A stretch of 64,000 nucleotides of DNA from Thermofilum sp. (GTDB lineage Archaea; Thermoproteota; Thermoprotei; Thermofilales; Thermofilaceae). The position numbers were made by a program, and so were the translations under genes. The notes below the pieces were generated by a model, which did not search any database, was not told where the DNA came from, and was given only the letters and a program-made list of their open reading frames with translations. The stretch lies in contig JAVYKX010000002.1 in NCBI GenBank assembly GCA_038741495.1, positions 124,001-188,000 of the forward strand. Reading direction: 5' to 3'. Positions 1 to 64,000 of this stretch are shown piece by piece (position 1 is the first letter of the stretch; each line of letters begins with the position of its first letter).

Positions 1-305
1 CGCGCAGCTTCGATAACGATATCGTCGACCGGCCCCTCTGAAAAACCAGGGTCAACGATAGAGATCATCTTCCCCCACTTCTCAAGCATTTGATTAATTA
101 CCGCGAGCGCTACTGCAGCTTTTACAGCTCGGGAGCCTTTACCCTTTTCTGCCAAGAACTTTATCTCTTGGAGAACCGGTGCTGGGATTATGATCCTGCA
201 GACAGGAACTTGGGCCTGAAGCGTTAGATCGACAATATCTACCTTCCTATCCACTGCGAATAGTATGCTGCTCGTGTCGAGAACAGCCTCGTAACACTTC
301 GGCAT
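1..305 (-). CDS. PIN-domain protein, 3' end beyond window edge
   Basis: About 101 codons are visible from an ATG at 305 and the frame stays open to base 1, so the C-terminus is missing. The N-terminus reads AVLDTSSILFAVDRKVDIVD, which matches the first acidic strand of PIN nucleases (Asp10). A Glu follows in VLQEIKFLAEKG, and DDIVIEAA near the edge supplies the later acidic residues. PIN domains are metal-dependent RNases. This one resembles the stand-alone VapC9/FCF1-like archaeal proteins found near translation genes, rather than a toxin with an antitoxin partner. Assignment to the PIN fold is fairly sure; the substrate is unknown. Confidence 0.75.
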   Translation of the reverse strand, partial: MPKCYEAVLDTSSILFAVDRKVDIVDLTLQAQVPVCRIIIPAPVLQEIKFLAEKGKGSRAVKAAVALAVINQMLEKWGKMISIVDPGFSEGPVDDIVIEAA

Positions 306-428
306 TGTTCAATCAAACCGTGAAAATCACGTCGAGGAGTATCTTTCAAGTTTTTGCCGAAGCAGAAGCACGCGCACCTCACGATGTCCTAGCGATAAGA
401 TAGGAATGGTATACATGTTATCAATGGT

Positions 429-444
429 GAAAGTTTATTTTCTA
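429..444 (+). promoter_or_regulatory. A/T-rich promoter block for the 471 gene
   Basis: The stretch aaagtttattttctaa lies about 27-42 bases before the ATG at 471. That is the position expected for an archaeal BRE/TATA element giving a very short leader. Confidence 0.5.
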
Positions 445-470
445 AACTAATATGCAGTGCATCGAGCCGG

Positions 471-1829
471 ATGAGTGAGCCGGGAAGATCTCCCAAGAGG
501 CGTGTCATCATACTGGGCGCTGGGGGGAGGGATTTTCACAATTTTAATGTTCTTTTTCGCAGCAACCCTGAGTACGAGGTTGTAGCTTTTGCGGCCACTC
601 AGATCCCCAACATAGATAACCGGCTATATCCCCCGGAGCTTGCGGGCCCCCTGTACCCCAATGGTATACCGATTATCTCGCTGAGCAAAATGGAGGAGAT
701 TATCAAAAAGAATCTCGTAGATGAGGTTTTACTATCGTACAGCGATATAACGTGCGAGGAGCTTGCAGAGATTGTGAACAAAGTAGTCTCGATGGGGGCG
801 GACTTCGTCGTGCCCTCGCCGAGGAGAACTATGCTCAAGTCCAGTAAGCCTGTGATCGCGATTACTGCTTCGCGGACGGGGGCCGGGAAGAGCACCGTCT
901 CGCGTTACGTGGCACGGATCCTTAGAGAGCTAGGAGTGCGCTACGTGATCGTCAGGCATCCTATGCCTTACGGAGATCTCAGCAAGTCCGTGGTTCAAAG
1001 GTTTGCCAGCTACGAAGATGTGGATAAGTACAACTGTACGATTGAGGAGAGAGAAGAGTACGAGCCGCATATAGCTGAGGGTAGCGTAGTTTACGCTGGT
1101 GTTGATTACGAGAGAGTACTACGGGAAGCTGAGAGAGAAGGCGATGTGATCATTTGGGATGGAGGTAACAACGATGTACCGTTCTTCTGGCCTGACCTTC
1201 ACATCACTGTCGTGGATCCTACTAGACCTAAGGACGTTTTAACCTCTTTCCCTGGTGCCGTGAACGTAACGTCAGCAGATGTCATAGTGATCAACAAGGT
1301 TAATCTTGCTCCTCGCGAGCATGTAAAGCACGTTCTCCAGACAGTCAGGTCCGTGAACCCCCGAGCAGAGGTGATAGAGGCTGAGTCAGTACTGCGAGTA
1401 GACAAGCCCGAACTGGTGCGTGGTAAGAGAGTCGTTGTCGTAGAGGATGCTCCCACCGTTACACACGGCTCGCTAAGCCATGCAGCAGGCTATCAGGCAG
1501 CAATCGAGTATGGCGCAAGCGAGATAGTTGATCCAAGAGCTTACGCTGTTGGTAGCTTGAAAGAGGTTTACGATAAGTACCCATGGCTTGGGCGCGTTGT
1601 TCCGGCACTCGGCTACGGGGAGACGCAAATGAGAGATCTCGAGGAAACGCTGAACCGTGTTGATGCCCACACGATAATTCTCGGTACTCCCGCGGACATA
1701 TCCCGCGTACTGAAGCTCAACAAACCTGTAGTGAAGGTATTCTTCGAGCTGAGGGAGACGGAGGGCAAGAGGCTCCGCAAGATAATCGAAGAATTCGCTA
1801 AGCGCGCCCTAGCGGTTTACAGCAAGTGA
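471..1829 (+). CDS. COG2403-type P-loop GTPase, cyclic 2,3-diphosphoglycerate synthetase-like
   Basis: This 452-residue protein has an N-terminal Rossmann-like part (VIILGAGGRDFHNFN near residues 12-26) and a central P-loop, TASRTGAGKST, near residue 132. Between them is a region ending VVPSPRRTMLKSSKPVIAI. This is the layout of the COG2403 predicted GTPases, annotated by similarity to cyclic 2,3-diphosphoglycerate synthetase, which phosphorylates and cyclises 2,3-DPG in methanogens. Whether this organism makes cDPG is not shown by the sequence. The family name is sound; the reaction is inferred. Confidence 0.75.
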   Translation: MSEPGRSPKRRVIILGAGGRDFHNFNVLFRSNPEYEVVAFAATQIPNIDNRLYPPELAGPLYPNGIPIISLSKMEEIIKKNLVDEVLLSYSDITCEELAEIVNKVVSMGADFVVPSPRRTMLKSSKPVIAITASRTGAGKSTVSRYVARILRELGVRYVIVRHPMPYGDLSKSVVQRFASYEDVDKYNCTIEEREEYEPHIAEGSVVYAGVDYERVLREAEREGDVIIWDGGNNDVPFFWPDLHITVVDPTRPKDVLTSFPGAVNVTSADVIVINKVNLAPREHVKHVLQTVRSVNPRAEVIEAESVLRVDKPELVRGKRVVVVEDAPTVTHGSLSHAAGYQAAIEYGASEIVDPRAYAVGSLKEVYDKYPWLGRVVPALGYGETQMRDLEETLNRVDAHTIILGTPADISRVLKLNKPVVKVFFELRETEGKRLRKIIEEFAKRALAVYSK

Positions 1830-1891
1830 GCCCGAACCCCAGTTAGGTATAAGTTACCGCTTTTTGGGAAAGATCGGCGGAGTGTCGGGGT

Positions 1892-2962
1892 GTGCCTCAA
1901 GAGGGTAAACTGCTAGTACTCTGCGTCGACAGGGATAACGATATAGGCACGACGCTAGGTGTGCAAACCCCCATACTAGGAGAGGAGGCTTTGACGAGAG
2001 TAGCTATAGAGTTCGCGCTCCGAAGGCCTGAAGACTCGGATGCGAATGCCATCTTCGCGGCTCTTCAAACGCTTCGCGACTTACGGAGAATGGGTTACGC
2101 TGACCGCTGCGAAGTTGCTCTACTTGCCGGCACAGAGGAGGAGGGTGTTCAGGCCGACATGAAAATCCTGCAAGAGCTAGACGAAGTTCTGCGTAATGGA
2201 GAGTTCACGGGCGCGATACTCGTGTCGGATGGCCCCACGGACGAGGTCGTGGCCCCTCTGATACAGTCGAGAATTCCTCTCATCTCGATACGTAGGGTGG
2301 TCGTCCAGCAGTCAAGGGGGGTAGAAGAGACTTTTGTTCTTCTGGTGAATTACGTGAAGAAACTCTTCCTAGAGGAGAAGTACAGGAAGTACTCAATGGG
2401 GCTTACAGGGGCATTTCTAGCAATCTACACGATTCTCTCGGCTGTGCTACCCCAGTTTGCTTGGACTCTCGTTCTCGCTTCTCTCGGAGGCTTTATGTTC
2501 GTAAAGGGGTACGGGATTGATAAGAGGGTTGCCCAGATCTACCAATCAGGGTCTGTGAGATTTATCGCATTCGTGCTCGCGCTGCTAATCTCTGTACTCG
2601 GCTTTCTCCAAGGTTTTGCGAGAGTTCTACAGCTTCAGAGAATGGACGCAGGAGCTATAGCAGCTTTTGCGCTAGCACCCGTAGGAGGTCAGCTGATAGC
2701 AGTGGATTTATTCGTAATCGGTGCGACGCTGTTCCTCGTCGGAGGGATGCTGGAAGAGCTGATTGCGGGGAGAGTTTTGAGAATCTCGCAAGCGCTGTTC
2801 GTAACCGCTGTGCTTCTGTCCAGGCAAATAGTTGTCGAGATGGCTAAGTATCTTGCTGGAGGGGGTAGCATTCAGGGTGTTCTCACCTGGTCATTCGTAG
2901 AGTTGGCAGTGGTCGTTATCGCGGTATCAGTAATGTACATGGAAGCTGAGCGCTCTAAGTAG
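1892..2962 (+). CDS. DUF373 family membrane protein
   Basis: Starts at GTG 1892. The first 160 residues are soluble and begin LLVLCVDRDNDIGTTLGVQTP, the signature of the archaeal DUF373 family. From about residue 168 to the end there are several hydrophobic segments (for example FLAIYTILSAVLPQFAWTLV and VIAVSVMYMEAER), so the C-terminal half is membrane-embedded. The gene follows the COG2403 gene by about 60 bases, with a TATA-like ggtataag between them. It precedes the methylase by 8 bases and is probably co-transcribed with it. Function is unknown for the family. Confidence 0.85.
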   Translation: MPQEGKLLVLCVDRDNDIGTTLGVQTPILGEEALTRVAIEFALRRPEDSDANAIFAALQTLRDLRRMGYADRCEVALLAGTEEEGVQADMKILQELDEVLRNGEFTGAILVSDGPTDEVVAPLIQSRIPLISIRRVVVQQSRGVEETFVLLVNYVKKLFLEEKYRKYSMGLTGAFLAIYTILSAVLPQFAWTLVLASLGGFMFVKGYGIDKRVAQIYQSGSVRFIAFVLALLISVLGFLQGFARVLQLQRMDAGAIAAFALAPVGGQLIAVDLFVIGATLFLVGGMLEELIAGRVLRISQALFVTAVLLSRQIVVEMAKYLAGGGSIQGVLTWSFVELAVVVIAVSVMYMEAERSK

Positions 2963-2970
2963 AGAGCATC

Positions 2971-4053
2971 ATGGAGCGGTACTATCTTCTGCTAAGCCAG
3001 TGTGCAGGAAATTGTGGGACGGCCGAGGCTCTACATGTTTTGGGTAAAGTTTGTGGATTTCGAGTGGAAGTCGCCGGGCAGGGCGTAATTAGCATCGTAA
3101 GCAAGAACTCTGAGAATATAGTGAGATGTTCATCCAAACTCGTGTGCGCACGATGCATCGTAAAGGAGGTTTATCGTGCTAGTCTGAGTGAGGGATGGGA
3201 CATAGCTCTGGGGGCCGCCGCGGAGGTTCTGAGCAGAGAGTTAGCTATGCGCGCATCTAAGGAACGGGTCGGAGTGGACGTGGAGGTGAGCGATGTCGCG
3301 CTTAGGCTTAGTGCCGCTGAGAGAGCACTAGTGGCGGAGAAGCTGATCAGCATGCTGCGTGCTCGGGATAACCGACTAGTAACGCTGAGAAGCACACCCG
3401 ACTTTCACATATGGGTTGGTATTCTAAGCGACTACCTGTCTTTTGGAGTAATCCTGCAAAAGTTCAGAGGAGATCGGTATAGAAGTAGAGAGCCTCACAG
3501 GAGAGTCTACAGAAGACCTTTTGCCCTGGTTCCTCAAGTAGCGCGCCTCATTCTTAATTTCTCGCTTAATCCCTTGCACGGCCCCTTCCTCGATGCATTC
3601 TGCGGAACGGGTGCAACGCTGATCGAAGCAGCGCTCGAGGGGTTCTACGGGGTTGGGGTCGACCTCGACTACGAGAACATTAGAGGCGCGCGCCGCAATT
3701 CTCTACAGCACGGTGTTTACCACCTTATCGATCTAATCATTAGTGATGCCGCGCACCTCCCCTTTAGGAGAGATGTGTTTGCGCTAGCAGCCTTTGACCC
3801 TCCTTACGGTCGGGCTGCATCGTGTAAGGGAAAGCAGCCCCACCTGCTGCTCACAGAAGCACTGGAGCGGGTACTGGCTTCTCTAAAGCCGGGGGCTCGC
3901 GCGGCTTTCCTCTCTCCCGGGAGCGAGGAGTACTCAGCCGTCGCCGAGTCCGCTGAAAGGGTATGCTCGATCTACGTTCACTCCTCTCTCGTGAGAGTCC
4001 TGTGGGTGATAGAGAAGAGCTTTGCGAAAAACCAGCAGGCTGAACTTCTATGA
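2971..4053 (+). CDS. tRNA G10-type N2-methyltransferase (Trm11/TrmG10 family)
   Basis: The C-terminal half holds a SAM-binding Rossmann core (LDAFCGTGATLIEAAL near residue 208, then GVGVDLDYENI) and the catalytic motif DPPYG near residue 270. DPPY is typical of N2-guanine and N6-adenine methylases. The N-terminal part resembles a THUMP-bearing region, though I see it less clearly. Archaeal TrmG10 makes m2G or m2,2G at tRNA position 10, and this is the likeliest role. The ATG of RNase Z overlaps its stop (ATGA at 4050-4053), so the two tRNA-processing genes are translationally coupled. Confidence 0.8.
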   Translation: MERYYLLLSQCAGNCGTAEALHVLGKVCGFRVEVAGQGVISIVSKNSENIVRCSSKLVCARCIVKEVYRASLSEGWDIALGAAAEVLSRELAMRASKERVGVDVEVSDVALRLSAAERALVAEKLISMLRARDNRLVTLRSTPDFHIWVGILSDYLSFGVILQKFRGDRYRSREPHRRVYRRPFALVPQVARLILNFSLNPLHGPFLDAFCGTGATLIEAALEGFYGVGVDLDYENIRGARRNSLQHGVYHLIDLIISDAAHLPFRRDVFALAAFDPPYGRAASCKGKQPHLLLTEALERVLASLKPGARAAFLSPGSEEYSAVAESAERVCSIYVHSSLVRVLWVIEKSFAKNQQAELL

Positions 4054-5042
4054 GCTGTGATAAAGTAACGATTTTCTTTTGGGGCACGGGATCTACGAGG
4101 CCCGCTAAGGACAGGGACCCCTCCTGCATACTTGTGAGAGCTTGCGCCGAGGTCTACATTCTGGACTGCGGTGAAGGCTGTCAGAGAGCTTTTGAGGAAT
4201 TTGGAGTAGGGTACAACGAGCGGCTAACGATTATAGTTTCGCACCTCCACGGGGATCACGTTCTTGGTTTGCTACCTCTCCTGCAAACACTAAGCTTAGC
4301 TGGCAGAAGTAAGCCGGTTCGTGTGGTCGGGCCTCTCGGGCTTTGGAGAATTTTATCGAGGCGAGATTTCGCGGTTAATTTTCCTCTTCACGTTACCGAG
4401 CTGGCTACGGAAAGCGGCGAGTTGAGCCTTACAGGTAGTACTCAGAGTGCTAACCTGGTTTACACGAGAGCACTCCACGTGCCCTTATCGTACTCTTTCG
4501 TGATCCGTTTCCCTCAAAGGATACACCTCTCTGCCGAAAGGCTTGAGAGGGAAGGCGTCCCCCCAAAATTACGAAGTATTTTAATTAAGAAAGGGATTGT
4601 CCATTATGGAGATAAAATTTTTAAACTTGATAATTTTATAGAAAGCATTGATCCCGGTCTCGTTATCGCGTATAGTGGAGACACTTTGCCTAACGCGCTT
4701 TTCGCGGCAAAGTGCAGGAAAGCAGACGTGCTTATCCACGAAGCAACGCTAGCTGGCGAGGCTTCGGGTTTGGGCGAAGCACTCCACTCGACAGCTAGCG
4801 AGGCAGCGGAAATAGCCCTCAAGGCGCGCGTGAAGCTGTTGGTTATAACTCACTTTAGCCCCCGCTACAGAGATTTGGAGGAACTCGCGCGTGAAGCTAA
4901 GAGAATCTTTCCGCGTGTGATTGTGGCGAGAAAGGGGTTATCGTTGACCGTGTGGTTTCATACACCAAGGGTAATTCAAGTCTCGAGCCAGCTTTCTTTC
5001 CATCAACAGGGATCAGTCTCTTCGGCTACGGGCACGCCTTGA
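4050..5042 (+). CDS. rnz: ribonuclease Z, tRNA 3' processing
   Basis: Metallo-beta-lactamase fold. The zinc motif HLHGDH is at residues 65-70. Further ligands are His in RALHVP, Asp in YSGDT and His in VITHFS, in the order seen in RNase Z. An insertion near residues 170-200 (RSILIKKGIVHYGDK) corresponds to the substrate-binding part of the family. The enzyme cuts tRNA precursors after the discriminator base. All tRNA genes in this window encode CCA, so maturation may often need only trimming. The last 40 bases overlap the convergent UPF0201 gene. Confidence 0.93.
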   Translation: MSCDKVTIFFWGTGSTRPAKDRDPSCILVRACAEVYILDCGEGCQRAFEEFGVGYNERLTIIVSHLHGDHVLGLLPLLQTLSLAGRSKPVRVVGPLGLWRILSRRDFAVNFPLHVTELATESGELSLTGSTQSANLVYTRALHVPLSYSFVIRFPQRIHLSAERLEREGVPPKLRSILIKKGIVHYGDKIFKLDNFIESIDPGLVIAYSGDTLPNALFAAKCRKADVLIHEATLAGEASGLGEALHSTASEAAEIALKARVKLLVITHFSPRYRDLEELAREAKRIFPRVIVARKGLSLTVWFHTPRVIQVSSQLSFHQQGSVSSATGTP

Positions 5043-5455
5043 GCCGTTCGCGGCGCTAGCCAGTTCATGAATTTCTCAGGGTTGCACCCCTCGAGATGTA
5101 CTGTCACGGTGATCGCTCCGAGAGGGCTTTCGCCGAACTCATATGCACAGAAGCTGACCTTTCCTGTGTATGCTGCCTGCTTGTTAAGATAGAACCTTAC
5201 CACCCCACCGCTGTATCCTTTCTCCAAGTATGTTCTGGCAGCGTCCAGCGTGCGTTGTGTTCTCAGTAAGGAGCGCAGCTTTTCGAGCGGTTTAAAAGAG
5301 TCGCTTGTGCACTCGAGGATGAAGCTATCTTCTTCAGGAGCTTTAACTTCACGGCATTTCATGAGATCCATATGAAGGACATTCGCTATCGCCTTGAGAA
5401 CGCGTTCTTTGTCCTCTGTCAGGAAGACTGGGACGCGGATTTCAACCACGGGCAT
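5003..5455 (-). CDS. UPF0201 / COG1325 RNA-binding protein, exosome-associated family
   Basis: I start it at ATG 5455 (MPVVEIRVPVFLTED); the frame also has an ATG at 5470. About 150 residues. COG1325 proteins are small RNA-binding folds first predicted as exosome partners. In several archaea this domain is fused behind a UPF0200 kinase; here the two are separate genes with the second start inside the first coding region, which supports a shared job. The 3' end runs 40 bases into rnz on the other strand. Biochemical role is unproven. Confidence 0.8.
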   Translation of the reverse strand: MPVVEIRVPVFLTEDKERVLKAIANVLHMDLMKCREVKAPEEDSFILECTSDSFKPLEKLRSLLRTQRTLDAARTYLEKGYSGGVVRFYLNKQAAYTGKVSFCAYEFGESPLGAITVTVHLEGCNPEKFMNWLAPRTAQGVPVAEETDPC

Positions 5456-6053
5456 CGGAGCTGTACACACCGATTACCTTTTCAAGTATACTTTTCGCTT
5501 CCACGAATAGATCCTCAGGCCGCTTCTCGTGGTTAACTAGAATGATGTCGGCGAGCGCTATTACCGAGCCAAGCCCGAGAGCTAGCTCTCTTTCATCACG
5601 AGTTTTAAACTCCTCCCACGATTTGGGATCGTCTTTCCTTCCCCGCGCGAGTAAGCGCTGATACCTGACGTTGGGAGGCGAGTGCACCGCGATGGTAAGA
5701 CACCTTCTCGAGTGTCTTCTGAAGTATTCAACCTCCTCTGGCGACCTTACTCCTTCGACCAGAACGGGGCCTCCGTGCTCCTCGCTGCATGCTATGTGAA
5801 GCGCAGCTCTAGCTACGATGTCGCGACCGTGAAGCTCTCTGATCTTCTGTGAAATATAACCTAGAACTTCATCAGAGGGAGGTTTCGAGTTTTCTGCTGC
5901 GATCTCGCGTATAATATCTCCCATTCTCACGATCCTTAACCCGAGAGTCCTTGCGGCCTCGGAGACTATACTTTTTCCTGCACCGGGCATTCCAGCTACG
6001 AGAATGACTGTATCCAGCTCACACTCTTCGAACTTCTCAGGGAACCAGTTCAT
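5442..6053 (-). CDS. UPF0200 P-loop nucleotide kinase-like protein
   Basis: 203 residues with a Walker A motif GMPGAGKS near residue 21 and a dephospho-CoA/adenylate-kinase style lid region (RLLARGRKDDPKSWEEF). Members of UPF0200 are AAA/NMP-kinase folds of unknown substrate. The stop overlaps the following UPF0201 start. Fusion of the two domains in other archaea suggests an RNA- or nucleotide-linked function. An A/T-rich stretch at 6080-6115 precedes the ATG. Confidence 0.82.
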   Translation of the reverse strand: MNWFPEKFEECELDTVILVAGMPGAGKSIVSEAARTLGLRIVRMGDIIREIAAENSKPPSDEVLGYISQKIRELHGRDIVARAALHIACSEEHGGPVLVEGVRSPEEVEYFRRHSRRCLTIAVHSPPNVRYQRLLARGRKDDPKSWEEFKTRDERELALGLGSVIALADIILVNHEKRPEDLFVEAKSILEKVIGVYSSDARG

Positions 6054-6109
6054 CGGAAGGGAATCAATAATAGGAGGGAAATAAAGGTCATCATTCTATT
6101 CTTAATAGT

Positions 6110-6128
6110 TTTGGAAAGAAAAAGCTTG
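6110..6128 (-). terminator. T-rich terminator after the thermosome gene
   Basis: About 20 bases past the stop codon on the minus strand there is a run reading ctttttctttcc. Pyrimidine/T runs of this kind end archaeal transcripts without needing a hairpin. Confidence 0.45.
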
Positions 6129-6149
6129 TGTAGGGGCCGCTAAGCCGCT

Positions 6150-7811
6150 TTAGTCGAACTCAGATGATTTTTCTTCCTCCTCTTTCTTTTCCTCTTTCTT
6201 TTCCTCTTTCTTCTCCTCTAGTCGCGAAGCTGCTACTATGTCGTCTATGCGGAGTATCATCGTTGCGGCTTCGGTAGCGATCTTTAGTGCGTGCTCTTTA
6301 ACGATGGCTGGCTCGAACACTCCAAGGGACAGCATGTCGGCTACGCCGCCCTCGAACACGTCGACGCCGTAGGTCCACTTCGCTGGATCCTCGTGAGCAG
6401 CCCTGAGGTCAGCCATGATATCTATGGGGTCGAGGCCCGCGTTCTCGGCCAGGGTTCTTGGTATCCCTTCTACTGCGTTGGCGAACGCCTCTACAGCGAG
6501 CTGCTCTCTGCCACCGATTTCGGTTGCGAATTTCCTCAGTTCCTTGGCAACTTCAGCCTCGATTGCACCACCACCTGGCACTATGTACGGTCTTCTCAGA
6601 ACATCCGCCACGGCATAGAGTGCATCCTTGAGGGAGCGCTCAGCCTCGTCCACAGCTCGCTCGAAACCGCCTCTGACGAGGATGGTGACGCTCTTGGGGT
6701 TGGGGCACCCTTCTACGAAGACCATTTTCTCGTCTGCAACCTTCCTCTCCTCTACTAGCTTCGCGAAGCCAAGCGCCTCCGGCGAAATATCCTCCACTCT
6801 CGTCAAAATCTTCGCACCAGTCGCCCTCGCCAACTTCTCCATATCACTCTTCTTCACCCTCCTCACAGCCAAAATCCCAGCCTTCGCCAAGTAGTACTGA
6901 GCCACATCATCAATACCCTTCTGGCAGAACACCACAGTAGCACCAGCCTCCTTAATCCTCTCAACCATATCTCTCAGTATCTTCTCTTCCTCCTCCAGGA
7001 ACTTCTGCATCTGCTCAGGTGTAGAGATCCTGATCTCGGCGTCGATCTCCGTTTTCTCGATCTCCAGCGGGGCGTCAAGCAGAGCAATCTTCGCGTTCTC
7101 AACACGCTTAGGCATCGCGGGGTGCACAACCTCTTTATCGACGATAATACCGTAGATGAGCTGCGTGTCGAGGAACGAGCCACCTTTCTTCTTAATTATC
7201 TGGATGTTATCAATGTCGACCTTAATCTCTCCGTCGACCTTTTCAGCCACCTGCTTAACCGCCTTCACGGCGATGTCTGCAAAGTAGTCTCTCAGAGCAG
7301 CTACGGTCTTGCTGCGCATTGCAGTCATCGCGACCTTCTTCAATGCCTCGTAGTCGTCGAGGTCAACCTTTACGGCCTTGGCCTTGATGCTTTCTAGTGC
7401 CTTTTCTAGTGCCTTCTTATAACCGCTGGCGATCACCGTTGGGTGGATGTTCTTGTCGAGGAGCTTCTCCGCCTCCTTCAGAAGCTCTCCGGTGAGCACT
7501 ACAGCGGTAGTGGTTCCATCTCCTACCTCTTTATCCTGGGCCTTTGCGACCTCTACCATGAGCTTTGCGATGGGGTGCTGGACATCCATCTCGTCCAGGA
7601 TCGTCGCACCGTCGTTGGAGATAGTGATGTCGCCGAGCGTATCGATGAGCATTTTATCCATTCCTTTGGGGCCGAGCGTGGTCTTGATGGTTTCAGCTAT
7701 AGCTCTAGCAACCATCAAGTTCAGCTGCAAAGCCTCCCGTCCCGTTTGCCGAGATGTTCCTTCCTTCAAAATCAGTACCGGGACTCCACCTATCTGTCCA
7801 ACAGCTGCCAT
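6150..7811 (-). CDS. thermosome subunit (group II chaperonin)
   Basis: 553 residues, full length for a thermosome subunit. Nucleotide-binding signatures [21 protein letters not shown] and [10 protein letters not shown] are in the N-terminal equatorial domain, and [15 protein letters not shown] is in the C-terminal part. The tail is a Lys/Glu repeat ([14 protein letters not shown]) ending SSEFD, rather than the Gly/Met-rich tail of many group II chaperonins. The protein forms double-ring folding chambers in the cytoplasm. It has its own strong promoter lying over the stop codon of the upstream xpd gene. Confidence 0.97.
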
Positions 7812-7845
7812 ATTGCCTCCCTTCGCAGAAGCAAAAATATCGCTT

Positions 7846-7861
7846 CTATATAAACTTTTTT
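7846..7861 (-). promoter_or_regulatory. thermosome promoter (BRE/TATA)
   Basis: On the minus strand, aaaaaagtttatatag lies about 40 bases before the ATG at 7811. A GGGAGG ribosome-binding site is at about 7815-7820. It overlaps the stop region of xpd (7862-7864). The strength fits a heavily expressed chaperonin. Confidence 0.75.
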
Positions 7862-9661
7862 CTAGCGGCTCCCGTAGACCTGGAGAATGTCCTTTATGTC
7901 AACGCGATGGATGGTGATCCCCAGGCGTTTCAAGTACTCTTCACCTTCACCCTGCAGCCTTTCATCTAAAACGAAAACTTGCGGGTAATCGCTCTCGGAG
8001 CGTAGACCTCTACCTATGGCTTGAACTACTCGAGCGACTGCTGGGAAATAGAACGTGTAGCTCCACGCTCTGTATTCGTCTCTAAGCCTGTCGCGCATTC
8101 TCTCCATTATCTTCTTATTCTCAATGGAGGGGTCAGGGAGTGGAAGCCCTGCTATTATTACCGTGTCCACTAGGTTTCTTCCCAGAACTTTCAACTCGAC
8201 ACCTTCACTGAACTTACCCCAAGCCACCACCATGAGGAGGAACTTTCCGAGGCCGGCCACCTTACCTATAAGGTCGTCGAGACTGGTCTCAGGGCGCTCA
8301 CGGATTTTAGGTGCTGCTTTTACGAACGGGTAAACATTAGTTAGGAAGGTATAAGATGGGAAGACCACCAGGGCTCTCGCAGCTCTCTCCGAGAAGTATA
8401 TTCTATCGATAAGCTCTCCGTATGTTCTATAAGTTTCTTGGCTACGCTCAGCGTACCTGGAGGAGATGCCACTAACCACCACGGCCCTAACCCTAGCCCC
8501 CCAAGGGGCTGTATACTCAAATCTCTCGAGGCGGTTTTCCTCTAATCCAAGCGCAGCCACCAGGTAATCGTTGGGCGGCAACGTTGCAGACATGAGAACT
8601 GCTGCGCGAACTTTAGAGAAGACTCGCCGTGCAACTTTGCTCGCGTTAATATTAACCAATACTAGCTGTCTCTCTCCAGTCTTGGAAGAAGCATAGACCA
8701 AGCTATCTCTATCAGCCTTCTCTACTGCATGGAGGAATTCGGCCACGCGCCACAGGCTCGATGGGGCTCCGCTCAATGTCTCGTAAGCTCGAGCGAGTTT
8801 CATGACAGTTGTTGAAAAGCTCTCTCCTCCACCAAGCTCCTCAACGGCGACCTCAACTTCATCGCCGCGCTGGCTATATTTTCTGAGAATTCTGAGCAGG
8901 CTGTCGAGAACCCGCGCGGTTGAAAGTATATCAGGCGAAGCCTGTTTCATCGACGAGAGCTCTTTTCGAGCGAGGCGGATCGCAGTTTCACTAAGAATCT
9001 TTCTGGAAAAGTCCACAATCTGTCTCGGAAGATTATGCGCCTCATCAACAACTAAAAGGGAATCCCCCAACTCTATTCCGCTTCTCTTAAGAAAAATATC
9101 GAAGAGTTTTTCATCAAACAGGTAGGAGTAGGATGCGACAATAATGCGAGCGTGGTCTAGAGCTCTCCACGCTAAAGTGAAAGGGCATACCCCTTTCGCC
9201 AACCCTATACTTTTGAGAGCCTCGGTGTCCACGATTCCCGGAAATCTGATGGTTTCCACCACCTTACGGGCGAAAGGACAGATTCCGCTTTTCACTTTAA
9301 TCTGGCAGTACCTAAGAAACTCTCTGTAATCCAGAGAGTAGTTCTTCGTGAAGATGCACAGATCTTTCTTGTTCACAAGCGTGGCCGTCGGCACGGGTAT
9401 TCCTAGCTCTTCGAAGCGCCTAACTTCTCGTAGAGGAGCCTGAAACTGGGTCCGCGTCCTCGCTAAGTAGATTACCTTCGGTACTCCGGCCTCAAGCACA
9501 CCCATTAAGACGGCGAGAGTCTTCCCAGAACCCGGAGGATACTGGAGTGCCAGTATCCTGGAGCTCAGATAAGCTTCTCCTACTTTCGAGGCTATGGCAG
9601 ACTGGCCGCGCTTAGGCTTCCCGTAAGGGTTGATCAGCCTCAACACTAGACTTTGCTCCAC
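7862..9661 (-). CDS. xpd: XPD/Rad3-type 5'-3' DNA helicase with Fe-S domain
   Basis: 599 residues from a GTG. Walker A PPGSGKT is at residues 42-48 and DEAH at 206-209. Four cysteines that can ligate the XPD iron-sulfur cluster sit between them at C102, C119, C128 and C159. Later motifs [17 protein letters not shown] and [11 protein letters not shown] complete the SF2 helicase set. Archaeal XPD unwinds DNA 5' to 3' and is linked to nucleotide excision repair and the stress response. A TATA-like ggttttatagc lies about 45 bases upstream (9701-9711). Confidence 0.95.
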
Positions 9662-9791
9662 AGCTCTGCAGATGTAACCGCGGCGAGAGTTTTAGGCTTT
9701 GCTATAAAACCGCGAGGGCACCCCGAGCAGGTAGCTTACGCGTAGAAGGAGCGAAGAAGGTTTTAATGGGGATAGCATATAATTCTCCAGA

Positions 9792-9879
9792 GCGGGGGTG
9801 CCCGAGCCAGGTTAAAGGGGGCGGACTCAAGATCCGCTGGCGCTGGCCTTCCCGGGTTCGAATCCCGGCCCCCGCACCA
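9792..9879 (+). tRNA. tRNA-Leu (CAA), CCA encoded
   Basis: Acceptor GCGGGGG pairs with CCCCCGC, followed by A and CCA. The anticodon stem GCGGA/TCCGC encloses CTCAAGA, giving anticodon CAA for UUG. A variable arm of about 14 nucleotides fits a class II leucine tRNA, and the T arm is CCGGG-TTCGAAT-CCCGG. At 88 nucleotides it needs no intron, the only tRNA here without an insertion. An A/T block at 9763-9784 precedes it. Confidence 0.95.
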
Positions 9880-9953
9880 ACATCTCTCTTCACCAAAAAG
9901 CTTCCCTAAGATTTAGGCTTAGGTTGGAGTGGGTATAGTTGCTGCCTTGCAGG

Positions 9954-10079
9954 TGGTGGGGCCGCCGGGATTTGAACCCGGGATTCGGCGGACGCGTTAG
10001 CGACGCGCCCTCCACCTGGGCCCAAGCCAGGCTTTAGGAACCGCTACAGGGCCATCCTACCAGGCTGGACAACGGCCCC
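9954..10079 (-). tRNA. tRNA-Pro (TGG) with two non-canonical introns
   Basis: Acceptor GGGGCCG/CGGCCCC with A73 and encoded CCA, and T arm CCGGG-TTCAAAT-CCCGG, are proline features. The anticodon arm CCTGG-CTTGGGC-CCAGG lies at 10015-10031 and gives anticodon TGG. Between the D arm and this stem are 22 bases where one is expected (10032-10053). Between it and the T stem are 33 where five are expected (9982-10014). Removing 21 and 28 bases leaves a normal 77-nucleotide tRNA. The second insert contains the hairpin GGCGCG-TCGCTAA-CGCGTC. Exact splice sites need bulge-helix-bulge modelling. A Ser(GCT)-like loop in that hairpin was considered and rejected. Confidence 0.72.
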
Positions 10080-10185
10080 TGAGCGTTCCTGGGGGGATCG
10101 GCTTTAACCCTTTCTGTCAAGAACTTTGCCGAGTCCCTAATAATCGCTCTATTCTTTCGGGGCTGGGGCGTGATTATAGAAAATC

Positions 10186-10809
10186 TTAGACAAATTCTAT
10201 GTTCGCATGTCTGTTTTTTAGATCCTCCTCCTCTAATCCGAGAATATTCATCAAGGCGAGTATGACGCCGTCGAAGAACAGCATTGCTGTGTCCTCGAAG
10301 AGTGTGCCTAGAGGTGCTAGCGGCTCGTATATTCCGAGTACTTGCCGAGCGAAATAGTCGCTCTCAGCGGCAATTTTCGTCCGTCCCGGTATCTTTACCA
10401 CGTGGTCGCTTATCTTGGCTAGCGGTGATTCCTCAAAAGAGGTTATAGCTACAACAGTAGCTTTGACGGTTTTCGCCGCTGAAGCCACCGAGAGAACAAC
10501 CTGTGTACTTCCTGACCCTGATACGGCTATCAGCACATCACCCTCGCCTATGGAAGGTGTTATTGTTTCACCAACCACGTAAACGTTAAACCCGAGGTGC
10601 ATGAGGCGCATCGCGAAAGCTTTCGCGACAAGGCCGCTCCTCCCAGCCCCCACAACCAGTATCTTCCTCTTATTAGCCAGCGCGGCTGTGAGAACCTTAA
10701 GGAACCTGTTTACAGGCTCAGGGTCTATCTCCTCAGCGGCACGGTGGATATAATTCGCTATACTCATCATAGACTTCTTGACGTCCTCTGCCATCCAAGC
10801 TTTCACCAC
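10186..10809 (-). CDS. hxlB: 6-phospho-3-hexuloisomerase
   Basis: 207-residue SIS-domain protein with ILVVGAGRSGLVAKAFAMRL near residue 54 and DVLIAVSGSGST near residue 90, followed by AESDYFARQVLG; these are the PHI family motifs. It interconverts hexulose-6-phosphate and fructose-6-phosphate. In archaea lacking an oxidative pentose pathway, the reversed ribulose monophosphate route supplies ribulose-5-phosphate for nucleotides. No hxlA partner is visible nearby. The gene sits between tRNA-Pro and tRNA-Arg on the same strand. Confidence 0.9.
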   Translation of the reverse strand: MVKAWMAEDVKKSMMSIANYIHRAAEEIDPEPVNRFLKVLTAALANKRKILVVGAGRSGLVAKAFAMRLMHLGFNVYVVGETITPSIGEGDVLIAVSGSGSTQVVLSVASAAKTVKATVVAITSFEESPLAKISDHVVKIPGRTKIAAESDYFARQVLGIYEPLAPLGTLFEDTAMLFFDGVILALMNILGLEEEDLKNRHANIEFV

Positions 10810-10910
10810 TATCTTCCTTGTTGTGGCGAAAAAAACTTACTGTCGAGATCCCTGCGAGTCTTCTGCAGAGCTTCGCTCGAGGTTTCCTACTTTATTTTCG
10901 CAAAGCTAAC

Positions 10911-11021
<111 letters not shown>

Positions 11022-11039
11022 CTCCACTCCCCTAATACC

Positions 11040-11056
11040 CAAAGTATAAAGCTTTA
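11040..11056. promoter_or_regulatory. divergent promoter between tRNA-Arg and the Brix gene
   Basis: The block caaagtataaagcttta is TATA-like on both strands. It lies about 20-30 bases from the tRNA-Arg 5' end at 11021 on one side and from the GTG at 11071 on the other. The spacing suggests one shared A/T element serving both directions. Confidence 0.5.
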
Positions 11057-11070
11057 CTCTCAACCGCGAG

Positions 11071-11646
11071 GTGAGGAGCGAATTGTACGAAATCGTAATC
11101 TCGACTACGAGGCATGTGACCCCGCCTGTTAGAAGGCTAGCCAGAGAGCTGAGCTACGCCTTGTGGTCAGCTAAACGGGTGAACCGCGGTGGTAGTAGTT
11201 TCAGCGAACTTATCTTGCGGGCTCGCTCGCTGGGAGCCAGAAGGCTCATCATAGTGGGAAGGGGATTGCACGGGAACCCGGGGAGGATAGTTTTCTTCGA
11301 TATTGGAGGCACGCAGACTAGGCCTCTGCTCCTTCTAAGGCTCCGAGGCGTAGCTTTCCCTGAGAAGCTTAGGAGCATTAGGAGGCCTTCAGCCCGAATT
11401 CTGGTAGTCTCCGTAGGCCGATGCTCCGAAGAGTCGGAGGGCATCGCGGAGGATATAGCCTACGCCGTTAACTCTTCGTACCTTGGCTGCCTAGACGAAA
11501 AGGATCTAAAAACGTTCAGGGAAGCGAGGGTCTTAGTGGTGGAGCACGTACTCGAGGAACATCTCGCCTACGTTTTGAAGTTTATTGATAATTCTCAAGA
11601 AATAGGATTAAAAATTCTGGTTAAATCGACAAAAGTTTATTATTGA
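11071..11646 (+). CDS. Brix-domain ribosome biogenesis protein
   Basis: 191 residues from GTG 11071. ISTTRHVTPPVRRLARELSY at the N-terminus and RLIIVGRGLHGNPGRIVFFD in the middle match the archaeal single-domain Brix/Imp4 proteins. Their eukaryotic relatives bind rRNA during subunit assembly. The pcc1 gene begins on the very next base after the stop, and this Brix-Pcc1 neighbourhood is common in archaea. Confidence 0.85.
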   Translation: MRSELYEIVISTTRHVTPPVRRLARELSYALWSAKRVNRGGSSFSELILRARSLGARRLIIVGRGLHGNPGRIVFFDIGGTQTRPLLLLRLRGVAFPEKLRSIRRPSARILVVSVGRCSEESEGIAEDIAYAVNSSYLGCLDEKDLKTFREARVLVVEHVLEEHLAYVLKFIDNSQEIGLKILVKSTKVYY

Positions 11647-12000
11647 GTGTTCGTGAAGATCGTGGTGCGGGTAATGGACACTGCGCATAAAGGATGTAAA
11701 GTTCGCGTAGAGGTAATTATCTCGAGCAGCGATTCTTCCTTTCTGGATTCTCTCTACGCTGCTTTTCTCCCGGAGTCGGGCGCTACTCCTAGGTACAGAG
11801 CAGAGATCTCTATCGCCAGAGCTCCCGAAGCTTTTCTCGTGAATCTGCTCAGCGAGGATATCTCATCGTTGAGGGCATCTCTTAACACAATCTTAAGGGC
11901 GCTGGGCGCCATTTTTTCGGTCTCGGAGAGGTATTTGCCAGCTCAGCAGGCCGCGGCGCAGGCTGAAGAAAACCGCGCCCCTCACCGCGCTGCGCAGTAG
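11647..12000 (+). CDS. pcc1: KEOPS complex subunit Pcc1
   Basis: 117 residues from a GTG abutting the Brix stop. Core features are a two-helix, three-strand pattern ending with ISSLRASLNTILRALGAIFSV, which fits the Pcc1 dimerisation helix. KEOPS installs t6A at tRNA position 37; Pcc1 binds tRNA and contacts Kae1. The last 20 residues are Ala/Gln-rich and run straight into the GC-rich decayed transposon, so the C-terminal tail may have been altered by that insertion. A second Pcc1-like gene is at 55357. Confidence 0.75.
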   Translation: MFVKIVVRVMDTAHKGCKVRVEVIISSSDSSFLDSLYAAFLPESGATPRYRAEISIARAPEAFLVNLLSEDISSLRASLNTILRALGAIFSVSERYLPAQQAAAQAEENRAPHRAAQ

Positions 12001-12009
12001 CCTCCGCGC

Positions 12010-12205
12010 GCCAACATCCAAACCCCACTCGCCGATAAACTACGCGCCTGGCTCCGCGAGCATCCGAGTGTCTTAGCGCCGAGTTTCGAGCGCCAGAGCC
12101 CCCCCTTCCCGGGACTCTGCCGGCGACGGCGCTGTGCCCGGGGGCTCCGCGCGCGGGATCGAGGGTCCACCCCCGCTACCAACCGGGAGGCCCCCCTCCG
12201 GGGAT
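12010..12205 (+). pseudogene. decayed C-terminus of a TnpB-family gene
   Basis: Reading frame +1 from 12010 gives PLADKLRAWLREHP then SVLAPSFERQSPPFPG. This aligns with TLADTLKGWLKAHP and ALARNYNNPAGPASRD in the intact TnpB at 24370-25827, and later REAPLRGCAPATGR aligns with its tail. No zinc finger or RuvC part remains, so only about the last 60 codons survive. It is followed directly by the same structured right end as the intact element. The stretch is much GC-richer than its neighbours. Confidence 0.8.
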
Positions 12206-12364
12206 GCGCCCCGGCGACGGGGCGCTGAAAAGAGAGGGTTAGGCCACCGCCGGAGAGGCGGACAGCCGACCCCATGACCCGCCCCGGCCATCCCAAGCGG
12301 AAGCCGCGGGGCGGGCCCCAGAGGCCCGCAACGGCCGAAGGGGGAGATGAACACCGGCGCGGGA
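12206..12364 (+). mobile_element. TnpB-type right end / candidate guide-RNA scaffold, copy A
   Basis: Begins with the hairpin GCGCCCC-ggcgac-GGGGCGC and continues through ATGACCCGCCCCGG, where the tnpB stop overlaps in the intact copy. A long stem CCCGCCCCG/CGGGGCGGG is closed over an unrelated loop, and the copy ends gaacaccggcgcggga. The same order occurs at 25765-25932. The stem is kept while the loop differs from the intact copy, which suggests selection for RNA structure. The promoter for the downstream KaiC-like gene starts about 15 bases after it. Confidence 0.75.
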
Positions 12365-12378
12365 CAGCACTGAGGGCA

Positions 12379-12390
12379 CCTTTTTATACG
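12379..12390 (+). promoter_or_regulatory. TATA element of the KaiC-like gene
   Basis: cctttttatacg lies about 40 bases before ATG 12426, with a purine-rich gaggt leader close to the start. Confidence 0.55.
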
Positions 12391-12425
12391 ACAAGTTTCT
12401 AAGTTATAGAAACAGAGGTCAGTGT

Positions 12426-13478
12426 ATGATTCGGCGTACATCGTGCAGAGAATGCCCACTCTACATACCCTCAAGGGCTTACTGTTTGAAGCTTAAAACC
12501 ACGGTCGAGGATCCCTTAAGTCCTCCGTGTAGAATCGCGCTGCCCGAGCCGTCTGCGACCCAGGGAGCGGCTGCGCCCGTCGCCGAGAGAGTGGCGGAGG
12601 GAGCTACAGAGATGCAGGTTAAGGCTTATCCAGAGGCCGGTCTCCCAGAGGTGGCGCTCACAGGTATCGTTGACCAGGTGAGCGCCCAGCCCACGCGAGG
12701 TCAGCAGTTTCTGCTTACTCAGAGGCTAGACCACTACGCGCCAACAGGTATTCCGGGGCTTGACGAGATACTTGGAGGTGGTTTCCTACGCGGAAAAACC
12801 TACCTCGTAGCGGGTGAGGCGGGATGCGGCAAAACTATTTTCTCCATACAGTTTCTGATTCACGGAGCGCTTATTGGCGAGCCTGGCCTGTACATTGCGA
12901 TAGATGAGCCTACTAGCCAGCTGCTAAAGGGGTTAAGGCTGTTTGGCTGGGACATTGGCGACTTGATATCCTCTAGGCGCCTCATGTTCTTAGATATGAG
13001 AACCCATTTTAGCAAAATTTACCTAAGAGACGAGAGGAAGCACATCGAGCCTAGGTATATCATAGAGCAGGTTCTCAACGCTGCGAAGAAGATAGGTGCG
13101 AGGAGGCTCGTCATCGACCCTATAGCACCGCTCGTTTATGGCGGCAAGGAAGAGGACATCCTCTATGCTAGAGAGTTTCTCCGCGAGATGGTGTTCGCGA
13201 TCGAGAAGACTGGTGAGCTGACGACGGTGATGACCAGTGAGATACCTACTGGTAGCTCTAAGCTGAGTAGGTTCGGCGTAGAAGAGTTTCTAGCTTCAGG
13301 AATAATAGTTCTGGGTATAGAGGAGATATATGGAAGCGTCGAGAGGATAATGTACATAAGGAAAGCTAGGTGGGCGCCCGTCAAGCCAAGCAAGTACATT
13401 TTCGACATTGTCAGCGGTAGGGGCATCGTTATCAGAGAGCCTCTGAGCGAGTACATAAGGAGAATAGCGAGGCGCTGA
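12426..13478 (+). CDS. KaiC-like RecA-superfamily ATPase with Cys-rich N-terminus
   Basis: 350 residues. The N-terminus carries C7, C10, C20 and C35, a spacing suitable for a metal site. A linker of about 65 residues follows, then a single KaiC/RadA-like domain: TGIPGLDEILGGGF near 107, Walker A GEAGCGKT at 130-137 and a Walker B strand in RRLVIDPIAPL. Single-domain archaeal KaiC homologues are signalling or regulatory ATPases of mostly unknown role. It is a paralogue of the 275-residue protein at 34890; both share EIPTGS..LSRFGVEEFLA. The Cys-rich extension is absent from that paralogue. Confidence 0.85.
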   Translation: MIRRTSCRECPLYIPSRAYCLKLKTTVEDPLSPPCRIALPEPSATQGAAAPVAERVAEGATEMQVKAYPEAGLPEVALTGIVDQVSAQPTRGQQFLLTQRLDHYAPTGIPGLDEILGGGFLRGKTYLVAGEAGCGKTIFSIQFLIHGALIGEPGLYIAIDEPTSQLLKGLRLFGWDIGDLISSRRLMFLDMRTHFSKIYLRDERKHIEPRYIIEQVLNAAKKIGARRLVIDPIAPLVYGGKEEDILYAREFLREMVFAIEKTGELTTVMTSEIPTGSSKLSRFGVEEFLASGIIVLGIEEIYGSVERIMYIRKARWAPVKPSKYIFDIVSGRGIVIREPLSEYIRRIARR

Positions 13479-13516
13479 GGGAAAAAGCAGCGCGTACTAG
13501 CTCTCACGGTGACTTT

Positions 13517-14365
13517 ATGAACCTTAGAAAAGTTGTAATAAGGTTTCGTGAAAAAGGAGGATCCGCAGCTGAGTGGGGCTATAAAGCTGCGAAGAAACTG
13601 GAATCCAAGGGAATAGCCGCTGTTGTGGAGTCGTCAGCAGTAGGTAGGGGGCAGAGCGCCGCCTGCGACGCCGATCTAGTGGTAGTCGTGGGGGGTGACG
13701 GAACGCTCTTAAGGCTGATCGACCTCTGCGGAGGATCACCCCCACCAGTGCTGGGATTCGCTGCCGAGAGCCTTGGATACCTGCTCCCGCATAGCGTTGA
13801 AACCCTAGAGGTAGTCCTGGAGAAAGCGATGGCTGGTGAATGTGAGGTACGGAGGGTAAGGCTCGGCGAGTACTCTTCCCAAGCGATCACCGGGTATTTT
13901 CTCAATGAGGTAGGTCTATGGGCACCTAGAGGTAAGTTGATAGAGTTTACTATGCGTGTAGGAGGATTCTTCTACAAAGCACGTAGTGATGGCGTGATTG
14001 TCTCAACCTCGGCAGGAAGCACTGCTCACGCATTATCCTACGGAGCTTCAATCATAGTTAACTTCGATGAGCCTATTCTGGAAGCTGTGTTTCCGGGAGC
14101 TCTATCTCCTCTCGTAAAGCCCTTGATTGCATATAATAAGAGCATGGAGATTCTTCTCTCTCAAAACTCTGAGACAGCTCACCTCATCGTAGATGGACGC
14201 TACGTTGCTGACCTACCCCCTGGCTCTGAGGTTAAAGTCAGCCCCTCTCAGAAGAACCTAGAGCTAGTGACTGTTGAAAGCTACGCCGTTGATCTAGCTC
14301 GTAAGCTGTACTTGAGGTTGATCGATATGGGTCGTTGGCAGGGAAGCTTGAACGTGTCCAGGTGA
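13517..14365 (+). CDS. nadK: NAD kinase
   Basis: 282 residues with the family motif GGDGT at residues 59-63 and VSTSAGSTAHALSYG near residue 170, which binds the nicotinamide nucleotide. It phosphorylates NAD to NADP using ATP or polyphosphate. It lies about 40 bases after the KaiC-like gene on the same strand and converges on the DUF2067-like gene. Confidence 0.93.
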   Translation: MNLRKVVIRFREKGGSAAEWGYKAAKKLESKGIAAVVESSAVGRGQSAACDADLVVVVGGDGTLLRLIDLCGGSPPPVLGFAAESLGYLLPHSVETLEVVLEKAMAGECEVRRVRLGEYSSQAITGYFLNEVGLWAPRGKLIEFTMRVGGFFYKARSDGVIVSTSAGSTAHALSYGASIIVNFDEPILEAVFPGALSPLVKPLIAYNKSMEILLSQNSETAHLIVDGRYVADLPPGSEVKVSPSQKNLELVTVESYAVDLARKLYLRLIDMGRWQGSLNVSR

Positions 14366-14378
14366 CATAATTCATGTT

Positions 14379-14987
14379 TTAGTAAAAATCCCTTAGTTTA
14401 TTCATAATATCTTCAGGACTGAATCTTAAGACAAGTTCACCGTTTTTACTCTCAATGAAACCAAGCTTCTGTAATAGATCGATTGCATCACTGATGGATG
14501 TGTTCATGTAGGTGGCGACCACCGCTACGAGCCTTCTCAAAGGTGCCGCTAACCTCTGTCTTGCAGCTTCTTCATACCGCTCAGAAATTTTTTCTGCAAG
14601 TTCAGCTAAGTGTTGAAATTTAGCGTTCGTCACTAGGTGGTTCCCCTCTAGCCTGGCCTCATACCCCTCGAGCCTTAAAGCATCTACTAGTGTTTGAATA
14701 GGAATCGCGACTTTAAGGTTAGATGCCGAGAGCACGGTACTTATTTCAAAGCGCTTAGGTCTGTAATCTGCACCGCTATGCAGTTCAAAGTAGATAAGCT
14801 TTATTTCCCTAACAGTTTTTCGATAATTTTCCGAAAAAGGTACAAACACTTTAACTTTATTTCCTTTAATCTCCCCCAGTATAGCACCTCTTCCCACTTT
14901 TTTGCTTAAAACTTCTATAAACTTCAAAGCTTCGGCAGAACTACCGAAGTTGAACGTCAAGACAACGCCTTTCACTGAAGTTTTCAC
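14379..14987 (-). CDS. DUF2067-like archaeal protein
   Basis: 202 residues, no transmembrane segments. The N-terminal half is alpha/beta (GVVLTFNFGSSAEALKFIEVLSKK), the middle is rich in basic residues, and the C-terminus resembles a small winged helix (ISDAIDLLQKLGFIES). It lies 3 bases after csl4, a neighbour arrangement I associate with the crenarchaeal DUF2067 family. A function in RNA decay is suggested only by this context. Family assignment is from memory of the pattern and is uncertain. Confidence 0.55.
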   Translation of the reverse strand: MKTSVKGVVLTFNFGSSAEALKFIEVLSKKVGRGAILGEIKGNKVKVFVPFSENYRKTVREIKLIYFELHSGADYRPKRFEISTVLSASNLKVAIPIQTLVDALRLEGYEARLEGNHLVTNAKFQHLAELAEKISERYEEAARQRLAAPLRRLVAVVATYMNTSISDAIDLLQKLGFIESKNGELVLRFSPEDIMNKLRDFY

Positions 14988-14990
14988 CTT

Positions 14991-15563
14991 TCAAGTGACA
15001 ATGTACTTGGAGCTCACCTTCCGCTTTGCTCTTGTTTTACAGTTAGGGCAGATCAAAGCTGGCCCTCTCTTAACTAAAGTTGAGGAACACTTGGGGCATT
15101 TCGCTAAAATAACGCCAAACTCACGTCCTTTAGTGGAAAGAGAGTAGGGAGGGCCTCCTCTCTCCACAACTACTGCTCTGACAATATCTCCGTACCCGAA
15201 AACCTCCTTGTAGAGCTTAACTCGCCACCCGCTGATTCTCGATGCTAAGATAATCCCCGTGGATTGTGCTGGCACAAACACATTTTTAGATTCATTGAAG
15301 AAAATATTTACGATCACTACTGTATCCTTAAAACCTACTACTGAAGCGTGAACTATGTCACCTTTATCCATTAAATACTTTATCTTCTTTACGGGTTTAA
15401 CTTTTAGTACTCGAGCATTCCAATCCCTTAAAAGGTAACCTAAGATCTTGGACCGCACTAAACCGCTCTCACTATGGACATAAGTGTTCTCTCCTGCTGA
15501 GAATTCTTCCTCGTAGCCCAGGTTCTCACCAGGTGTAACTACCTCAGCCATTTCCGCGCGCAA
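14991..15563 (-). CDS. csl4: exosome RNA-binding subunit Csl4
   Basis: About 190 residues; ATG at 15563 or 15551. The protein starts with VVTPGENLGYEEEF, the N-terminal Csl4 signature. A central S1 domain follows (KGDIVHASVVGFKDTVVIV), then a C-terminal zinc ribbon with CPKC and CPNC pairs. Csl4 caps the archaeal Rrp41/42 exosome ring and helps feed RNA into the chamber. It is in line with the DUF2067-like gene. Confidence 0.92.
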   Translation of the reverse strand: MRAEMAEVVTPGENLGYEEEFSAGENTYVHSESGLVRSKILGYLLRDWNARVLKVKPVKKIKYLMDKGDIVHASVVGFKDTVVIVNIFFNESKNVFVPAQSTGIILASRISGWRVKLYKEVFGYGDIVRAVVVERGGPPYSLSTKGREFGVILAKCPKCSSTLVKRGPALICPNCKTRAKRKVSSKYIVT

Positions 15564-15593
15564 AGCACTACCGCATACTCATCATTATAAATC

Positions 15594-16235
15594 CTAAGCT
15601 TCTGCCCTCGGCCTCGCCCACACTCTAATCGCGCTGACTTCGAAACAATGCCTCCTTTTCTTGTGGAAAAAGAACATCGGAGGTATGCATATGACTTCCT
15701 GAAAGAGCACCTCGCATGAAGACCCCATTTCAGTCACTTTCTTTCGCACAAAATTCTCTGTAGATCGCTTGTGGAGAGAGTAAACGACGCTAGCTAGCGT
15801 GCAAGCGGTTCTCAAGAAGAGTATGTCGAAGCCCCTCCGGTGAACCCCAAAAGGTGGGTTCTGAACCGCAGTATCGAAGGGGCGCCCCTTCCGGAAAGGT
15901 GGGCTGGAAACATCTGCTGCCAAGAAGTCGATAACCGAGTCTACTTGAAGGTCCACCGCAGCCTTTTTCGCTAGCTGAATCGGTAGCTCATCGATATCGA
16001 CCATTACCACGTAGCCAGCACCCAAGAGGGCTGCACCGATACCTAGTCTGCCCGTCCCGCAGCCGAGGTCAATGACCTTCTTCCCGGAGAGGTCCCCGTA
16101 GTGGAACTCCGCGATCCAGAGAAGAGTGGAAGCAGTAGTTGTAGGGGTTGTATACTGCTCCAGCTCTACTCTCGGCTTCGGGTGGGGAGGAATAGCGTTC
16201 AAGCAGCGCTCTAGCTGTTTCCGCTTAATGTTCAT
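15594..16235 (-). CDS. METTL5-like rRNA adenine-N6 methyltransferase
   Basis: 213 residues. The SAM motif VIDLGCGTGRLGIGAAL is at 55-71 and catalytic NPPFG at 126-130, followed by HRRGFDILFL. This matches COG2263; the human member METTL5 makes m6A in 18S rRNA. The start sits one base after the aRF1 stop, so the two translation-linked genes are probably one transcript. Confidence 0.85.
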   Translation of the reverse strand: MNIKRKQLERCLNAIPPHPKPRVELEQYTTPTTTASTLLWIAEFHYGDLSGKKVIDLGCGTGRLGIGAALLGAGYVVMVDIDELPIQLAKKAAVDLQVDSVIDFLAADVSSPPFRKGRPFDTAVQNPPFGVHRRGFDILFLRTACTLASVVYSLHKRSTENFVRKKVTEMGSSCEVLFQEVICIPPMFFFHKKRRHCFEVSAIRVWARPRAEA

Positions 16236-17477
16236 CTACGCGCTCCGTTGAAGCCGATACCTAAGAATCGCACCTATACCTCCAAAAGTTCTGAGAAGCT
16301 CTTTACCCTCGCTCGAGTTGGTTGATACGAGGATTATTTCCGTACCGTGCTTCTCCGCAAGTTCAGCGAGATCCTCTACTAGGAGTTTTTCTTCTACTAC
16401 CTGCACCTGACCACCGCATCTAGGGCATTGGAGATTGTAGCGCCCGTTCGCCGCAGGGTCCACTGTGGCCTCAAACTCGTAGCCGCACTGGGCGCAAGCA
16501 GCCTTGACCCTCACTTTCGAAACCCCCTCTGAGACAAGGAGTTTCTGAACAGCACCAGCACTTAGAGCGCCGCGCACTTCCTCCTCCCCGTACACCGCCA
16601 GCCCGGTATCTCTGGAAAGATGATAGAGAAACTCGTTGACCGCCTGCTTTTCTCGCAGGAGCTGCGAGTCCTTGAGTATTTCTCGTGCTCTCTCCAATAG
16701 CTCGTATATGCCAGCTTCCCCTCCGTAGCCGGTATCCAGGACGGCTAAAACCTTAGACTTAAGCTCGTAGTGTAGATAATCTCCCTCAGCGAACTCTTGC
16801 TTGGAGGGCCCGGGACCCCCTATGATAATTCCTCTTAACTCGTCCTTGATGGGGAGGAAGATCTTGTTCGCGTGCTCACCTATCCTTTTGTAGAACTCAT
16901 GAACCATCTGCTCTATTATGCGTTCAAACCTCCGCGCCGACTGCCCTCCAGCTCTGTGTTTTCCCGGTATTCCAGAAGTTAGCTCATCTACGACCTCCAG
17001 GAATTTCCCGCGGAGGATTCCGATAGCCGCCTCCCCTCGCTCTACTACGATCAACCCGTAGGCGTCTCTGACTCTTATCATCTCCTCTAGTATTTCCGTG
17101 TGGAACCTTGAATCGCATCTGTAAAGCCAGACTTTCAGCTTCTGAGGTGGTTCGATCAAGTGGATCTCTAGCTTCTCCCTACCAGGCACGTCACCAGCCA
17201 CGTAGCCTGCAAAAATCATTAAACCGTTAGGCGGAGTTTCACGAAAAAGTTTCAATCTATTGATTATAGCCGTCAAAGCATCGAGAACGTGATGCCGCGT
17301 AGTTCTGTCTTTGATGTTTGACGCGGTAGCATATTCCTGGTTGAGCGTGTCAAGAACCTCGGCTATAGGCCGCCCCGCTGGGATACAGACTGTTACGAGC
17401 TCCGTACCCCTACCCTCTTTTCTTTTTAGTTCTTCGACGAGTTTCTCCAGCTTTAACCGCTCGAGCTCCTCTTTCAC
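16236..17477 (-). CDS. prf1: peptide chain release factor aRF1
   Basis: I place the start at GTG 17477 (VKEELERLKLEKLVEEL), about 413 residues. An upstream GTG at 17537 would butt against pyrH and spans the A/T promoter block. The GGQ motif that triggers peptide release is at 177-179, and YRCDSRF matches YxCxxxF of stop-codon recognition. The normally invariant NIKS loop reads NIKD (residues 54-57). A zinc-ribbon-like pair CAQCG and CPRCG lies near the C-terminus. It recognises all three stop codons in archaea. Confidence 0.93.
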   Translation of the reverse strand: MKEELERLKLEKLVEELKRKEGRGTELVTVCIPAGRPIAEVLDTLNQEYATASNIKDRTTRHHVLDALTAIINRLKLFRETPPNGLMIFAGYVAGDVPGREKLEIHLIEPPQKLKVWLYRCDSRFHTEILEEMIRVRDAYGLIVVERGEAAIGILRGKFLEVVDELTSGIPGKHRAGGQSARRFERIIEQMVHEFYKRIGEHANKIFLPIKDELRGIIIGGPGPSKQEFAEGDYLHYELKSKVLAVLDTGYGGEAGIYELLERAREILKDSQLLREKQAVNEFLYHLSRDTGLAVYGEEEVRGALSAGAVQKLLVSEGVSKVRVKAACAQCGYEFEATVDPAANGRYNLQCPRCGGQVQVVEEKLLVEDLAELAEKHGTEIILVSTNSSEGKELLRTFGGIGAILRYRLQRSA

Positions 17478-17508
17478 GCGATATCCCGAGCCCCAAGCCG
17501 GAACATCA

Positions 17509-17525
17509 CATTTATTTTTTGACCC
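17509..17525. promoter_or_regulatory. shared A/T block between prf1 and pyrH
   Basis: catttattttttgaccc reads as TATA-like on both strands. It lies about 32-48 bases before GTG 17477 on the minus strand and about 13-29 bases before GTG 17538 on the plus strand. Confidence 0.5.
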
Positions 17526-17537
17526 TATAAGGGGCAC

Positions 17538-18221
17538 GTGCCTCAGGCGGTTGTAAAGGTGGGAGGCAGCTTACTCTTCGATGAGAAAGGAGAGCTGCGC
17601 GCCGAGTATCTGCGTTCCCTAATTGTCACCCTTAAACTTGCGTCTCAGAATAGTAGGCTAGTTGTAGTCGTCGGCGGGGGTCAGGTTGCCCGCAAGTACA
17701 TAGAGGCAGGAAGAGGTCTGGGCGCCAGTGAGGGAGCGCTCGACGAGGTAGGAATCTTTGCTTCACGGCTTAATGCCTCACTACTTTTTGCAGCTTTTTA
17801 CAAAACATTCCCCATAATTCCTACATCTCTGAGGGAGATCCGGGCACTAACACTTTCGGACTTACCGGTGGTTTTCACGGGAGGTCTTCAGCCGGGGCAG
17901 TCCACAACGACCACTGCAGCCCTGATCGCGGAGGCTCTCTCCTGGGATCTCGTAATTGCGACAGATGTGAGTGGTATTTTCGATAAAGACCCTAAGAAGT
18001 ACCCCGACGCAAAGCTCCTGAAACAGGTTATGGCCAGCGACCTATTGAGTAAATTCTCCAGCAACCAGGTTGCCGGCGGCTATAAGCTTCTGGACCCGCT
18101 CACGCTCCACATAATTATCAGGAGCAAGCGGACTGTTCGGGTCATCGCTGGTGAACCATCTGAAAACATTGCTCGCGCGCTGAGTGGGGAGAATATAGGA
18201 AGCGTGATCCTACCAGGGTAG
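17538..18221 (+). CDS. pyrH: UMP kinase, archaeal type
   Basis: 227-residue amino acid kinase fold. AVVKVGGSLLF at the N-terminus and VVVVGGGQVARKYI near residue 44 form the nucleotide-binding glycine loops. TGGLQPGQSTTTTAALIAEAL near residue 115 binds UMP/ATP, and VIATDVSGIFDKDPKKYPDA follows. It makes UDP from UMP. Start is GTG in the palindrome CACGTG. Confidence 0.93.
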   Translation: MPQAVVKVGGSLLFDEKGELRAEYLRSLIVTLKLASQNSRLVVVVGGGQVARKYIEAGRGLGASEGALDEVGIFASRLNASLLFAAFYKTFPIIPTSLREIRALTLSDLPVVFTGGLQPGQSTTTTAALIAEALSWDLVIATDVSGIFDKDPKKYPDAKLLKQVMASDLLSKFSSNQVAGGYKLLDPLTLHIIIRSKRTVRVIAGEPSENIARALSGENIGSVILPG

Positions 18222-18239
18222 AGGTTCCGGCGGGCAGAG

Positions 18240-20039
18240 CTAAGGAAACTCTATTTCTCTACTGAGCCCCATTTTAAACTTCAGAAGCTTCTTTAGAAAA
18301 TTAACCTCATTAGAGGTTAGCAGGCTTGAGTATTTATCAAGAAGAGTATTGATCTCATTTACTGAGAGATCAGAGTACAGGTACTCGCCCTCTTCGACCT
18401 GTCTACCTACGATAGCTTTACTCCTTATGGATACCGCAACTTCGGAGCCTTCTTCAGCGTACTCCAAGACTTTATCATGTTGCCTAATCTGCATAACTTC
18501 ACCTATCTCGCGCCCGTCTCTCGTGACTAGCCTGGTTCCGCCCTTGAGCCTTCCTGCAATGACTCTAACCCCAACGATTATAGGATCTCTTCTACGGAAG
18601 ACGTAGCCGGGTAGAATCTGGATCACAGCGGGTTGCGTCATCTTCTTCAACAGCTCCCGTTTCTCAGCTTCCTTAAGCTCCTCACACCACTTCAGATAAT
18701 CCTCGACCAGCCGGTATATAATTCTCTCCTGGAATATCGGAATACCTAGCTTGCCGGCTTCCTCCTTAGCCTCGGGAAGCACTTTGACGTTAAAAGCTAG
18801 CACTGCAGCTCTAGCCGGGTCCTTGTCCTTTACCATGCTTGCCTCGATTATATCCCTCTTTGCAACGGCGCCTATATCTGCTAACCGTACCGGTACGTTC
18901 ATCTTCTTAATGTATCCGACAAGAGCTTCAAGCGTGCCCAAAGTGTCCGCCTTTACGACGACTCCTACAGCATCGTACCTGAACCTTACGGATAGAATCT
19001 CCTCCTGAACTTCTCTGGCCACGCTTTCGATAGACGCTGCGTCAGTCACTGCGTATAAAGGAGCACCAGGGATGCAGTTCTCCAGCCCCTCGGCCACGAC
19101 TTTTACTCCCGCGGCTGCCTGAACCTGCTCCACGTCGATAAAACGATCTTCAGGAGAGCGCATCTCGTCGAGAGGTTTAGGCATGAGAAGTAGCTTCACT
19201 CTAGTCACAACCGGTTTTTCAAGGCCGCCTGCAACGATGAGATCTCCTTTCCTCAGCACACCGTCGTAGATAACAACAGCTGCTGTCGTGCCAAGTCCCA
19301 CCTCTTCCTTGAGCTCTAGAATAACGCCTTTTGCAGGGGATACTGTTGATACTAGACGTTTTAGCAGGAAACGCTGGGAAAGGCCAGCCATTACCAGGAG
19401 GAGGTCCGGCAACCCCTCGCCGGTGAGCGCGCTCGTAGGAACTAGAGCAAGTGTTCGCGTGAAGTCCCGGACTCTGTCGTATCTGTCGGCTTGAAACCCA
19501 ATCTCTCGAAACTGCTTGATAACGTAAGCTATCAACTCCTCGAGCCTGTATACGACGTCTTCCGGCTGATGCTTGAGTGTCTCGCCAAGAGCGGCGCTAG
19601 GCACAGGCTTCCAGCCTTGAATCCTGTCAATCTTGTTGACAGCAACTACGAACGGGACCTTCCTCTGCTTCAGTATCTCTATCGACTCATAAGTCTGCGG
19701 CTCTAACCCCTTAAACACATCTACGACTAGGATGGCGAGATCCGCTATGCTTCCTCCTCGGAATCTCAGGTTACTAAAAGCTTCGTGACCAGGAGTATCT
19801 ATCACCAGGAAACCTGGGATCTTTATCTCAACCTTTATCTGTGAAAGAAGCGGTCCGCAGATACTTTCCAGAGCGCTCCACGGGAGAAAAGAAGCACCGA
19901 TATGCTGAGTCATCGTTCCAGGCTCACGCCGCGCAACCGCTGTCCCGCGGATTTTATCCAAAAGCGTGGTCTTACCGGCATCAACGTGCCCCAAGACAAC
20001 TATGATGGGGGCTCGAACGTAGGTCTTAGCAGTAGACAT
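18240..20039 (-). CDS. infB: translation initiation factor aIF5B
   Basis: I start at ATG 20039 (MSTAKTYVRAPI), preceded by GGAGGTG about 10 bases upstream; the frame is open for five further codons. About 599 residues. GTPase G1 is GHVDAGKTTLLD, G3 is DTPGHEAF and G4 is NKID. The EF-Tu-like domain II and C-terminal domains of eIF5B follow. It promotes subunit joining. L24e lies just upstream on the same strand. Confidence 0.95.
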   Translation of the reverse strand: MSTAKTYVRAPIIVVLGHVDAGKTTLLDKIRGTAVARREPGTMTQHIGASFLPWSALESICGPLLSQIKVEIKIPGFLVIDTPGHEAFSNLRFRGGSIADLAILVVDVFKGLEPQTYESIEILKQRKVPFVVAVNKIDRIQGWKPVPSAALGETLKHQPEDVVYRLEELIAYVIKQFREIGFQADRYDRVRDFTRTLALVPTSALTGEGLPDLLLVMAGLSQRFLLKRLVSTVSPAKGVILELKEEVGLGTTAAVVIYDGVLRKGDLIVAGGLEKPVVTRVKLLLMPKPLDEMRSPEDRFIDVEQVQAAAGVKVVAEGLENCIPGAPLYAVTDAASIESVAREVQEEILSVRFRYDAVGVVVKADTLGTLEALVGYIKKMNVPVRLADIGAVAKRDIIEASMVKDKDPARAAVLAFNVKVLPEAKEEAGKLGIPIFQERIIYRLVEDYLKWCEELKEAEKRELLKKMTQPAVIQILPGYVFRRRDPIIVGVRVIAGRLKGGTRLVTRDGREIGEVMQIRQHDKVLEYAEEGSEVAVSIRSKAIVGRQVEEGEYLYSDLSVNEINTLLDKYSSLLTSNEVNFLKKLLKFKMGLSREIEFP

Positions 20040-20092
20040 GCACCACACCTCCACGCACTTTTGAGGTAGAAGCTTCGAGGCACTGTAGCCAG

Positions 20093-20269
20093 TTACTTGG
20101 ATGCTTTAGCCCACTTCAACTTTCTCGGATCTCTATGCATTTTAATGGAGCTTTTAAAGCACTTTGAAGAACAGAAGTGCAGGATAGCGCCATCATTTCT
20201 GACGTAAGCTATGCCGCTTCCAGGCTTAACAGGCCTTTTGCAGAACGTGCAGTATAGCACTTTTGGCAT
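20093..20269 (-). CDS. rpl24e: ribosomal protein L24e
   Basis: A 58-codon gene read by hand. It starts [19 protein letters not shown], continues with a second Cys pair in [11 protein letters not shown], and ends [13 protein letters not shown]. The CxxC...CxxxC zinc site and the RDPRK/W motif are those of L24e. It lies just 5' of infB and 8 bases after the 20277 gene; L24e beside aIF5B is conserved in archaea. Full length for the family. Confidence 0.95.
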
Positions 20270-20276
20270 TACCAGC

Positions 20277-20942
20277 TCACCTACCCCAGCCGCTGCCGTG
20301 CAGGAATATATCTTTTTTATTCTGGGAAGCGCTGCGTTCCCGCGATAGCATCTGCCTAGTGAAGTGAACGTAGAGCCTGCTTGCAGCTGGGGGGTCTGCT
20401 CTTCCCTTTAAGGCCTCTAAGAGCTGCACAGCGGGGCCCTCGAGGAGGAGATTAGGATTCTCGCTGTCTTCAACTCCCACGAGAAGGAGTACTTCCCTCA
20501 ACGTTGTCGTAGATAGCGGGTAAGCCGTCCTGTACTCACGCTCCAGTTGGAGCCCGGCGGGGTTGCCCATCAACAGCTCGTTCAGCAGATAAGCAACAAC
20601 CTCTTCAGCTGTCAAGGGAAGTACGCAGAGCGGGGATCCGTACCTAGCTGCAAAGCTAGCAGTCTGCAGCTTAAGTTCAGTAATGCTCTTGGGGCTTTCG
20701 GGCACTTGCACTCTCTGCTTGCACATCTGGGAAAGCTCCGCGAGCCGCGGCGAGATGCTGTCCCCCACGTGAAGATGCAGGATCGTCGACTCAAACTCAT
20801 CTTCGATATGGATAAGCATCTTTAACGCAAGGTACGATTGAGGATTGTTCACCGTTACAGCGATTATACTGTCGCGACGCCGGGGAGAAGCTTGCCTGAG
20901 AAGCTCGAGAAATCTTTTTCTCAGAGCAGCGCCCGGTACCAT
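20277..20942 (-). CDS. uncharacterised protein upstream of rpl24e
   Basis: 221 residues, soluble. [20 protein letters not shown] near residue 23 resembles the first strand/helix of an adenine-nucleotide alpha-hydrolase fold but lacks the SGGxDS P-loop. There are two further alpha/beta regions and no cysteine pairs. It is divergent from the 20954 gene with only 11 bases between starts, and 8 bases separate its stop from L24e. I do not recognise it. A decayed tRNA-thiolase relative is one possibility. Confidence 0.6.
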
Positions 20943-20953
20943 TTACGGTTCAC

Positions 20954-21328
20954 TTGAAGCTCGCTGCCTACGTAATTAAAGGTGCTTCCTGCAGCGACAT
21001 CATGAGCCGGCTAAGAGGCACCCTGACCGTCGGCAAGAGCTTTTTGCTGGCCACGATCGACGAGTACGCTGTCATCTTCCTTAGGGTAGAGTTCCGGGAC
21101 TTGAATAACCACTGCAAGCTGGTATACGTTAACGTCTCTCCGGCTGGTGCGCGCATGTGGAGAGAGGTGTTTACCGTGTGCTGCGAGGAGTCAGAAAAAG
21201 TGATGCTGGTTCTTAGGAGAGTCAGAGGCGTTGGGAGAGTCGGGGCGGATGTTATCGGACATCGACTCTTGGAGTTCCTGAAGAGTAGTAACGTCGATAT
21301 CGAAGTTTTGGAGAGCAACTTCTTCTAA
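20954..21328 (+). CDS. small uncharacterised protein
   Basis: 124 residues from a TTG; no family recognised. The sequence alternates strands and helices (FLLATIDEYAVIFLRVEF and VMLVLRRVRGVGRVGADV), with a central CC pair. It converges on the ubiD gene with 5 bases between stops. Its tight divergent pairing with the 20277 gene supports it being real, but no function can be given. Confidence 0.5.
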   Translation: MKLAAYVIKGASCSDIMSRLRGTLTVGKSFLLATIDEYAVIFLRVEFRDLNNHCKLVYVNVSPAGARMWREVFTVCCEESEKVMLVLRRVRGVGRVGADVIGHRLLEFLKSSNVDIEVLESNFF

Positions 21329-21333
21329 GCGTG

Positions 21334-22653
21334 CTAATCCACTTCGACATCCAACGGGATCCTAGCTCTCTCGAAGAGAGCTGCCCCCTTGCTGAGAGGT
21401 TTCGTAGCATCAATTCCTAGTTTTGATGTTAAAAGTGTTAACTGATCTGCCGAGGGATCTAGGCTGCTACCTCTCACCCCGCTAAGAATCAGTAGATCCT
21501 CGGATGGTTGCATGCGCGTTGCGAGCGCCCATTCGACTTCCTGAAAGTTGTCGGGATCGATGTCTTCGTCGACCACGATCGCTATCTTAAGCGAGGGGTG
21601 TGCCGCGAAAGCTGCTAGCAGCACGTTTTTCGGATCGCCCTCGGTTTCCTTAGACATGCTTATGACAGCAACCAGCCAGCAGCCCCCACCTGGAGTGAGT
21701 CTAACTTTCTTCACTGAGGGAGCTACTTTGCTCGTGGCTTCCCAGATGGCAGCTTCTCGGGGGAATCCCATCAGAAGCAAGTGCTCCAGGCCTGAAGGAA
21801 GTATGGAATAGAATAAAGGATGTTGCCTTGAAAGGATCTCGTGGACCTCGAAAACCGGCTCCTGCCTCACCTCGTCGTACGTTCCAAGTATGTCTACGAA
21901 GGGACCCTCGGGAGCGCGCCTATGGGGCATAAACTCTCCTAGAATTATGTACTCGGAGGGTATAGGGACCGGTATCCCATCAGCGAGCTCGTAAGAAGCT
22001 TTTAGCTCCCCACCCGCAAGGCGATTCGCCACCTCCACCTCGTAAACACCGTAACGCGGACTTGCAGCCGCTGCCACGTACACTATCGGCGGTGCCCCAA
22101 TAACGATTACAGCGGGGAGAGGCTTGTTCATTTTCTCAGCTTTGGTAAACATGTGGTAGAGGTGGCGCGGAACAAGACGCACAGCGAGATGTTTCTCATC
22201 TATGATCATCGCTCTGTGAACACTGGCGTTGAACACGGGCTTCTCGGGATCCCTGCTGAGAAACACTCCTGCAGTGATGTAGTGGCCGCCATCCTTCTCG
22301 AAAAGCTTAGGTATAGGCATCTTGAAGAGGTCATCTCCGAGGCTAAGGAGCCCCATGGGCTCGGCGGGAGCCAGCTTGAGGGGGGAACTCATTGCTGAGA
22401 GTAGAAGCTGGTACGCCTCTCTATCGTCAGCCGCCCCCATTACTTCGTAGAGGGTGGATCTTCTAGCGAGCAAGTTAGAAAGTACTAAGCCTTTCTCCGT
22501 TTTCATCAGTATGGCAGTTGGCTGAACTTTTTTTACCGCAGCGGCAACCTCGAACTCGAGCCTATAGGTCCTAGCTGGCCGCTTAAGCATGTTAAGCCTT
22601 TCGAGATGCTCTACCAGGGATCTTACGTCGAGAGAGATGCTAGGGTTTCTCAA
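21334..22653 (-). CDS. UbiD-family decarboxylase, possibly of the archaeal mevalonate pathway
   Basis: 439 residues. The UbiD pattern includes GGHYITAGVFLSRDPE, HLAVRLVPRHLYHMF and a Glu/Arg/Glu-bearing central region before LGEFMPHRRAPEGPFVDILG. UbiD enzymes use prenylated FMN. In many archaea, including Aeropyrum, a UbiD member is trans-anhydromevalonate 5-phosphate decarboxylase, which fits an isoprenoid-lipid organism. TTG start overlaps the spt5 stop (TTGA), so it is coupled to secE-spt5. The family is clear; the substrate is inferred. Confidence 0.85.
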   Translation of the reverse strand: MRNPSISLDVRSLVEHLERLNMLKRPARTYRLEFEVAAAVKKVQPTAILMKTEKGLVLSNLLARRSTLYEVMGAADDREAYQLLLSAMSSPLKLAPAEPMGLLSLGDDLFKMPIPKLFEKDGGHYITAGVFLSRDPEKPVFNASVHRAMIIDEKHLAVRLVPRHLYHMFTKAEKMNKPLPAVIVIGAPPIVYVAAAASPRYGVYEVEVANRLAGGELKASYELADGIPVPIPSEYIILGEFMPHRRAPEGPFVDILGTYDEVRQEPVFEVHEILSRQHPLFYSILPSGLEHLLLMGFPREAAIWEATSKVAPSVKKVRLTPGGGCWLVAVISMSKETEGDPKNVLLAAFAAHPSLKIAIVVDEDIDPDNFQEVEWALATRMQPSEDLLILSGVRGSSLDPSADQLTLLTSKLGIDATKPLSKGAALFERARIPLDVEVD

Positions 22654-23117
22654 GAGCCGCTCGCCCGCTGCACTATCCTGACATCATCAGCGCTTATAGT
22701 TACGGGTAGAACGTAGGCCGCCTCCGAAAGCTCTACTTTCACTTCATTCTTCACCTTATCGATGCTGATTATCTTACCCCTCATCCCTGCGAAAGGTCCT
22801 CGGATTATCTCAACGATGTCGCCTGTATTCAGCTGCTCGGCAAGCGGTCTCGGCTTAAGAAGGGTTTCCATCTCCTCTATCGAAACAGCACCCCTGACAA
22901 CCCCACGCACATGCTTAATGCCGTAAGCCAGTCTGCGTGCCTCGTACATGCCTTCACTCTCCACGAATATCATCCCCTTGAGGCCTGGGATTACGAGAAG
23001 CGAATTTACCTTATAGTCTCCTCCTGCAGCTCTATTATTCAGAAGCACTGCTACGTTGTACTCCTGTCCGGCGGTAACCTTCAAAGCATAGAACTTGATT
23101 CTCTTCTCCGTCTCCAT
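22650..23117 (-). CDS. spt5: transcription elongation factor Spt5 (NusG family)
   Basis: 155 residues. An NGN domain (FYALKVTAGQEYNVAVLL onward) is followed by a KOW motif, GDIVEIIRGPFAGMRGKIIS. It binds RNA polymerase with Spt4 and aids elongation. Standard archaeal order secE-spt5 is kept. Part of the KOW-coding DNA (22741-22784) recurs in altered form upstream of secE. Confidence 0.95.
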   Translation of the reverse strand: METEKRIKFYALKVTAGQEYNVAVLLNNRAAGGDYKVNSLLVIPGLKGMIFVESEGMYEARRLAYGIKHVRGVVRGAVSIEEMETLLKPRPLAEQLNTGDIVEIIRGPFAGMRGKIISIDKVKNEVKVELSEAAYVLPVTISADDVRIVQRASGS

Positions 23118-23130
23118 CTCTGCGCACCGC

Positions 23131-23409
23131 TCATATTTCGCTCTTTGACCGCAAGTACAAGCCCAGCGCTAGAATCGCCACAAGCGCAACCACACCGATG
23201 ATCAGCGAGAGCTCCGAAGGTACCGAATGCACGCTCTCGATCTCCAGCATAGAGCCCACAAGCTGGAAAAAGAATCCTAGCGCGCCAAGGAGGCTGAAAC
23301 CTGCTAAGATTACCTTTAGAGAGAGTTTGTACTCCTCGGCCGTTGGCTTCGTAGCCAGCTTCACAACTCTTATTATATCCTCGAGCAGTCTCGGCATGTC
23401 CAGCCCCAT
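23131..23409 (-). CDS. secE: preprotein translocase subunit SecE/Sec61-gamma
   Basis: 92 residues. An amphipathic N-terminus (LLEDIIRVVKLATKPTAEEY) is followed by hydrophobic segments near residues 28-50 and 66-86. The second segment makes it longer than the usual single-span SecE. ATG at 23409 or 23397. It is the membrane clamp of the SecY channel. Its upstream region was replaced by the TnpB island: the direct repeat gtatcagct begins on the next base before the start codon. Confidence 0.9.
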   Translation of the reverse strand: MGLDMPRLLEDIIRVVKLATKPTAEEYKLSLKVILAGFSLLGALGFFFQLVGSMLEIESVHSVPSELSLIIGVVALVAILALGLYLRSKSEI

Positions 23410-23419
23410 GTATCAGCTA

Positions 23420-23475
23420 CCTCATTCTTCACCTTGATGTTGATTATCTTACCCCTCACCGCAGAGAATAAATGC
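23420..23475 (-). repeat. diverged copy of the spt5 KOW-coding segment
   Basis: Minus-strand bases here match spt5 22741-22784 closely. The peptide reads FSAVRGKIINIKVKNEV against FAGMRGKIISIDKVKNEV in Spt5, with one codon deleted in frame. There is no room for a whole gene. It is a leftover of a duplication or recombination at the island edge. Confidence 0.75.
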
Positions 23476-23483
23476 AGTCCCAT

Positions 23484-23696
23484 TTAATGCTTTCCGTGGG
23501 CTGGAGCTACGCTTGGTACCTGCTGGACGTGGGCACTGGGGGAGAAGAGCTGGAAGAGCCCGCAGCAGCTGGCGGCGCCAACCTTTAAGTCGTGCTCGCC
23601 GAAAAGCTCCTGGAGCTCTGCGCCCCCGACCCGCTCCCCCTCCCCCAGCCTCGCCCTGAGCTCGCGCCTGCCTTCGCCGCTCGCCAGCCGCTCCAC
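23484..23696 (-). CDS. small gene 2 of a repeated bicistron, copy 1
   Basis: Starts around GTG 23696 (MERLASGEGRRELRARLGEG), about 70 residues, basic then Cys-containing. The start sits directly after a 33-codon ORF whose tail GDWLTVYTAFATG ends in TGA. A homologous pair, GWLTVYAAFATG followed by MEGLASSGGMRELRVRLGEL, lies at 28771-28945. The coiled, charged look would suit a small antitoxin-like protein, but that is speculation. Confidence 0.35.
   Translation of the reverse strand: MERLASGEGRRELRARLGEGERVGGAELQELFGEHDLKVGAASCCGLFQLFSPSAHVQQVPSVAPAHGKH
23487..23588 (+). CDS. possible 33-codon ORF in the island
   Basis: ATG at 23487 after a TATA-like cccatttaatg. It encodes VGWSYAWYLLDVGTGG then an acidic/Ala tail. 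It is antisense to the end of the minus-strand small gene. No family is recognised; it may be chance or a fragment. Confidence 0.2.
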   Translation: MLSVGWSYAWYLLDVGTGGEELEEPAAAGGANL

Positions 23697-23802
23697 ACCA
23701 CTCACCCCGTGGCGAAAGCCGTGTACACGGTGAGCCAGTCACCCCTCAGCCTCATGAGAACCGTGCGCCCCGAGGCGCTGAACGCCACGCTCACCCGCTC
23801 CA
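23697..23802 (-). CDS. small gene 1 of a repeated bicistron, copy 1
   Basis: About 33 codons from a TTG or GTG near 23800: a beta-rich peptide VSVAFSASGRTVLMRLRGDW ending LTVYTAFATG. A TATA-like gatttaaaac precedes it. The same tail occurs at about 28915-28945 and, altered to GGWLTLYTAFAA, at 24235-24285. Repeated occurrence argues it was once a coding unit, perhaps now the C-terminal fragment of a larger protein. Confidence 0.35.
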
Positions 23803-23892
23803 AGCCGCAGTTTTAAATCTTCACCTCGCGCGGAGGCGCCTCGCTAGCCCCGGAGCACGAGAGAGAAAAAAGGAGGAAAAGCTTGAGGGTTT

Positions 23893-24243
23893 TCAGCGGG
23901 GTAGGGCTTCCTCTAGTACCTGCTTAACCTTTTTCTCGAGAAGCTTCCCCGCGTGAAGGAAGGTCGCGCCCTCCTCTGTGACAACCCTCACGTCTTCCGG
24001 CGGGATAATGTTCCCAGCCCTCAGCGCCACCACCGCCTCCTCGGCGCTCACGCTCCTCCTGAACCTGGCGGTGAAGAGCCTCGAGGGAGCGTACCCGACC
24101 CTCACCCACGCTACATCACCCCTCAGCACCACCGACAGGCTGTAGAACATCAGAGTATCCCAAACCTTGCTGCCCGCACCCTCCAAGCCCTCCCTCACTA
24201 CAGCGATTAGCGAGCTGAAGTGCTCCAGCAGGCAGAGAAGCAC
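23893..24243 (-). CDS. uncharacterised island protein
   Basis: 116 residues if started at GTG 24243. A longer frame reaches 24669 but is antisense to tnpB and unlikely. The sequence has a helix (LLCLLEHFSSLIAVVREG), strands VWDTLMFYSLSVVLRGDVAW and VRVGYAPSRLFTARF, then a charged C-terminal helix EKKVKQVLEEALPR. No family recognised. Just before its start lies a copy of the LTLYTAFAA tail seen in the bicistrons, so this may be a related cassette. It is divergent from tnpB. Confidence 0.45.
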   Translation of the reverse strand: MLLCLLEHFSSLIAVVREGLEGAGSKVWDTLMFYSLSVVLRGDVAWVRVGYAPSRLFTARFRRSVSAEEAVVALRAGNIIPPEDVRVVTEEGATFLHAGKLLEKKVKQVLEEALPR

Positions 24244-24302
24244 GCTGCAAAGGCTGTGTAGAGGGTGAGCCAGCCTCCCCTCAAGCGCCGGCACCACTCT
24301 CC

Positions 24303-24319
24303 CGGGGGCGACGCCCCCG
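24303..24319. repeat. strong hairpin in the left part of the tnpB unit
   Basis: CGGGGGC-gac-GCCCCCG is a perfect inverted repeat. It lies between the divergent island gene and the tnpB promoter. IS200/IS605-type elements carry subterminal hairpins, so this could be the left-end structure. Confidence 0.4.
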
Positions 24320-24333
24320 CGTCCCTTGCGGCC

Positions 24334-24344
24334 ATAAATAGGGT
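24334..24344 (+). promoter_or_regulatory. tnpB promoter
   Basis: cataaataggg lies about 26-36 bases before ATG 24370 in otherwise GC-rich DNA. This spacing supports 24370 rather than an earlier GTG as the tnpB start. Confidence 0.6.
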
Positions 24345-24369
24345 TTGGGCAAGTGAAGCTGGGGAGCGG

Positions 24370-25827
24370 ATGGGGGCCAGCACGGCGAGGGGAGCCCCCG
24401 AGAAGAGCGAGGCCCCTGGGGAGGGCTTCAGGGTCTTCAGGGTGGAGTTGAACAGGAGAGTGAGGGGAGAGCTCGCGAAGCTCCACCAGCGCCTCGTACA
24501 GAGGGATCCTTCGCTGCCGAAGAACGCGTTCCGCTACCACGAGAGCTGGGAAAACGAGGATGCGAACATGCGGGAGATGCGGGAGCAGGCGGGGAAGCGA
24601 TCCCCGCCGAAGCGTAGAGCGGCGTACTACCTGCTGGCTAAGGTCGTCAAGGATGGAAAGAGGATCCACGGCAGCAAAGGTGCTTCAGTAATCGTCGACC
24701 TCGGCAGGAGCGAGCTGCGGATCCCCTGCGCTGGGATCCGGATCCCCCTGAAGCCAGGGCTGGTCAAGGCGCTGGAGGGGGAGCTCCGGCTCGCTCCTAA
24801 GCCGGAGTTCGCCGTCCAGCTGACGTGCCGGGGCAGGCTGCGCATCGTCGCTTTCAGGAGCCCGCCGAAGTGGTGGCTCTACAGGGAGGAGTGCGCGGAC
24901 TTCGACGCGGTCCGGCTCGGGCCGCCCGTCAGGGTGGTGGGGGTGGACGTGAACAGCGTGTACGGCATTGCCGCCGTGGTCTTCGACCTCACCGAGGGCG
25001 GCGTGAGGGTGCCGAAGTCTCCCTTCCGCCTGCAGCCGCCCAACGACGCCCTCTACCTGGCGGAGGCGAGCGTGCTCCGGAAGATCGCCCAGGGCCTGCC
25101 GCCGGAACCGCCGGACAACGCCACGGAGGAGGAGCTCCAGCTCTGGCAGTGGGCCCTGGAGAGGGTGAAGCGGCTATCCTCCAGGGTTGGGGCGCTGACC
25201 ACTGAGAGGGCTGACAGGCTCCGCTGCCAGCTGGAGCGGGCGGCGAGGCTGGCGAGGAGGCGGTGGGCCCGGAAGCTGCTGGGGGAGCTGAGGCAGCTCA
25301 TCCGCGGGGCGAACGGCAGGGCAGTAATCGCTATCGACGCCCCCGACCCTGAGAGCCTCAGGAACAGCAAGCTGCAGAAGACCTACCTGCACGTGACGAA
25401 ACACATCAAGAACCTTTGCCGGTACGAGGGGGCGCTCTACCGGAGGGTGAGGGCTTCCGGCAGGGCGTGCCCCCTCTGCGGCAGGTGGTGCGAGGAGGTC
25501 GCTCACCGCTACTACAAGTGCAGCCACTGTAGCATTGTCTTCGACAGGGATTACGGTGGAGCTTTCAACGCAGCCCTCGAAGCCCTACCACCGACGCTCG
25601 CCGACACGCTGAAGGGGTGGCTCAAAGCCCACCCCAAAGCGCTCGCAAGGAACTACAACAACCCTGCAGGCCCCGCTTCCCGGGACCCCCGCCCGGACGT
25701 CGAGCCCGTTCGGGGGGCGCTCCCGGGGGGCCGCGTGCGCGACGAGGGGGAGAGCAGCCGGGAGGCGCTCCGGCGACGGGGCGCTGAAAGGCGCGAGCAG
25801 GCCGCCCTTAAGCGGCCGCCCCCATGA
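24370..25827 (+). CDS. tnpB: TnpB-family RNA-guided nuclease
   Basis: I choose ATG 24370 (485 residues) because a TATA box lies 26-36 bases upstream; a GTG at 24265 falls inside repeat DNA. The RuvC-I motif is VVGVDVNSVYG with Asp193. RuvC-II is VIAIDAPDPES with Asp323 where most TnpBs have Glu. A zinc finger uses C367, C370, C384 and C387. RuvC-III is DRDYGGAFNAAL (Asp392/394). Family members cut DNA using a guide RNA made from the element's right end, and here the stop codon lies within that right end. No TnpA or serine recombinase is in the window. The Glu-to-Asp change may lower activity. Confidence 0.85.
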   Translation: MGASTARGAPEKSEAPGEGFRVFRVELNRRVRGELAKLHQRLVQRDPSLPKNAFRYHESWENEDANMREMREQAGKRSPPKRRAAYYLLAKVVKDGKRIHGSKGASVIVDLGRSELRIPCAGIRIPLKPGLVKALEGELRLAPKPEFAVQLTCRGRLRIVAFRSPPKWWLYREECADFDAVRLGPPVRVVGVDVNSVYGIAAVVFDLTEGGVRVPKSPFRLQPPNDALYLAEASVLRKIAQGLPPEPPDNATEEELQLWQWALERVKRLSSRVGALTTERADRLRCQLERAARLARRRWARKLLGELRQLIRGANGRAVIAIDAPDPESLRNSKLQKTYLHVTKHIKNLCRYEGALYRRVRASGRACPLCGRWCEEVAHRYYKCSHCSIVFDRDYGGAFNAALEALPPTLADTLKGWLKAHPKALARNYNNPAGPASRDPRPDVEPVRGALPGGRVRDEGESSREALRRRGAERREQAALKRPPP

Positions 25828-25932
25828 CCCGCCCCGGTCGTCCACGGCCTCGGCTCTGCTCGGGGCTGGGGAGGCCGAGGGGCGGGCCTGGAGGCTTAAG
25901 CCCGTGAAGGGGGATGAGCACCGGCGCGGAAC
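25765..25932 (+). ncRNA. candidate guide RNA (reRNA/omega-RNA) and right end of tnpB, copy B
   Basis: It begins with GCGCTCC-ggcgac-GGGGCGC, passes the tnpB stop at ATGACCCGCCCCGG, forms the stem CCCGCCCC/GGGGCGGG with an inner CCTCGG/CCGAGG, and ends CACCGGCGCGGAAC at 25932. In TnpB systems the RNA overlaps the 3' end of the gene and the guide is read from the DNA just beyond. The presumptive guide would begin gtatcagctggttggc, whose first nine bases also occur at the left edge of the island. Expression is not shown. Confidence 0.6.
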
Positions 25933-25941
25933 GTATCAGCT

Positions 25942-26117
25942 GGTTGGCAAGATATTATTAGCTATTTCCCGAAGCGTAGCGCCGGCCCGCTGCGAGAGGT
26001 CCTTCGCAGGTTACGGAGCGGAAAAACGCCGCAGGCGAGGCCATCCCTACGCGTAATGAATTGCACAGTACTTGAGATAGCGCATCAAGAACTTTTTACT
26101 TGGGCTCTCAAAGAAGC
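25942..26117. other. intergenic DNA between the tnpB island and argF
   Basis: No gene seen. Near its left edge is taataatatc on the minus strand (about 25950-25962), which I interpret as the old secE promoter stranded by the insertion. Confidence 0.5.
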
Positions 26118-27080
26118 TTAAGGTCCAAGTTCTTGCGGGCGTCTAAGAACTGGTGTTCTCCAGTTCGGTGAAAGAAGGTTTAAAAGAACTGCCTTACTTG
26201 TGTGAAGCCTATTCTCAGCCTGGTCAAAAACCACACTGTTCTTCCCTTCTATCACCTCGTCCGTTATCTCCTCACCTCTGTGAGCTGGTAGGCAGTGCAT
26301 GACAATGAAGTTGCTCTTACCTACCTTCTTAAGCAGCTCAGAGTTAACCTGGTACTTCGGCAGGAACGCTCTTATCCGCTCCTCTCCTTGCGCCTCCTGC
26401 CCCATGCTCACAAAAACATCTGTGTAAATGACATCTGCGTCGCTAACAGCCTCACCCGGATCCTCGAACACCTCAATGTTTTTCAGAACATCCTCTCCTA
26501 GCAGCTCGGGCCTGGGCATGTAGCCAGGTGGCGCTGCTACCCGAATTCTGGCGCCCAGCTTCACCCCGACTATAGCCAGAGAGTTGAATACATTATCTGT
26601 TCCATCTCCGACAAAAACTACCTTCACGCCTGCGATGCGGCCCAGCTTCTCGTAAATAGTCATGAAGTCGGCAAGTGCTTGCAGAGGGTGGTGGCTATCG
26701 CTGAGAAGGTTGATCACCGGTACCGTAGAGTACCTCGCCAGCTCCTCCAGGTCTTCGTGACGGTACACTCTGGCAGCTATCGCATCGTGGTACCGCGAGA
26801 GCACTCTCGCTACATCCTTGATGGGCTCGCCTCGCGAAAGCTGGAGTTCCTGAGCGGAGTAGGACACGGGCCAAGCTCCCAGCTCGAGTGCTGCGACGGT
26901 GAAGGAAGCTCGCGTCCTGGTCGAAGGCTTTTCAAAGATTAAAGCTATGCTATACCCACTCAGTAGTGTGAGCTTTTTGACGCCAGCAGCGCGGAGTTTC
27001 TTGAGAGTTACTGAGTCTTCGATCAGCGAAAGTATCTCGTCCCTGGAGAACTCCTTCAAAGTAAGTAGATCTCGCTTCAT
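26118..27080 (-). CDS. argF: ornithine carbamoyltransferase
   Basis: 320 residues. The carbamoyl-phosphate motif STRTR is at 53-57, the DSHHPLQALADF region follows, and the ornithine-binding HCLP is near residue 267. Family length is normal. It makes citrulline from ornithine in arginine synthesis. It is separated from ftsY by about 45 bases, with both on the minus strand. Confidence 0.95.
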   Translation of the reverse strand: MKRDLLTLKEFSRDEILSLIEDSVTLKKLRAAGVKKLTLLSGYSIALIFEKPSTRTRASFTVAALELGAWPVSYSAQELQLSRGEPIKDVARVLSRYHDAIAARVYRHEDLEELARYSTVPVINLLSDSHHPLQALADFMTIYEKLGRIAGVKVVFVGDGTDNVFNSLAIVGVKLGARIRVAAPPGYMPRPELLGEDVLKNIEVFEDPGEAVSDADVIYTDVFVSMGQEAQGEERIRAFLPKYQVNSELLKKVGKSNFIVMHCLPAHRGEEITDEVIEGKNSVVFDQAENRLHTSKAVLLNLLSPNWRTPVLRRPQELGP

Positions 27081-27127
27081 CGAGGAAAGGTGGAGGTAAT
27101 TAGGGTTTAAAACGTTAAGGCTGCTCT

Positions 27128-28045
27128 CTACGCGGAAGGTAGAAGTTCCTCAACGTAGCGCTTGTAGTCGAAAGGTATGAGGTCTTGCAGGCGCTGCCCC
27201 ACTCCGACGTAGAGTAGCGGCTTAGATGTTATGTAAGTTATCGAGAGAGCGGCACCGCCTTTGGTATCTGCGTCGAACTTCGTCAGGATGGAGCCATCGA
27301 AACCTACCTCTGTGAGAAAGACCCTCGCCTGCTCGACGGCATCGTTTCCTATCAGCGCATCACCTACGAAGACTCTATAGTCTGGGTTCAAAACGCGTAT
27401 AATTTTTTTCATCTCGTCTAAGAGGCTCTTCCTGGTGTGCATCCTCCCAGCGGTGTCTACGAGCAGCACGTCGGCCCCGTGCTTCGCAGCGCGCAGAAAG
27501 CCCTCGTAGGCCACGGCAGCAGGGTCGGCCCCGTAGCCCAAGGACACTAGCTCCGCGTGAACCTTCTCGGAAAGCTCTCTAAGCTGCTCGATTGCTCCCG
27601 CGCGAAAAGTGTCAGCGGCTGCAATAACCACCTTGTAGCCTAGGTTAGAGAGCCTGTACGCCAGCTTGGCAACAGTAGTTGTCTTCCCATGCCCATTAGG
27701 TCCTAGGAAAACCACGGAGAAAGGCTTCTCGTAAGCTTCTCTTACAGCTTCGATCCTTTTCTCGAGGGTCTCTCCGGAAACCTTCTCGAAGGGCTCGAGA
27801 ATTACTTCCCTCAGCACCTCTAGTGCGACTCGACCCTTATCCGCAAACCTTGAGACTTTCACCGAGCTTAACTTAGAAGTGAGCTCTCGCAGAAGCGCTT
27901 CAGCTACATCTAAAGCGACATCGTTTTCAACGAGGTGGAGCAAGAACTCTTCTTCAAGTTCTCTCAGCTCACGCTCGGAGAAGCCCGTGTACTTCACTTT
28001 CTCGACGATAGAGGAAAATACCTTGGTGAGTCCTTTGCTAGACAT
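27128..28045 (-). CDS. ftsY: signal recognition particle receptor FtsY
   Basis: 305 residues. A short N domain is followed by the G domain: G1 GPNGHGKTTTV near residue 116, G3 DTAGRMHTR, and G4 TKFDADTKGGAALS. The long acidic N-terminal A region of bacteria is absent, as usual in archaea. It docks SRP-ribosome complexes at the membrane. The prefoldin alpha stop is 2 bases before its ATG, giving the conserved order L18a-pfdA-ftsY. Confidence 0.96.
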   Translation of the reverse strand: MSSKGLTKVFSSIVEKVKYTGFSERELRELEEEFLLHLVENDVALDVAEALLRELTSKLSSVKVSRFADKGRVALEVLREVILEPFEKVSGETLEKRIEAVREAYEKPFSVVFLGPNGHGKTTTVAKLAYRLSNLGYKVVIAAADTFRAGAIEQLRELSEKVHAELVSLGYGADPAAVAYEGFLRAAKHGADVLLVDTAGRMHTRKSLLDEMKKIIRVLNPDYRVFVGDALIGNDAVEQARVFLTEVGFDGSILTKFDADTKGGAALSITYITSKPLLYVGVGQRLQDLIPFDYKRYVEELLPSA

Positions 28046-28047
28046 TT

Positions 28048-28452
28048 CTACCGCTGTGATAGTACTTGCCTGAGCTGCTGTGCTCTGGCGATTATGCTGT
28101 TAAGCTCCTCTACCCTTCTGTTTATCAGCTGCGTGAGCTCTTCTCTACGCTTGTTTAAAGTCTCAATAGTCTCTTCAAGGTTCTTCTCCACCAAGATGTT
28201 CGAGCCTATATTAACTAGGAATTTCTCCTGCTTGTTCACAAGAGCTTTCATGTAAACCCCGGCGGAGAGCGGGATGAGTACCTCCTTTGCACTCTCGAGA
28301 GCGCTAACGTTTCTCAGCGTAGCAATTGTAGACTCGATTTCAGCGGCTAGGCTCTGTGCTAAACTTATCTCTCGCTGGATTTCCTCCGCTAACTGCGAGA
28401 GAGCCATGTACTCTTCGGCGGCTCTCTCCCTAGTGCTGCTTTGCAGGCTCAT
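28048..28452 (-). CDS. pfdA: prefoldin alpha subunit
   Basis: 134 residues with two long coiled-coil helices (AQSLAAEIESTIATLRNVSA and EKNLEETIETLNKRREELTQ) joined by LIPLSAGVYMKALV. That is the alpha-class beta-hairpin region. Prefoldin delivers unfolded proteins to the thermosome encoded at 6150. The beta subunit is at 43168. Confidence 0.9.
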   Translation of the reverse strand: MSLQSSTRERAAEEYMALSQLAEEIQREISLAQSLAAEIESTIATLRNVSALESAKEVLIPLSAGVYMKALVNKQEKFLVNIGSNILVEKNLEETIETLNKRREELTQLINRRVEELNSIIARAQQLRQVLSQR

Positions 28453-28462
28453 CTACCGGCAC

Positions 28463-28723
28463 CTACCTCACAACTAGAACCTCAGCCTCAGCTAGCTCTC
28501 TAATGTAGCTGTCTTCAACTTCCTCAACGTTAACAGGTTCTACTCTGCTAACCTTGATATGCCTCCTCGTCAACTTGTGCCTCCCACCTAAGACGCTGTA
28601 GAGCCTGTCCAGAACCTCCCTTTCGCTAAGACCCCGAAGGTATAAGGTGAACTTCCTCGTTTCTCCGTTTCGCAACACCATCAGCCCCTCCACCTTATAC
28701 GTGGCAGGCACTCTGGTGCTCAT
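28463..28723 (-). CDS. rpl18a: ribosomal protein L18a/LX
   Basis: 86 residues: TYKVEGLMVLRNGETRKFTL followed by RHKLTRRHIKVSRVEPVNVE, the archaeal LX pattern. It is the first gene of the L18a-pfdA-ftsY cluster. In many archaea L31e, L39e and aIF6 lie upstream. Here the upstream DNA is a GC-rich insertion, although a TATA-like agatttaacc remains about 30 bases before the ATG. Confidence 0.92.
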   Translation of the reverse strand: MSTRVPATYKVEGLMVLRNGETRKFTLYLRGLSEREVLDRLYSVLGGRHKLTRRHIKVSRVEPVNVEEVEDSYIRELAEAEVLVVR

Positions 28724-28770
28724 ATCTCTCTAGCAGCCACACCCATTACTGGTTAAATCTATTACTGGTG

Positions 28771-28906
28771 ATAGGGGGTGAGCGCCCCCTCGAGGGCCTT
28801 GTTGAGCTCCTCGTCGAAGCTCAGCCCCTCCCGCCTCGCCAGCTCCCCCAGCCTCACCCTCAGCTCCCTCATACCCCCGCTGCTCGCGAGCCCCTCCATG
28901 CCTTCA
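28771..28906 (-). CDS. small gene 2 of the repeated bicistron, copy 2
   Basis: MEGLASSGGMRELRVRLGEL then an Arg/Glu-rich helix ending EELNKALEGALTPYHQ, about 45 residues from the ATG near 28901. Its start follows closely the TGA of a frame ending GGWLTVYAAFATG. It is homologous to the gene at 23484-23696 in the first 20 residues but diverges afterwards. The last codons fall in the left direct repeat. Helical and charged; function unknown. Confidence 0.4.
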
Positions 28907-28937
28907 CCCCGTGGCGAAAGCCGCGTACACGGTGAGC

Positions 28938-29033
28938 CACCCGCCCCGGTCGTCCACGGCCAAGAGCCGGGGAGGCCGCGGGGCGGGCCCCGAGGCCCAA
29001 GCCGGTGAAGGGAGATGAGCACCGGCGCGGAAC
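28938..29033 (+). ncRNA. solo right end / candidate guide-RNA scaffold, copy C
   Basis: Contains acccgccccggtcgtccacg, nearly identical to copy B, the closing strand ggggcgggcc, and the terminus gagcaccggcgcggaac. The inner loop is shorter than in B but the outer stem is intact. No TnpB coding remains here, so any RNA would have to use the nuclease made at 24370. The presumptive guide starts attactggtgctgc, and its first ten bases are repeated at the left edge of this insertion. Confidence 0.55.
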
Positions 29034-29105
29034 ATTACTGGTGCTGCTTCTGCCGGAACACAGGCTGCATCAAATTCAAAAACCCCTCCCCCCAAAGCAC
29101 TTGAG

Positions 29106-29197
29106 GGGCCGGTCGTCTAGTGGGAGGATGCCGCCTTCGCAAGGTTCGCTCCCGAGAGCGGCGGTGGTCCCGGGTTCGAATCCCGGCCGGTCCACCA
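29106..29197 (+). tRNA. tRNA-Ala (CGC) with canonical 37/38 intron
   Basis: Acceptor GGGCCGG/CCGGTCC has the G3-U70 pair that defines alanine tRNAs. Anticodon stem CCGCC/GGCGG encloses TTCGCA followed by a 17-base excess, so the anticodon is CGC (29138-29140) with an intron after position 37. T arm CCGGG-TTCGAAT-CCCGG, A73 and encoded CCA. Mature length would be 75. Confidence 0.9.
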
Positions 29198-29365
29198 GTT
29201 TTAGCCCTGGCAAGAGGGGTGGCACTCAGCATCGTGCACTCTCGACCCATTGCGTGTGCTCCAGGACACCTTCAAGGCTGTCCAGAAGCTCACTGGAACT
29301 TTCAGGTAACTCTACGAAACGTTTACGCATATCCTAGCCGTAAGACGATTGGAGGACGGAGCATC

Positions 29366-29668
29366 ATGAGCCGTAACCCTATTTCACAAGAGGAGAAGTT
29401 TTCTCATCCGATGAGCGGGTATAAAGGCGAGGTGGTGCTCTTCGTAGATAATAGCGAGGAGTGCGTCAAGCTGCTAGAGCACCTTAAAGGCAACGGTGTT
29501 CTTCAGAAGGTTAAAGTCGTCGAAGTCAACGGGATTCGCGGGTGGCTAGTGCTAGAGTACGGAACTCCACGTGTCCCTCTTCTCGTGACAGAGAGTCGAG
29601 TGGTGGCTGGCGCCGAGGAGATACTTTCATACCTTTTAGGCGGTGAAGCTGAGACTGATGAGCGCTGA
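29366..29668 (+). CDS. small thioredoxin-fold-like protein
   Basis: 100 residues from ATG 29366, with GGAGG about 10 bases upstream. EVVLFVDNSEECVKLLEHLK resembles the first strand and helix of glutaredoxins but with a lone Cys instead of CxxC. VPLLVTESRVVAGAEEILSYL resembles the cis-Pro and C-terminal helix. The end overlaps the carS start by 26 bases. A redox or binding role is only a guess. Confidence 0.55.
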   Translation: MSRNPISQEEKFSHPMSGYKGEVVLFVDNSEECVKLLEHLKGNGVLQKVKVVEVNGIRGWLVLEYGTPRVPLLVTESRVVAGAEEILSYLLGGEAETDER

Positions 29669-30185
29669 TTTCGCTGCGAAGCTACTAGTAAGGGCGCTGA
29701 TCTGGGTCCTTCCAGCCTACGTTGCAAACGCTACACCAGTTGTAACAGTGCGCCTGTACAGGCACAGGGGGAAGCTCCACCCCATCGATGGAGGCTTAAC
29801 GCTGCAGGATGGCCGCAGGCTGCTGGGGGAGAACAAAACGTGGGAAGGTTTCCTGGGAGGTCTACTAGGGGGAACTGCGGCTTCGATGGCTCTAGACTAC
29901 CTCGGACTGCACAGTTTCCCGGAGGGCGTAACGTTGTCTTTTGGCGCGCTTCTAGGAGATCTCCTGGGCGCATTCATCAAGCGTAGGCTAGGTCTAGCAC
30001 CAGGTGCTCCAGCACCGCTGCTGGACCAGCTTGATTTCTTATTCGGAGGACTCCTGCTCCACTCTCTACTCTTTGGCCCAGTGGACCTACAGACTCTCGC
30101 GGTGCTCATACTGGTCACGCCGTTGATACACTGGGCTACTAACGCAGCAGCGTTCCTGCTGGGCTTGAAGCAGCACCCTTGGTGA
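29643..30185 (+). CDS. carS: CDP-archaeol synthase
   Basis: 180 residues, hydrophobic, about five membrane spans. Motifs HPIDGG, GENKTWEGFLGGLLGG and GALLGDLLGAFIKRRLG..PLLDQLDF are those of CarS. It activates unsaturated archaetidic acid with CTP to make CDP-archaeol, the branch point for archaeal phospholipids. It complements the tetraether synthase at 46808 in lipid synthesis. Start overlaps the preceding gene. Confidence 0.93.
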   Translation: MKLRLMSADFAAKLLVRALIWVLPAYVANATPVVTVRLYRHRGKLHPIDGGLTLQDGRRLLGENKTWEGFLGGLLGGTAASMALDYLGLHSFPEGVTLSFGALLGDLLGAFIKRRLGLAPGAPAPLLDQLDFLFGGLLLHSLLFGPVDLQTLAVLILVTPLIHWATNAAAFLLGLKQHPW

Positions 30186-30247
30186 CATTGTGCCCCCGCA
30201 TTTTTCTCTTGCTGCTTACCCTGCTTTCTTCCTTCACCGCCTGCCGC

Positions 30248-31252
30248 TCATCCTATCTCTTCTAACAGCTTAGAGCAAGAGCGGCCCTTATTCTCCTGGA
30301 GAAGCTGCCTGTAGTCTGGAGGAGGCGGGTCTGACTCGTAGAGAACTTTCCGGTTAGCCTCCAAGAGAGTCGGCGTCATTCCAAGCAGAGAGCTATAGGT
30401 GCGTACATCCCTCTCCTCAATGCCGAAGCTCTCCAGCGTTTCCATCCACTCCGCGGAGCGCAGCATGTGATGCGCTACCACAACACGACCCGGGTTTCTA
30501 CGGATTATTCTCACCAAGTTGTCGAGGCCTTTAGCGACCTTCTCCTCGATCCCTTTTCTAGAGGAAATAGTATTCAGGTAAAGAGGTGGACCGCCTACAA
30601 ATGCAAGCTCGAATCGCTCAGCTAGAATACGGTTAGCGGTTTCATCATCGACAGGCCCTTGCACGTCGGGAGCATAGATGAGGCTGCAGTCACTAGAACT
30701 CTTTATCTCTACCACTAGAACGCTCCCAAGTCGCGCGTCACCGTGCACGCAGGGGAAAAATCTCAGGGTTAAGCCACCTAGCCTCACTTCCTCCTCTCCG
30801 ATCTGGGTGGCTGGTGTGGAGATTTTCTCCAGATCTCTGAAGAGCCTCCAGGCTCTCTTCTTCTGGTTGAAAGGCGTCTTGCTGTCAACACGCTTCACGA
30901 ACACTTTCTTTGACTTGTAAACTGTCTCGAACTCGCTCGGGTCGCAGCACTCGAAGAGAGACTCGTAGGAAGGCGTGAAGTGATCCCTATGGTAATGGGT
31001 GACGACCACCGTGTCAGCCTCCTCTGCACTATCGAGCACCCTCCTCCTCGCGTTAAGCAGCGCCCTGAACTCCTCCGGGTGGGGCGGGAGGCCGAAGCGG
31101 CGGGGAGCTAAGCTGACACCGGGGTCGAGAAGGATCGCTGCGTGCGGTGTCGCAACGAAGATGCTCATAGAGCGCACGCCCAGGCTCTCCTCGGCAAGCG
31201 GCTTTACCTCGAAATCGCAGAGTCTCAGCTTGCTCACACTCGCAGCCACCAA
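30248..31252 (-). CDS. UPF0282-type metallo-beta-lactamase-fold hydrolase
   Basis: 334 residues. The zinc motif is THYHRDHF near residue 88, with a second His in PCVHGDARLG and a third in VVAHHMLRS. KSKKVFVKRVDSKTPFNQKKRAW is the distinctive UPF0282/COG2248 stretch. The substrate is unknown. It lies 23 bases downstream of fen on the same strand. Confidence 0.85.
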   Translation of the reverse strand: MVAASVSKLRLCDFEVKPLAEESLGVRSMSIFVATPHAAILLDPGVSLAPRRFGLPPHPEEFRALLNARRRVLDSAEEADTVVVTHYHRDHFTPSYESLFECCDPSEFETVYKSKKVFVKRVDSKTPFNQKKRAWRLFRDLEKISTPATQIGEEEVRLGGLTLRFFPCVHGDARLGSVLVVEIKSSSDCSLIYAPDVQGPVDDETANRILAERFELAFVGGPPLYLNTISSRKGIEEKVAKGLDNLVRIIRRNPGRVVVAHHMLRSAEWMETLESFGIEERDVRTYSSLLGMTPTLLEANRKVLYESDPPPPDYRQLLQENKGRSCSKLLEEIG

Positions 31253-31275
31253 GAGGGGGTGTCCCAGAAAGGTAG

Positions 31276-32307
31276 TTAATTATACTCGTCTATCGTTCTC
31301 TGATGCGCGCGCAGAGTCTCCCGGCTCCTCTGAAGCCGTGAGATTATAGTCCTTGCGCGCTCTGGTGAAAAGTCGTTCTCATCTACGAGAAACCTGTAAA
31401 GTTCCTCGACTCGAGGTTCTCTGAAATCGATCTCGTAGTCCTCTTTAACTCTCGGGTGGAGGAAGAGGTTCACAATATCCTCGTAGTTCTCTGGCAGCCG
31501 CTTTCGAAGGTTGCTGGGCAGCTTCTCCAAGCTTCCATACAGCTTTATCAGCTTGTAAGCCTTAAGGGGCCCTATACCGCGTACCGGCCTGTTGTAGTCC
31601 GTGCCCGAGAGCACCGCTACCTCGACGAGCTGTTTTCGCGTTAAACCGAGCGTGTTGAGCAGCTTCCCGAGCTCCACGAGCTCCGGCTCCAGCTTTCTAG
31701 CTACCTGCTTGCTCGGAAGCCACTCGAAGCCTGTGAGCGTAAGGTACCTAACAAGCCGGTCCGCGCCGTAAAGCAGCGAGTCCCAATCCTGGCTGCTGAC
31801 AGCCCATGCATCTCCTCTAGCGACGATGAAAGCGGCTTGCGCTTCGGCGTCTGAGGGAGCATCGACCACGGGGAAACCCATTAGCGTGACAAGCTTCTTG
31901 CTGCTCTCGATTATCCACTGGTCTACCCTAATCGCCACAACGGCTTTGGAGAGCGCTTTCTCCAGGTTACCGCTTAAGAGGGCCAGCTTGTACTCCTCGA
32001 GCGCCCGCTCCCTTACCCTCTCTCTTCTTTCCAGCTCCGCGCGCTTTAGGGGGTGTGGCGGGCCGTCGAAGACGAAGATGAATCTGCACGCGTTATCAGC
32101 TGCCAGCTTAGAGTAGCGAGAAGCCATACCTACCAGGTGGGATGTCACATAACCCTTACGGTTTCTCAGGAAGTCACCACTGCCTGTTCGCACGAGGGCG
32201 AGGAACTGGTAAATAGCATTCAAAGCATCTACCGCGAGTGTCCTGCCCGTTACTCCGGCGAGGCCTATTCGCAGAGGCGTTACGAGAGGTGTTAAGCGGC
32301 ACCCCAT
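31276..32307 (-). CDS. fen: flap endonuclease 1
   Basis: 343 residues. N-terminal VDALNAIYQF, the FVFDGPPHPLK region, acidic catalytic cluster PSDAEAQAAF and SQDWDSLLYG, and helix-hairpin-helix GTDYNRPVRGIGPLKAYKLI are all present. It removes RNA/DNA flaps on lagging strands. The C-terminus ends QRTIDEYN, a weak PCNA-binding motif (Q-xx-I-xx-Y) in place of the usual two aromatics. aIF1A follows upstream by 9 bases. Confidence 0.95.
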   Translation of the reverse strand: MGCRLTPLVTPLRIGLAGVTGRTLAVDALNAIYQFLALVRTGSGDFLRNRKGYVTSHLVGMASRYSKLAADNACRFIFVFDGPPHPLKRAELERRERVRERALEEYKLALLSGNLEKALSKAVVAIRVDQWIIESSKKLVTLMGFPVVDAPSDAEAQAAFIVARGDAWAVSSQDWDSLLYGADRLVRYLTLTGFEWLPSKQVARKLEPELVELGKLLNTLGLTRKQLVEVAVLSGTDYNRPVRGIGPLKAYKLIKLYGSLEKLPSNLRKRLPENYEDIVNLFLHPRVKEDYEIDFREPRVEELYRFLVDENDFSPERARTIISRLQRSRETLRAHQRTIDEYN

Positions 32308-32316
32308 TACGTTTGT

Positions 32317-32637
32317 TCACTCTAGAAGCTTCTTCAAATCTTCCAGTAGCCCCTTCCTTTCAAGCCTCTGAACTTCGCCAGGCATGTACCTGTAGATGAT
32401 GTCACCTCTTTCCGGGTTGAAATCCCACGGCGCTACCAGAACCACGTCCCCGATCCTCACCCAGACCCTTTTCTTCATTTTTCCCGGGATTCGGCAGAGT
32501 CTGATTTTACCGTCGCTGCACAGTACTCTTACTCTATCGTAGCCTAAAAGTTGCTGCACAATTCCTAGCATGGTGGTTTGGCCGTCCGGTAGGGGTAGTT
32601 CTTCAGGGGCTTCGCTTTCCCCGCTAGGCTTACTCAC
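32317..32637 (-). CDS. eif1A: translation initiation factor aIF1A
   Basis: 106 residues with an S1-like OB fold: MLGIVQQLLGYDRVRVLCSD then RIPGKMKKRVWVRIGDVVLV and PWDFNPERGDIIYRY, diagnostic for aIF1A. It binds the A site of the small subunit during initiation. It lies 42 bases downstream of S6e. Confidence 0.95.
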   Translation of the reverse strand: MSKPSGESEAPEELPLPDGQTTMLGIVQQLLGYDRVRVLCSDGKIRLCRIPGKMKKRVWVRIGDVVLVAPWDFNPERGDIIYRYMPGEVQRLERKGLLEDLKKLLE

Positions 32638-32679
32638 AGCTGAGCTAGCTACTTGTAGCTATATAAACGTTCATGTCAG

Positions 32680-33048
32680 CTACTGCTGCTCGCCTGCAGG
32701 GCTCCTCTCGACGATGACCATGTTTATCTGGACTATCTCGTCAGTTATGGTGTTTCCTCTGACGAACTTCCTCTTGCGAACTCCTTTATCGGTCGGGTGG
32801 TAGCCCGGGGGTCCTGAAAGAAGAAAGTAGCCTTTGCGTGGGCCAGGTATATCGGGCCGCATAGGTTCACCCGCACGGCCCGACCCGCCCGTGATTTTGA
32901 GCTTGAAGCCGGGCTTCCCGACGAGGCTGCCGTCTATGATGTCTCCTATCTTCAAGCCGATTAGCCTAATAGCCTGCTCCCCTTTTACTTCTATCTGCTC
33001 GGCTTTTCCCGTGCTCGGGTCCGAAACCACTACTTTGAACTCCGGCAT
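32680..33048 (-). CDS. rps6e: ribosomal protein S6e
   Basis: 122 residues: EFKVVVSDPSTGKAEQIEV, GDIIDGSLVGKPGFKLKITG, and GEPMRPDIPGPRKGYFLLSG, the S6e signature. The C-terminal regulatory tail of eukaryotes is absent as expected. TATA-like cacttaaaaac lies about 35 bases upstream. Confidence 0.95.
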   Translation of the reverse strand: MPEFKVVVSDPSTGKAEQIEVKGEQAIRLIGLKIGDIIDGSLVGKPGFKLKITGGSGRAGEPMRPDIPGPRKGYFLLSGPPGYHPTDKGVRKRKFVRGNTITDEIVQINMVIVERSPAGEQQ

Positions 33049-33160
33049 GGAACTACCCCGGCTCCTCTCGCTGCTGAGTTTTTAAGTGTGATGGTGCCCG
33101 GCAGATGAAGCCCTTTGCTCGGTGAGGCTTTTATAAGGCGCGCTGCAATGGCACCTGTCT

Positions 33161-33361
33161 ATGCCCGTGAGGAGGAACAGGAAGATTTCAGCTCAACACC
33201 ACAAAGACCTAGTGAAGGTCAGCTTCCGCATATCTAGGAAGGATCACGAAGCCATTCTCGCTTTGGTGCGGAGCGGAACCTACTCCTCCGTCTCGGAGTT
33301 CGTTAGGCATGCTCTGGAGAGGTTAGTATACGAGTACAGCGACAGAGCTAGCCGACGCTAG
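33161..33361 (+). CDS. ribbon-helix-helix (CopG-type) DNA-binding protein
   Basis: 66 residues: a basic N-terminal strand KVSFRISRKDHEAI, helix A, then TYSSVSEFVRHALERLVYEY as helix B. These dimerise and insert a beta ribbon in DNA; many are autoregulators. No toxin gene is beside it. TATA gcttttataagg lies 24-35 bases upstream. The 3' end overlaps the nmd3 stop by 14 bases on the opposite strand. Confidence 0.85.
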   Translation: MPVRRNRKISAQHHKDLVKVSFRISRKDHEAILALVRSGTYSSVSEFVRHALERLVYEYSDRASRR

Positions 33362-34439
33362 ACCTAGAGCTGCTGGGCTCGCCTTCGAAAGTGACAAGGT
33401 AAACTATACCTTCCCGTCTGAGGAGAGAGACTCGGGAGCCCGGGACAAGGCGCGCGGCTCTCGGCCCCCTCGCCTCGACCTCCAAGAGGCTATTATCTCT
33501 CATGCTCATTACGTAGATCAAGTTCTCCGACCTGGAGATCACGACACCATGCTCGAGTTCCTCGCCGGCTGTGTGAACGCTGATGGCGTTTAAGGTGGAT
33601 CGGGTCAGTGGAATCGTCGTTTTTTCAGCCCTTTCAAGGTCCAGTAGGATAAGCTTAGACGCGCGAATATCCTCTACGAGGTAGAGATTCCCCTTGAGTT
33701 CTATAACGTCACCTTTCTTAAACTTGGGTAAAAGTAGCCGCAGTGTCTGCTTGTGCTTCTCCCGGCCGCTGCGGGTAATGCCCACCAGCTTGCTTGTCTC
33801 GAGCACATCGAAGAACACTTTCTCTGAAAGGATTCTAACGAACTCTCGAGCTGCCGCGTGGGTCGCGAAGTGCACGTCAACGCCGTGAGGAACCTCTTCA
33901 ACTTCTATAGGGACCTGGCTGGTCCGCAGACCCTTACTTTTCGCAAGAGCTGCTAGCGCTTCCTGAACAGCTCTTCTCTCCTCTCCGGTAAGCTCCCGCC
34001 CCTCTGCTCTGACCTGCACTGTTGCAGCAGCCCTCTTAGCGAGATGCCTCATGCACCCGTCGCATAGTGTTTCGCGAAGCTTCAGAGGAGCTGTGAGGTT
34101 CTCCCAGTAAGGCTCGTCTTCCAGGCCATGCGCAACACCCTTAACTTTCACCTCGAGAATTCTATCCTCGGGCCTAACCCGTAGAACGACTTCGGTTACT
34201 CGCCCACCGAATACTAGGAAGCGGTTCGCCTTACGCCTTATCTCCTCCTCCAAAACCTCGACCTCCTGCGTCCATCCGGAGTCACCGTACTTGTAAGCAC
34301 CGCAGATACGGCACCGCTGTATCACGATCTCTTTCTTCAGCTGGATTAGCGGATGGTTCGCCCGATAGCACTGAGGGCATAAGCCGCCTACAAGGCTTTC
34401 GACGAAGCGCCCGCAGAGCGGGCATACCGCGTGAACCAT
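33348..34439 (-). CDS. nmd3: NMD3-family ribosome export/assembly protein homologue
   Basis: 363 residues. The N-terminus has four CxxC pairs (CPLC, CPQC, CRIC, and later CDGC), matching the zinc ribbons of NMD3. Then comes FATHAAAREFVRILSEKV and an SH3-like C-terminal region. Eukaryotic NMD3 escorts 60S subunits; the archaeal role is probably late large-subunit assembly. The DUF424 gene lies upstream. Confidence 0.88.
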   Translation of the reverse strand: MVHAVCPLCGRFVESLVGGLCPQCYRANHPLIQLKKEIVIQRCRICGAYKYGDSGWTQEVEVLEEEIRRKANRFLVFGGRVTEVVLRVRPEDRILEVKVKGVAHGLEDEPYWENLTAPLKLRETLCDGCMRHLAKRAAATVQVRAEGRELTGEERRAVQEALAALAKSKGLRTSQVPIEVEEVPHGVDVHFATHAAAREFVRILSEKVFFDVLETSKLVGITRSGREKHKQTLRLLLPKFKKGDVIELKGNLYLVEDIRASKLILLDLERAEKTTIPLTRSTLNAISVHTAGEELEHGVVISRSENLIYVMSMRDNSLLEVEARGPRAARLVPGSRVSLLRREGIVYLVTFEGEPSSSRSSVG

Positions 34440-34452
34440 TCCGGTTCACCAG

Positions 34453-34803
34453 TTACTCTATGAGTGTCCTGAAAACCTGCACGTGGGGGACTCCTCCAAC
34501 GGTGACTACAGCCTCTGAAACAGATGGGTAGATCCTCTGTAGAGCTTTGCAAGCCTTCTCGCCGAACGCGACAACGCTATCAGCAGTACTGATTCTTTCC
34601 GCAATTTCCCGCACATCGTGAGCGTCGACCTCGTCGCCTGCAAAGAACTCCTCAGAGATGTGTAGCTGTAGGTCACCCTGAACGATCGTTCTTCCGAGCA
34701 GTTCCTTATCGCAGATAGCCACGATAGTGTAACCCTGCTCTCTATGCACGCGCAGGATCAGGGACACTTCGCCTTCAGTAACTAAGAAGTTCGAGGCCGG
34801 CAA
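34453..34803 (-). CDS. DUF424 family protein
   Basis: 116 residues: SLILRVHREQGYTIVAICDK then LLGRTIVQGDLQLHISEEFF, which match archaeal DUF424, usually found beside NMD3 or aIF2 genes. The family has no established function; context suggests translation. Confidence 0.75.
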   Translation of the reverse strand: MPASNFLVTEGEVSLILRVHREQGYTIVAICDKELLGRTIVQGDLQLHISEEFFAGDEVDAHDVREIAERISTADSVVAFGEKACKALQRIYPSVSEAVVTVGGVPHVQVFRTLIE

Positions 34804-34889
34804 AAATCTTTAGTGCTTCATCATTCGAGTAAACCGGGAATGATGAAGGTTGGTATTGACGACTAGTGAGTGAAGACACCAGAGCTGAC

Positions 34890-35717
34890 CTACCTTGCTG
34901 GCGCGCTTGTGGGACTGCGTGAAAGTTTTCCAACCACCGTGATGCCTTTACCTTTCACTATGTTGAAAGTGTAGATCTCGGGGGGAACAGGGCGCCAGCG
35001 CATTTTCCTGATGAAGAGGGTTCTTGCAAACTCGTTGCCTACGCGCTCGAGTCCTAGCACGAACACTCCGGCAGCCAAGAACTCTTCAACACCAAACCTG
35101 CTCAGCGACTGGCTGCCTGTAGGAATTTCGGAGACGATGATGCTCGTTGTACCTATCTTCTTCTCGATGTTGATTATCAGGCTTTTGATGTACTCTCTTG
35201 TCCACGCAACGTCCTGCTCCTTCACGATCAGTGGGGCCACAGGGTCTATGACGAGCCGCTTAGCGCCCAGCCTTCTAGCATGCTCTTGAATACCCTGGAC
35301 GATGGACATCACTACAGTTTCCGCCGACTTGTCGCGCATCCTATCGATGAAGTCGGGCATAAGGCTTAGAATTTGGAGTTGGCCGCTCTGAATGTACTTC
35401 TCCAGATCCCACCCGAAATCGTACGCTCCTTTCACGAAGTCATCGTACTCCTCGTCGACGAGCAGGTAGATCCCCGGGTCACCCATTTCTATGCCCCTGA
35501 TCAGGAAGGTTAAGCTGAAGAGCGTTTTCCCCGTACCTGTCTCGCCGGTAACTAGGTAAGTTCTCCCCTTCAGTAGTCCTCCTATGCGCTCGTCAAGCCC
35601 CTCGATACCCGTCTTAACGATCTCGTAGCCTCTTCTCTCCTCAATTGAGATCGTCTCAACTTCTGGCAGGTCGGCGGCAGGCGGAGGGCTACCGGTGGAG
35701 CCCTTCTTACTAATCAT
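34890..35717 (-). CDS. KaiC-like RecA-superfamily ATPase
   Basis: 275 residues, single KaiC domain: TGIEGLDERIGGLLKG near 36 and Walker A GETGTGKT at 58-65. A strand KRLVIDPVAPL and the motif EIPTGSQSLSRFGVEEFLA are shared with the 12426 protein, so the two are paralogues. No Cys-rich extension. Divergent from the radical SAM gene with about 45 bases between starts. Role unknown. Confidence 0.85.
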   Translation of the reverse strand: MISKKGSTGSPPPAADLPEVETISIEERRGYEIVKTGIEGLDERIGGLLKGRTYLVTGETGTGKTLFSLTFLIRGIEMGDPGIYLLVDEEYDDFVKGAYDFGWDLEKYIQSGQLQILSLMPDFIDRMRDKSAETVVMSIVQGIQEHARRLGAKRLVIDPVAPLIVKEQDVAWTREYIKSLIINIEKKIGTTSIIVSEIPTGSQSLSRFGVEEFLAAGVFVLGLERVGNEFARTLFIRKMRWRPVPPEIYTFNIVKGKGITVVGKLSRSPTSAPAR

Positions 35718-35761
35718 CGTGTCAAGGATCTGGGTGAGGTTAAAAAGGTCAGTGCCTGAAG

Positions 35762-37318
35762 GTGTTTTCGGGAAGCTTGAGAGGCGTCCTCGCTCTTGAA
35801 GAGATAAACGTGGTCAGAAAGGTTCCGAGGCAAGGGCACATAAGAGTAGGGGTAGCTTACCCGTCACTGTACCAAGTAGCTATAGATTCGCTTTCGTTCC
35901 AGATGCTCTACCACTACCTGAATAGCTATGACGAGGTGTATGCCGAGAGAGTATTTTTCAGCAGAATGTCGAGCGCTCCTATTTCTACAGCAGAGACTGC
36001 TACACCGTTGAAGCGCTTGGATGCTCTCGTGTTCACGGTCCACTACGAGCTGGACTTCGTAAACATCGTCCGGATGCTTCTCGAGGCTGGGATAGAGGTT
36101 TTTGCAGACAAGCGGGAAAAACCGCTGATCATTATCGGAGGACCCCCTGTCATAGCGAACCCTCTACCCCTATCGATTTTCGCGGATGTTTTGGTAGCAG
36201 GTGAGATAGAAGCGGTTATGCCGGAGCTCGTAGAGAGGTTGATCGAAGAAGGTGCCTCAAAGAGGGTGGTCTTGGATTCCTTATCACCCGAGAAGGGTTT
36301 CTTCGTCCCTGCAAGAGGCGTAGCAGATGTGAAGCTGAGCATCGCGCAGAAGCTGGAGCCCAGTTTCCACCCGGTAGCCCAGGTGCAGCCCCTCCGCGCT
36401 CCCTTTAAGTGGAGGTTGAGAACAGCTATCGAGGCTTTACGCGGATGTATTCACGGTTGCCGTTTCTGCCTCGAAGGTAGGATTTTCAGCGTTCTGCGAG
36501 AGAGACCCTTGAAGGATGTTCTGGAAATAGCGAGAGAAGGGTCTACCGCGAACAGGAGTAGGCTTGTAAAGCTAGTCGGCTTATCATTCTTCGATCACTC
36601 TCAGGCTGACGCGATCCTCGAAAAGCTGCTTGAAGAAGGGTATCAGTTCTCGGTCCCCTCTTTGAGGGCGGACACTCTGAACGCTCGCCGCTTAGAGCTT
36701 CTCAGGAAGGGGGGCCAGAAAACGCTCGTATTTGCTCCTGAGACTGGGTCTCCGAATCTAGGCTTAAAGATAGGAAAGTTCGTCAAGCTGGAGAGAGCGA
36801 TAGAGCTTGCTTCCGAAGCGCGCAAACTAGGGTTTACGGGAGTAAAGCTGTACTTCATGGTAGGTCTACCGAGTGAGAGTGATGAAGATTTGGAGAAAAC
36901 TGCCGAGTACGTCGAGAAACTATCGGGGGAAAGCGGTTTCCGGGGTGTCCGGCAGCTTAAGGTCACGGTAAGCCCTTTTGTGCCGAAGCCTCACACGGCG
37001 TACGAGCGGTACCCATTTATCGGGGTAAAAGAGGCGAAGCGGCGCATTAACTACCTGAAGAAGAAGCTAGCCGGTTTGGCTGACGTCCGGGAATATGATC
37101 CTAAACTCGCTTGGATTCAGACCATAATCTCAAGAGGAGGGCCAGAAATAGGGCACGTGTTGCTGGGCTGGGCGATGCGAGGAGGTGGTCTCGGAGCTTG
37201 GCGAGCAGCCGTCAGAGATGCCGGCTTGAACCCCGAGAAGTACACAGGATTCCTAGAGGAGGCTCCCTGGAGTTTCATCAAGCTCGCTCCGAAGACTAGG
37301 CGCTTTGCCGGAACCTGA
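35762..37318 (+). CDS. radical SAM protein with B12-binding-like N-terminus
   Basis: 518 residues from a GTG. The N-terminal part (VGVAYPSLYQVAIDSLSFQM, VHYELDFVNIVRML, IIGGPPVIANP) resembles the cobalamin-binding-like domain that precedes many radical SAM enzymes. The radical SAM Cys motif CIHGCRFC is at C229, C233 and C236. TLVFAPETGSPNLGLKIGK is typical of the YgiQ/TIGR03960-like group. Substrate unknown. Confidence 0.85.
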   Translation: MFSGSLRGVLALEEINVVRKVPRQGHIRVGVAYPSLYQVAIDSLSFQMLYHYLNSYDEVYAERVFFSRMSSAPISTAETATPLKRLDALVFTVHYELDFVNIVRMLLEAGIEVFADKREKPLIIIGGPPVIANPLPLSIFADVLVAGEIEAVMPELVERLIEEGASKRVVLDSLSPEKGFFVPARGVADVKLSIAQKLEPSFHPVAQVQPLRAPFKWRLRTAIEALRGCIHGCRFCLEGRIFSVLRERPLKDVLEIAREGSTANRSRLVKLVGLSFFDHSQADAILEKLLEEGYQFSVPSLRADTLNARRLELLRKGGQKTLVFAPETGSPNLGLKIGKFVKLERAIELASEARKLGFTGVKLYFMVGLPSESDEDLEKTAEYVEKLSGESGFRGVRQLKVTVSPFVPKPHTAYERYPFIGVKEAKRRINYLKKKLAGLADVREYDPKLAWIQTIISRGGPEIGHVLLGWAMRGGGLGAWRAAVRDAGLNPEKYTGFLEEAPWSFIKLAPKTRRFAGT

Positions 37319-37476
37319 GCAGCGCGTCGCTGGAAGAGGCTCAGCAGGGTTCGACTCGTCACCCCCTCAGACCTCGCAAGGGTCTTCATCGCCCAGGGGA
37401 TTCTCCCTAAGGCTTCAAAAATAGTTTTGCTCACGTCTAACATCTACGAGAGTAAGCGGCTCAGCGGCAGAAAAAG
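37319..37476. other. intergenic, convergent genes
   Basis: A minus-strand frame runs from 37443 through this gap and into the radical SAM gene, but it looks like a shadow. No RNA gene or repeat seen. Confidence 0.4.
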
Positions 37477-38553
37477 CTAAATCTCTCTCGAGATGTCGAT
37501 CCTCTCTTCAAGATACTTTTTTAGGCTGTCTATGGTTGCCGTGGGCGCCGGGTCAGTTCCTCTCAGAAGAGCCAGCAGTATGCTTGCTATGTCGAATGCG
37601 TAGAACAGAGAAAGAAGCTTCTGCAGCTGGTTCTCCCCGATCGCGTGAACCTCCACATGCTTTACGCCGCGGCCGCGAAGCAGCTCTCGAAGGAACTCCA
37701 TGCGGTGGTGAACGTAGGGTGGCTCGCCGGGAGCCCTCACGATTACCGCGGAGAACCTGAAGGGGCCTTCCCACCCCATAATCTCGTTGTGATTGGCTTC
37801 GGGTATCTCTGAAAAGAAAGCATGCAGCTTAGCGTTCTCGTTGATTTGAGTTTTTAGGCGGTAGCCGGCACTCAAGAAAGGTCTGTAGCTGTACACCACT
37901 GGAAAGTTACCGGCCTCGTACTGCTCGAACAACCACCTCGCGAGAGAATTACCCGCGTCGAGAACCTCCTGCTTAACGTTCTCGAGAAAGCCTGCCGCCT
38001 CCTTCAACTTTAACATTAAGCCGTCGACTAGGCCTGCCGCCTCTACCACTGCAGCGAGCGCTGTGCACATGTAAGGAAACGCCGCCCTAGGCTTAAGGCC
38101 CGAGGGTACCTCTACGAGCGGAATCTTCCACTCTGTAGCGAGCTTAGCTAGAAGCCCCCCAGAGGTGACCGCGACCGTGGGGATCCGCCTCCGGCGCGCC
38201 TCTAGCACGACGCGTAAAGTCTCCTCGGTGTTTCCGGAGTAGCTCACGGCTACCAAGAGGTGGCGCTCGTTAACGCTTCCCGGTAGGCCGGTTTCCCGCA
38301 GCGGGATGATCATCTTGCTGGATTCTTCGTAGAGCGCATCTTGCAGGAAAAGCCCCCCAATGAAGGATCCACCCATACCTGCAACGATAACGCTCTCGGG
38401 GTCTCTCGGGAGGGGTAGCTTATCGACTAGGGTAGAGTACCTCTCAGAGCCGTCTCTAATGTCGGCAGGGAGTGAGAGAGCGCGAGCCAGCATCTCCTGT
38501 GAGTCTACAGCGGCGTGAGAGGCATAGAGTGCAAGAAGTTCCTCTATTCTCAC
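37477..38553 (-). CDS. bifunctional phosphoglucose/phosphomannose isomerase
   Basis: 358 residues with SIS motifs IVAGMGGSFIGGLFLQDAL near 56 and LLVAVSYSGNTEETLR near 98. NENAKLHAFFSEIPEANHNE in the C-terminal half is characteristic of the crenarchaeal PGI/PMI enzymes. It interconverts glucose-6-P or mannose-6-P with fructose-6-P. The product pool connects with HxlB at 10186. Two bases separate it from hisS. Confidence 0.92.
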   Translation of the reverse strand: MRIEELLALYASHAAVDSQEMLARALSLPADIRDGSERYSTLVDKLPLPRDPESVIVAGMGGSFIGGLFLQDALYEESSKMIIPLRETGLPGSVNERHLLVAVSYSGNTEETLRVVLEARRRRIPTVAVTSGGLLAKLATEWKIPLVEVPSGLKPRAAFPYMCTALAAVVEAAGLVDGLMLKLKEAAGFLENVKQEVLDAGNSLARWLFEQYEAGNFPVVYSYRPFLSAGYRLKTQINENAKLHAFFSEIPEANHNEIMGWEGPFRFSAVIVRAPGEPPYVHHRMEFLRELLRGRGVKHVEVHAIGENQLQKLLSLFYAFDIASILLALLRGTDPAPTATIDSLKKYLEERIDISREI

Positions 38554-38555
38554 GC

Positions 38556-39842
38556 TTACACGCTCTCCATACGTGACTTAATAAAGCTTGCTGCTCGATC
38601 GATGGGGAGCTTAAATTCTTCCCGAGCTTCGAGGTCGCGGATCGTGACTACACTGCTGCTAATCTCGGAGGGGCCGACTATTACCGCGAACCTAGCGCCG
38701 GCTTTGAGCGCTTTCTCCAGCATCTTGGATAAAGACCTTTGGGAGTACTCCACTATCGTCCTGATTCCTAGTCTTCGAAGCTCGCCTGCGGCTTGAAGTG
38801 CGTACGCGAGAACATTCTTGTCTCCCGCTATTGGCAGTACGTGCACCTCCGTAGTTTTCCTGGTCTGTACCGAACCGGAAGCTTTTAGGACTTCCAGAAC
38901 GCGCTCAATACCTATGGCCATCCCAGTGGCTGGGAGGCGTGGGCCGCCAAGGCTGCTTATAAGGTCGTCGTACCGGCCGCCGCCCGCCACACTGCCTACC
39001 TCGACTAAAGGAGTCTTTACTTCGAAAACGGTGCTGGTGTAGTAGCCGAGACCTCTGACAATAGCTAGGTCGATCTGCGCGTCGACGTGGTATGCGCTTT
39101 TGAGAAGATCAAGGATCTCTTGGAGCCTCTTCAACCCCCTCTCGCCTTTTTCGCTCTTCGGCTCAAAGTCCTCGAGGCCGTCTTTCAGCCTTTCAACGAG
39201 CTTCTGGGCGGCTTCAGTGCTCGCGCCCAGCTTCTCCAGCTCTTTCACTACATACTCTTCTCCGAAGCGCTCAAGCTTATCGAGTACTCTCAAGGCCTCG
39301 GGAACTCTGTTCTCGTGGATACCGGCCGAGGCCACCAGGTCTTCGACAACCTCCCTATCGTTCAACCTCACTTCAAAGTTTGCGAGCCCAGCGCTACGGA
39401 GAGCTTCGTAGGCCACGGCGATAACCTCCGCATCGCCCTCCGGACCCTCAACTCCGATAAGCTCGATACCAGCCTGCCAGAATTCTCTCAGTCTTCCTCG
39501 CTGAGGTTCCTCGTACCTCCACACGGGAGAGATGTAGTAGAAGCGGATTGGCTTCGGGAGATCCGGGCGCGAAGCAACTATTCTCGCTATCGGCGTAGTC
39601 AACTCGAAGCGAAGTCCGAGCTCGCGCCCACCCTTGTCTTTAAAATTATATATCTGCTTCACGACTTCTTCTCCAGCTTTCGCCACGAGCAGTTCCAGGT
39701 GCTCGAAGGCTGGTGTGCAGACCTCCCCGTAACCGTAGAGCTCGAAAACCGCCCTTATGCGCTCTTCAACCATTCTCTTTACTGCCGCCTCTTCCGGAAG
39801 CCAATCTCGAGTGCCGCGAGGTGTCCTAAGCAGGTCCCTCAT
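38556..39842 (-). CDS. hisS: histidyl-tRNA synthetase
   Basis: I start at ATG 39842 (MRDLLRTPRGTRDWLPEEA); an ATG at 39869 would overlap the upstream gene. About 428 residues. Class II motifs: motif 2 YYISPVWRYEEPQRGRLREF, histidine-A box around LAIVRGLGYYTSTVFEV, and motif 3 GMAIGIERVLEVL. It charges tRNA-His. Confidence 0.95.
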   Translation of the reverse strand: MRDLLRTPRGTRDWLPEEAAVKRMVEERIRAVFELYGYGEVCTPAFEHLELLVAKAGEEVVKQIYNFKDKGGRELGLRFELTTPIARIVASRPDLPKPIRFYYISPVWRYEEPQRGRLREFWQAGIELIGVEGPEGDAEVIAVAYEALRSAGLANFEVRLNDREVVEDLVASAGIHENRVPEALRVLDKLERFGEEYVVKELEKLGASTEAAQKLVERLKDGLEDFEPKSEKGERGLKRLQEILDLLKSAYHVDAQIDLAIVRGLGYYTSTVFEVKTPLVEVGSVAGGGRYDDLISSLGGPRLPATGMAIGIERVLEVLKASGSVQTRKTTEVHVLPIAGDKNVLAYALQAAGELRRLGIRTIVEYSQRSLSKMLEKALKAGARFAVIVGPSEISSSVVTIRDLEAREEFKLPIDRAASFIKSRMESV

Positions 39843-39852
39843 CAGCTTGACC

Positions 39853-40857
39853 CTACACCAGCCGCGCAACGTAAATGTTATCCTTTACTCTAACGAGTCG
39901 AATGGCAACTTTCGCGTTTATGGGTGGAGGTCCTTGCACACCTGCAATGGTCACTACCCTCCCCCGAGCTACGGCAAGCCACTGCCCCTTAAGCCACCCC
40001 CAGTATGCGACTTTGGCTGTAGTCTTCTCACCAACCTCGAACGCTACGGGTACTCGCCTAGCTGGTTTTATGCCGAAGTCTTGGGGCTTGAGAATAAGTT
40101 TCACCCCGAATTCGCTCTCCCACTTTTTTAAAGCGGTGTAGAACTTATGCCAAGAGAGGGGCTTCACGCCCGGCACCTTACGCCCGTACTTGTGCGCCTC
40201 ATACTTCTGTATACCGAGGGGCGGCCACCTCTTCCCCGCACCTATGCTGAGCGCCCACTCTATGATCCGGGCTATCTCAGAATCGTTAACACCGGGAACC
40301 CACACGGGAGCGATGAGGACGTCCATACGCAGGTTCTGAGCGATGTATTCGACAACATGCTTCACTCTCTCCACGTTGAACCATGGAGTGCCGGCTAAGA
40401 CGCGAGCAACTTCAGGGTTTAAGGCGTCTACCGAAACGTTTACCCGGTCTAGTCCCGCGTCGTCGAGAGCCTGGGCGAGCTTCTCCGTGAGAAGAGCTCC
40501 GTGAGTTTCTAAAGCTATACTTTCAGCTGCGCCGCTGGCCTTGAAGTCTCGTACAAGCTCGACGATGCGCGGGTAGGTGAGTGGGTCTCCCACAGCGTCT
40601 ATGTGTATATGTGCTCTCTCGAGACCTTTCTCACGGATAACGTGAAGCGTGTACTGGACCAGGTAATCTTTGTCTACCTCGAACTCTACCTGCCTCAAGC
40701 GAGAGTTAGGGCCCGAGTCGACACTACAAAATATGCAAGAGAGAGGGCAAAAGCTCGTGGGCCTGACCTGGAGCAGGTTTGTCCCACGGTCGATTACCCC
40801 AAAGGCTACGTGCCCGAGGAGAGGGATCTCTTTCTCGATTCGGAGGAAACGGCGCAT
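39853..40857 (-). CDS. COG2100 radical SAM protein with C-terminal TRAM-like domain
   Basis: 334 residues. SAM cluster Cys C37, C41 and C44 lie in SFCPLSCIFC. IDAVGDPLTYPRIVEL and ALETHGALLTEKLAQ continue the barrel. The last 60 residues (VPVAFEVGEKTTAKVAYWG onward) resemble a small OB/TRAM RNA-binding domain. Archaeal COG2100 members have no confirmed reaction. Just upstream of hisS on the same strand. Confidence 0.85.
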   Translation of the reverse strand: MRRFLRIEKEIPLLGHVAFGVIDRGTNLLQVRPTSFCPLSCIFCSVDSGPNSRLRQVEFEVDKDYLVQYTLHVIREKGLERAHIHIDAVGDPLTYPRIVELVRDFKASGAAESIALETHGALLTEKLAQALDDAGLDRVNVSVDALNPEVARVLAGTPWFNVERVKHVVEYIAQNLRMDVLIAPVWVPGVNDSEIARIIEWALSIGAGKRWPPLGIQKYEAHKYGRKVPGVKPLSWHKFYTALKKWESEFGVKLILKPQDFGIKPARRVPVAFEVGEKTTAKVAYWGWLKGQWLAVARGRVVTIAGVQGPPPINAKVAIRLVRVKDNIYVARLV

Positions 40858-40872
40858 AGTCGATCCTTCGGC

Positions 40873-42987
40873 TCATCCGAATAAGGAAATTTCCTCCTCT
40901 TCCTTTTCCTCCCTTTTCCTCTCTAAAATCCTTTTAAGTCGCCCAATTAAGCTTTCTCTCTCCCCCTCAAAGGGGCTCGCGAACATTTCCCGGAGAGTTT
41001 TTAGGTGGAGGTACTTCCGGAGGACGACTATAAGGGTTCCGGCGAGCACGCTAGCACCCAGAATCGCTAGAAGAGCCTGGGTCGCTGAAAGCGTCAGAAG
41101 CGGCGTGTCGATGAGCACGTCGAGGATTACTTCTCGCGATTTTTCTGAGGGGGAGAGCACTCCCGCGTACGTGAACCCTCTGTAGCTTACGTGCAAGGAT
41201 ATATTGCTGGAAGGCGGGAGAGGTACGCGGTAGAGAACCGCTACTCCGTCATCCCCTGTGGTGCTGGTCAAATTCACTACTCCTGACGGACTACTTACCC
41301 TCACGAGGACCTTGGCGCCAGAGACGGGCTTTCCGAGCAGGTTTTTCACAGTGATTTCTAAAGCCTTCACGTTCACCGTAACTGTGATGTTGCCGGTCTT
41401 CAGCTCGCTAGCTGAAACCTTGCTCCGAGCGACTTCCACGTTTGAGCACTTCACTGAAATGAGTAGATCCGAGAGAGGAACATGCTTGATCTCGAGCATC
41501 CAGCCGCTCAGGTCGGCTGCGTAGTTGAGATATGGTGATGAAAGCGTTGCTGTGCAGCCGCTCACAGGCTGCCCGTCAAGGTCTACAAACTTCACAGCTA
41601 TATCGTATATCGGCACCCTGAGGGCCAGAACTCCCCCTCCTGCGCTGAGCTCTACCGAGTAGGAGAAGGTGTCGTAAGAGTACTCTATCTGTACTATCGC
41701 GCCTAGAGGAAGGTACCCTAGATCGCCGGTAACGCTCTCTCTGGGAGAATCCAGGTACCGCGAAAGCAGTAGAACTCCGAGGCTCTTCACGGTAACTTTA
41801 CTCCTCTCCGGTAAGGTGCTGGAGCCCTCAGCCTGCACGCTTACTCTTACTCTAGCGATGCTCACGGATACCTCTCTGAAAATAGTGCTGTCGGATCCCT
41901 GAACTTCAAAGGAGCTCCGACCTATCGCCCTGCCTAGTTTTTCGCTGAAAATCTCGAGCTCGTAGCGGCCTAGCGGCATGCTGTTTAACACGATCGCCCC
42001 GCTAGTGAGCCTCTCGCTGAAGAACCTTCCTAGAGGGTCGGTCAGCTGAGCAACGAGGGTTTCGTCACTCACTATCTCGCCCCTGGCATCTAGGACCTTC
42101 AGCTTAACGATGCTTGCTACCGGCAGCATGACCGTGTAGGTGTTGTTTTTCTCCGTGACATCTACATACAGCTCGCTCGAAAGCCTGCCAGAGAGGTATA
42201 CTTTAATCGTATACCTACCCAGAGGCGCGTAAGTGAGGTCGATAATGTTGCTTCTAAGGAGGTCTGCAGAAGCTATACGCGTGCCATTGAAGAAGAGTTC
42301 CGCGCTTCCGTTGATTCCTGTAGCTGGAACCCCGCCAAGAGCTTGTAGCACGAAAGCGAGCCTAGATAGTAGAGGAAGCCTTACCTCGATAGCCCCTGTA
42401 TCGCACCCTACGGTGGACTCTCCGTTCACTGCGAGCACGATGTCTTGAACCCAGGCAAACTGAACCCTGTACTTTATAACGCCGAAGGGCAGCAAGACTA
42501 TCTGGCCGCTCCTGGCGATTAGCCGGTAAGGCTCTATGTAGAGTTCAACTGACTGGTCTCTAAGATCTCTTCTCTCAGCGGTGCGTACGAAGAAACCCAC
42601 GTACGCAGTCCTCGTGTTTATATGTATCTGCGAGCCGGAAGCGTTAAGGTCTACCGTGCCCGCGTATATAACTCGATTAAGCCACCTGACTTCCAGCGAG
42701 TAGTTCCCGGGAAGAGGGTACTCCACGATGCAGGTGAAGTTCGGGAAGCATGAGAATTCCCGGGAAAAGTTGATGCCCTTTAGGAGGATGGTTGGCGGCT
42801 GTAGGGGGGCTTGGATTACGTTTTCTCCTTTACAGGTCTTCAAATGTACCGTAGCGTTGAGTAGTGTTTGATTGCTGAAGATGTGCATGCTCGTGGGTTT
42901 TTCCGCGCTTTGGACTGCTGCAGCTTTTACAGCTAGCGCAAGGATGACTAGCACGGCTAGCAGGGCTCCGGATCTCAGGGTGCCCAC
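40873..42987 (-). CDS. large membrane-anchored surface protein with repeated beta domains
   Basis: 704 residues. A signal peptide (GALLAVLVILALAVKAAA) begins it. About 600 extracellular residues in repeated carboxypeptidase-regulatory-like units follow (YAPLGRYTIKVYLSG, NSMPLGRYELEIF, DLGYLPLGAIVQIEYSY). One transmembrane segment LLAILGASVLAGTLIVVL lies near residue 655, then a charged cytoplasmic tail. The repeated P-L-G-x-Y turn argues for stacked beta sandwiches. Likely cell-envelope role; no enzyme motif seen. TATA cttatatac is about 35 bases upstream. Confidence 0.8.
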   Translation of the reverse strand: MGTLRSGALLAVLVILALAVKAAAVQSAEKPTSMHIFSNQTLLNATVHLKTCKGENVIQAPLQPPTILLKGINFSREFSCFPNFTCIVEYPLPGNYSLEVRWLNRVIYAGTVDLNASGSQIHINTRTAYVGFFVRTAERRDLRDQSVELYIEPYRLIARSGQIVLLPFGVIKYRVQFAWVQDIVLAVNGESTVGCDTGAIEVRLPLLSRLAFVLQALGGVPATGINGSAELFFNGTRIASADLLRSNIIDLTYAPLGRYTIKVYLSGRLSSELYVDVTEKNNTYTVMLPVASIVKLKVLDARGEIVSDETLVAQLTDPLGRFFSERLTSGAIVLNSMPLGRYELEIFSEKLGRAIGRSSFEVQGSDSTIFREVSVSIARVRVSVQAEGSSTLPERSKVTVKSLGVLLLSRYLDSPRESVTGDLGYLPLGAIVQIEYSYDTFSYSVELSAGGGVLALRVPIYDIAVKFVDLDGQPVSGCTATLSSPYLNYAADLSGWMLEIKHVPLSDLLISVKCSNVEVARSKVSASELKTGNITVTVNVKALEITVKNLLGKPVSGAKVLVRVSSPSGVVNLTSTTGDDGVAVLYRVPLPPSSNISLHVSYRGFTYAGVLSPSEKSREVILDVLIDTPLLTLSATQALLAILGASVLAGTLIVVLRKYLHLKTLREMFASPFEGERESLIGRLKRILERKREEKEEEEISLFG

Positions 42988-43017
42988 GCCACTACCCTAC
43001 TTGCGCGAAGTCACGCC

Positions 43018-43026
43018 GTATATAAG
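43018..43026 (-). promoter_or_regulatory. TATA element of the surface-protein gene
   Basis: Minus-strand cttatatac lies 31-39 bases before the ATG at 42987. Confidence 0.6.
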
Positions 43027-43167
43027 AGCTTGCCCGCGCGGAGAGTTTTCCACTACTTGTAGCATACGAGAGATTCGCCGCATTTCTCACAATACCGAAC
43101 TATGCAGGATCGCGGCCGCCAGCCTGACAAAAGAACATAAAACAGTGTGGCTTGGTGAGCAAGTGGC
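43027..43167. other. intergenic between surface-protein and prefoldin-beta genes
   Basis: No established gene. A minus-strand 25-codon frame from a TTG near 43120 ends RYCEKCGESLVCYK, which looks zinc-knuckle-like, but it is too short to support alone. Confidence 0.3.
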
Positions 43168-43500
43168 GTGGCTATGGCTGCGGATCAGGGGGCTCTGGCG
43201 AAATATCAGCAGGCTCTTGAAGAGTTACGCGCGGTTGTCGTAAGCCTTCAGCAGTACAGAGCCCGCTTGCTAGAGATCGAGAGAGTGGTCAAAGAGCTCG
43301 AGAAGATTTCGGACGACTTCGTGTACAAGAGCTACGGGAACATACTTTTCAAGACTTCTAAGGAAGAGGTGATTCGGGAGCTGTCATCGGAGAAAGAGCT
43401 CTTGCAGGTTCGCGTGGAGGAATTCGCTAAGCGTGAAAAACTGCTCCGCGAGAGATTGAGTAGCATTGAGAAGCAGCTTCGCGGCGCTCAAGGAGCTTGA
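43168..43500 (+). CDS. pfdB: prefoldin beta subunit
   Basis: About 110 residues from GTG 43168 or ATG 43174. Two coiled-coil helices flank DDFVYKSYGNILFKTSKEEV, the beta-class hairpin. Assembles with the alpha subunit at 28048. It is followed by the DUF3194 gene with a 4-base overlap, a common archaeal pair. Confidence 0.92.
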   Translation: MAMAADQGALAKYQQALEELRAVVVSLQQYRARLLEIERVVKELEKISDDFVYKSYGNILFKTSKEEVIRELSSEKELLQVRVEEFAKREKLLRERLSSIEKQLRGAQGA

Positions 43501-43799
43501 AGAGTATGGAGCAATGGGAGAATGAGAAGGCAGGAGCCGTTCGGGAAGTAGCTGAGCACCTGATGAAAATACTGGCCGAACGTCTTGAGGAGAGGCTTGT
43601 AGGCGATCCTAAACTCGTAATGACGATAAAAGTGGAGCTAAACTTGGATTGGCCATACGAGATCGCGGTAGATCTCTCTGCGAGCTCGAGCGTGTACTCA
43701 GCGAAAGACTTGGAAAGAGCGATCACGGAGGTTCTTGAAGAGGGCCTTAAGCACGCTGAGGAAATGTTGAAAAATAGGGGTTTAAGGCCGCTGCCATGA
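43497..43799 (+). CDS. DUF3194 protein
   Basis: 100 residues: VREVAEHLMKILAERLEERL, then PYEIAVDLSASSSVYSAKDL. It matches the small DUF3194 family that follows prefoldin beta in archaea. Overlaps neighbours by 4 bases at both ends, so it is in one operon with pfdB and the DHH gene. Function unknown. Confidence 0.8.
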   Translation: MKSMEQWENEKAGAVREVAEHLMKILAERLEERLVGDPKLVMTIKVELNLDWPYEIAVDLSASSSVYSAKDLERAITEVLEEGLKHAEEMLKNRGLRPLP

Positions 43800-44785
43800 C
43801 TGCCATGAACATTCTCCGGTATCTCAGCGGCCTACCCTCCGCAGAGGAGATACTCATCGTCACGCATGTAAACGCCGATCCTGATGCTGTAGCTACCGCG
43901 CTCGTCGTGAAAAGCGTGCTTGAGGGGCGTGGCTTCAGAGCTAAAACTTGCTTTCCTGAAGGACCGAGCAAACTCTCCAAAGAGCTTCTCGCAAAGCTGG
44001 AGGTAGCTTACAGGAACGATTGCTCCTGCGCTGCTCGCCGCGTAATAGTTTGCGATACTTCCAACGAGAGCATGTTAGCTGGCGCAGCAGAGTGTCTGAA
44101 GAATGCGGAGATCGTGATTATAGATCACCACGAGCCCGGCGGCTTAATCCATAGAGCGTCCACGGCTGTCGTAGACACCAAGGAGGTTGCGGCTACTGTG
44201 ATCGCTGTCGAGCTAGCGAAGCTTGCCGGTGTAGGCTTAGAGCCGAAGCTGGCTACGCTCGCGCTAGCCGGGATACTCTATGACAGTAAGCGTTTTTCGC
44301 TTGTTACGCCACGAGCTCTTCGCGCTGCTGCCTGGTTGTTAGAGAGCGGGGGTAGCTACGAGGCGGCGCTACTACACCCTGAGGAGGAGCTCGAGTATTC
44401 AGAGAGAATCGCGAGGCTTAAGGCTGCTCAGCGGGCCATGATCATCGATATCTGCGGAACCGTTGTGGCGCTGACCGAGGTATCAGCATACGAGGCGTCG
44501 GCAGCGAGGGCTCTCGTTGCGCTCGGCGCTGACTTGGCATTTGTTTTAGGTGGCAAGGGAGAGCTCCGGGTGAGCGCTAGAGCTTCGGAGAGAGTACTGG
44601 ACGCCGGGCTGAGCATCGCGGAAATAGCTAAGAGAGTGGCGGCTTCTCTTGGAGGTGAGGGAGGCGGTCATAAAGGGGCTGGCGGAGTTAAGATCCGGGA
44701 CGAGAAATCGCGGAGCGAGGTTTTACGAGCGTTAGCGAGCGAGGTTGTTGGAGAGCTTATGGCGCTGTGCCGGGAAGAGCGCTAA
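43796..44785 (+). CDS. DHH/DHHA1 phosphoesterase
   Basis: 329 residues. VTHVNADPDAVATALV near residue 20 is motif I and VIIDHHEPG near 108 is the DHH motif. The C-terminal DHHA1 motif GGHKGAGG lies near residue 290. Such enzymes hydrolyse short oligonucleotides or cyclic dinucleotides with Mn2+. The stop overlaps the convergent S3Ae stop. Confidence 0.88.
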   Translation: MTAMNILRYLSGLPSAEEILIVTHVNADPDAVATALVVKSVLEGRGFRAKTCFPEGPSKLSKELLAKLEVAYRNDCSCAARRVIVCDTSNESMLAGAAECLKNAEIVIIDHHEPGGLIHRASTAVVDTKEVAATVIAVELAKLAGVGLEPKLATLALAGILYDSKRFSLVTPRALRAAAWLLESGGSYEAALLHPEEELEYSERIARLKAAQRAMIIDICGTVVALTEVSAYEASAARALVALGADLAFVLGGKGELRVSARASERVLDAGLSIAEIAKRVAASLGGEGGGHKGAGGVKIRDEKSRSEVLRALASEVVGELMALCREER

Positions 44786-45402
44786 GCCGCCGGTGCTTGT
44801 GGTGTAGGTGCTACTAGCGGAATTTCCCTAGCGGGTGTCAAAACCTTAATTTTCCTTATCTCTGCTTTCTTCAGCGGGTAGATCTTCCTTGCCTGGAGCT
44901 CTATCTCGGATGCCAGAGTTCCGAGTATACAGTGTTGAACGAATGTGTCGAAGTCCATGCTCTGAGCCTTGCTAGAGATCAGCTGGAACATTACCTTCCT
45001 GATAGCTTTTCGTTGAGAAGTTTTGACTCTGGCCTGAGTTACCGCCATGGCCATCACTCTCATTCTAACGTTATCCCTGGTTTCCACATCTATTATCGCG
45101 TCGATCCGTGAAGTTCCTCGGCGGACAAGGCTCCTGATGTAATCTCTAGTCAATTCCATTAGCTTAAGCTGTGTGAAAGCAGTAGAGTTTTCCACTTTCA
45201 CTATTTGAAATTTCAGCTTAATGTGTATCTGAGAAACATCTTTAGTGATGTCGTAGAAGCTGACTTCTACGGTTCTCCCCAAGGCTTTCTCCGGTTCCGC
45301 GGCAGGTATATAGCCTATTTCAGCGTACCCGAAGGCTCGCGGGGCTAGGACCCTGAGCCACTGCTTAGCGGCCCACTTGTCTCTGATCCTCCTCGCGCTC
45401 AA
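44782..45402 (-). CDS. rps3ae: ribosomal protein S3Ae (eS1)
   Basis: 206 residues: RDKWAAKQWLRVLAPRAFGY, EVSFYDITKDVSQIHIKLKF, and TSQRKAIRKVMFQLISSKAQ are the eS1 signature. C-terminal tail is Ala/Pro-rich. Independent of the DHH gene on the other strand. Confidence 0.95.
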   Translation of the reverse strand: MSARRIRDKWAAKQWLRVLAPRAFGYAEIGYIPAAEPEKALGRTVEVSFYDITKDVSQIHIKLKFQIVKVENSTAFTQLKLMELTRDYIRSLVRRGTSRIDAIIDVETRDNVRMRVMAMAVTQARVKTSQRKAIRKVMFQLISSKAQSMDFDTFVQHCILGTLASEIELQARKIYPLKKAEIRKIKVLTPAREIPLVAPTPQAPAA

Positions 45403-45460
45403 GACGACACCGGGGGCTTGACCCCTTACGGTTTTTTAAGCTTTTCACGCGGAGCAGAGC

Positions 45461-45931
45461 CTAGTCGATTCGGACTCTGTAATCTTCCTTTATTACTCTT
45501 AACACGTACATGGTTTTCGTGCTTTCCACGCCATCGATGCTTCCGACTCTATCGATAAGCTTAGCGAGGTCCTCCTTGCTTTTTACGCGCACCTTGAGAA
45601 TAGTAGAGTACTCACCGGTAACGTCGTAGATCTCGTAGACATCCTCCATTTTTTCTAACTCCTGAAGGACACGGGTGTACTTCTGCGGTGTAGCAACGAC
45701 AGCGATTATTGCTGTCACTCTCTTGCCGACCTTCTCGGAGTCGACTATCGCTTGGAATCGCTTTATAATTCCCGCATTAACTAGCTTCTTGATTCTAAGG
45801 TGAACCGTAGCCTCTGAGATCCCTACCTGTCCAGCGATCTGCGAGTAGGGCATTTTCGCATTCTCCTGAAGCAGCTCGAGTATCTTCTTATCAACGTGGT
45901 CTAGTTTTATTTCTCGAGCGCTTTCCGTCAT
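45461..45931 (-). CDS. Lrp/AsnC-family transcription regulator
   Basis: I start at ATG 45931 (MTESAREIKLDHVDKKIL), 156 residues, because the upstream in-frame ATG at 45964 lies in the TATA region. An N-terminal winged helix (LQENAKMPYSQIAGQVGISE) is followed by the RAM ligand domain. VYEIYDVTGEYSTILKVRVK is the typical RAM signature. Probably an amino-acid-responsive regulator. Confidence 0.92.
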   Translation of the reverse strand: MTESAREIKLDHVDKKILELLQENAKMPYSQIAGQVGISEATVHLRIKKLVNAGIIKRFQAIVDSEKVGKRVTAIIAVVATPQKYTRVLQELEKMEDVYEIYDVTGEYSTILKVRVKSKEDLAKLIDRVGSIDGVESTKTMYVLRVIKEDYRVRID

Positions 45932-45956
45932 CAGGTTCCACCGTAGAGTATTTGCG

Positions 45957-45980
45957 TACCACATAAAAAACTTTTATGCG
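45957..45980 (-). promoter_or_regulatory. Lrp gene promoter
   Basis: Minus-strand cataaaagttttttatg is about 30-45 bases before ATG 45931. It contains an imperfect inverted A/T repeat that could also be an autoregulatory site. Confidence 0.4.
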
Positions 45981-46094
45981 AATCACTAGAGGTAGCTGAC
46001 GCTCTATACTCCTCTCGTCATACGAAATTTTTTCCAACGTAGTACTCCTCAGGGCCGTTCGGATACTCTTTACTTCTTCCTGGGAAGGAAAACT

Positions 46095-46709
46095 GTGGAG
46101 AGCATGAGAGGGATTACGCTGAGCGAAATAAATGATCGAAAGCTCCTTGAGAGGATTATAGGGTGGGAAGTCTACGAGAAGAACGGGAAGCTTGTGGGGA
46201 GACTTCATAAGGTGTTCATTTCCAAGGGGACGAAACAGCCCCTCAAGGTTGTAATAAAGAAAGTTAAAGGAGGCCAGATAGAGATCTCACCTGAGAGGCT
46301 TAGAGTGGACAAGGGCAGGGTAATTCTGATAGAGGAGGAGAGCGATACTTTTCTCAGGGTAGTAAAGCGCTTAGAGGATATTTCTGCCGAGCTTAAAAAG
46401 ATGAAGGAGGAGATCCTTAAGCTGGACGAGCAGTTTATCGGCGGTATCATGCCCTGGGAGACTTTTTGCGAGAAAAGGAAGATGATCGAGGAGAGGAGGA
46501 TCTTTCTAAAACTCGAGGCTTACCAGCTACTAGAAGTTTTAAAGTATCAAGCGGAGCAGTACGGCGTAGCACTGTCCGATGAGGATAGGAAGCACCTAGC
46601 ACATCTGCTGGATATTTTATCTGCAGACCTGCCTGTAATTCCGCTAGAAAAGCTGCTGAAAATATTTGCTGAAGCTGAAAGAGCAAGAATACCGTCTCTT
46701 GAGAGGTAG
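46095..46709 (+). CDS. PRC-barrel plus coiled-coil protein, CdvA-like layout
   Basis: 204 residues from GTG 46095 or ATG 46104. Residues 20-75 (RIIGWEVYEKNGKLVGRLHK to LRVDKGRVILIEEE) resemble a PRC barrel. A coiled coil follows (VKRLEDISAELKKMKEEILK), then EQFIGGIMPWETFCEKRKMI and more helices. PRC barrel followed by coiled coil is the layout of CdvA, the membrane-linked component of ESCRT-based division. No cdvB or cdvC is in the window, and Thermoproteales usually lack Cdv, so this is a resemblance only. Confidence 0.5.
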   Translation: MESMRGITLSEINDRKLLERIIGWEVYEKNGKLVGRLHKVFISKGTKQPLKVVIKKVKGGQIEISPERLRVDKGRVILIEEESDTFLRVVKRLEDISAELKKMKEEILKLDEQFIGGIMPWETFCEKRKMIEERRIFLKLEAYQLLEVLKYQAEQYGVALSDEDRKHLAHLLDILSADLPVIPLEKLLKIFAEAERARIPSLER

Positions 46710-46751
46710 GCTTGCGGGCAATCCTTTTTGTTATGCCACAGGCATGACGCA

Positions 46752-46763
46752 AAGCATATAATA
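46752..46763 (+). promoter_or_regulatory. promoter of the tetraether synthase gene
   Basis: aagcatataata lies about 45-56 bases before ATG 46808. Confidence 0.5.
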
Positions 46764-46807
46764 CATGGTGAAGGATACTCAGCCGAGTTTCCGTAAGGGG
46801 TATCCTT

Positions 46808-48640
46808 ATGAGTCGCCAGATATTGAGGAGAGATGAAGAAGCTCGAGTGAATTATGCTGAGCTTCGTAATGCTTCCTTCGATGAGCTGAAGAGCGTGGCC
46901 GAGAAGATGCGCCCGCTCCTTATGCCGAAACCCGGTGTCGATTATCGTGTGTACCTTTCTGTTAAGCCCTCCCTCGCGGAAGGAGAGGAGCTGGTAACAT
47001 ATACGCAGAGCGCGTGCCCCGAGTGCTACTCCCTACTTACCGCTGTCATATTTAAAAGAGATGGCAAAGTCTGGATTCGGAAGGTATGCCCCGAGCACGG
47101 AGAGTTCGAGGAGCTTTACTTTGGAGATGCTGACATGTACGAGAGGTACCGGAGGTACCAAGTGGAGGGCAAGGGGAACGTTGTCACTCATGTTCCGCTC
47201 ACAGCGTTATGTCCGTACAACTGCGGTGTATGCCCTAGGCACAAGTCCCACGCTGCTTTGATAAACATTGTCGCGACAAACAGGTGCGATCTTAGCTGCT
47301 ACTACTGCTTCTTCTTCGCAACTAAGTCTGGCTTCGTGTACGAACCTTCTCTCGAGCATATAAGGTACATGCTTAGGCAAGCTAGGCTCACCGAGCCCGT
47401 TAAAGCTCCAGCGCTCCAGATTACGGGCGGCGAGCCCACGCTCAGGGACGACTTAGTCGATATAATACGCATTGCGCGCGAAGAGGGCTTTACGCACGTG
47501 CAGTTGAACACCAATGGCATAAGGTTAGCTTTCGATCCCGAGCTCGCAGTGAGGGTCAGGCAGGCTGGGGTGAACGTGGTATACATGAGCTTCGATGGAG
47601 TATCACCTTACACTAACCCAAAGAACCATTGGGAAGTCCCTTATGCGCTTGATAACCTGCGCAAGGCGCACCTTGGAGTAGTCCTAGTTCCTACAGTGAT
47701 TAAGAATTACAACTTAACAGATGTGGGAAAGATAATAAAATTTGGTCTAAAACATAATGATATAGTTAGAGGTGTAAACTTCCAACCCGTCTCTATTACC
47801 GGCAGAATGCCCCGGAAGGAGCGGGAAAAGGAGAGAGTTACGATACCCGACGTCATCGCTGAGATCGAAAAGCAGACCGATGGCCAGATAAGGAAGGAAG
47901 ACTGGTACCCAGTCCCGAGTGTAGCTGCCATATCGAGGTTTGTAGAGGCAGTGACTGGAAAGCCGCAGATAACTTTCACTACGCACTTCGCCTGCGGGGC
48001 TGCGACATACGTATGGCAGGAGAACGGGGAGATCATACCGATAACCAGGTTTATTCACGTGGATGAGTTTCTAAGCTTCCTCAATGAAAAGGCGGAGGAG
48101 ATAGAGAAGGGTAAGAGCAGGAAGCTAGCCCTGCTCGAAGTGGTGTTAAAGCTGAGACGGTTCGTGGATTTGGATAAAGCCCCGCGCAGGTTGAAGGAGC
48201 GCGGCAAGCTCTCTAAGATGTTGGTCGACATCTTCTTGAAGCATGATTATAAAAGCTTGGGCGAGTTCCACTACAGCACCTTATTCCTGGGAATGATGCA
48301 CTTCCAGGATCTCTATAATCACGATGTTGCTAGGGTGTCCCGTTGCGATATACACTATGTGATGCCGGACGGACGCCAAGTACCCTTCTGCTCGTTCAAC
48401 GTGATTCAGGAGCTTTACAGAGAAAGAGCCCAGAGAGCCTTCTCCTATACTCTTAAGGATTGGGAGAAGATAACTGGCCGCTCCGTATTCGAGGACCACT
48501 ACAAGCGCAACATAAGGAAGCTGATCGCCGGGGAGGCGTACCGCAGGCACTACGAGGGGATAATCGACATCGATAGCATACCTTACGAGGATCACGTAAC
48601 AGCATCGAAGAGGTTCGGCATACCGGTAGTAGAGGAGTAG
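46808..48640 (+). CDS. tes: tetraether lipid synthase (radical SAM)
   Basis: 610 residues. The radical SAM motif RCDLSCYYC uses C160, C164 and C167. N-terminal cysteine groups C70/C73/C94 and C135/C139/C142 supply further cluster ligands, and more Cys lie near the C-terminus (SRCDIHYVMPDGRQVPFCSF). This multi-cluster layout matches Tes (MJ0619 type), which joins phytanyl chains of two archaeols into GDGT tetraethers. It fits a hyperthermophile with CarS at 29643. Full length for the family. Confidence 0.88.
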   Translation: MSRQILRRDEEARVNYAELRNASFDELKSVAEKMRPLLMPKPGVDYRVYLSVKPSLAEGEELVTYTQSACPECYSLLTAVIFKRDGKVWIRKVCPEHGEFEELYFGDADMYERYRRYQVEGKGNVVTHVPLTALCPYNCGVCPRHKSHAALINIVATNRCDLSCYYCFFFATKSGFVYEPSLEHIRYMLRQARLTEPVKAPALQITGGEPTLRDDLVDIIRIAREEGFTHVQLNTNGIRLAFDPELAVRVRQAGVNVVYMSFDGVSPYTNPKNHWEVPYALDNLRKAHLGVVLVPTVIKNYNLTDVGKIIKFGLKHNDIVRGVNFQPVSITGRMPRKEREKERVTIPDVIAEIEKQTDGQIRKEDWYPVPSVAAISRFVEAVTGKPQITFTTHFACGAATYVWQENGEIIPITRFIHVDEFLSFLNEKAEEIEKGKSRKLALLEVVLKLRRFVDLDKAPRRLKERGKLSKMLVDIFLKHDYKSLGEFHYSTLFLGMMHFQDLYNHDVARVSRCDIHYVMPDGRQVPFCSFNVIQELYRERAQRAFSYTLKDWEKITGRSVFEDHYKRNIRKLIAGEAYRRHYEGIIDIDSIPYEDHVTASKRFGIPVVEE

Positions 48641-48641
48641 T

Positions 48642-48655
48642 GTTCCGCGCCGGTG
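48642..48655 (-). repeat. 14-base match to the TnpB right-end terminus, copy F
   Basis: Minus-strand CACCGGCGCGGAAC is identical to the last bases of copies B and C. It lies just after the tes stop and covers the GTG start of the next gene. There is no upstream stem, so it may be a remnant or coincidence. Confidence 0.35.
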
Positions 48656-49114
48656 GGGAAAGTGAAGTGTTTCTCACTAGAGCTTAAGCGAAAAGACCCC
48701 ACCCCGCTCGACGTTAAGCTCACCACATCCGCTTTTCTAGTTAAAAACGGTGAGATTGTAAAATTGACTGGTATATCTCGCGAATTTCAAGAAGCGGATA
48801 TAATAGACTTTGAACGCGAGATCGGCAGCGTCGTGGGTATCACGTATAACGATGTTGTTCACGGTGAAGCATCCGTTAAGGTAGAGGACATCGAGCTGCA
48901 TCCTCGCGCCAGGGTCGTGAAGGTTTTAGAGGTTGAAGAGAGGCTCACCAGAAGAAAGACACGCTACTTCATTGCTGTAGAAGTTCTGGAAAGCGGTGAG
49001 CGGGTGATCTACTCAAGCCACCGTGCGGTGAAATCTAGTAGCGAGCTCCAAGCTCTTTCAAAGCATCTGGGAGTACGAGAGAAAGCCCTTAAGGTGCTTG
49101 CGAACCAGATTTAA
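48653..49114 (+). CDS. uncharacterised 153-residue protein
   Basis: GTG start at 48653. Beta-rich soluble protein: LTTSAFLVKNGEIVKLTGIS, VGITYNDVVHGEASVKVEDI, then a C-terminal helix. No family recognised. It follows tes by 12 bases and could be coupled with it. The start region overlaps the right-end-like 14-mer. Confidence 0.6.
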   Translation: MGKVKCFSLELKRKDPTPLDVKLTTSAFLVKNGEIVKLTGISREFQEADIIDFEREIGSVVGITYNDVVHGEASVKVEDIELHPRARVVKVLEVEERLTRRKTRYFIAVEVLESGERVIYSSHRAVKSSSELQALSKHLGVREKALKVLANQI

Positions 49115-49265
49115 AATTCTCTCTAAGGAGCGGCAGGTCATTTTTAGCTGCTCAAACAACTGGCTTTATATGCTACGGCTATTGCCGAATAGTAACTCAT
49201 CTTAAAAGCAATGCTTTTATACTTTTTCTTGGATAAGAGCTCAGATATATAAGCGAGGGGGTCGA
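49115..49265. other. A/T-rich promoter region
   Basis: Contains TATA-like gctttatatgc at about 49170 and cagatatataagc at about 49242-49254, the latter well placed for the 49266 gene. The first could drive a short unannotated RNA, but no structure is evident. Confidence 0.4.
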
Positions 49266-49583
49266 ATGAGCCTTCAGAGTCGCGAAGAGAAGGAAAAACT
49301 TCTCGAGCACTTAATCCTAGTTGTTCAGCAATTGTTGAGTTCTACCAAGTCGAAGCAGCTGTCGATTAAGCTTAGAACCCTTCTCAGGTATACTTACGTC
49401 TCCTATATCAAGAAGACGTCCGATATTAGTGTGATCCGGGGCCTTGTTCCTCGGGTGCACCCCCCCGCGTGGCTGACAAACCAGTACTACTACAGGGAGA
49501 TAGAGCGCGTTCTCCGCGAGAGGTTTAATGCGCGAATAGAGAACCGGAGGCAGTTCCGCTACGTTATTCTACAGAAGCGTTGA
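49266..49583 (+). CDS. uncharacterised basic 105-residue protein
   Basis: Helical N-terminus (EEKEKLLEHLILVVQQLL) and a basic C-terminus RERFNARIENRRQFRYVILQ. There is a strong TATA box about 15 bases upstream. No family recognised; the basic tail suggests nucleic-acid binding. Converges on the PUA gene. Confidence 0.6.
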   Translation: MSLQSREEKEKLLEHLILVVQQLLSSTKSKQLSIKLRTLLRYTYVSYIKKTSDISVIRGLVPRVHPPAWLTNQYYYREIERVLRERFNARIENRRQFRYVILQKR

Positions 49584-49593
49584 TCGCTTCGCC

Positions 49594-50094
49594 TCAAGTT
49601 TCTCCTTCTTTAACACCTTTCCTCGTTTTAACCGCTTTACCTCTCTTCAGGCGACCCATCTCCTCTCCCGGTAGCACGGCTCTGCCGACCGCAATTACCG
49701 AGCCGGTAGGCTGTGCTACAATGCACACGTCATCACCTGGAAGAATGTTGGGGTCTGCCTTTACTACGTGTTTGCTGAAGAGGTTTCTTCCCTGCGATAC
49801 AAACTCAGCCACGTCTTGGGTTGTCTCAACAGCGTAGCCTACAGGCTGATTCGAGGCCCGTAAGAGTCTCCAGCCTTCTGGAGTTAATACGAGGAATCCG
49901 TCGCTGCTGCGAAGGGTCATCGCCAGCTTTCCGTCTACGTATACGTGTCTAATCCGCCCTGTAGTTGGCGAGCGCTCAACTTCTACGGTTCTCGATTCGA
50001 GAAGAGGCTCGACGTGCGCTCCGTAAAGGTAGAGAAACACGGCTGCAATTTGCCGAAGCTCCCACTTGGTGGGCGGAGCCCTTCTTCCGGACAT
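49594..50094 (-). CDS. PUA-domain RNA-binding protein
   Basis: 166 residues. The C-terminal 75 residues (FSKHVVKADPNILPGDDVCI, VIAVGRAVLPGEEMGRLKRG) form a PUA domain. The N-terminal part resembles the domain next to PUA in archaeosine TGT-related proteins. Likely RNA modification, partner unknown. Divergent from mbf1. Confidence 0.8.
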   Translation of the reverse strand: MSGRRAPPTKWELRQIAAVFLYLYGAHVEPLLESRTVEVERSPTTGRIRHVYVDGKLAMTLRSSDGFLVLTPEGWRLLRASNQPVGYAVETTQDVAEFVSQGRNLFSKHVVKADPNILPGDDVCIVAQPTGSVIAVGRAVLPGEEMGRLKRGKAVKTRKGVKEGET

Positions 50095-50159
50095 AGTGGT
50101 AAACTGCTACAGCGTTTGAAGCTAAAGATTATATGCCTGCCTTCGCTTAGTGAGGGTGA

Positions 50160-50651
50160 ATGCCTCGCTGCGAGCTTTGCGGCAGAGAATTGCACGAGGT
50201 CGGCTACAGGGTCATGATCGACAGAGCGGAGATGCTAGTCTGCGGTGTGTGCGCCAGGGGGCGGAGGATTCTCTCCACTATGAGGTTTTCGGCTAGTTTA
50301 GCTGCTGGCTCTCAGAGGAGAGGGATCAACGTAAAACCTCGCATGAAGACAGCGTCAGCGGAGGAGTACATCCTCGTGGAAGGATACGGCGATGTGGTTA
50401 GAAGAGCCAGGGAGAAAATGGGGTTTACAAGGGAGGCTTTAGCGGCACTTGTAGGTGAGAAGGAGTCGACCATCAGGCGTATAGAAGCAGAGCAGCTGGA
50501 ACCTACACTCGAGCTAGCGAGAAAGCTTGAGAGAGTACTGAAGGTTAAGCTTCTCGAGCAGGTAAGCGAATGGGGAGTAGAAGCGGGCTCATCAGGCCAC
50601 GTTGAGGATTACGGTCTCACTCTGGGGGACGTTGCCGAGTTCCGTGACTGA
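50160..50651 (+). CDS. mbf1: archaeal multiprotein bridging factor 1
   Basis: 163 residues. Zinc ribbon CELCGRELHEVGY with CGVC, then a Cro-type HTH: RAREKMGFTREALAALVGEK, STIRRIEAEQLEPTLELARK. aMBF1 binds the small ribosomal subunit. The hflX ATG comes 1 base after its stop. Confidence 0.93.
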   Translation: MPRCELCGRELHEVGYRVMIDRAEMLVCGVCARGRRILSTMRFSASLAAGSQRRGINVKPRMKTASAEEYILVEGYGDVVRRAREKMGFTREALAALVGEKESTIRRIEAEQLEPTLELARKLERVLKVKLLEQVSEWGVEAGSSGHVEDYGLTLGDVAEFRD

Positions 50652-50652
50652 T

Positions 50653-51939
50653 ATGTCCAGGCGGGTCTTACTTGTTCAGCGCCTGGATGATGACGAGCGC
50701 TACATGCTTCGCGAACTTCGCGAGCTCGCTGAGGCAGCAGGGTACGAAGTTGTCGGCGAGGTAGTTCAGCGCCGAGAGCCGGATCCACGCTACGGTGTGG
50801 GAAGCGGGAAGGTTGAGGAGATAAGGAGACTGGTGGCGGAGACTGGCGCGGAGAGGGTGATTTTCTACAACTTCCTTAAGCCTAACCAGGTGTACAATCT
50901 ACGCAAAAAGCTGGGTATCGAGGTGCTGGATAGGTTTGAGCTTATCTTAGAGATCTTCGCTAAGCGCGCCGGTAGTAGGGAGGCCAAGCTGCAGATTGAG
51001 CTCGCTCGGCTGAAGAGGGAGCTTAGCTTTGCACGTGAGTATATTAATCTGCAGAAGAGAGGAGAGCTTCATGGCTTTCTTGGTGGTGGGCGTTACGCGG
51101 CAGATGCGTATTACGAGTACGTTGTCTCGCGTATAGCGAAGATAGAGGAGGAGCTCCGCGCGATAAGGAGATCCAAGAGCATGCGGTGGTCGCGGCGCGG
51201 GGAAGTTGGCATCTTCAGCGTCGCGCTTACGGGCTACACGGGTGCTGGTAAGACGACGCTTTTCAATAGGCTTGCAGGTTGGGAGGGTTACGTCGATGGT
51301 AGACCGTTCGCGACCCTTTCGACTAAAACTAGGCTGGTTGCGTTGAAGGGGTTACCTTTGCTTCTCTCCGATACCATAGGGTTTATAGACAGCCTCCCAG
51401 AGCAGCTCTTCGACGCTTTCTACACTACTATAGGTGAGGTGAGTTACTCAGATTTGCTACTCTTAGTTGTTGACGTAGCAGAACCTCCGCGGGAAGTTGA
51501 GCGCAAAGTCTTAGCTGGGCTATCTATCCTCTCAGCTCTAGGAGTGCCCCAGAGCAGAGTCTTGGTAGCGGCTAACAAAGTGGATGTTGCGGAGCCAGCC
51601 CAGCTCGAGAGCAACTTTCGCTTGCTTAGGAAGCTCAGTTTCCCAGAGATCGTGCCTATCTCTGCGAAAACCGGTTTCAATCTGAGAGCTTTAGAGGAGG
51701 CCATCAGGAGGCACTTACCCGGCAGAGTGAAAGCGTCGCTAAAGGTCCGTAAAGAAGTTCTTGGTCTTCTTCTCGAAGAAGCTTCTCAAGCTTGCCGAGT
51801 GATGGGAGTCGAGGAGTGCGGAGGTGAGGTCATAGTTGAGTTAGAAGGCAGAGACACCTGCATAGCTAGACTCACGAGAAAGTACGGTCTAAAACCCCAA
51901 CCCTCTGCGCTTCTAGCTCTTCGCGAAGAGGCTGTTTGA
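50653..51939 (+). CDS. hflX: ribosome-associated GTPase HflX
   Basis: 428 residues from ATG 50653; the frame is open into mbf1 but that start is improbable. N-terminal domain RREPDPRYGVGSGKVEEIRR, a coiled linker, then G1 GYTGAGKTTLFNRL, G3 DTIGFIDSLPEQL, and G4 NKVD. HflX rescues or splits stalled ribosomes. It is co-directional with mbf1, consistent with stress translation. Confidence 0.94.
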   Translation: MSRRVLLVQRLDDDERYMLRELRELAEAAGYEVVGEVVQRREPDPRYGVGSGKVEEIRRLVAETGAERVIFYNFLKPNQVYNLRKKLGIEVLDRFELILEIFAKRAGSREAKLQIELARLKRELSFAREYINLQKRGELHGFLGGGRYAADAYYEYVVSRIAKIEEELRAIRRSKSMRWSRRGEVGIFSVALTGYTGAGKTTLFNRLAGWEGYVDGRPFATLSTKTRLVALKGLPLLLSDTIGFIDSLPEQLFDAFYTTIGEVSYSDLLLLVVDVAEPPREVERKVLAGLSILSALGVPQSRVLVAANKVDVAEPAQLESNFRLLRKLSFPEIVPISAKTGFNLRALEEAIRRHLPGRVKASLKVRKEVLGLLLEEASQACRVMGVEECGGEVIVELEGRDTCIARLTRKYGLKPQPSALLALREEAV

Positions 51940-52140
51940 TTTAAGCCATTGACGCGTGCGAGGACTCAGATGAAGACGCTTGACGAGCACCTTAGACTAC
52001 GATCTTGAGCCGCCGCTTCTGTGCGAGGCTCCGAAGCACGACAGCTATGCTTTTAGTTCCATCATTCTGCGTAACCCTAGGGTCTTACTCCTCTTTGAGC
52101 ACTGTGAAGGTAATGATGCAGATGAGGGTGGATCACAGCT
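51940..52140. other. intergenic between hflX and trm56
   Basis: No convincing gene. Short open frames on both strands have no family pattern. A sequence aatgatgcagatgag near 52110 faintly recalls a C box, but no matching D box was found. Confidence 0.35.
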
Positions 52141-52689
52141 ATGCAGAAAGTCTACGTCTTGAGGATGGGGCACAGGCCTGTCAGAGACCATAGAGTTACT
52201 ACACACGTGGGGCTGGTCGCCAGAGCGTTCGGGGCCGACGCTATTGTACTGGAGGCTCACGTGGAGAAATCCATCGCCGCCACGTTAGAGAAAACTACGG
52301 AGGTTTGGGGCGGCCCATTTGAGGTGCTAACCACTAGTAATCCCATTCTCTATATTCGAGAGTGGAAGAAGCGCGGCCTAGTAGTTCATCTTACAATGTA
52401 CGGTGTTAACATCGCAGAGGAGCCGAGAATTCTCGAAGAGATTAGGAATAGCGGCAGAGATGTCCTCGTGGTGGTCGGTGGAAAGAAGGTTCCCAGAGAA
52501 GTGTACGAGTTAGCCGACTTCAACGTTGCCATAGGCAATCAGCCTCACAGTGAGGTTGCGGCGCTTGCGATTTTCCTGGATAGGCTCTTCGAGGGTCGAG
52601 AGCTAGTGAGGGAATTTAAGGGGGCAAAGTTGAAGATTATACCGTCGGCTAGGGGTAAACGAGTGGTTAAGGTGTCAACTGATGCGTAA
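52141..52689 (+). CDS. trm56: tRNA ribose 2'-O-methyltransferase Trm56 (C56)
   Basis: 182 residues, SPOUT fold: VYVLRMGHRPVRDHRVTTHV at the N-terminus, LVVHLTMYGVNIAEE in the middle, and VVVGGKKVPREVYELADFNV then AIGNQPHSEVAALAIF as the trefoil knot. It methylates C56 in tRNA T loops, a position present as C in the tRNAs here. TFE starts 8 bases before its stop. Confidence 0.93.
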   Translation: MQKVYVLRMGHRPVRDHRVTTHVGLVARAFGADAIVLEAHVEKSIAATLEKTTEVWGGPFEVLTTSNPILYIREWKKRGLVVHLTMYGVNIAEEPRILEEIRNSGRDVLVVVGGKKVPREVYELADFNVAIGNQPHSEVAALAIFLDRLFEGRELVREFKGAKLKIIPSARGKRVVKVSTDA

Positions 52690-53206
52690 AGATGAAGTGC
52701 TGGTCGCCCTTGCGAGGCGTATGTGCGGGGAGGAGGCAGCCCGCGTTATGGCTTTGCTTATAGGTAGAGTGGAGGAGTCGGATGAAGAAATAGCGGCTGA
52801 GCTGGGCATGGACGTCGTCAAAGTGAGAAGAATACTGAACGAACTGTTTGAGGCTAGGCTCGTGAAGTATAGGCGTGCGAGAGACGAAAAGGAGGGCTGG
52901 TATAAGTACTTCTGGAGGGTTACGGACGAGCCGCCGGAGAGGATTCTCGAGGACAGAAAGAGGCTGTTAATCAAGCTGCTAGAAGGGTTGCTGGACAGGG
53001 AGGCTGGTGAGGAGTACTATTACTGCCCGGCTTGTGGAAGAAGGTATACGGCAACGGAAGCAGACGACCTTAACTACACCTGCAGGAAGTGCGGTGAAGT
53101 GCTTGAACCCTACGATAATTCTAAGTCGGTAGATAAGATAAAAAAAGCTTTGGAGAGCATTAGAAGATATCAACCAACTACCGCGTCTTACATGAGCGTT
53201 TTTTAA
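52682..53206 (+). CDS. tfe: transcription factor TFE alpha
   Basis: 174 residues. Winged helix in the N-terminus (ESDEEIAAELGMDVVKVRRI), then coiled coil, then a zinc ribbon with CPAC and CRKC. It stabilises the open complex with RNA polymerase. Overlaps trm56. Confidence 0.93.
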   Translation: MRKDEVLVALARRMCGEEAARVMALLIGRVEESDEEIAAELGMDVVKVRRILNELFEARLVKYRRARDEKEGWYKYFWRVTDEPPERILEDRKRLLIKLLEGLLDREAGEEYYYCPACGRRYTATEADDLNYTCRKCGEVLEPYDNSKSVDKIKKALESIRRYQPTTASYMSVF

Positions 53207-53246
53207 AGCGATGCAGGCGCGGGTTATAGGATAAACGCCCTAAGAC

Positions 53247-53280
53247 GATCCGCGCCGGTGCTTCCATCCCCTTTCGCCGG
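53247..53280 (-). mobile_element. solo TnpB-type right-end fragment, copy E
   Basis: The minus strand reads CCGGCGAAAGGGGATGGAAG followed by CACCGGCGCGGATC, matching the last 30 bases of copies B and C with a two-base insert. The large stem is missing. It sits between tfe and tRNA-Arg. A presumptive guide would start gtcttagggcg. Confidence 0.55.
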
Positions 53281-53326
53281 CTCGGTAGACCGAAAGCATT
53301 TAATTCGGAGAGTTCAGCGCTAACAG

Positions 53327-53415
53327 GGGCCCGTGGCCCAGCCAGGAAAAGATTCCTGAAGGGCATCGGCCTGCGGAGCCGGGGGTCCCGGGTTCAAATC
53401 CCGGCGGGCCCGCCA
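53327..53415 (+). tRNA. tRNA-Arg (GCG) with a D-loop insertion
   Basis: Acceptor GGGCCCG/CGGGCCC, G73, encoded CCA, anticodon stem TCGGC/GCCGG enclosing CTGCGGA, so anticodon GCG. The D stem GCCC/GGGC encloses 21 bases instead of about 9. The surplus contains the perfect hairpin CAGGAA-aaga-TTCCTG (53343-53358). Removing 12 bases restores a 77-nucleotide tRNA. Either a D-loop intron or an unusual structured loop. Confidence 0.88.
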
Positions 53416-53493
53416 GGTTCTACCGTTTCATCGCGAGGGGCTTACTCGCAAGGAAACTTTTATAGCCAAGCTGCCGAGAGAGCGGGGGGAGGT

Positions 53494-53934
53494 ATGCGGA
53501 AATCCAAGGAGAAAGGGCGGTCTGGTTCAACTAGGCCGGCGGTGTTGCAGAAGCCTGAGTGGGTGCAGATGAGGCCTGAAGAAGTAGAGGATCTAGTAGT
53601 CTCTCTATACAGGAGAGGGTACTCGCCCTCGGCAATAGGGGTAATTCTCAGGGATCAGTACGGAATACCGCTAGTAAAGGCTATCACCGGGAAGAGTGTT
53701 CTGCAGATACTGAGGGAACGCGGCTTAGCGCCCGAGATACCGGAAGACTTAGGCAACCTGATAAGGAGGGCTCTCAAGATAAGGCGACACTTGGAGGAGC
53801 ACCCCAAGGACTATCACTCCAAGAGGGGGCTTCAGCTTGTCGAGAGCAAGATCCATCGGCTGGCTAAGTATTATAAGCGTGTAGGCGTGCTTCCGCCCGA
53901 GTGGAGGTACGAGCCTGAGAAAGCTGTAGTATAG
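53494..53934 (+). CDS. rps15: ribosomal protein S15
   Basis: 146 residues: N-terminal archaeal extension, [20 protein letters not shown], then [20 protein letters not shown], the S15/S13e signature. First gene of the S15-recJ-pcc1-like cluster. TATA cttttatagcc lies about 35 bases upstream. Confidence 0.95.
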
Positions 53935-53939
53935 GCTCG

Positions 53940-55346
53940 GTGCAAGCTGTGGCTCTTCTCGAAAAGATAAACCCCTTACTCGAAAAAGGAGCCGAGGTCT
54001 TGCGAGAGAGTATAAAATCCGGGGAGAGCATCCTAGTTATCTCCCACTACGATGCGGATGGGCTGAGCGCGGCCAGCATTTTCGCTCGCATTCTAGAAGA
54101 GCATGGATCAAGCTTCCACCTAGTCTTCGTGGAGCAGGTATATCCTGAAGTGCTAGCTGATTTTCCTCTAGAGGAGTACGATAGGATTATTTTTTTGGAT
54201 CTGGGTAGCGGGTACAAGGAGTACCTGAGGAATGCCCTAGGTTCTAAACAGTCCTCGGTGCTGATAGTGGACCATCACCCCCCTTCTGCCCATCCATTGC
54301 CCAGGTGCGTTGAAGTCAATCCTTACTTAGCGGGTATCGATGCATCAGCGCTTTCTAGCGCGTCTACAATCGCGTACCTTCTGGCTCGGCGCGTATCCTC
54401 TTCCGCACAGGAATTGGTATGTAGTGCTGTGGCCGGAGCGCTGGGAGACCGCTTAGATAATGGAGAAAAATTTTCGCTCACGGGATTAAACGCCGAGGTG
54501 GTTGAGGAAGCGAAGAGGCTGGGTCTCATCGAGGAAAGTGTGGGTTTGCGGCTTTTCGGGTCGAAGCATAGGCCTATAGTCTTCGCCCTCGCGGCTACCA
54601 TGGACCCGTATATTCCAGGTATAAGTGGCAGCGAAAGCGCTGCCTACGAGTTCTTAAGGAGGGTGGGGATCGAGCCAAAGATCAACGACGAGCTAAGAAG
54701 TCTCGGCTCTCTCTCCAAGCGTGAGGAAGCGTTACTAGCTACGGAGCTTGTGAAGCACATGCTGCTCAGCGGGGCTTCTGTGCACGAAGCCCAGAAGGTA
54801 GTCGGGTACAATTACTACTCGGCTAGAGAGCCTCCCGGCAGCCCTCTTAAAGACTTGCGAGAACACGCTTACTTGCTGAATGCCCTGGGCCGGATGGAGC
54901 AGTATTCTACGGGAGTTGCGCTTAACCTAGGCTATAAAGGTAGGTTTCTCGCAAGAGCTGAAGATACCCTCAGAGCGTATCGTAGGACTCTGGCTAAGTT
55001 TCTAGCCCGAGTGGAGGCAGAGTGGCGGGAGCTGGCGCGGGAAGGGAGAACGGGGACGATAATTTTCTTGGAAGATCTCTCCCCCAAGCTGACTGGCTCG
55101 CTGTGCTCGATACTCACCGGTATATTCGCCGGTAGGCTGAGGGGGAAGAAGCTTATCGGAGTGGCAGCAAGGTATGATGAGAGAAAGTGGAAAATATCCT
55201 TCAGAAGGCTGACTGACGATATAGATCTAGGCGAGTACCTCCGCTCGCTAGCAGTAAAGGTGAGCGGTGTGGGAGGGGGGCATCCTGCTGCCGGAGGCAT
55301 GCTCGTGGAGGAGAAGGCTTTAGAGGAACTGCTAAAAGAGTTATAG
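53940..55346 (+). CDS. recJ: RecJ-like DHH exonuclease
   Basis: 468 residues from a GTG. Motif I SHYDADGLSAASIF near residue 37 and DHH motif IVDHHPPSAHP near 110. DHHA1 GVGGGHPAAGGM lies near the C-terminus. Archaeal RecJ-like proteins process DNA or RNA ends, often with GINS. Six bases from the S15 stop. Confidence 0.88.
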   Translation: MQAVALLEKINPLLEKGAEVLRESIKSGESILVISHYDADGLSAASIFARILEEHGSSFHLVFVEQVYPEVLADFPLEEYDRIIFLDLGSGYKEYLRNALGSKQSSVLIVDHHPPSAHPLPRCVEVNPYLAGIDASALSSASTIAYLLARRVSSSAQELVCSAVAGALGDRLDNGEKFSLTGLNAEVVEEAKRLGLIEESVGLRLFGSKHRPIVFALAATMDPYIPGISGSESAAYEFLRRVGIEPKINDELRSLGSLSKREEALLATELVKHMLLSGASVHEAQKVVGYNYYSAREPPGSPLKDLREHAYLLNALGRMEQYSTGVALNLGYKGRFLARAEDTLRAYRRTLAKFLARVEAEWRELAREGRTGTIIFLEDLSPKLTGSLCSILTGIFAGRLRGKKLIGVAARYDERKWKISFRRLTDDIDLGEYLRSLAVKVSGVGGGHPAAGGMLVEEKALEELLKEL

Positions 55347-55356
55347 GTGTGCTCGA

Positions 55357-55635
55357 TTGAGGGACAAACCCCTCGCGGAGGTGCGAGTACGAGTCCCAGC
55401 CGTTTGCGTGATGCATTTAGAGGGGGTCAGGAAGGCTCTCTCCCCCGATGATTACAAAGGCGCAGGTGTAGAGATAGATTCCCTACTGCAAGCCGGGGAG
55501 CTTGTGTACGTGATATCTTCCAGCTATGAATACGTTTACAGGATGAAGTCCGTTGTAAACGAGATTTTAAGGCTCCTGAGGATGTTGGGTGAGGCGAGCA
55601 ACCTACTAAAGAGTGCGGGTGAACGCAAAGAATAA
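55357..55635 (+). CDS. Pcc1-like KEOPS-related protein
   Basis: 92 residues from a TTG. Strand VRVRVPAVCVMHLEGVRKAL is followed by a helix VYRMKSVVNEILRLLRMLGE, the same outline as Pcc1. In other Thermoproteota a Pcc1-family gene follows S15 and recJ. With the copy at 11647 the organism would have two Pcc1-like proteins. Which one serves in KEOPS is not decided by sequence. Confidence 0.6.
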   Translation: MRDKPLAEVRVRVPAVCVMHLEGVRKALSPDDYKGAGVEIDSLLQAGELVYVISSSYEYVYRMKSVVNEILRLLRMLGEASNLLKSAGERKE

Positions 55636-55660
55636 GCACTATACCGAGCGATGATGAATA

Positions 55661-55769
55661 GGGCCCGTAGCGCAGTCAGGAAGCGCGGTGACCTTTGGAG
55701 AGGCCGCAAGCCTTCGGATCCGCAGAGGAAAGCCACAGGTCCCGGGTTCAAGTCCCGGCGGGCCCGCCA
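55661..55769 (+). tRNA. tRNA-Arg (TCG) with two introns
   Basis: Acceptor GGGCCCG/CGGGCCC, G73, CCA, D arm GCGC-AGTCAGGAA-GCGC. The anticodon stem is completed only if 19 bases (55091+600 to 55709, that is 55691-55709) are removed between positions 29 and 30, giving GTG+GC pairing with GCCAC. The loop CTTCGG then gives anticodon TCG. A second 13-base excess (55118+600 to 55730, that is 55718-55730) lies at 37/38. The total surplus of 32 equals the difference between 109 and 77. Confidence 0.85.
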
Positions 55770-55847
55770 CTTGGTGAAGGTGCCAGCGGAGCCCTTCGGG
55801 AGAAAAACGCAAAAAATTCATAACGAGGGGGTACCAGAGAAGTCTTA

Positions 55848-55967
55848 GGGCCGGTAGCTCAGCCAGGTAGGGTAAATCGCCTAAAGCACCCGGCTCATAA
55901 CCGTCCGCTTCGCGAAACGCGGGGAGCCACCGGGGGGTCCCGGGTTCGAATCCCGGCCGGCCCACCA
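55848..55967 (+). tRNA. tRNA with CAT anticodon (elongator Met or Ile2), two introns
   Basis: Acceptor GGGCCGG/CCGGCCC, A73, CCA. The D stem GCTC needs G plus AGC on its other side, which come together after removing 14 bases (55871-55884). Anticodon stem CCCGG/CCGGG encloses CTCATA, and a 29-base intron follows at 37/38 (about 55900-55928). The loop CTCATAA is found both in elongator tRNA-Met and in tRNA-Ile2, whose C34 is modified to agmatidine. Surplus 43 equals 14 plus 29. Confidence 0.85.
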
Positions 55968-56201
55968 CTAGCGCTCGCCGGGGTCTAGCCGTGATAACTC
56001 GTGCGTTTTTTCACGTTACTACCTAATCTATCTGTGTGCAGCAGCTCTCGAGACGATAAAGTCGTTTCAAAGCAGCATGCAACGCCCAACGGGCGAGGAA
56101 AGTTCCTGCGGGCCTTCCCGTGTAAGCTACCGAAGTGGTAGAAATAAATTGAAGTGGAGCATTCCTCCTAGCGCTGATGAAGGAGGTGATCTCTGAACCC
56201 G
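55968..56201. other. intergenic leader before the helicase gene
   Basis: No gene seen. Contains gggcgaggaaagttcc near 56090, which recalls RNase P conserved region I, but no matching 3' conserved region is present. A full-strength ribosome-binding site GGAGGTGATC at 56182-56191 precedes ATG 56202. Confidence 0.45.
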
Positions 56202-58052
56202 ATGATGAGCGGCTCCGAGAATAGGCTGAATCTAGTGCTTAGAAAGAAACAGCTGAGCGACGAGCAGTTTCAGAAGTTCGTGGCCGCTGCTAGGAAAGTC
56301 GCCGCTTTCGACCCGGAGGCTAAACTGTGGAAGATCTCTACCGAGAAGCTTCTACTACTGGGGGAAACCGAGCTGGCACGTGTGGTGGAAGAGTTATTAA
56401 ACTTAAACGCGTTGACGCCGGATGAGGCTGAAAAGGTTCTTAGAGCTTGGCGTGAGCTCAGGCAGCGCACGGTAATCGTCGACAGGAGAAGCCTGGAGCT
56501 CCGGGGGGATGAAAACCTTCTGAGAACGGTTGCTTCGATAGCCCCCAGCCATGTTGCTCTAAACGATGGGGTTCCAAAGCTTAAATCAATCGTGTTTATT
56601 GACGAGTTTGCTAGTCAAGTTTTCCAAAAGCTCGGGGTAAGAGTAGTTTACGATTCTCAGCTCAAGAAGGTATCCGTTGAAAGGCGAGGGGGGAGGCTGT
56701 ACTGGCGCTTCAATGTGATGGATAACTTTCTCATCTCAAAGCTCTCAGAGCTCGGCAGTTTAAGGTACTACGTTGAGAGGGTGATACTAAGCCCGGAGGG
56801 CGAGTACGAGGGATCGGAGCTCGTTGAGAGAAGCTTAAGAGCCTTCCGGATACTGGAGCACGAGAAAACCCTCATAACTCCCGTAGGACTACTGCAGAAG
56901 TATTCCGAGACCCTGACTGCTTGGGGCTTCGAGGTAGATAACCGTATAGAGGAGTTGCCGGATCTCCAGATACCTCTCGAGAAAAAGTTCGAGCTGCTAC
57001 CTCACCAGCAAGAAGCTTTCTCTGCTTGGCTGAAAAGTAAGAGGGGGAGCATAGCTATCTTTACTCGCGGTGGTAAGTCGTTCATCGCGCTAGAGGCTAT
57101 CTACCGCCTAAGAAAGCCTACTTTGATACTCGTAACCACGCGCGAGCTTATGCAGACGTGGGCCAGCTACCTCGAGAACTACCTAGGCCTGCCGAGGTAC
57201 TTCCTCGGCTTTGTTGGGGGTGGAGAGAAGAAGGTTTCAGGAGTGACGATAGCTACCTACGTGAGCGCTGTGAAGTTTATCAGCGATCTGCTAGGACGCT
57301 TCGAGCTCGTTATCTTCGATGAAGCCCACCACGTTCCCGCGAGCACTTTCAAGAACATAGCTCTCAAGATTGATGCGCTTTACAGGATGGCCTTATCCGC
57401 GACACCGCGGCGTCGAGATGGCAACGAGATACTTCTCTACGAGCTTTGCGGCGGGCTTGTCTACAACTTATCGTACGAGGATCTTGTTACCTTGAAGGTC
57501 GTAGCACCGATAGAAAGGTTTGAGACTTTTTTTGCGAAAGGCTCTGAGGAAAAGTTATCCATCCTAGTAAAGCTTCTGAGAGAGTACAGCAACTCCAAGG
57601 CTTTAGTGTTCACACAGTACTTAAAAACAGCTGAGGAGGTTTACAGCAGGCTTCTTAAAGAGGGGTTTAGCGTTGAAATAATAACCGGTAGCACTCCAGA
57701 GGGTAGGAGAGAGCTGGCTTTTAAGAGATTCCTGGAGGGACGCGTGAAAGTTCTCGTTACGACGACGGTTCTCGACGAAGGAGTTACTGTGCCGGATGCG
57801 GAGGTGGCTGTGCTTTACGAGGGAACTGGAGAGGCAAGGCAGATGATACAGAGGATAGGTAGAGTACTCGGGTACTATCCTGGAAAAACCGCGAAAGTCT
57901 TCGAGATAGTCGATGTGACTAACCCACGAGAGAAAGCTGCCTACTTCAACCGCAACTGGGTTAAGGAGCTCTACACGGTTAAGCGGGATAGATCCCGAGG
58001 AACTTCGGAGGGGCAGCTCAGAGTGGACCGTTTCCTCAGCTACGGTGACTAG
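56202..58052 (+). CDS. XPB/Ssl2-like SF2 helicase
   Basis: 616 residues. A 260-residue N-terminal region precedes the helicase core. Motif I reads FTRGGKS at 287-293 instead of PTGxGKT. DEAH is at 373-376, ALSATPRRRDGNE is motif III, and TVLDEGVTVPDAEVAV and MIQRIGRVLGYYPGK are motifs V and VI. It resembles archaeal XPB-type translocases, which act in repair with Bax1; no Bax1 nuclease gene is adjacent. Strong Shine-Dalgarno upstream. Confidence 0.85.
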   Translation: MMSGSENRLNLVLRKKQLSDEQFQKFVAAARKVAAFDPEAKLWKISTEKLLLLGETELARVVEELLNLNALTPDEAEKVLRAWRELRQRTVIVDRRSLELRGDENLLRTVASIAPSHVALNDGVPKLKSIVFIDEFASQVFQKLGVRVVYDSQLKKVSVERRGGRLYWRFNVMDNFLISKLSELGSLRYYVERVILSPEGEYEGSELVERSLRAFRILEHEKTLITPVGLLQKYSETLTAWGFEVDNRIEELPDLQIPLEKKFELLPHQQEAFSAWLKSKRGSIAIFTRGGKSFIALEAIYRLRKPTLILVTTRELMQTWASYLENYLGLPRYFLGFVGGGEKKVSGVTIATYVSAVKFISDLLGRFELVIFDEAHHVPASTFKNIALKIDALYRMALSATPRRRDGNEILLYELCGGLVYNLSYEDLVTLKVVAPIERFETFFAKGSEEKLSILVKLLREYSNSKALVFTQYLKTAEEVYSRLLKEGFSVEIITGSTPEGRRELAFKRFLEGRVKVLVTTTVLDEGVTVPDAEVAVLYEGTGEARQMIQRIGRVLGYYPGKTAKVFEIVDVTNPREKAAYFNRNWVKELYTVKRDRSRGTSEGQLRVDRFLSYGD

Positions 58053-58768
58053 GTCAGTACACCTGTGAGCTTTAATCGGAGGGCAGGAAGCTTACTGGCG
58101 AGATCTAGGAGGGTTTTCTCGGGAGAGGAGTCGGGAGGCAGCACTTTATGGAGGAAGAAGCCCGAGCGCGCTCGAACGGCCCTCCTAGTTCTCACACGAA
58201 CTCTCTCTTGCACTGTCTCTAGAGATATTCCGAGAAGATTAGCCGTTTCTCTCTCGAAGCCGAGTACTGACCGCTCAGCGTGACCGTACTCCGTTGGTAC
58301 TATGAGCAATAGCCGCTTATTAACTCCGGGGACTCTCAGCCCCCTGTGCAAGCCGTCGAGATCTACAGCACCGGCGAACCTTCCGAACTCCTCCTCGGTT
58401 TTTGACAGTCTAGATGCTGGAATAGTTATGGAAGTTCTTTCATCGATGACAGCGATTATTTTTACAGCAGTCTCCGGAGTTGCTTGTACAACTTCGTAAT
58501 GATTTACTTTCAGCCCATGTTCGGCGAGAGAGGCTGCGATGATGAAGCTGGGCACGTAACGGTTAACGTGTATATCGATATCGCTGCTGGGAGTTACATC
58601 TCCTCTTGCTAAGCTACCAACGGCAAAAGCCTTGATGTTCCTTTCTGCCAATGCTGAGAGAATCTTCTCTGCTTCGCATCGAAGCTGCTCGAGAGTGCGC
58701 CACCGCTCTTCAGAGTAGTGAACCGGGACCCATTCCCTAGCCCTTACTGGGTGAAATTTGCTCACCAC
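58049..58768 (-). CDS. archaeal nucleotidyltransferase (Pol-beta-like)
   Basis: 239 residues. GSLARGDVTPSSDIDIHV near residue 52 is the classical GSxARGDxxxxSDID motif of minimal nucleotidyltransferases. A helical C-terminal region RVRVRTRRAVRARSGFFLHK may bind nucleic acid. Matches COG1665-type archaeal proteins of unknown substrate. Its start overlaps the upstream zinc-finger gene by 32 bases and its stop overlaps the helicase stop. Confidence 0.8.
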   Translation of the reverse strand: MVSKFHPVRAREWVPVHYSEERWRTLEQLRCEAEKILSALAERNIKAFAVGSLARGDVTPSSDIDIHVNRYVPSFIIAASLAEHGLKVNHYEVVQATPETAVKIIAVIDERTSITIPASRLSKTEEEFGRFAGAVDLDGLHRGLRVPGVNKRLLLIVPTEYGHAERSVLGFERETANLLGISLETVQERVRVRTRRAVRARSGFFLHKVLPPDSSPEKTLLDLASKLPALRLKLTGVLT

Positions 58769-59117
58769 TCCTGACCCTCCGCGCCAGCTCGAGCACTTGA
58801 AGGTAGGTGGCGAGGGCTCTCCCCACGTCTACAAGTTCCTCGATAGACTCGGCCCCCGCCGCTTTCATGCGGAGAAGCTCGATTTTCTCAAGAATGGTTG
58901 TTTCAAGTGCCTGCAGAGTGAGAGAGGCTCTTGCCCTCATCTCCTCCTCGTCGGAAGAAACTAGGAGGAAGCGCTGCCCACAGCTGGGACACAGAACATC
59001 TCCTGTTTTCAGCTTAAATAGAGGAACGCGGCACGCCGGACACAGCTCGTTCAGCATGGTCGCCCCGCTTTTAAGGAGCAGAGCCATGCGTGAGATCGTG
59101 GTCTTATCCTCTCCCAC
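58737..59117 (-). CDS. Sjogren/scleroderma autoantigen 1-type zinc-ribbon protein
   Basis: 126 residues (ATG 59117 or 59087). LLKSGATMLNELCPACRVPL then DVLCPSCGQRF form a zinc ribbon characteristic of COG1645; a C-terminal helical part follows. Function unknown; upstream of the nucleotidyltransferase on the same strand. Confidence 0.82.
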   Translation of the reverse strand: MGEDKTTISRMALLLKSGATMLNELCPACRVPLFKLKTGDVLCPSCGQRFLLVSSDEEEMRARASLTLQALETTILEKIELLRMKAAGAESIEELVDVGRALATYLQVLELARRVRSGEQISPSKG

Positions 59118-59424
59118 CTCTCGTCAACCCCCTATTTGCTAACGCTCTGCACTTTTATATACTCGCTGACCCCGTCTCAAAGTTTCTCCAACACCCTCCG
59201 AGTTTTTCCTCGACAAAGCCCTCCAGCGGCGCTGCGCGGAAGAGAAGGTATAGAATGCCTATTCTCGATCGAGTTCGTGGCGCTCACCTCAATCTACCCG
59301 GCCTGCTACCGAATCGGGAGGCTGGAGAGCGGGCCTAGTGGTCAAGCGCGAGGAAGGATGAGCGACCGGCGCGGAAGCGAAGCGCAGCGTTTTTACTCAG
59401 ATTATACGCCTCGATGCTGACTCT
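59118..59424. other. intergenic region holding right-end copy D
   Basis: The left part has no recognisable gene. Copy D of the TnpB right end occupies about 59313-59377. TATA-like cagattatacg at about 59397-59407 sits before the ZPR1 gene. Confidence 0.5.
59313..59377 (+). mobile_element. solo TnpB-type right-end fragment, copy D
   Basis: gggaggctggagagcgggcc, then gaaggatgagcgaccggcgcggaag, which matches the last part of copies B and C with substitutions and one inserted base. The 5' strand of the large stem is not recognisable. The most diverged plus-strand copy, so probably older. Confidence 0.5.
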
Positions 59425-60000
59425 ATGAGCAGCGGTGAGCTAACCGACGAGATGGAAGTTTTAAGCTACTATGGAAAGAAGCTGGGGGAGTACTCGACAC
59501 AGTGCCCCGTTTGCGAACGGGGAGTAATGACTGTTCAAGAGGTCGAGTATGAAGTACCCTCTCTGGGACCCGTATTGCTTGTGAGCAAGAAGTGCTCGAA
59601 ATGCGGGTTCAGGCGAAGCGATATCGTTCCTTTACGTGGGGGTAGGAGGACTCGCTTATACCTTAGAGTAGAGACGCCGGCAGAGTATAAAACCAAAGTT
59701 GTGCGCTCGCCCTACGCTCAGGTAATGATTCCAGAGCTTGGGATGCTCATGAGCCCAGGAGCCGCTGCGCAAACCTTCATTACGAATATCGAAGGATTGC
59801 TCCAGATTTTTCTCGACGCTCTTGAGAGTTACGAAGTGCTCGAGGGAGTGGAGGTGGAACCTCTGAAAAGAAAGCTTAAAAGCATTATAGAGAGCCAGAG
59901 CACCTCCATCACGGTTGTCTTAGACGATCCGGAAGGTGTAAGCGCGTTTATTCCCGAGCCTGGCACGCGCCCCCTTCTCGTCATCGAGATAGTCTCGTAG
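59425..60000 (+). CDS. ZPR1-type zinc-finger protein
   Basis: 191 residues. QCPVCERGVMTVQEVEYEVP and SKKCSKCGFRRSDI make a C4 zinc finger, followed by the ZPR1 beta domain (KTKVVRSPYAQVMIPELGML). Archaeal members are single-copy halves of eukaryotic ZPR1, an eEF1A-associated chaperone. Converges on the pilus ATPase by one base. Confidence 0.88.
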   Translation: MSSGELTDEMEVLSYYGKKLGEYSTQCPVCERGVMTVQEVEYEVPSLGPVLLVSKKCSKCGFRRSDIVPLRGGRRTRLYLRVETPAEYKTKVVRSPYAQVMIPELGMLMSPGAAAQTFITNIEGLLQIFLDALESYEVLEGVEVEPLKRKLKSIIESQSTSITVVLDDPEGVSAFIPEPGTRPLLVIEIVS

Positions 60001-60001
60001 C

Positions 60002-62017
60002 TCAGCTTTGAGCGAGGCCAAGCTTCTTCGCTAAAGCTACTCCGTCCGAAGTAAGCTTATACCCGATGGCCGGCTTGTTATCGATGTACAAAAGCATCGG
60101 CACTACAAGCCTCTTCACGCTGAGCTCGCCGAGCGCCCTGGAGAAAGCATCCCTAGGTAGCGATGTGAGCGAGTAGAGCGATGCGTGGTCTGCTTCACCT
60201 CCCAGCACGGATATCGCTTTCAGCACTGCGCGTGCTTCCTCGCTCACGCTTACCTGGTAGACGTCTCCCCCTCTCTCCGCGTACTCTGTCCTTTGGTGTA
60301 GATCGGTACGACTCTCCTGCGGCTGAGCTGCGACCTCAAGGGGTTTTTCCGGAATTAGTACTGCCGGTCTCTTCGCTTCAAGGAGAGGCTTCGCCTCCGG
60401 AGTTGGAGGAGCAACCTCGAAGGTAACCCGCGGCTTAACCTTAACCGGCACCGGCATGAGACCTTGCTCCTTTAACTCCTCCTCTGCCTTAGCGTAAACT
60501 TCCTCAGGGTACATGTAGTACTGGTTTATGTACCTGAAGACATCCCGTGTCTCTTTGATGCCTTTCACTCGAAGCCACTCGACAACGACGCGGCGCCTCT
60601 GAATCTCGTTGAGAAGATCCTCTACCTTCCTTCCAAGCTTCTCGGCCAGCACCTTAAGGTGGTAACTCTCCGATACGACCTCATGCTTATCTTTGGTGGG
60701 GTTCCATCGCACGATTTCCCTATACTTCTCGTAGTCCTCAACCTCCCAGATGTGCTTCACTCTGCGCCCGAAACCTCCGTTGGGCAGAAGCGTCCTCTCG
60801 CTAAGCATCGCTATGTTCAGCGAAGGTATGTAAGATGGTGCAACGTTCATCGGAGGGCTTGTCAACCTCTTCACCGCGCGATCCAGCGAGTCTGCGTGCA
60901 TGGTGGAAAGCCCTCCGTGCCCCGTGCTCATCGCCTGAAACAGGACGAACGCCTCCTCACCTCTGACCTCACCCACAATGATGTAGTCAGGCCTATACCT
61001 CAGCGATAATCTCACTAAGTCGTAGAGGGAAATTTCGCCAGCCTTGCTTTCACCTAACCCGTAGCTTTCCCTGCTTACAAGCTGAACCCAGTTTTCGTGC
61101 GGAAGGTTCAGCTCGGGTGTTTCCTCGATCGTGACTATCTTGAAACCGGGCTTGAAGAAGTTCGCTATAGCGTTGAGCAGCGTGGTCTTTCCAGCAGCTG
61201 TCGCGCCGATGACCATCAGAGTCATCCTGTTCTCGAGCATTAGCCACAAGTAGCCTGCCGACCACGAGTCTATATTTCCCGACTCGACCAGCTCCACTAT
61301 CGAGAGCGGTTTTTCTCTGAACTTCCTTATCGTGAAGGTGCTACCCCTAGGAGAGACCTCCTCACCGTACGTGGCGGCTAACCTGTGCCTTCCCGGGAGC
61401 ATCGCGTCCACTATCGGGAAAGCAGCCGAGATATGCTTCCCAGCCATGTGGGTTATCTTGACGATGAATTCCCTTAGGTAATCTCTACTAGTGAATACTA
61501 TGTTCGTAGGAATGCTTTCGTAGTCCCTGTGCCAGACATGTATCGCCCTGTCGACACCGTCACAGCTAATATCCTCTAGCTTGTAGTCGCGCATCAGGAC
61601 CTCTATAGGACCGTAGCCGACGAGATCTCTCTCGATATAGTAGAGCACCTTGTTCCAGCTCTCCTCGGAAAGCCCCCTCACAGAGCTTCTGTACTTCTCA
61701 GCGAGGCGCCTGGCCTCCTTAATTATGTGGTCTCGTAACTCAACGTCGAACGAAGCCGGCGGCTCGAGCTCAACGCTTAAGATATCTATCAGCTTACTCA
61801 CAGCCTTCTGCTCCTGCGGCGTGAGCTGAACTTCTTCGACGAAGTATGCTCTCTGGTTACCCGCTTCGGGTATCTCGACGATTTTCACCTTAGCGAAAGG
61901 TTCTGAAACCCAGTACTCATCGATAACTTTGTAGTCCTCCTTCACCGGCAGGAAGATAACTCCAGCTTCCCTCTCTTCCTTCTTATCTTTATGCTCCTTC
62001 TTGAGGCTTAGCTTCAT
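60002..62017 (-). CDS. type IV pilus/archaellum-type secretion ATPase
   Basis: 671 residues. GspE/FlaI core: Walker A GATAAGKTTLL, RYRPDYIIVGEVRGEEAFVL as Walker B/His region, STGHGGLSTMHADS. About 150 residues beyond the core include a Pro-rich linker and a winged-helix-like end (LGGEADHASLYSLTSLPRDA), unusual for FlaI and perhaps regulatory. It powers assembly of a surface filament with the membrane protein encoded divergently. Confidence 0.9.
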   Translation of the reverse strand: MKLSLKKEHKDKKEEREAGVIFLPVKEDYKVIDEYWVSEPFAKVKIVEIPEAGNQRAYFVEEVQLTPQEQKAVSKLIDILSVELEPPASFDVELRDHIIKEARRLAEKYRSSVRGLSEESWNKVLYYIERDLVGYGPIEVLMRDYKLEDISCDGVDRAIHVWHRDYESIPTNIVFTSRDYLREFIVKITHMAGKHISAAFPIVDAMLPGRHRLAATYGEEVSPRGSTFTIRKFREKPLSIVELVESGNIDSWSAGYLWLMLENRMTLMVIGATAAGKTTLLNAIANFFKPGFKIVTIEETPELNLPHENWVQLVSRESYGLGESKAGEISLYDLVRLSLRYRPDYIIVGEVRGEEAFVLFQAMSTGHGGLSTMHADSLDRAVKRLTSPPMNVAPSYIPSLNIAMLSERTLLPNGGFGRRVKHIWEVEDYEKYREIVRWNPTKDKHEVVSESYHLKVLAEKLGRKVEDLLNEIQRRRVVVEWLRVKGIKETRDVFRYINQYYMYPEEVYAKAEEELKEQGLMPVPVKVKPRVTFEVAPPTPEAKPLLEAKRPAVLIPEKPLEVAAQPQESRTDLHQRTEYAERGGDVYQVSVSEEARAVLKAISVLGGEADHASLYSLTSLPRDAFSRALGELSVKRLVVPMLLYIDNKPAIGYKLTSDGVALAKKLGLAQS

Positions 62018-62049
62018 TATCTAGGAACCGGATTACATTCAGGGAAGCT

Positions 62050-62062
62050 TGCCTATATAACC
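62050..62062 (-). promoter_or_regulatory. promoter of the pilus ATPase gene
   Basis: Minus-strand aggttatataggc lies about 33-45 bases before ATG 62017. A second A/T block cagttaaatcg (62084-62094) faces the other gene at 62116. Confidence 0.6.
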
Positions 62063-62115
62063 TTTCCACATTCGCGCATCTGGTAACAGTTAAATCGCGG
62101 GGTAAACCATTCTCG

Positions 62116-63933
62116 GTGGCTAAGATGGCGTCTCTAGACGCTATCGCGTACTCGGTGTTCGGGTGGGCTGGAGAAGCGCTAGTCAAGACATTTCCATGGC
62201 TGAAGGATGATATAGCCTCCGCTGATATGAGAGTTTACCCTGCCGCTTACGCATCTAGGTGTATTTTCCTGGCTCTCTTAGCCGCCGGCGTGGGGGTAGT
62301 ATTCGACGTGCCTATATCGCTCGCTCTGAGCAGAGTAGGTTTCGGGCTTATACAGCTATCACTCGTGTCTGTTAGCATTCCTCTCCTGCTGTTCCTGGCG
62401 GTATTCGGGCTGGGCATCATTTACCCTAAGCTTAAGGTCAGCAACAGGACCTCGCGGTTTGACCTAGAGGTCCCCTACCTCTCAGTGTACATCACAGTTA
62501 TGGCTACCGGCGGCATCTCGCCCTATACGAGCTTCGAAAGACTAGCTAAAGCCCCCAAGACGCTTTTCCAGGAGGTGAGGAAGGAGGCTTTACGTTTCTT
62601 CATGAGAGTTAGAGCTATGGGGCAGGACCCCCTTACGGCTATCGAAGAGAGCGCTAAGGGGGTTCCCCACGAAGGTTACAAGCAGCTCATGCTGGGGTAC
62701 GCAGCGACTTTACGCTCCGGAGGCGATGTTGTCCACTACTTACAGAGACAAACAGAGGTTATGCTTAGGGAGAGAGTCTCTCAAATACGCATAATCGGAG
62801 AGAGGATAGGAGCTCTCCTGGAAGCCTACATGGCTGTAGTTCTCCTGACATCAATGACCATCTACGTTCTATACGTCGTTAACATGGCACTAGCGCAAGC
62901 TGGCTTTGGTTTAGAGCAAGGGTCGATGCAGTTCGTCCTTGTCTCTTACATCGTGATGCCTCTCATGTCAGGTCTCTTCATTTACCTAGCTGACGTGATG
63001 CAGCCGAAGTACCCTATCTACGACCAGGCACCGTATATAGTATACTTCAGCGTAGGCTTACCTATTACAGTGTTTCTCTTCATATGCTGTGTTCTGCCTT
63101 TCGTCGCTCCACCACCTCTATCTACTATCCTTAAGACGACTTTTCGGCCGTTCGTCACCTCGATCGAGATGTTCTCCCGTGCGCTGGGTCTCGGGAGAGG
63201 ATATGAAAGCGGAGTAGGCATGGTGGTAGCGCTGTCTCTGGGGCTCATACCCGGTATGGTTGTCGATATCATCTCGACGATGAAGTTCGGGGGAATACAG
63301 TACGGTCTGACCAGATTCCTCAGGGATCTGGTAGAGGTGCGCAAGACAGGCCTTTCGCCGGAGAAATGCATAATCAACTTGCGGCAGCGAGATTACGGGC
63401 GTTTCACACCCTACCTGAGGGATATCGCGAAGCAGGTTGGTTGGGGAGTTCCGCTAAGCAAGATTTTCGAGCGCTTCTCTAGAGGCATGAAGAACTGGTT
63501 CGCGCTAATATCTATGTTTCTCCTGGTCGAGAGCATAGAGGTGGGCGGCGGTACACCGCAAACCCTCGAGGCTTTAGCCAGCTACGCGGAAACTCTGGAG
63601 CACGTCGAGAAGGAGAAACGCGCGTCACTGAGGCCTCTCATGCTCATGCCTTACGTAGGAGCGCTGATAACTACAACTGTCGTGCTAATTCTCGTCAGCT
63701 TCATGGGATCTATGATGCGCTTCGCGGGAGCTGCGATCTCTGTCGAGCAGCTGGTTTCAACGTTTCTGCCTCCAGTCATGATAAACAGCTACCTTATGGG
63801 CTTAGCAGCTGGAAAGATAAGCTCCGAGAGGGTATCTGCAGGATTTAAGCATGCACTTCTGCTGACTCTAGCCAACCTCGTAGCTATGATTCTGGCACCG
63901 CAGATAACCGCAGGTCTCATGCCTGCCCTCTAG
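62116..63933 (+). CDS. type II/IV secretion membrane platform protein (TadC/FlaJ-type)
   Basis: 605 residues from GTG 62116 or ATG 62125. Two T2SSF repeats (SVYITVMATGGISPYTSFER and RDLVEVRKTGLSPEKCIINL) are separated by multiple membrane spans. It forms the inner platform for the ATPase encoded divergently. No pilin genes are visible in the window. Confidence 0.88.
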   Translation: MAKMASLDAIAYSVFGWAGEALVKTFPWLKDDIASADMRVYPAAYASRCIFLALLAAGVGVVFDVPISLALSRVGFGLIQLSLVSVSIPLLLFLAVFGLGIIYPKLKVSNRTSRFDLEVPYLSVYITVMATGGISPYTSFERLAKAPKTLFQEVRKEALRFFMRVRAMGQDPLTAIEESAKGVPHEGYKQLMLGYAATLRSGGDVVHYLQRQTEVMLRERVSQIRIIGERIGALLEAYMAVVLLTSMTIYVLYVVNMALAQAGFGLEQGSMQFVLVSYIVMPLMSGLFIYLADVMQPKYPIYDQAPYIVYFSVGLPITVFLFICCVLPFVAPPPLSTILKTTFRPFVTSIEMFSRALGLGRGYESGVGMVVALSLGLIPGMVVDIISTMKFGGIQYGLTRFLRDLVEVRKTGLSPEKCIINLRQRDYGRFTPYLRDIAKQVGWGVPLSKIFERFSRGMKNWFALISMFLLVESIEVGGGTPQTLEALASYAETLEHVEKEKRASLRPLMLMPYVGALITTTVVLILVSFMGSMMRFAGAAISVEQLVSTFLPPVMINSYLMGLAAGKISSERVSAGFKHALLLTLANLVAMILAPQITAGLMPAL

Positions 63934-63951
63934 CCCACAGGCGAGCGTAGC

Positions 63952-64000
63952 ATGGCTATTGTAGTCACTGGCACGCCTGGCGTCGGCAAAACCACCGTGG
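63952..64000 (+). CDS. P-loop nucleotide kinase, cut by window edge
   Basis: MAIVVTGTPGVGKTTV is a Walker A start typical of the adenylate-kinase-like AK6/Fap7 family (COG1936). Only 16 codons are visible. Confidence 0.6.
   Translation, partial: MAIVVTGTPGVGKTTV

Follow-up and report, generated by a model that had tools for sequence, protein, structure and literature searches.

A solo TnpB-less right end flanked by pcc1 and a KaiC-domain gene in Thermofilum sp., a probable passive remnant of a TnpB-only transposon family

In ISDra2, the reRNA (omegaRNA) consists of a structured scaffold that overlaps the 3′ end of tnpB and extends to the end of the element, followed by a guide taken from the flank (PMC8612924, PMC10097598). 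Haloarchaeal sotRNAs (RF02656 and RF02657), which are sense RNAs from the 3′ ends of archaeal tnpB genes, are regarded as omegaRNA as well (PMC12558985). Elements devoid of TnpB have also been described: the PATEs of Haloquadratum are terminal-only IS605 derivatives with fused termini and without TnpB, attributed to repeat-mediated deletion of the core, and HqIRS71 retains some of the sequence coding for the TnpB C-terminus (PMC3119063). The locus analysed here, whose host belongs to a different archaeal lineage, resembles the PATEs in that there is no transposase gene, the TnpB core is missing and a repeat lies at the junction. With a probability of roughly 80%, we interpret it as a truncated member of a TnpB-only transposon family that has lost its TnpB, is passive and keeps a scaffold left behind by deletion. 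The locus adds one more remnant to an already known kind.

The solo copy lies within a window of 64,000 nucleotides (C2:124001-188000) from the 1.6 Mb, four-contig genome of Thermofilum sp. (G000); feature coordinates given below are window positions, and the features of the solo copy are on the + strand. The whole insertion spans 11938-12365, reaching left of the coordinates first given (12010-12364), and sits between pcc1 (KEOPS Pcc1) and the gene for a KaiC-domain ATPase, two genes by which the window can be recognised as archaeal. It is absent, including its 11938-12035 part, from the pcc1-kaiC gap of the same-genus genomes compared; this gap measures about 120 bp in the closest of them (G002) versus about 500 bp in G000, and the promoter region of the KaiC-domain gene is common to both genomes. 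By homology, the left fragment of the insertion (11938-12035) comes from the region upstream of TnpB in intact copies, a minus-strand small-ORF region, with 85% identity to copies C3:8.5k and C1:427k and 79% identity to the segment upstream of TnpB in C1:473k. The remainder (12043-12365) shares 88% identity with the 3′-terminal part of copy C4:28k, whose TnpB is intact (518 aa). The insertion provides the Pcc1 ORF with its final ~20 residues (11928-12000), the pcc1 stop codon being at 12000, and at the other side it ends about 15 bp short of the TATA-like box in front of the KaiC-domain gene (12363-12391).

What is left of TnpB is a C-terminal remnant, LADKLRAWLREHPSVLAPSFERQS (12028-12099), in frame but without a start, which aligns with the C-terminal LAERLRAWLREHPSVLAPSFEHQS of the TnpB (518 aa) encoded by C4:28k and lies in the pcc1 frame, past the pcc1 stop codon. 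An earlier note on this DNA had recognised a TnpB C-terminus in front of the right end, and the in-frame fragment is indeed real, but about 25 codons rather than about 60 can be recognised; beyond ~12100 the reading frame varies among intact copies. The note had further considered that the protein-coding part had decayed while the RNA was kept, and this does not hold. Compared with the intact sibling C4:28k, identity is about 93% in the stub (over ~58 nt), 94.5% in 12101-12192 and 92% in 12193-12365, and such like values for the stub, the middle part and the right end rule out differential decay. The TnpB of the solo copy was lost by deletion, not by gradual decay, and because the protein part was removed in this way, the contrast between a decayed protein and a retained RNA is void here. 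Since the junction falls in CTCGCCGA (at ~12028-12035), a microhomology that intact copies have both in the small-ORF region and in the 3′-terminal part of tnpB and that is thus common to the two joined segments, a repeat-mediated deletion can be proposed, for which this short repeat was apparently used. The junction of the mini-copy at 28840-29033 follows this pattern too, in that case with ACCCGCCCC. In a sister genome, copy G006 C30 carries TnpB residues 1-74 fused to residues 451-481, which is a plain internal deletion. At the locus studied here, a deletion, probably acting through the direct repeat, fused the upstream piece to the final ~25 tnpB codons. The right end stayed complete and in place between pcc1 and the KaiC-domain gene, and its persistence would be due mainly to the deletion being recent rather than to a known use.

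The right end behind the stub is complete, in agreement with the earlier note. The sequence shared by copies with and without TnpB begins at 12100 and runs to ~12362-12365, the solo copy terminating in ...GGCGCGG at 12362, and the segment 12100-12365 is a putative omegaRNA (reRNA) scaffold. At its 5′ side, hairpin 0 (12108-12142) is formed by CCCGGG/CCCGGG arms around an inner hairpin with a GCGA tetraloop, and is the counterpart of a 5′ hairpin that covaries strongly in sister genomes. Next comes the motif CCGCGCGCGG (12147-12156), conserved in sister genomes and with potential for a pseudoknot-like pairing with the 3′-terminal GGCGCGG (cf. PMC10097598); CCGCGC (12147-12152) would be able to pair with GCGCGG (12357-12362), both sides being nearly invariant and GC-repetitive. 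Hairpin 1 (12206-12225) is an 8-bp stem with a GNRA loop, GCGCCCCG-GCGA-CGGGGCGC, and hairpin 2 (12242-12267; GGC..CCGCC-GGAGA-GGCGG..GCC) has kept its stems with changes in its loop and internal loop. Hairpin 3 (12278-12315), the stem that had been singled out earlier, is present in the solo copy, with CCCGCCCC at 12278-12285 and GGGGCGGG at 12308-12315 around an inner TCC/GGA hairpin; throughout the right end, loops and linkers vary and stems hold. Hairpin 4 (GGCC/GGCC; 12323-12336) precedes the 3′ tail GATGAACACCGGCGCGG (12346-12362), which marks the element end and is nearly invariant in right-end copies, the same motif occurring as GATGnGnCAGGCGCGG in the sister genomes. The adjoining flank (12363-12385), which passes into the promoter (TATA-like) of the KaiC-domain gene, would be the guide if an RNA is made.

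Folded as a single strand, the segment 12193-12365 has a z-score of -4.05, and none of 200 shuffles was as good. The region has a G+C content of 75-80%, which eases pairing, and GC-rich control windows reach z -3.2, so that one might think of chance GC-rich inverted repeats with no element involved. The likelihood of this is negligible: 22 genomic places match the DNA of the solo copy, with E-values as low as 1e-110 once the self-match is set aside, homologs exist in another genus and the insertion has a boundary when compared with relatives. Chance structure is refuted by the homologous copies.

Evidence that the right end corresponds to an RNA comes from the sister genomes G001 and G006, both of which have a scaffold of this kind that ends in a similar tail (for example GATGAGCCAGGCGCGG). 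In their 5′ hairpin, one position is seen as A-T, G-C, T-A and C-G, and among 13 distinct arm pairs 80% of the cells are paired, with 17 both-side changes, as compared with maxima of 76% paired and 14 both-side changes in 5000 shuffles, a null that ignores relatedness. Across species, hairpin 1 has kept a GCGA or GCAA loop with its stem replaced, in rows that were selected for being paired; inside the genome, pair counts for this hairpin gave no covariation. The GNRA loops together with the covariation argue that the scaffold is an RNA, as the earlier note had supposed from its structured appearance. The outcome was different for the CCCGCCCC/GGGGCGGG stem itself, for which covariation across more copies had been put forward as the check: it is nearly invariant, with 96% of the cells paired and no compensatory change in 15 in-genome copies. 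Two both-side-changed cells in a wider set were discarded as artefacts of C3:8.5k and C1:427k, in which the 5′ half is not right end, and RNAalifold on the full alignment, to which truncated copies add gaps, missed the stem and returned only an invariant alternative pairing.

The scaffold family is very probably the scaffold of a TnpB guide RNA (omegaRNA), an assignment based on comparison of sequences: its position, the overlap with tnpB, the stop at the element boundary and the variable flank match what is described for reRNA/omegaRNA (PMC8612924, PMC10097598). The scaffold overlaps the tnpB 3′ end in intact siblings, and the solo copy keeps a TnpB 3′ stub; conserved structure with compensatory changes is a property of the scaffold family and not of the CCCGCCCC/GGGGCGGG stem; and the boundary ...GGCGCGG is followed by flanks that differ at nearly all sites. 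A long-range contact between the 3′-terminal scaffold bases and the 5′ part, like that of the ISDra2 reRNA, is conceivable. There are differences, however. At ~264 nt the right-end scaffold exceeds the 116 nt of the ISDra2 one, to which no sequence relation was seen, the solo copy has no tnpB of its own, no transposase was found in the genome, and the RNA is putative here. Unlike the sotRNAs, the right-end family has no Rfam match, either at gathering scores or as a relevant hit at E up to 10, RF02656 and RF02657 being unmatched, and its expression here is hypothetical.

Our survey by covariance model and BLAST yielded about 21 right ends in G000, six with TnpB and 15 without. The former lie directly 3′ of an intact TnpB ORF that runs into the right end. 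TnpB-less right ends account for 11 of the 24 assessable ones in G006 and three of 10 in G001; four further right ends are present in G012, a genome of another genus, and the covariance-model search, at this threshold, covered 15 more genomes of the family and gave none there. When TnpB and the right-end tail were searched in outside collections, no true relatives were among the entries checked, the tail query of 17 bases being too short and its matches falling mostly in GC-rich bacteria. Within the window, a TnpB-bearing full copy is found at 24246-25932 (+), with its TnpB ORF at 24265-25827 and its right end reaching 25932, and at 59286-59377 there is a degenerate sequence that weakly resembles a right end (28.6 bits) and has GACCGGCGCGG at its end. 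At C3:1896 and C3:3768 of G000, an inverted right-end pair has the identical flanking (guide) sequence GGCGTCTAGGCTCGG. The tail variant GATGTGCC occurred only at TnpB-less right ends in all assessable cases, representing about three independent loci (G006 C2:42350, C2:45615 and C24:118124; G001 1590825 and 1594420), whereas TnpB-bearing copies under the same tail pattern show GATGAG or GATGACG. Another TnpB-less element, at C1:397k of G000, is composed of a left end, an opposite-strand ORF of 204 aa and a right end, and a homolog of this ORF adjoins a right end in another genus (G012 C8:52.5k); a sliding-clamp-like C-terminus suspected by eye was rejected, there being no Pfam or PDB sequence match.

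One could also imagine that the solo copy is a mobile, non-autonomous PATE- or MITE-like element, in which a transposase acting in trans would recognise the right end as a hairpin in DNA and so account for its conservation. Two TnpB-less layouts each occur at two sites with coinciding right boundaries, namely at C3:8.5k and C1:427k (88% identity over 418 bp) and at C2:8.7k and C2:81.5k (90% over 561 bp), and TnpB-less derivatives may therefore have been mobile in the past. Furthermore, a second TnpB-less copy in the window, a mini-element of 194 bp (28840-29033, +) in which the left-end hairpin is fused to the right end through a common ACCCGCCCC, carries both end hairpins. This mini-element has the near-terminal palindromes at both ends that characterise PATEs; no match to the left-end hairpin was found near the solo copy (11938-12365), which makes present movement of the solo copy unlikely. 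Searches of the genome for the Y1 TnpA of IS200/IS605 (PF01797) and the serine recombinase TnpA of IS607 (PF00239) returned no hits, with positive controls, and since neither enzyme was found the elements are considered TnpB-only. GNRA loops, moreover, favor an RNA over single-stranded DNA. We find this mobile-element explanation very improbable.

Whether the solo copy is maintained as an RNA is a separate matter. It could be a stand-alone guide RNA, made by read-through from pcc1, processed by a TnpB encoded elsewhere in the genome and acting in trans, with the kaiC-promoter flank as guide; its role might be, for instance, the marking or repression of that site. The scaffold is complete, its hairpins are intact and fold well (z -4.05), the position 3′ of a co-oriented gene resembles that of an omegaRNA after tnpB, and the same genome offers potential partners in its six intact TnpB ORFs, whose right ends are related, which counts against a passive copy. 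Nevertheless, the right end is no better conserved than the TnpB stub, and orthologous solo right ends in the sister genomes diverge as their flanks do: in the three that are common to G001 and G006, 10 of ~599 sites differ (1.7%), compared with 88 of ~6900 (1.3%) in the upstream flanks, so that these shared-site pairs give no sign of purifying selection, although with low power as the genomes are ~99% identical. Several solo copies are structurally degraded, the fold z of TnpB-less copies ranging from about -4 (well folded) to about 0 or above (structureless) and overlapping the range of TnpB-bearing copies, and expression of the locus is hypothetical. We therefore judge a stand-alone guide RNA unlikely at this site. 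The single point in favor of constraint is that nearly all changes on the branch of the solo copy are in loops, linkers and bulges, with no pair clearly broken, but this branch also spans the time when TnpB was present; the TnpB-bearing C4:28k has a broken pair in hairpin 1. Left-end-only remnants look rarer than TnpB-less right ends, the left end being shorter and harder to find, and such an excess might hint at right-end retention, contrary to a passive interpretation. On the whole, the evidence says that there is no selection on the RNA after the loss of TnpB, or not yet, and the earlier suggestion of an RNA selected in place of the protein is not upheld. We regard the solo copy as most likely a non-autonomous remnant that is passive.

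The TnpB proteins of the family have a peculiarity of their own. In the clade comprising the TnpB encoded at 24265-25827 and 16 relatives, an Asp replaces the usual Glu of RuvC-II (D358 in 17 of 17 proteins), and in the G012 TnpB the RuvC-I Asp is changed to Ser. From the residues, this clade is possibly an active-site variant, and the replacement leaves room for an altered nuclease activity, which would suit a guide-RNA role. One might go further and envisage that the many dispersed TnpB-less right ends are stand-alone guide RNAs that are transcribed as part of host operons and used in trans by a few RuvC-II-Asp TnpBs, which would then act as site-specific binders or regulators and not as transposon-maintenance nucleases, but we regard this as quite improbable.

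The solo copy illustrates how TnpB elements lose the nuclease yet leave a complete guide-RNA scaffold behind, and in this genome TnpB-less right ends make up about two thirds of the copies. The scaffold represents an RNA family that is missing from Rfam and has clear covariation in the sister genomes. If some of these scaffolds are transcribed, the intact TnpBs in the cell would load host-flank guides in trans.

Follow-up and report, generated by a model that had tools for sequence, protein, structure and literature searches.

This locus raises the question of how the right end of a TnpB element, with no nuclease gene beside it, came to lie between a ribosomal protein gene and a tRNA gene, and whether the right end could still serve as a guide. 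It lies in the window, the whole stretch of 64 kb that was analyzed (positions 124001–188000 of contig C2), which belongs to a Thermofilum-type genome of 1.6 Mb (G000; the assembly is 96% complete). Coordinates given without a contig name are those of the window.

Boundaries and anatomy of the element

The element occupies positions 28771–29033 (263 bp, plus strand), and both of its edges are edges of homology to other genomic copies as well as edges of direct repeats. The preliminary description reported a 10 bp repeat at the terminus (29034) that recurs at 28761, and we found both copies to be exact: ATTACTGGTG occurs twice in the 64 kb window (0.03 occurrences expected), at 28761–28770 and at 29034–29043. 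The right copy, read from the sequence, abuts 29033, which is the last base of a right end common to about 18 genomic copies. The left copy abuts 28771/28772, where an independent homology to the copies at C2:465018 and C2:327574 starts. The ATTACTGGTG pair was not equaled in any of 300 shuffles that were scored for direct repeats at the edges of homology. The pair is most simply interpreted as a 10 bp target duplication, with the left copy as the presumed duplicated site, and we take target duplications in this family to be real because empty alleles in sister species show them (see below).

The insertion site lies between rpl18a/L20a (LX) (28463–28723, minus strand; Pfam PF01775) on the left and tRNA-Ala(CGC) (29106–29197, plus strand; ARAGORN) on the right. 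At the syntenic rpl18a/tRNA-Ala locus of a congener (G002), about 146 bp separate the two genes and there is no element, but the spacer is too diverged for the repeat to be counted. With its flanks joined and a single ATTACTGGTG, the spacer in G000 would read CACCCATTACTGGTTAAATCTATTACTGGTGCTGCTTCTG. The tRNA calls of the two programs differ: the tRNA-Ala at 29106 is found by ARAGORN and missed by Rfam, and Rfam finds tRNAs at 10914–11021 (minus strand) and 55661–55766 (plus strand) that ARAGORN misses, probably because of introns.

A near copy of the repeat, previously placed at 28744, does exist, but it (ATTACTGGT) lies one base away from that position, at 28745–28753. It adjoins TTAAAT (28753–28758), which is probably the TATA box of rpl18a, intact beside the insertion, and the syntenic G002 locus has attaaatt at a similar place; most likely, the near copy belongs to the native flank. 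We considered it as the true target, as it is preceded by CCC, and disfavored it because it is next to the probable rpl18a TATA box.

Within the element, two BLAST matches to other copies meet. The left part (28772–28947, plus strand, 176 bp) is homologous to DNA that lies upstream of tnpB in fuller copies, with identities of 82% to C2:465018 and 78% to C2:327574. It begins about 109 nt inside the left end that these two copies share, and the left end is therefore 5′-truncated. The right part (28939–29033, plus strand, 95 bp) is the right end, an omegaRNA-like structured core with the stem CCCGCCCCGG..CCGCGGGGCGGG and the conserved 3′ end GATGAGCACCGGCGCGGAAC; it is 92% identical to the right end of the C1:471907 element and 79% identical to that of the TnpB element in the window. 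Its terminal letters are GGCGCGGAAC, and the sequence at the guide position that follows is ATTACTGGTGCTGCTTCTG. The two matches (element positions 2–177 and 169–263) overlap by the 9 bp ACCCGCCCC (28939–28947, plus strand) at the junction of the two parts, so that the element has the form of an internal deletion made through microhomology. The loss of tnpB and its promoter through this microhomology is shown at the level of sequence. A TATA-like ATAAATA near 24333, seen by eye upstream of the parent tnpB, is removed in the 263 bp copy.

The preliminary description was right that no tnpB lies within the element, but its small internal bicistron is not supported: the minus-strand ORF has no family match and is frame-shifted among copies. 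We rejected a protein-coding role for this ORF (28762–29022), a relic within the left part, as it has no Pfam or NCBIfam match and takes its stop codon from the flank.

Relatives of the element in the same genome

The genome contains about 18 right ends, which end in GGCGCGG(AAC) and each have a different flank, and six tnpB copies, of which five are open and one contains stops. About 12 of the 18 right ends have no adjacent tnpB. The idea of a non-autonomous, guide-carrying element thus stands insofar as the 263 bp copy lacks tnpB and has an omegaRNA-type right end, but it is not a single notable case, since about two-thirds of the right ends in the genome are without an adjacent tnpB. A second right end of this kind in the window, recognized by homology, lies at 12277–12365 (plus strand), and no flanking direct repeat was found around it.

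The nearest tnpB-bearing copy encodes a TnpB at 24370–25824 (plus strand) with a D193/D323/D394 triad and a zinc ribbon, which is a possible partner in trans. Its right end, identified by homology, is at 25827–25932 (plus strand), and a 9 bp repeat, GTATCAGCT, flanks the element at 23410–23418 and 25933–25941. A small minus-strand ORF ends at 23409, and the left edge of this element falls immediately upstream of the start codon of that ORF; by position the ORF is SecE-like, and its neighbor is a NusG-like ORF. The minus-strand ORF region at 23893–24275 accompanies several tnpB-less right ends of about 470–650 bp (L084, L088, and L089), in the way that cargo or a divergent accessory gene might.

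Three other right ends in G000 have comparable repeats that start two bases or fewer from the right end: the TnpB element in the window (the GTATCAGCT pair at 23410 and 25933), the right end at C2:81 kb (TCATGAGCGAT), and the right end at C1:38 kb (the 11 bp AAAGCTTCGGC, whose left copy lies outside the homology edge by about 210 bp). At C2:465 kb there is a weaker repeat of 8 bp. Clear direct repeats are present at only 4–5 of the approximately 18 right ends, and a shuffle test of the remaining right ends in G000 found no approximate direct repeats above chance. The clear left-end motif of the sister species, TAGCAATGCTA, is not present in the G000 copies. We also considered CCTATAGG as a left-end palindrome for the whole genome and rejected it, because it is common only to the C2:465 kb and C2:327 kb copies. 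On contig C3, positions 1764–3895 of locus L078 hold right ends that are nearly identical, inverted, and adjoined by the same flank, near the contig start; they are either a real inverted duplication or an assembly effect.

The match of the TnpB proteins to PF07282 is above the cut-off in the C4 paralogue and below it in the window copy. An AlphaFold2 model of the TnpB (mean pLDDT 75) has confident PDB matches to Cas12 proteins, TnpB, and Fanzor. Together, these matches place the protein, which has a zinc ribbon, among the diverged members of the Cas12/TnpB fold. Its RuvC triad, D193-D323-D394, stands in place of the canonical D-E-D; at the RuvC-II position, all six G000 copies and, by eye, the ORFs of the sister species have D, and the corresponding residue of ISDra2 TnpB is E278 (PMC10097598). 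The fold of the right end is a long stem in which most changes among copies are consistent and a few are compensatory, a structure that fits an omegaRNA; covariation within G000 is modest. As in IS1341-type elements, the last base of the conserved right end abuts a variable sequence at the guide position. No relatives of the window TnpB were found among named genome contigs, and a pattern search with the right end gave a match in Thermofilum sp. NZ13 (G006), the other matches being scattered bacteria in about the number expected by chance.

Filled and empty alleles in sister species

Two closely related species, G001 and Thermofilum sp. NZ13, are relatives of the window's genome and contain 13 and 16 tnpB matches and 18 and 34 right ends, respectively. 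Because their flanks are mostly about 92%–99% identical, most right flanks can be located in the other genome, and filled and empty alleles can be compared.

The right junction was exact in these comparisons. In the empty alleles, C preceded the right junction at 23 of 30 sites, and YYC formed the final three bases at 20 of 30 sites (binomial p ~2e-16). As in IS1341-type elements, a TAM-like motif thus directly precedes the guide match at these sites; because the last two bases of the right end are the same as those of the target at 16 of the 30 sites, the motif could be read as a TAM or as a microhomology, or as both at once.

The left junction, in contrast, was variable, and consisted of a target duplication, a clean join, or a target deletion. 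Target duplications of the 10–11 bp class were found at L140 (ATCGTTGAGGT, 11 bp, exact), L126 (CGGCTACTTC), and L128 (CTTATATGCA), whereas IS1341-type elements are expected to insert without duplicating the target. Two tnpB-less inserts, L237 (2290 bp) and L259 (1060 bp), have target duplications of 11 and 8 bp, respectively; the duplication is 4 bp at L245 and a degenerate 15 bp at L143, and the left joins of L136 and L251 are near-clean. In other alleles, the target appears to have lost between about 20 and about 600 bp; the filled alleles L123, L122, L133, L142, L255, and L239 are without about 300–600 bp of the sister-species target to the left of the element, and their right junctions are exact. 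The left ends of the inserts fall into two classes: those that begin with the canonical TAGCAATGCTA, sometimes behind a short filler, and those that begin inside the element (L140, L251, L254, L255, L134, L142, and L252). At L140, a truncated left end occurs together with an exact 11 bp duplication, and truncation therefore accompanied insertion at this site. The 263 bp element has the same anatomy as L140 (a truncated left end, an exact right end, and a short duplication, here of 10 bp), and the filled allele L254 (267 bp) is of its size class. The long copies L140, L143, and L136 of G006 contain a small winged-helix-like ORF (about 115–125 aa) upstream of tnpB.

Looking for further copies and empty sites, as the preliminary description had proposed, thus yielded the approximately 18 right ends of G000, the filled/empty pairs of G001 and G006, and the G002 locus without the element. 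The sister-species alleles show that the family inserts in a right-end-anchored manner, with an exact right end after YYC and a ragged left junction.

Origin of the short copy and its possible role as a guide

The feature is probably a tnpB-less, non-autonomous member of a multicopy TnpB-omegaRNA family of Thermofilum-type archaea. We infer that the 263 bp copy went in as a short unit: its insertion between the rpl18a and tRNA-Ala genes would have duplicated 10 bp of the target, with the left side of the copy truncated and its interior, including tnpB, lost at the 9 bp microhomology either before or after insertion. By analogy with the sister species, the structured right end would have been joined exactly 3′ of YYC and the left junction closed raggedly; a caveat is that the site of the 263 bp element itself reads TCT before the repeat.

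Insertion of a longer TnpB element with the 10 bp duplication, followed by an interior deletion that left 263 bp, is a history that we regard as possible but do not favor. The microhomology at the inner junction is what such a deletion would leave, and repeat-mediated core deletions are documented in IS605-type elements of Haloquadratum (PMC3119063). However, decay of this kind leaves unexplained that the repeat exactly abuts the left edge, 109 nt within the left end of C2:465018 and C2:327574, and it fits that edge only if the insertion was already 5′-truncated, as at L140.

The preferred history as a short unit is compatible with a further reading that can hold on top of it, namely that the retained right end could, as a conjecture, be a guide scaffold for TnpB made elsewhere. 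If the right end were transcribed through, the guide would be expected at 29034–29053 (plus strand), by analogy with TnpB omegaRNAs, in which the guide is directly 3′ of the right end. The 263 bp element keeps the complete right-end stem and the exact terminus, four closely related tnpB copies are intact in G000, and about 12 other right ends in the genome also have no tnpB next to them. On the other hand, the tnpB promoter is deleted from the element, a part of the omegaRNA that possibly lies in the 3′ end of tnpB is missing, the putative nuclease has D instead of E in RuvC-II, and the trans-acting role is predicted from sequence. We therefore think it unlikely that a transcript of the solo right end is made, processed, and taken up by TnpB from another copy; its proposed consequence, in which the empty site would be cut and the element kept or copied back as a guide-only parasite of the TnpB system, seems to us similarly improbable. 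The 10 nt match of the guide seed to the element's own left flank, which the preliminary description had noted, is real but makes a poor target: it is preceded by TCT rather than YYC and then runs into element sequence. ISDra2 TnpB needs about 12 TAM-proximal pairs (PMC10097598), and self-cleavage at the left flank is therefore unlikely. The guide-position 20-mer has three exact matches in IMG/VR viral contigs (L232, L233, and L234), slightly more than the random expectation, which we do not take as targets; a 17-mer from the right end has 17 viral-contig matches.

Canonical IS200/IS605 or IS607 mobilization by TnpA acting in trans, the common assumption for TnpB-only elements, is very unlikely here. 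Neither a Y1 transposase (PF01797) nor a serine recombinase (PF00239), one of which an autonomous IS200/IS605 or IS607 element would carry as TnpA, was found in G000 with Pfam models, although the controls were detected; a caveat is that the assembly searched is 96% complete. Moreover, IS605-type (PMC3119063) and IS607 (PMC6188088) elements make no target duplication, whereas duplications and target deletions are found here. It is hardly credible that the apparent duplication predated the insertion as part of a native tandem motif, ATTACTGGT(G), at the rpl18a promoter, because, despite the near copy 16 bp leftward at 28745, both repeats abut homology edges exactly, none of the 300 shuffles was as good, and the same pattern is seen at other right ends and is proven in the sister-species alleles.

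LINE insertions have an exact 3′ end, 5′ truncations, filler, and variable target duplications and deletions. The Thermofilum elements are alike in pattern only: there is no poly(A), and no reverse transcriptase (RVT_1, Pfam), which a non-LTR retroelement would need in cis or in trans, was found in G000, G001, G006, or G014. Retrotransposition was rejected because no reverse transcriptase was found, although the insertion pattern fits. Guide scaffolds without an adjacent nuclease gene are also familiar as the stand-alone omegaRNAs reported for IscB and TnpB systems; the 263 bp element is likewise a putative scaffold of this kind.

Among known elements, the closest in form are the PATEs and the terminal-only IS605/IS1341 derivatives of Haloquadratum, which are tnpB-less, very short, and numerous, and some of which were formed by repeat-mediated core deletion (PMC3119063). 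PATEs have near-terminal palindromes and no target duplication (PMC3119063), whereas the Thermofilum family has an exact right end, a variable or truncated left end, and duplications of 8–11 bp or deletions; the 263 bp element is short and without a nuclease ORF, but has a 10 bp duplication and no left palindrome. The family also resembles the IS1341-type solo tnpB elements of Sulfolobus islandicus (PMC10640517) and of bacteria (PMC9956272), which have tnpB and a right-end scaffold without tnpA and a target-adjacent motif. It differs from them in the RuvC-II D and, for the 263 bp copy, in the absence of tnpB; furthermore, in Sulfolobus the TAMs (TTTAA/TTTAT) adjoin a left end that is conserved (PMC10640517), whereas the Thermofilum motif is YYC before the right junction in empty alleles.

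Both tnpB-less derivatives and tnpB-only IS1341 elements are thus already known, and it is the insertion pattern of the family that deserves attention. In Haloquadratum, strain-specific insertions are seen although the tnpA genes are mostly broken, which is hard to reconcile (PMC3119063); the autonomy of IS1341 has been stated to be unclear (PMC9956272), and the mobility of tnpB-only IS1341 elements is debated (PMC9956272, PMC3119063). The G001/G006 allele pairs make it possible to test how TnpB-only (IS1341-type) elements can be mobile in the absence of TnpA, a question that is still open, and the insertion signature of these pairs (an exact end at YYC, 5′ truncation, and target duplications or deletions) is not described in the cited IS605 and IS607 papers. 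We tentatively propose, as a mechanism that is still doubtful, that Thermofilum TnpB-only elements spread independently of TnpA, anchored by the right end after YYC and closed at the left by ragged end-joining; any right-end fragment, 263 bp tnpB-less copies included, would then be mobile with a guide against its own empty site, and the D-D-D TnpB may be part of the insertion machinery. From copies without tnpB, such as the 263 bp element, it can be seen how small a part of the element is found at an insertion.

Follow-up and report, generated by a model that had tools for sequence, protein, structure and literature searches.

The 263 bp sequence at positions 28,771–29,033 (plus strand) of the DNA analysed here from Thermofilum sp., a heat-loving archaeon, which we will refer to as element C, is best explained, with a probability that we place at roughly 0.78, as a non-autonomous derivative of a family of TnpB elements, which arose by an internal-deletion fusion between short repeats, would have been mobilised in trans, and has kept its guide end. 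The window, i.e., the entire stretch that was analysed, is 64,000 nucleotides long. The ends of C are defined both by homology to other copies and by the direct repeats that abut them, and no tnpB gene is present within 28,771–29,033, in agreement with a preliminary description of this region. The proposal made there of a non-autonomous, guide-carrying element is upheld in part, as C is a tnpB-less member of a TnpB family with an omegaRNA-like right end, and such elements were found in three genomes.

The direct repeats bordering C are exact copies of the 10-mer ATTACTGGTG, located on the plus strand at 28,761–28,770 and 29,034–29,043. They had been noticed earlier, together with a near copy placed at about 28,744, and all of them are real; the near copy, ATTACTGGTT, lies at 28,745–28,754, 16 bp upstream of the left ATTACTGGTG, where it overlaps a TATA-like element of the minus-strand rpl LX promoter (as read from the sequence). 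No third exact match of ATTACTGGTG is present in the window. The probability (p) that a 10-mer is matched at one given offset is about 1.5e-6 in this composition, and random 10-mers were repeated at the ATTACTGGTG spacing in 1 of 200,000 draws. On the left, homology to copies L002/L004 begins at 28,772, and on the right, homology to further genomic copies ends at 29,033; both repeats adjoin ends that are set independently in this manner. The ATTACTGGTG pair behaves like a target site duplication (TSD), and TSDs of this family have been seen by empty-site comparison (see below). Because the neighbouring LX and tRNA-Ala genes adjoin without an insertion in the related genomes G001, G003, G004, and G005, and also in G002, where the tRNA is inverted, the insertion of C is specific to the source lineage. 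The intergenic DNA at this empty site is too diverged in the five relatives for copies of ATTACTGGTG to be counted.

In the preliminary description C was regarded as a solo right end containing a small bicistron, and neither of these interpretations is correct. The segment 28,772–28,947 derives from the left end of the family, showing 82% identity to L056b over 178 columns, with a truncation of about 97 bp in comparison to L056b and L062, and hence C is a left–right fusion. The supposed bicistron is a single antisense ORF of 45–86 codons, a remnant of gene X, of which the 45-codon ORF (28,762–28,899, minus strand) retains the N-terminus and a shortened C-terminus. Gene X is a repeated gene of the family, oriented away from tnpB, and within the genus it is found only in the source genome. 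No Pfam match was obtained for gene X, for the ORF of C or for the small gene Y described below, and Rfam searches on the window detected only tRNAs. The left-end segment includes a conserved hairpin region, CTCACCCCGTGGCGAAAGCC..TACACGGTGAGCC (28,904–28,938), belonging to repeat family D1, which has three copies in the window. The natural left tip, seen in L056b and L062, is the palindrome CCCTATAGGG, located 97 bp farther out than the tip of C. The right end, or omegaRNA-like core (28,939–29,033), shares 94% identity with its counterpart in L057a and 79% with that of copy B. Bases 1–176 of C match the left end and bases 168–262 the right end, and the overlap between them corresponds to a 9-nt microhomology, ACCCGCCCC (28,939–28,947), that is found in C, in the left end of L056b and in the right end of B. 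As the left- and right-end matches share this 9-nt sequence, the comparison establishes that C consists of a left-end piece joined to an omegaRNA-like right end, the internal deletion between the short repeats having removed tnpB together with its promoter. The resulting junction is unique in the genome, and therefore it is possible that tnpB was lost after insertion. The termini of C (ATAGGGGG.. and ..GCGCGGAAC) are not inverted repeats.

Element C is part of a sizeable family, whose copies were examined in genome stretches around each of them. The source genome (G000; 1.6 Mb) contains 18 copies of the right end (..GATGAGCACCGGCGCGG) and about 13 copies of the left part. A near-full-length tnpB frame, decayed in one case, precedes six of the 18 right ends and is lacking from the other 12; the close subfamily is represented by four intact, near-full-length tnpB genes. 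Thermofilum sp. NZ13 (G003) and its sister, G004, contain many diverged relatives (37% protein identity), whose right ends are of this same type and which often lack tnpB. Two empty sites of the family could be read in this G003/G004 pair. Within the window, element B (23,419–25,932, plus strand) carries an intact tnpB gene (24,370–25,827) for a divergent TnpB/Cas12-fold protein, the nuclease that C would need in trans, and is followed by a right end or omegaRNA-like core at 25,827–25,932 (repeat families D2 and D8). This element is flanked by the 9 bp sequence GTATCAGCT at 23,410–23,418 and 25,933–25,941, the right copy also constituting the start of its guide. Its first ~50 nt (23,419–23,468) resemble nusG DNA at 22,741–22,793, ~680 bp upstream, with 85–88% identity, as if a fragment of the host nusG had been captured at the left end. 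A second tnpB-less remnant (11,940–12,365, plus strand) is comprised of an X fragment, a 3' remnant of tnpB and a right end; a pcc1-like ORF upstream of it ends within the remnant, and its C-terminus therefore seems to be element-derived.

Deleted forms are also found elsewhere in the family. L061 and L052a show the same tnpB-less deletion at two loci with different flanks, and two mini-elements of G004 (L133 and L134) are built like C, with overlaps of 15 and 11 nt at the junction; these are old shared insertions, which gave no empty site. At one locus G003 contains only a right-end stub (L148, G003:C31), whereas the G004 counterpart (L092, G004:C1:33200-42000) consists of a full tnpB element and about 5 kb of additional sequence, and hence a deletion can give rise to solo right ends. 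In addition to these forms, a kptA-like (RNA 2'-phosphotransferase) gene is interrupted by a tnpB element in L056 (G000:C2:459000-469000, 1542–3241). Fragments of a SWIM zinc-finger gene and the small gene Y, which looks winged-helix by eye, recur inside the elements L143 and L144 (G003) and L097 (G004), and a minus-strand ORF of L097 has a weak Pfam SWIM match that is below the cut-off.

The elements of this family generate TSDs of 9–12 bp, though these are not seen in every copy. In G004, L097 has CCGGCTACTTC on both sides, and the orthologous site of G003 contains a single CCGGCTACTTC and no element; likewise, L103 of G003 is flanked by CATCGTTGAGGT, which is single in the empty site of G004. 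These two comparisons yield TSDs of 11 and 12 bp. Additionally, a tnpB-less element present in both G004 and G003 (L137/L175) has the 10 bp sequence CCTACTCGAC placed precisely at both the left tip and the right end, and the flanks of L098 match at 9 of 10 positions. In the source genome, in addition to the 9 bp repeat of element B, L061 shows a repeat, TCATGAGCGAT, of 9–11 bp that includes the start codon of the next ORF downstream, and in L055 a 9 bp direct repeat is accompanied by a 62 bp inverted copy of the flank, which extends the element on the right. As exact-prefix scans for TSDs are noisy, with 8–9-mers occurring by chance, only repeats that abut element ends or have an empty site were retained. 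Of 12 copies with an intact left tip in G003 and G004, 10 lack a TSD, and the duplication is therefore either not universal or has been erased by age or recombination. No shared motif was seen to the left of 12 left tips or to the left of the TSDs, the number of sites being small. Two of these loci have further structural features. The L137/L175 element (G004:C1:216000-220000 and G003:C1:118000-123000) is 2.9 kb long with both left tip and right end intact, and carries a gene for a multi-span membrane protein (303–375 aa) in the place of tnpB, an arrangement that is like gene capture. L055 (G000:C3:1-12000, 1886–3841) is a tnpB element whose left side bears an inverted right end, an arrangement that may reflect a fold-back event or an assembly artefact.

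The TnpB proteins of this family are only distantly similar to those known. Their Pfam and NCBIfam matches are below the cut-off; the match to PF07282 is weak, yet it is present in 11 of 11 members, and a profile search matched Fanzor2/TnpB chains. The AlphaFold model (pLDDT 75) aligns with Cas12/TnpB structures, among them ISDra2 TnpB (8h1j) with a Z-score of 12.7 and an rmsd of 6.5 over 301 residues, and on the basis of this predicted structure the protein is a divergent member of the TnpB/Cas12 fold. Across the 11 aligned members there is no variation at D193, D323, and D394 or at four zinc-ligand cysteines. As judged by alignment position, the RuvC-II site is occupied in all 11 homologues by Asp323, where Glu is usual in TnpB/Cas12.

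The guide end of C has been retained in large part. The whole 95-nt core is present and folds like that of element B, with the same long GC stem; this stem is kept in 15 right ends, with only one pair changed on both sides. C lacks the hairpin GGCCGCC..GGCGGCC, which directly precedes the core in all 11 of the other copies that were aligned; it has also lost the tnpB promoter, and no alternative promoter is apparent on the plus strand. As in the omegaRNAs of other TnpBs, the putative guide, ATTACTGGTGCTGCTTCTGC (29,034–29,053), is placed 3' of the right end, and its nucleotides 1–10 are the right copy of ATTACTGGTG; the guide has three exact 20-mer matches in IMG/VR. It had been suggested that the guide seed would match the left flank of C itself. 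Such a match is present, but it covers only 10 nt and is the TSD itself. As far as is known, TnpBs need a longer guide match than this. A full 20-nt match exists only in the empty allele; the occupied left junction provides the 10-nt TSD match, and at the occupied right junction the original left neighbour of the target is absent. A role of C as a trans-acting guide is possible.

The family shows a consistent pattern, with a precise right end, variable left ends and internal deletions at microhomologies of 9–15 nt (C, L133, and L134). In the explanation that we favour, tnpB and its promoter were lost from C by the deletion across the 9-nt repeat, its left end being 5'-truncated relative to the natural left tip, and elements of the family would be mobilised by machinery supplied in trans. 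This machinery would require a precise right end and tolerate truncated left ends, as in a one-ended, Helitron-like transposition, and it would be neither a Y1 TnpA of the source genome nor a reverse transcriptase: no match to the Y1 transposase PF01797 was found in G000, nor any to RVT_1 (PF00078) in seven genomes of the genus, while the control searches produced matches. The main reason for the retention of the omegaRNA-like end in C would then be its additional role as the end used in transposition. If C were transcribed from outside, the TnpB of element B or of its sisters could load the guide of C and cut the empty allele. That this actually takes place, with a transcript of the right end being taken up by a TnpB from another locus and directed against the empty LX/tRNA-Ala site so as to aid the persistence of C, is doubtful. 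The intact core, its 94% identity to a tnpB-carrying copy with the same long GC stem, and the four intact tnpB genes in the genome point in this direction, but the deleted promoter, the missing upstream hairpin, and the replacement of the RuvC-II Glu by Asp323 in all 11 proteins argue against it, and no conserved TAM was seen. We regard with similar reservation the broader proposition of a TnpB family moved by a TSD-generating machinery and accompanied by satellites without a nuclease, namely C, the mini-elements, and the element in which a membrane-protein gene has taken the place of tnpB, each with an omegaRNA end that would direct TnpB in trans to the empty site of the satellite itself.

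A different history, in which a 5'-truncated tnpB element was inserted with a TSD and later lost tnpB between the 9-nt repeats, so that C itself never moved, has only slightly less than an even chance of being correct. Such loss in place is compatible with the anatomy described for the favoured explanation; the occurrence of the junction in C alone, the old shared insertions L133/L134, and the comparison of the G003 stub with the full G004 element, which indicates that in-place loss happens, are in its favour, but tnpB-less derivatives occur at more than one locus (L061/L052a), and in L137/L175, which lacks tnpB, both ends are intact and a TSD is present. Given the near copy ATTACTGGTT, 16 bp from the left repeat, there is a small remaining probability that the site contained repeats before the insertion. 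Nevertheless, it is improbable that the repeats already stood in tandem in the LX promoter region and that C is an ordinary TSD-free insertion of the IS200/IS605 type, since both repeats adjoin homology-defined ends and comparable repeats are found in several other members, two of them proven by empty sites. Lastly, an RNA-mediated, target-primed insertion of the kind known from LINEs, which yields a precise 3' end, truncated 5' ends and TSDs and involves template switching, could explain the truncations, the microhomology junctions, the captured flank in L055 and the variable 9–12 bp TSDs, but the lack of RVT_1 in the seven genomes makes it very improbable.

In relation to known systems, the family shares with IS200/IS605 TnpB-only (IS1341-type) elements and their PATE/MITE derivatives a tnpB gene, an omegaRNA-like right end, subterminal hairpins, the lack of terminal inverted repeats and the existence of internally deleted derivatives. 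However, IS200/IS605 and IS607 elements are, to our knowledge, described as making no TSDs, whereas the Thermofilum family makes duplications of 9–12 bp, and the Y1 (HUH) TnpA expected for IS200/IS605 is missing from G000 in the PF01797 search. Like a MITE, C is a short internal-deletion derivative of an autonomous element, but MITEs have terminal inverted repeats, which C lacks, and many copies of one deleted form, whereas the junction of C is unique and the other form has two copies (L061 and L052a). Stand-alone omegaRNA loci have been reported for IscB/TnpB systems; C is similarly a putative guide scaffold without an adjacent nuclease gene, but differs in being bounded by element ends and a TSD. 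TnpB-only elements have been described as lacking TSDs (PMC3627910), and in a literature search we found no case of prokaryotic TnpB elements with them. By analogy, the closest described behaviour appears to be that of CRe-1/2/3 of Chlamydomonas, which are Fanzor1-bearing non-autonomous Helitrons that keep their 3' end intact, are often truncated at the 5' end, and show internal deletions, TSDs of 7–19 bp and captured 5' sequence (Bao and Jurka, 2013; PMC3627910). The Thermofilum family shares with them the precise 3' end, the truncated 5' ends and a TSD at truncated copies, but it carries an archaeal TnpB in place of Fanzor, has TSDs also at the intact left tip (L097 and L137), and shows no TTTT target preference.

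TnpB is the ancestor of the Cas12 nucleases, and the movement of TnpB elements is generally attributed to single-strand (Y1) or serine-recombinase chemistry, which leaves no duplication. A TnpB family with 9–12 bp duplications implies a different partner machinery, and the Thermofilum family would represent a natural archaeal parallel to the Fanzor-bearing Helitrons. Copies of the family that have no nuclease but retain the guide end would provide TnpB with a natural set of multiplex guides.
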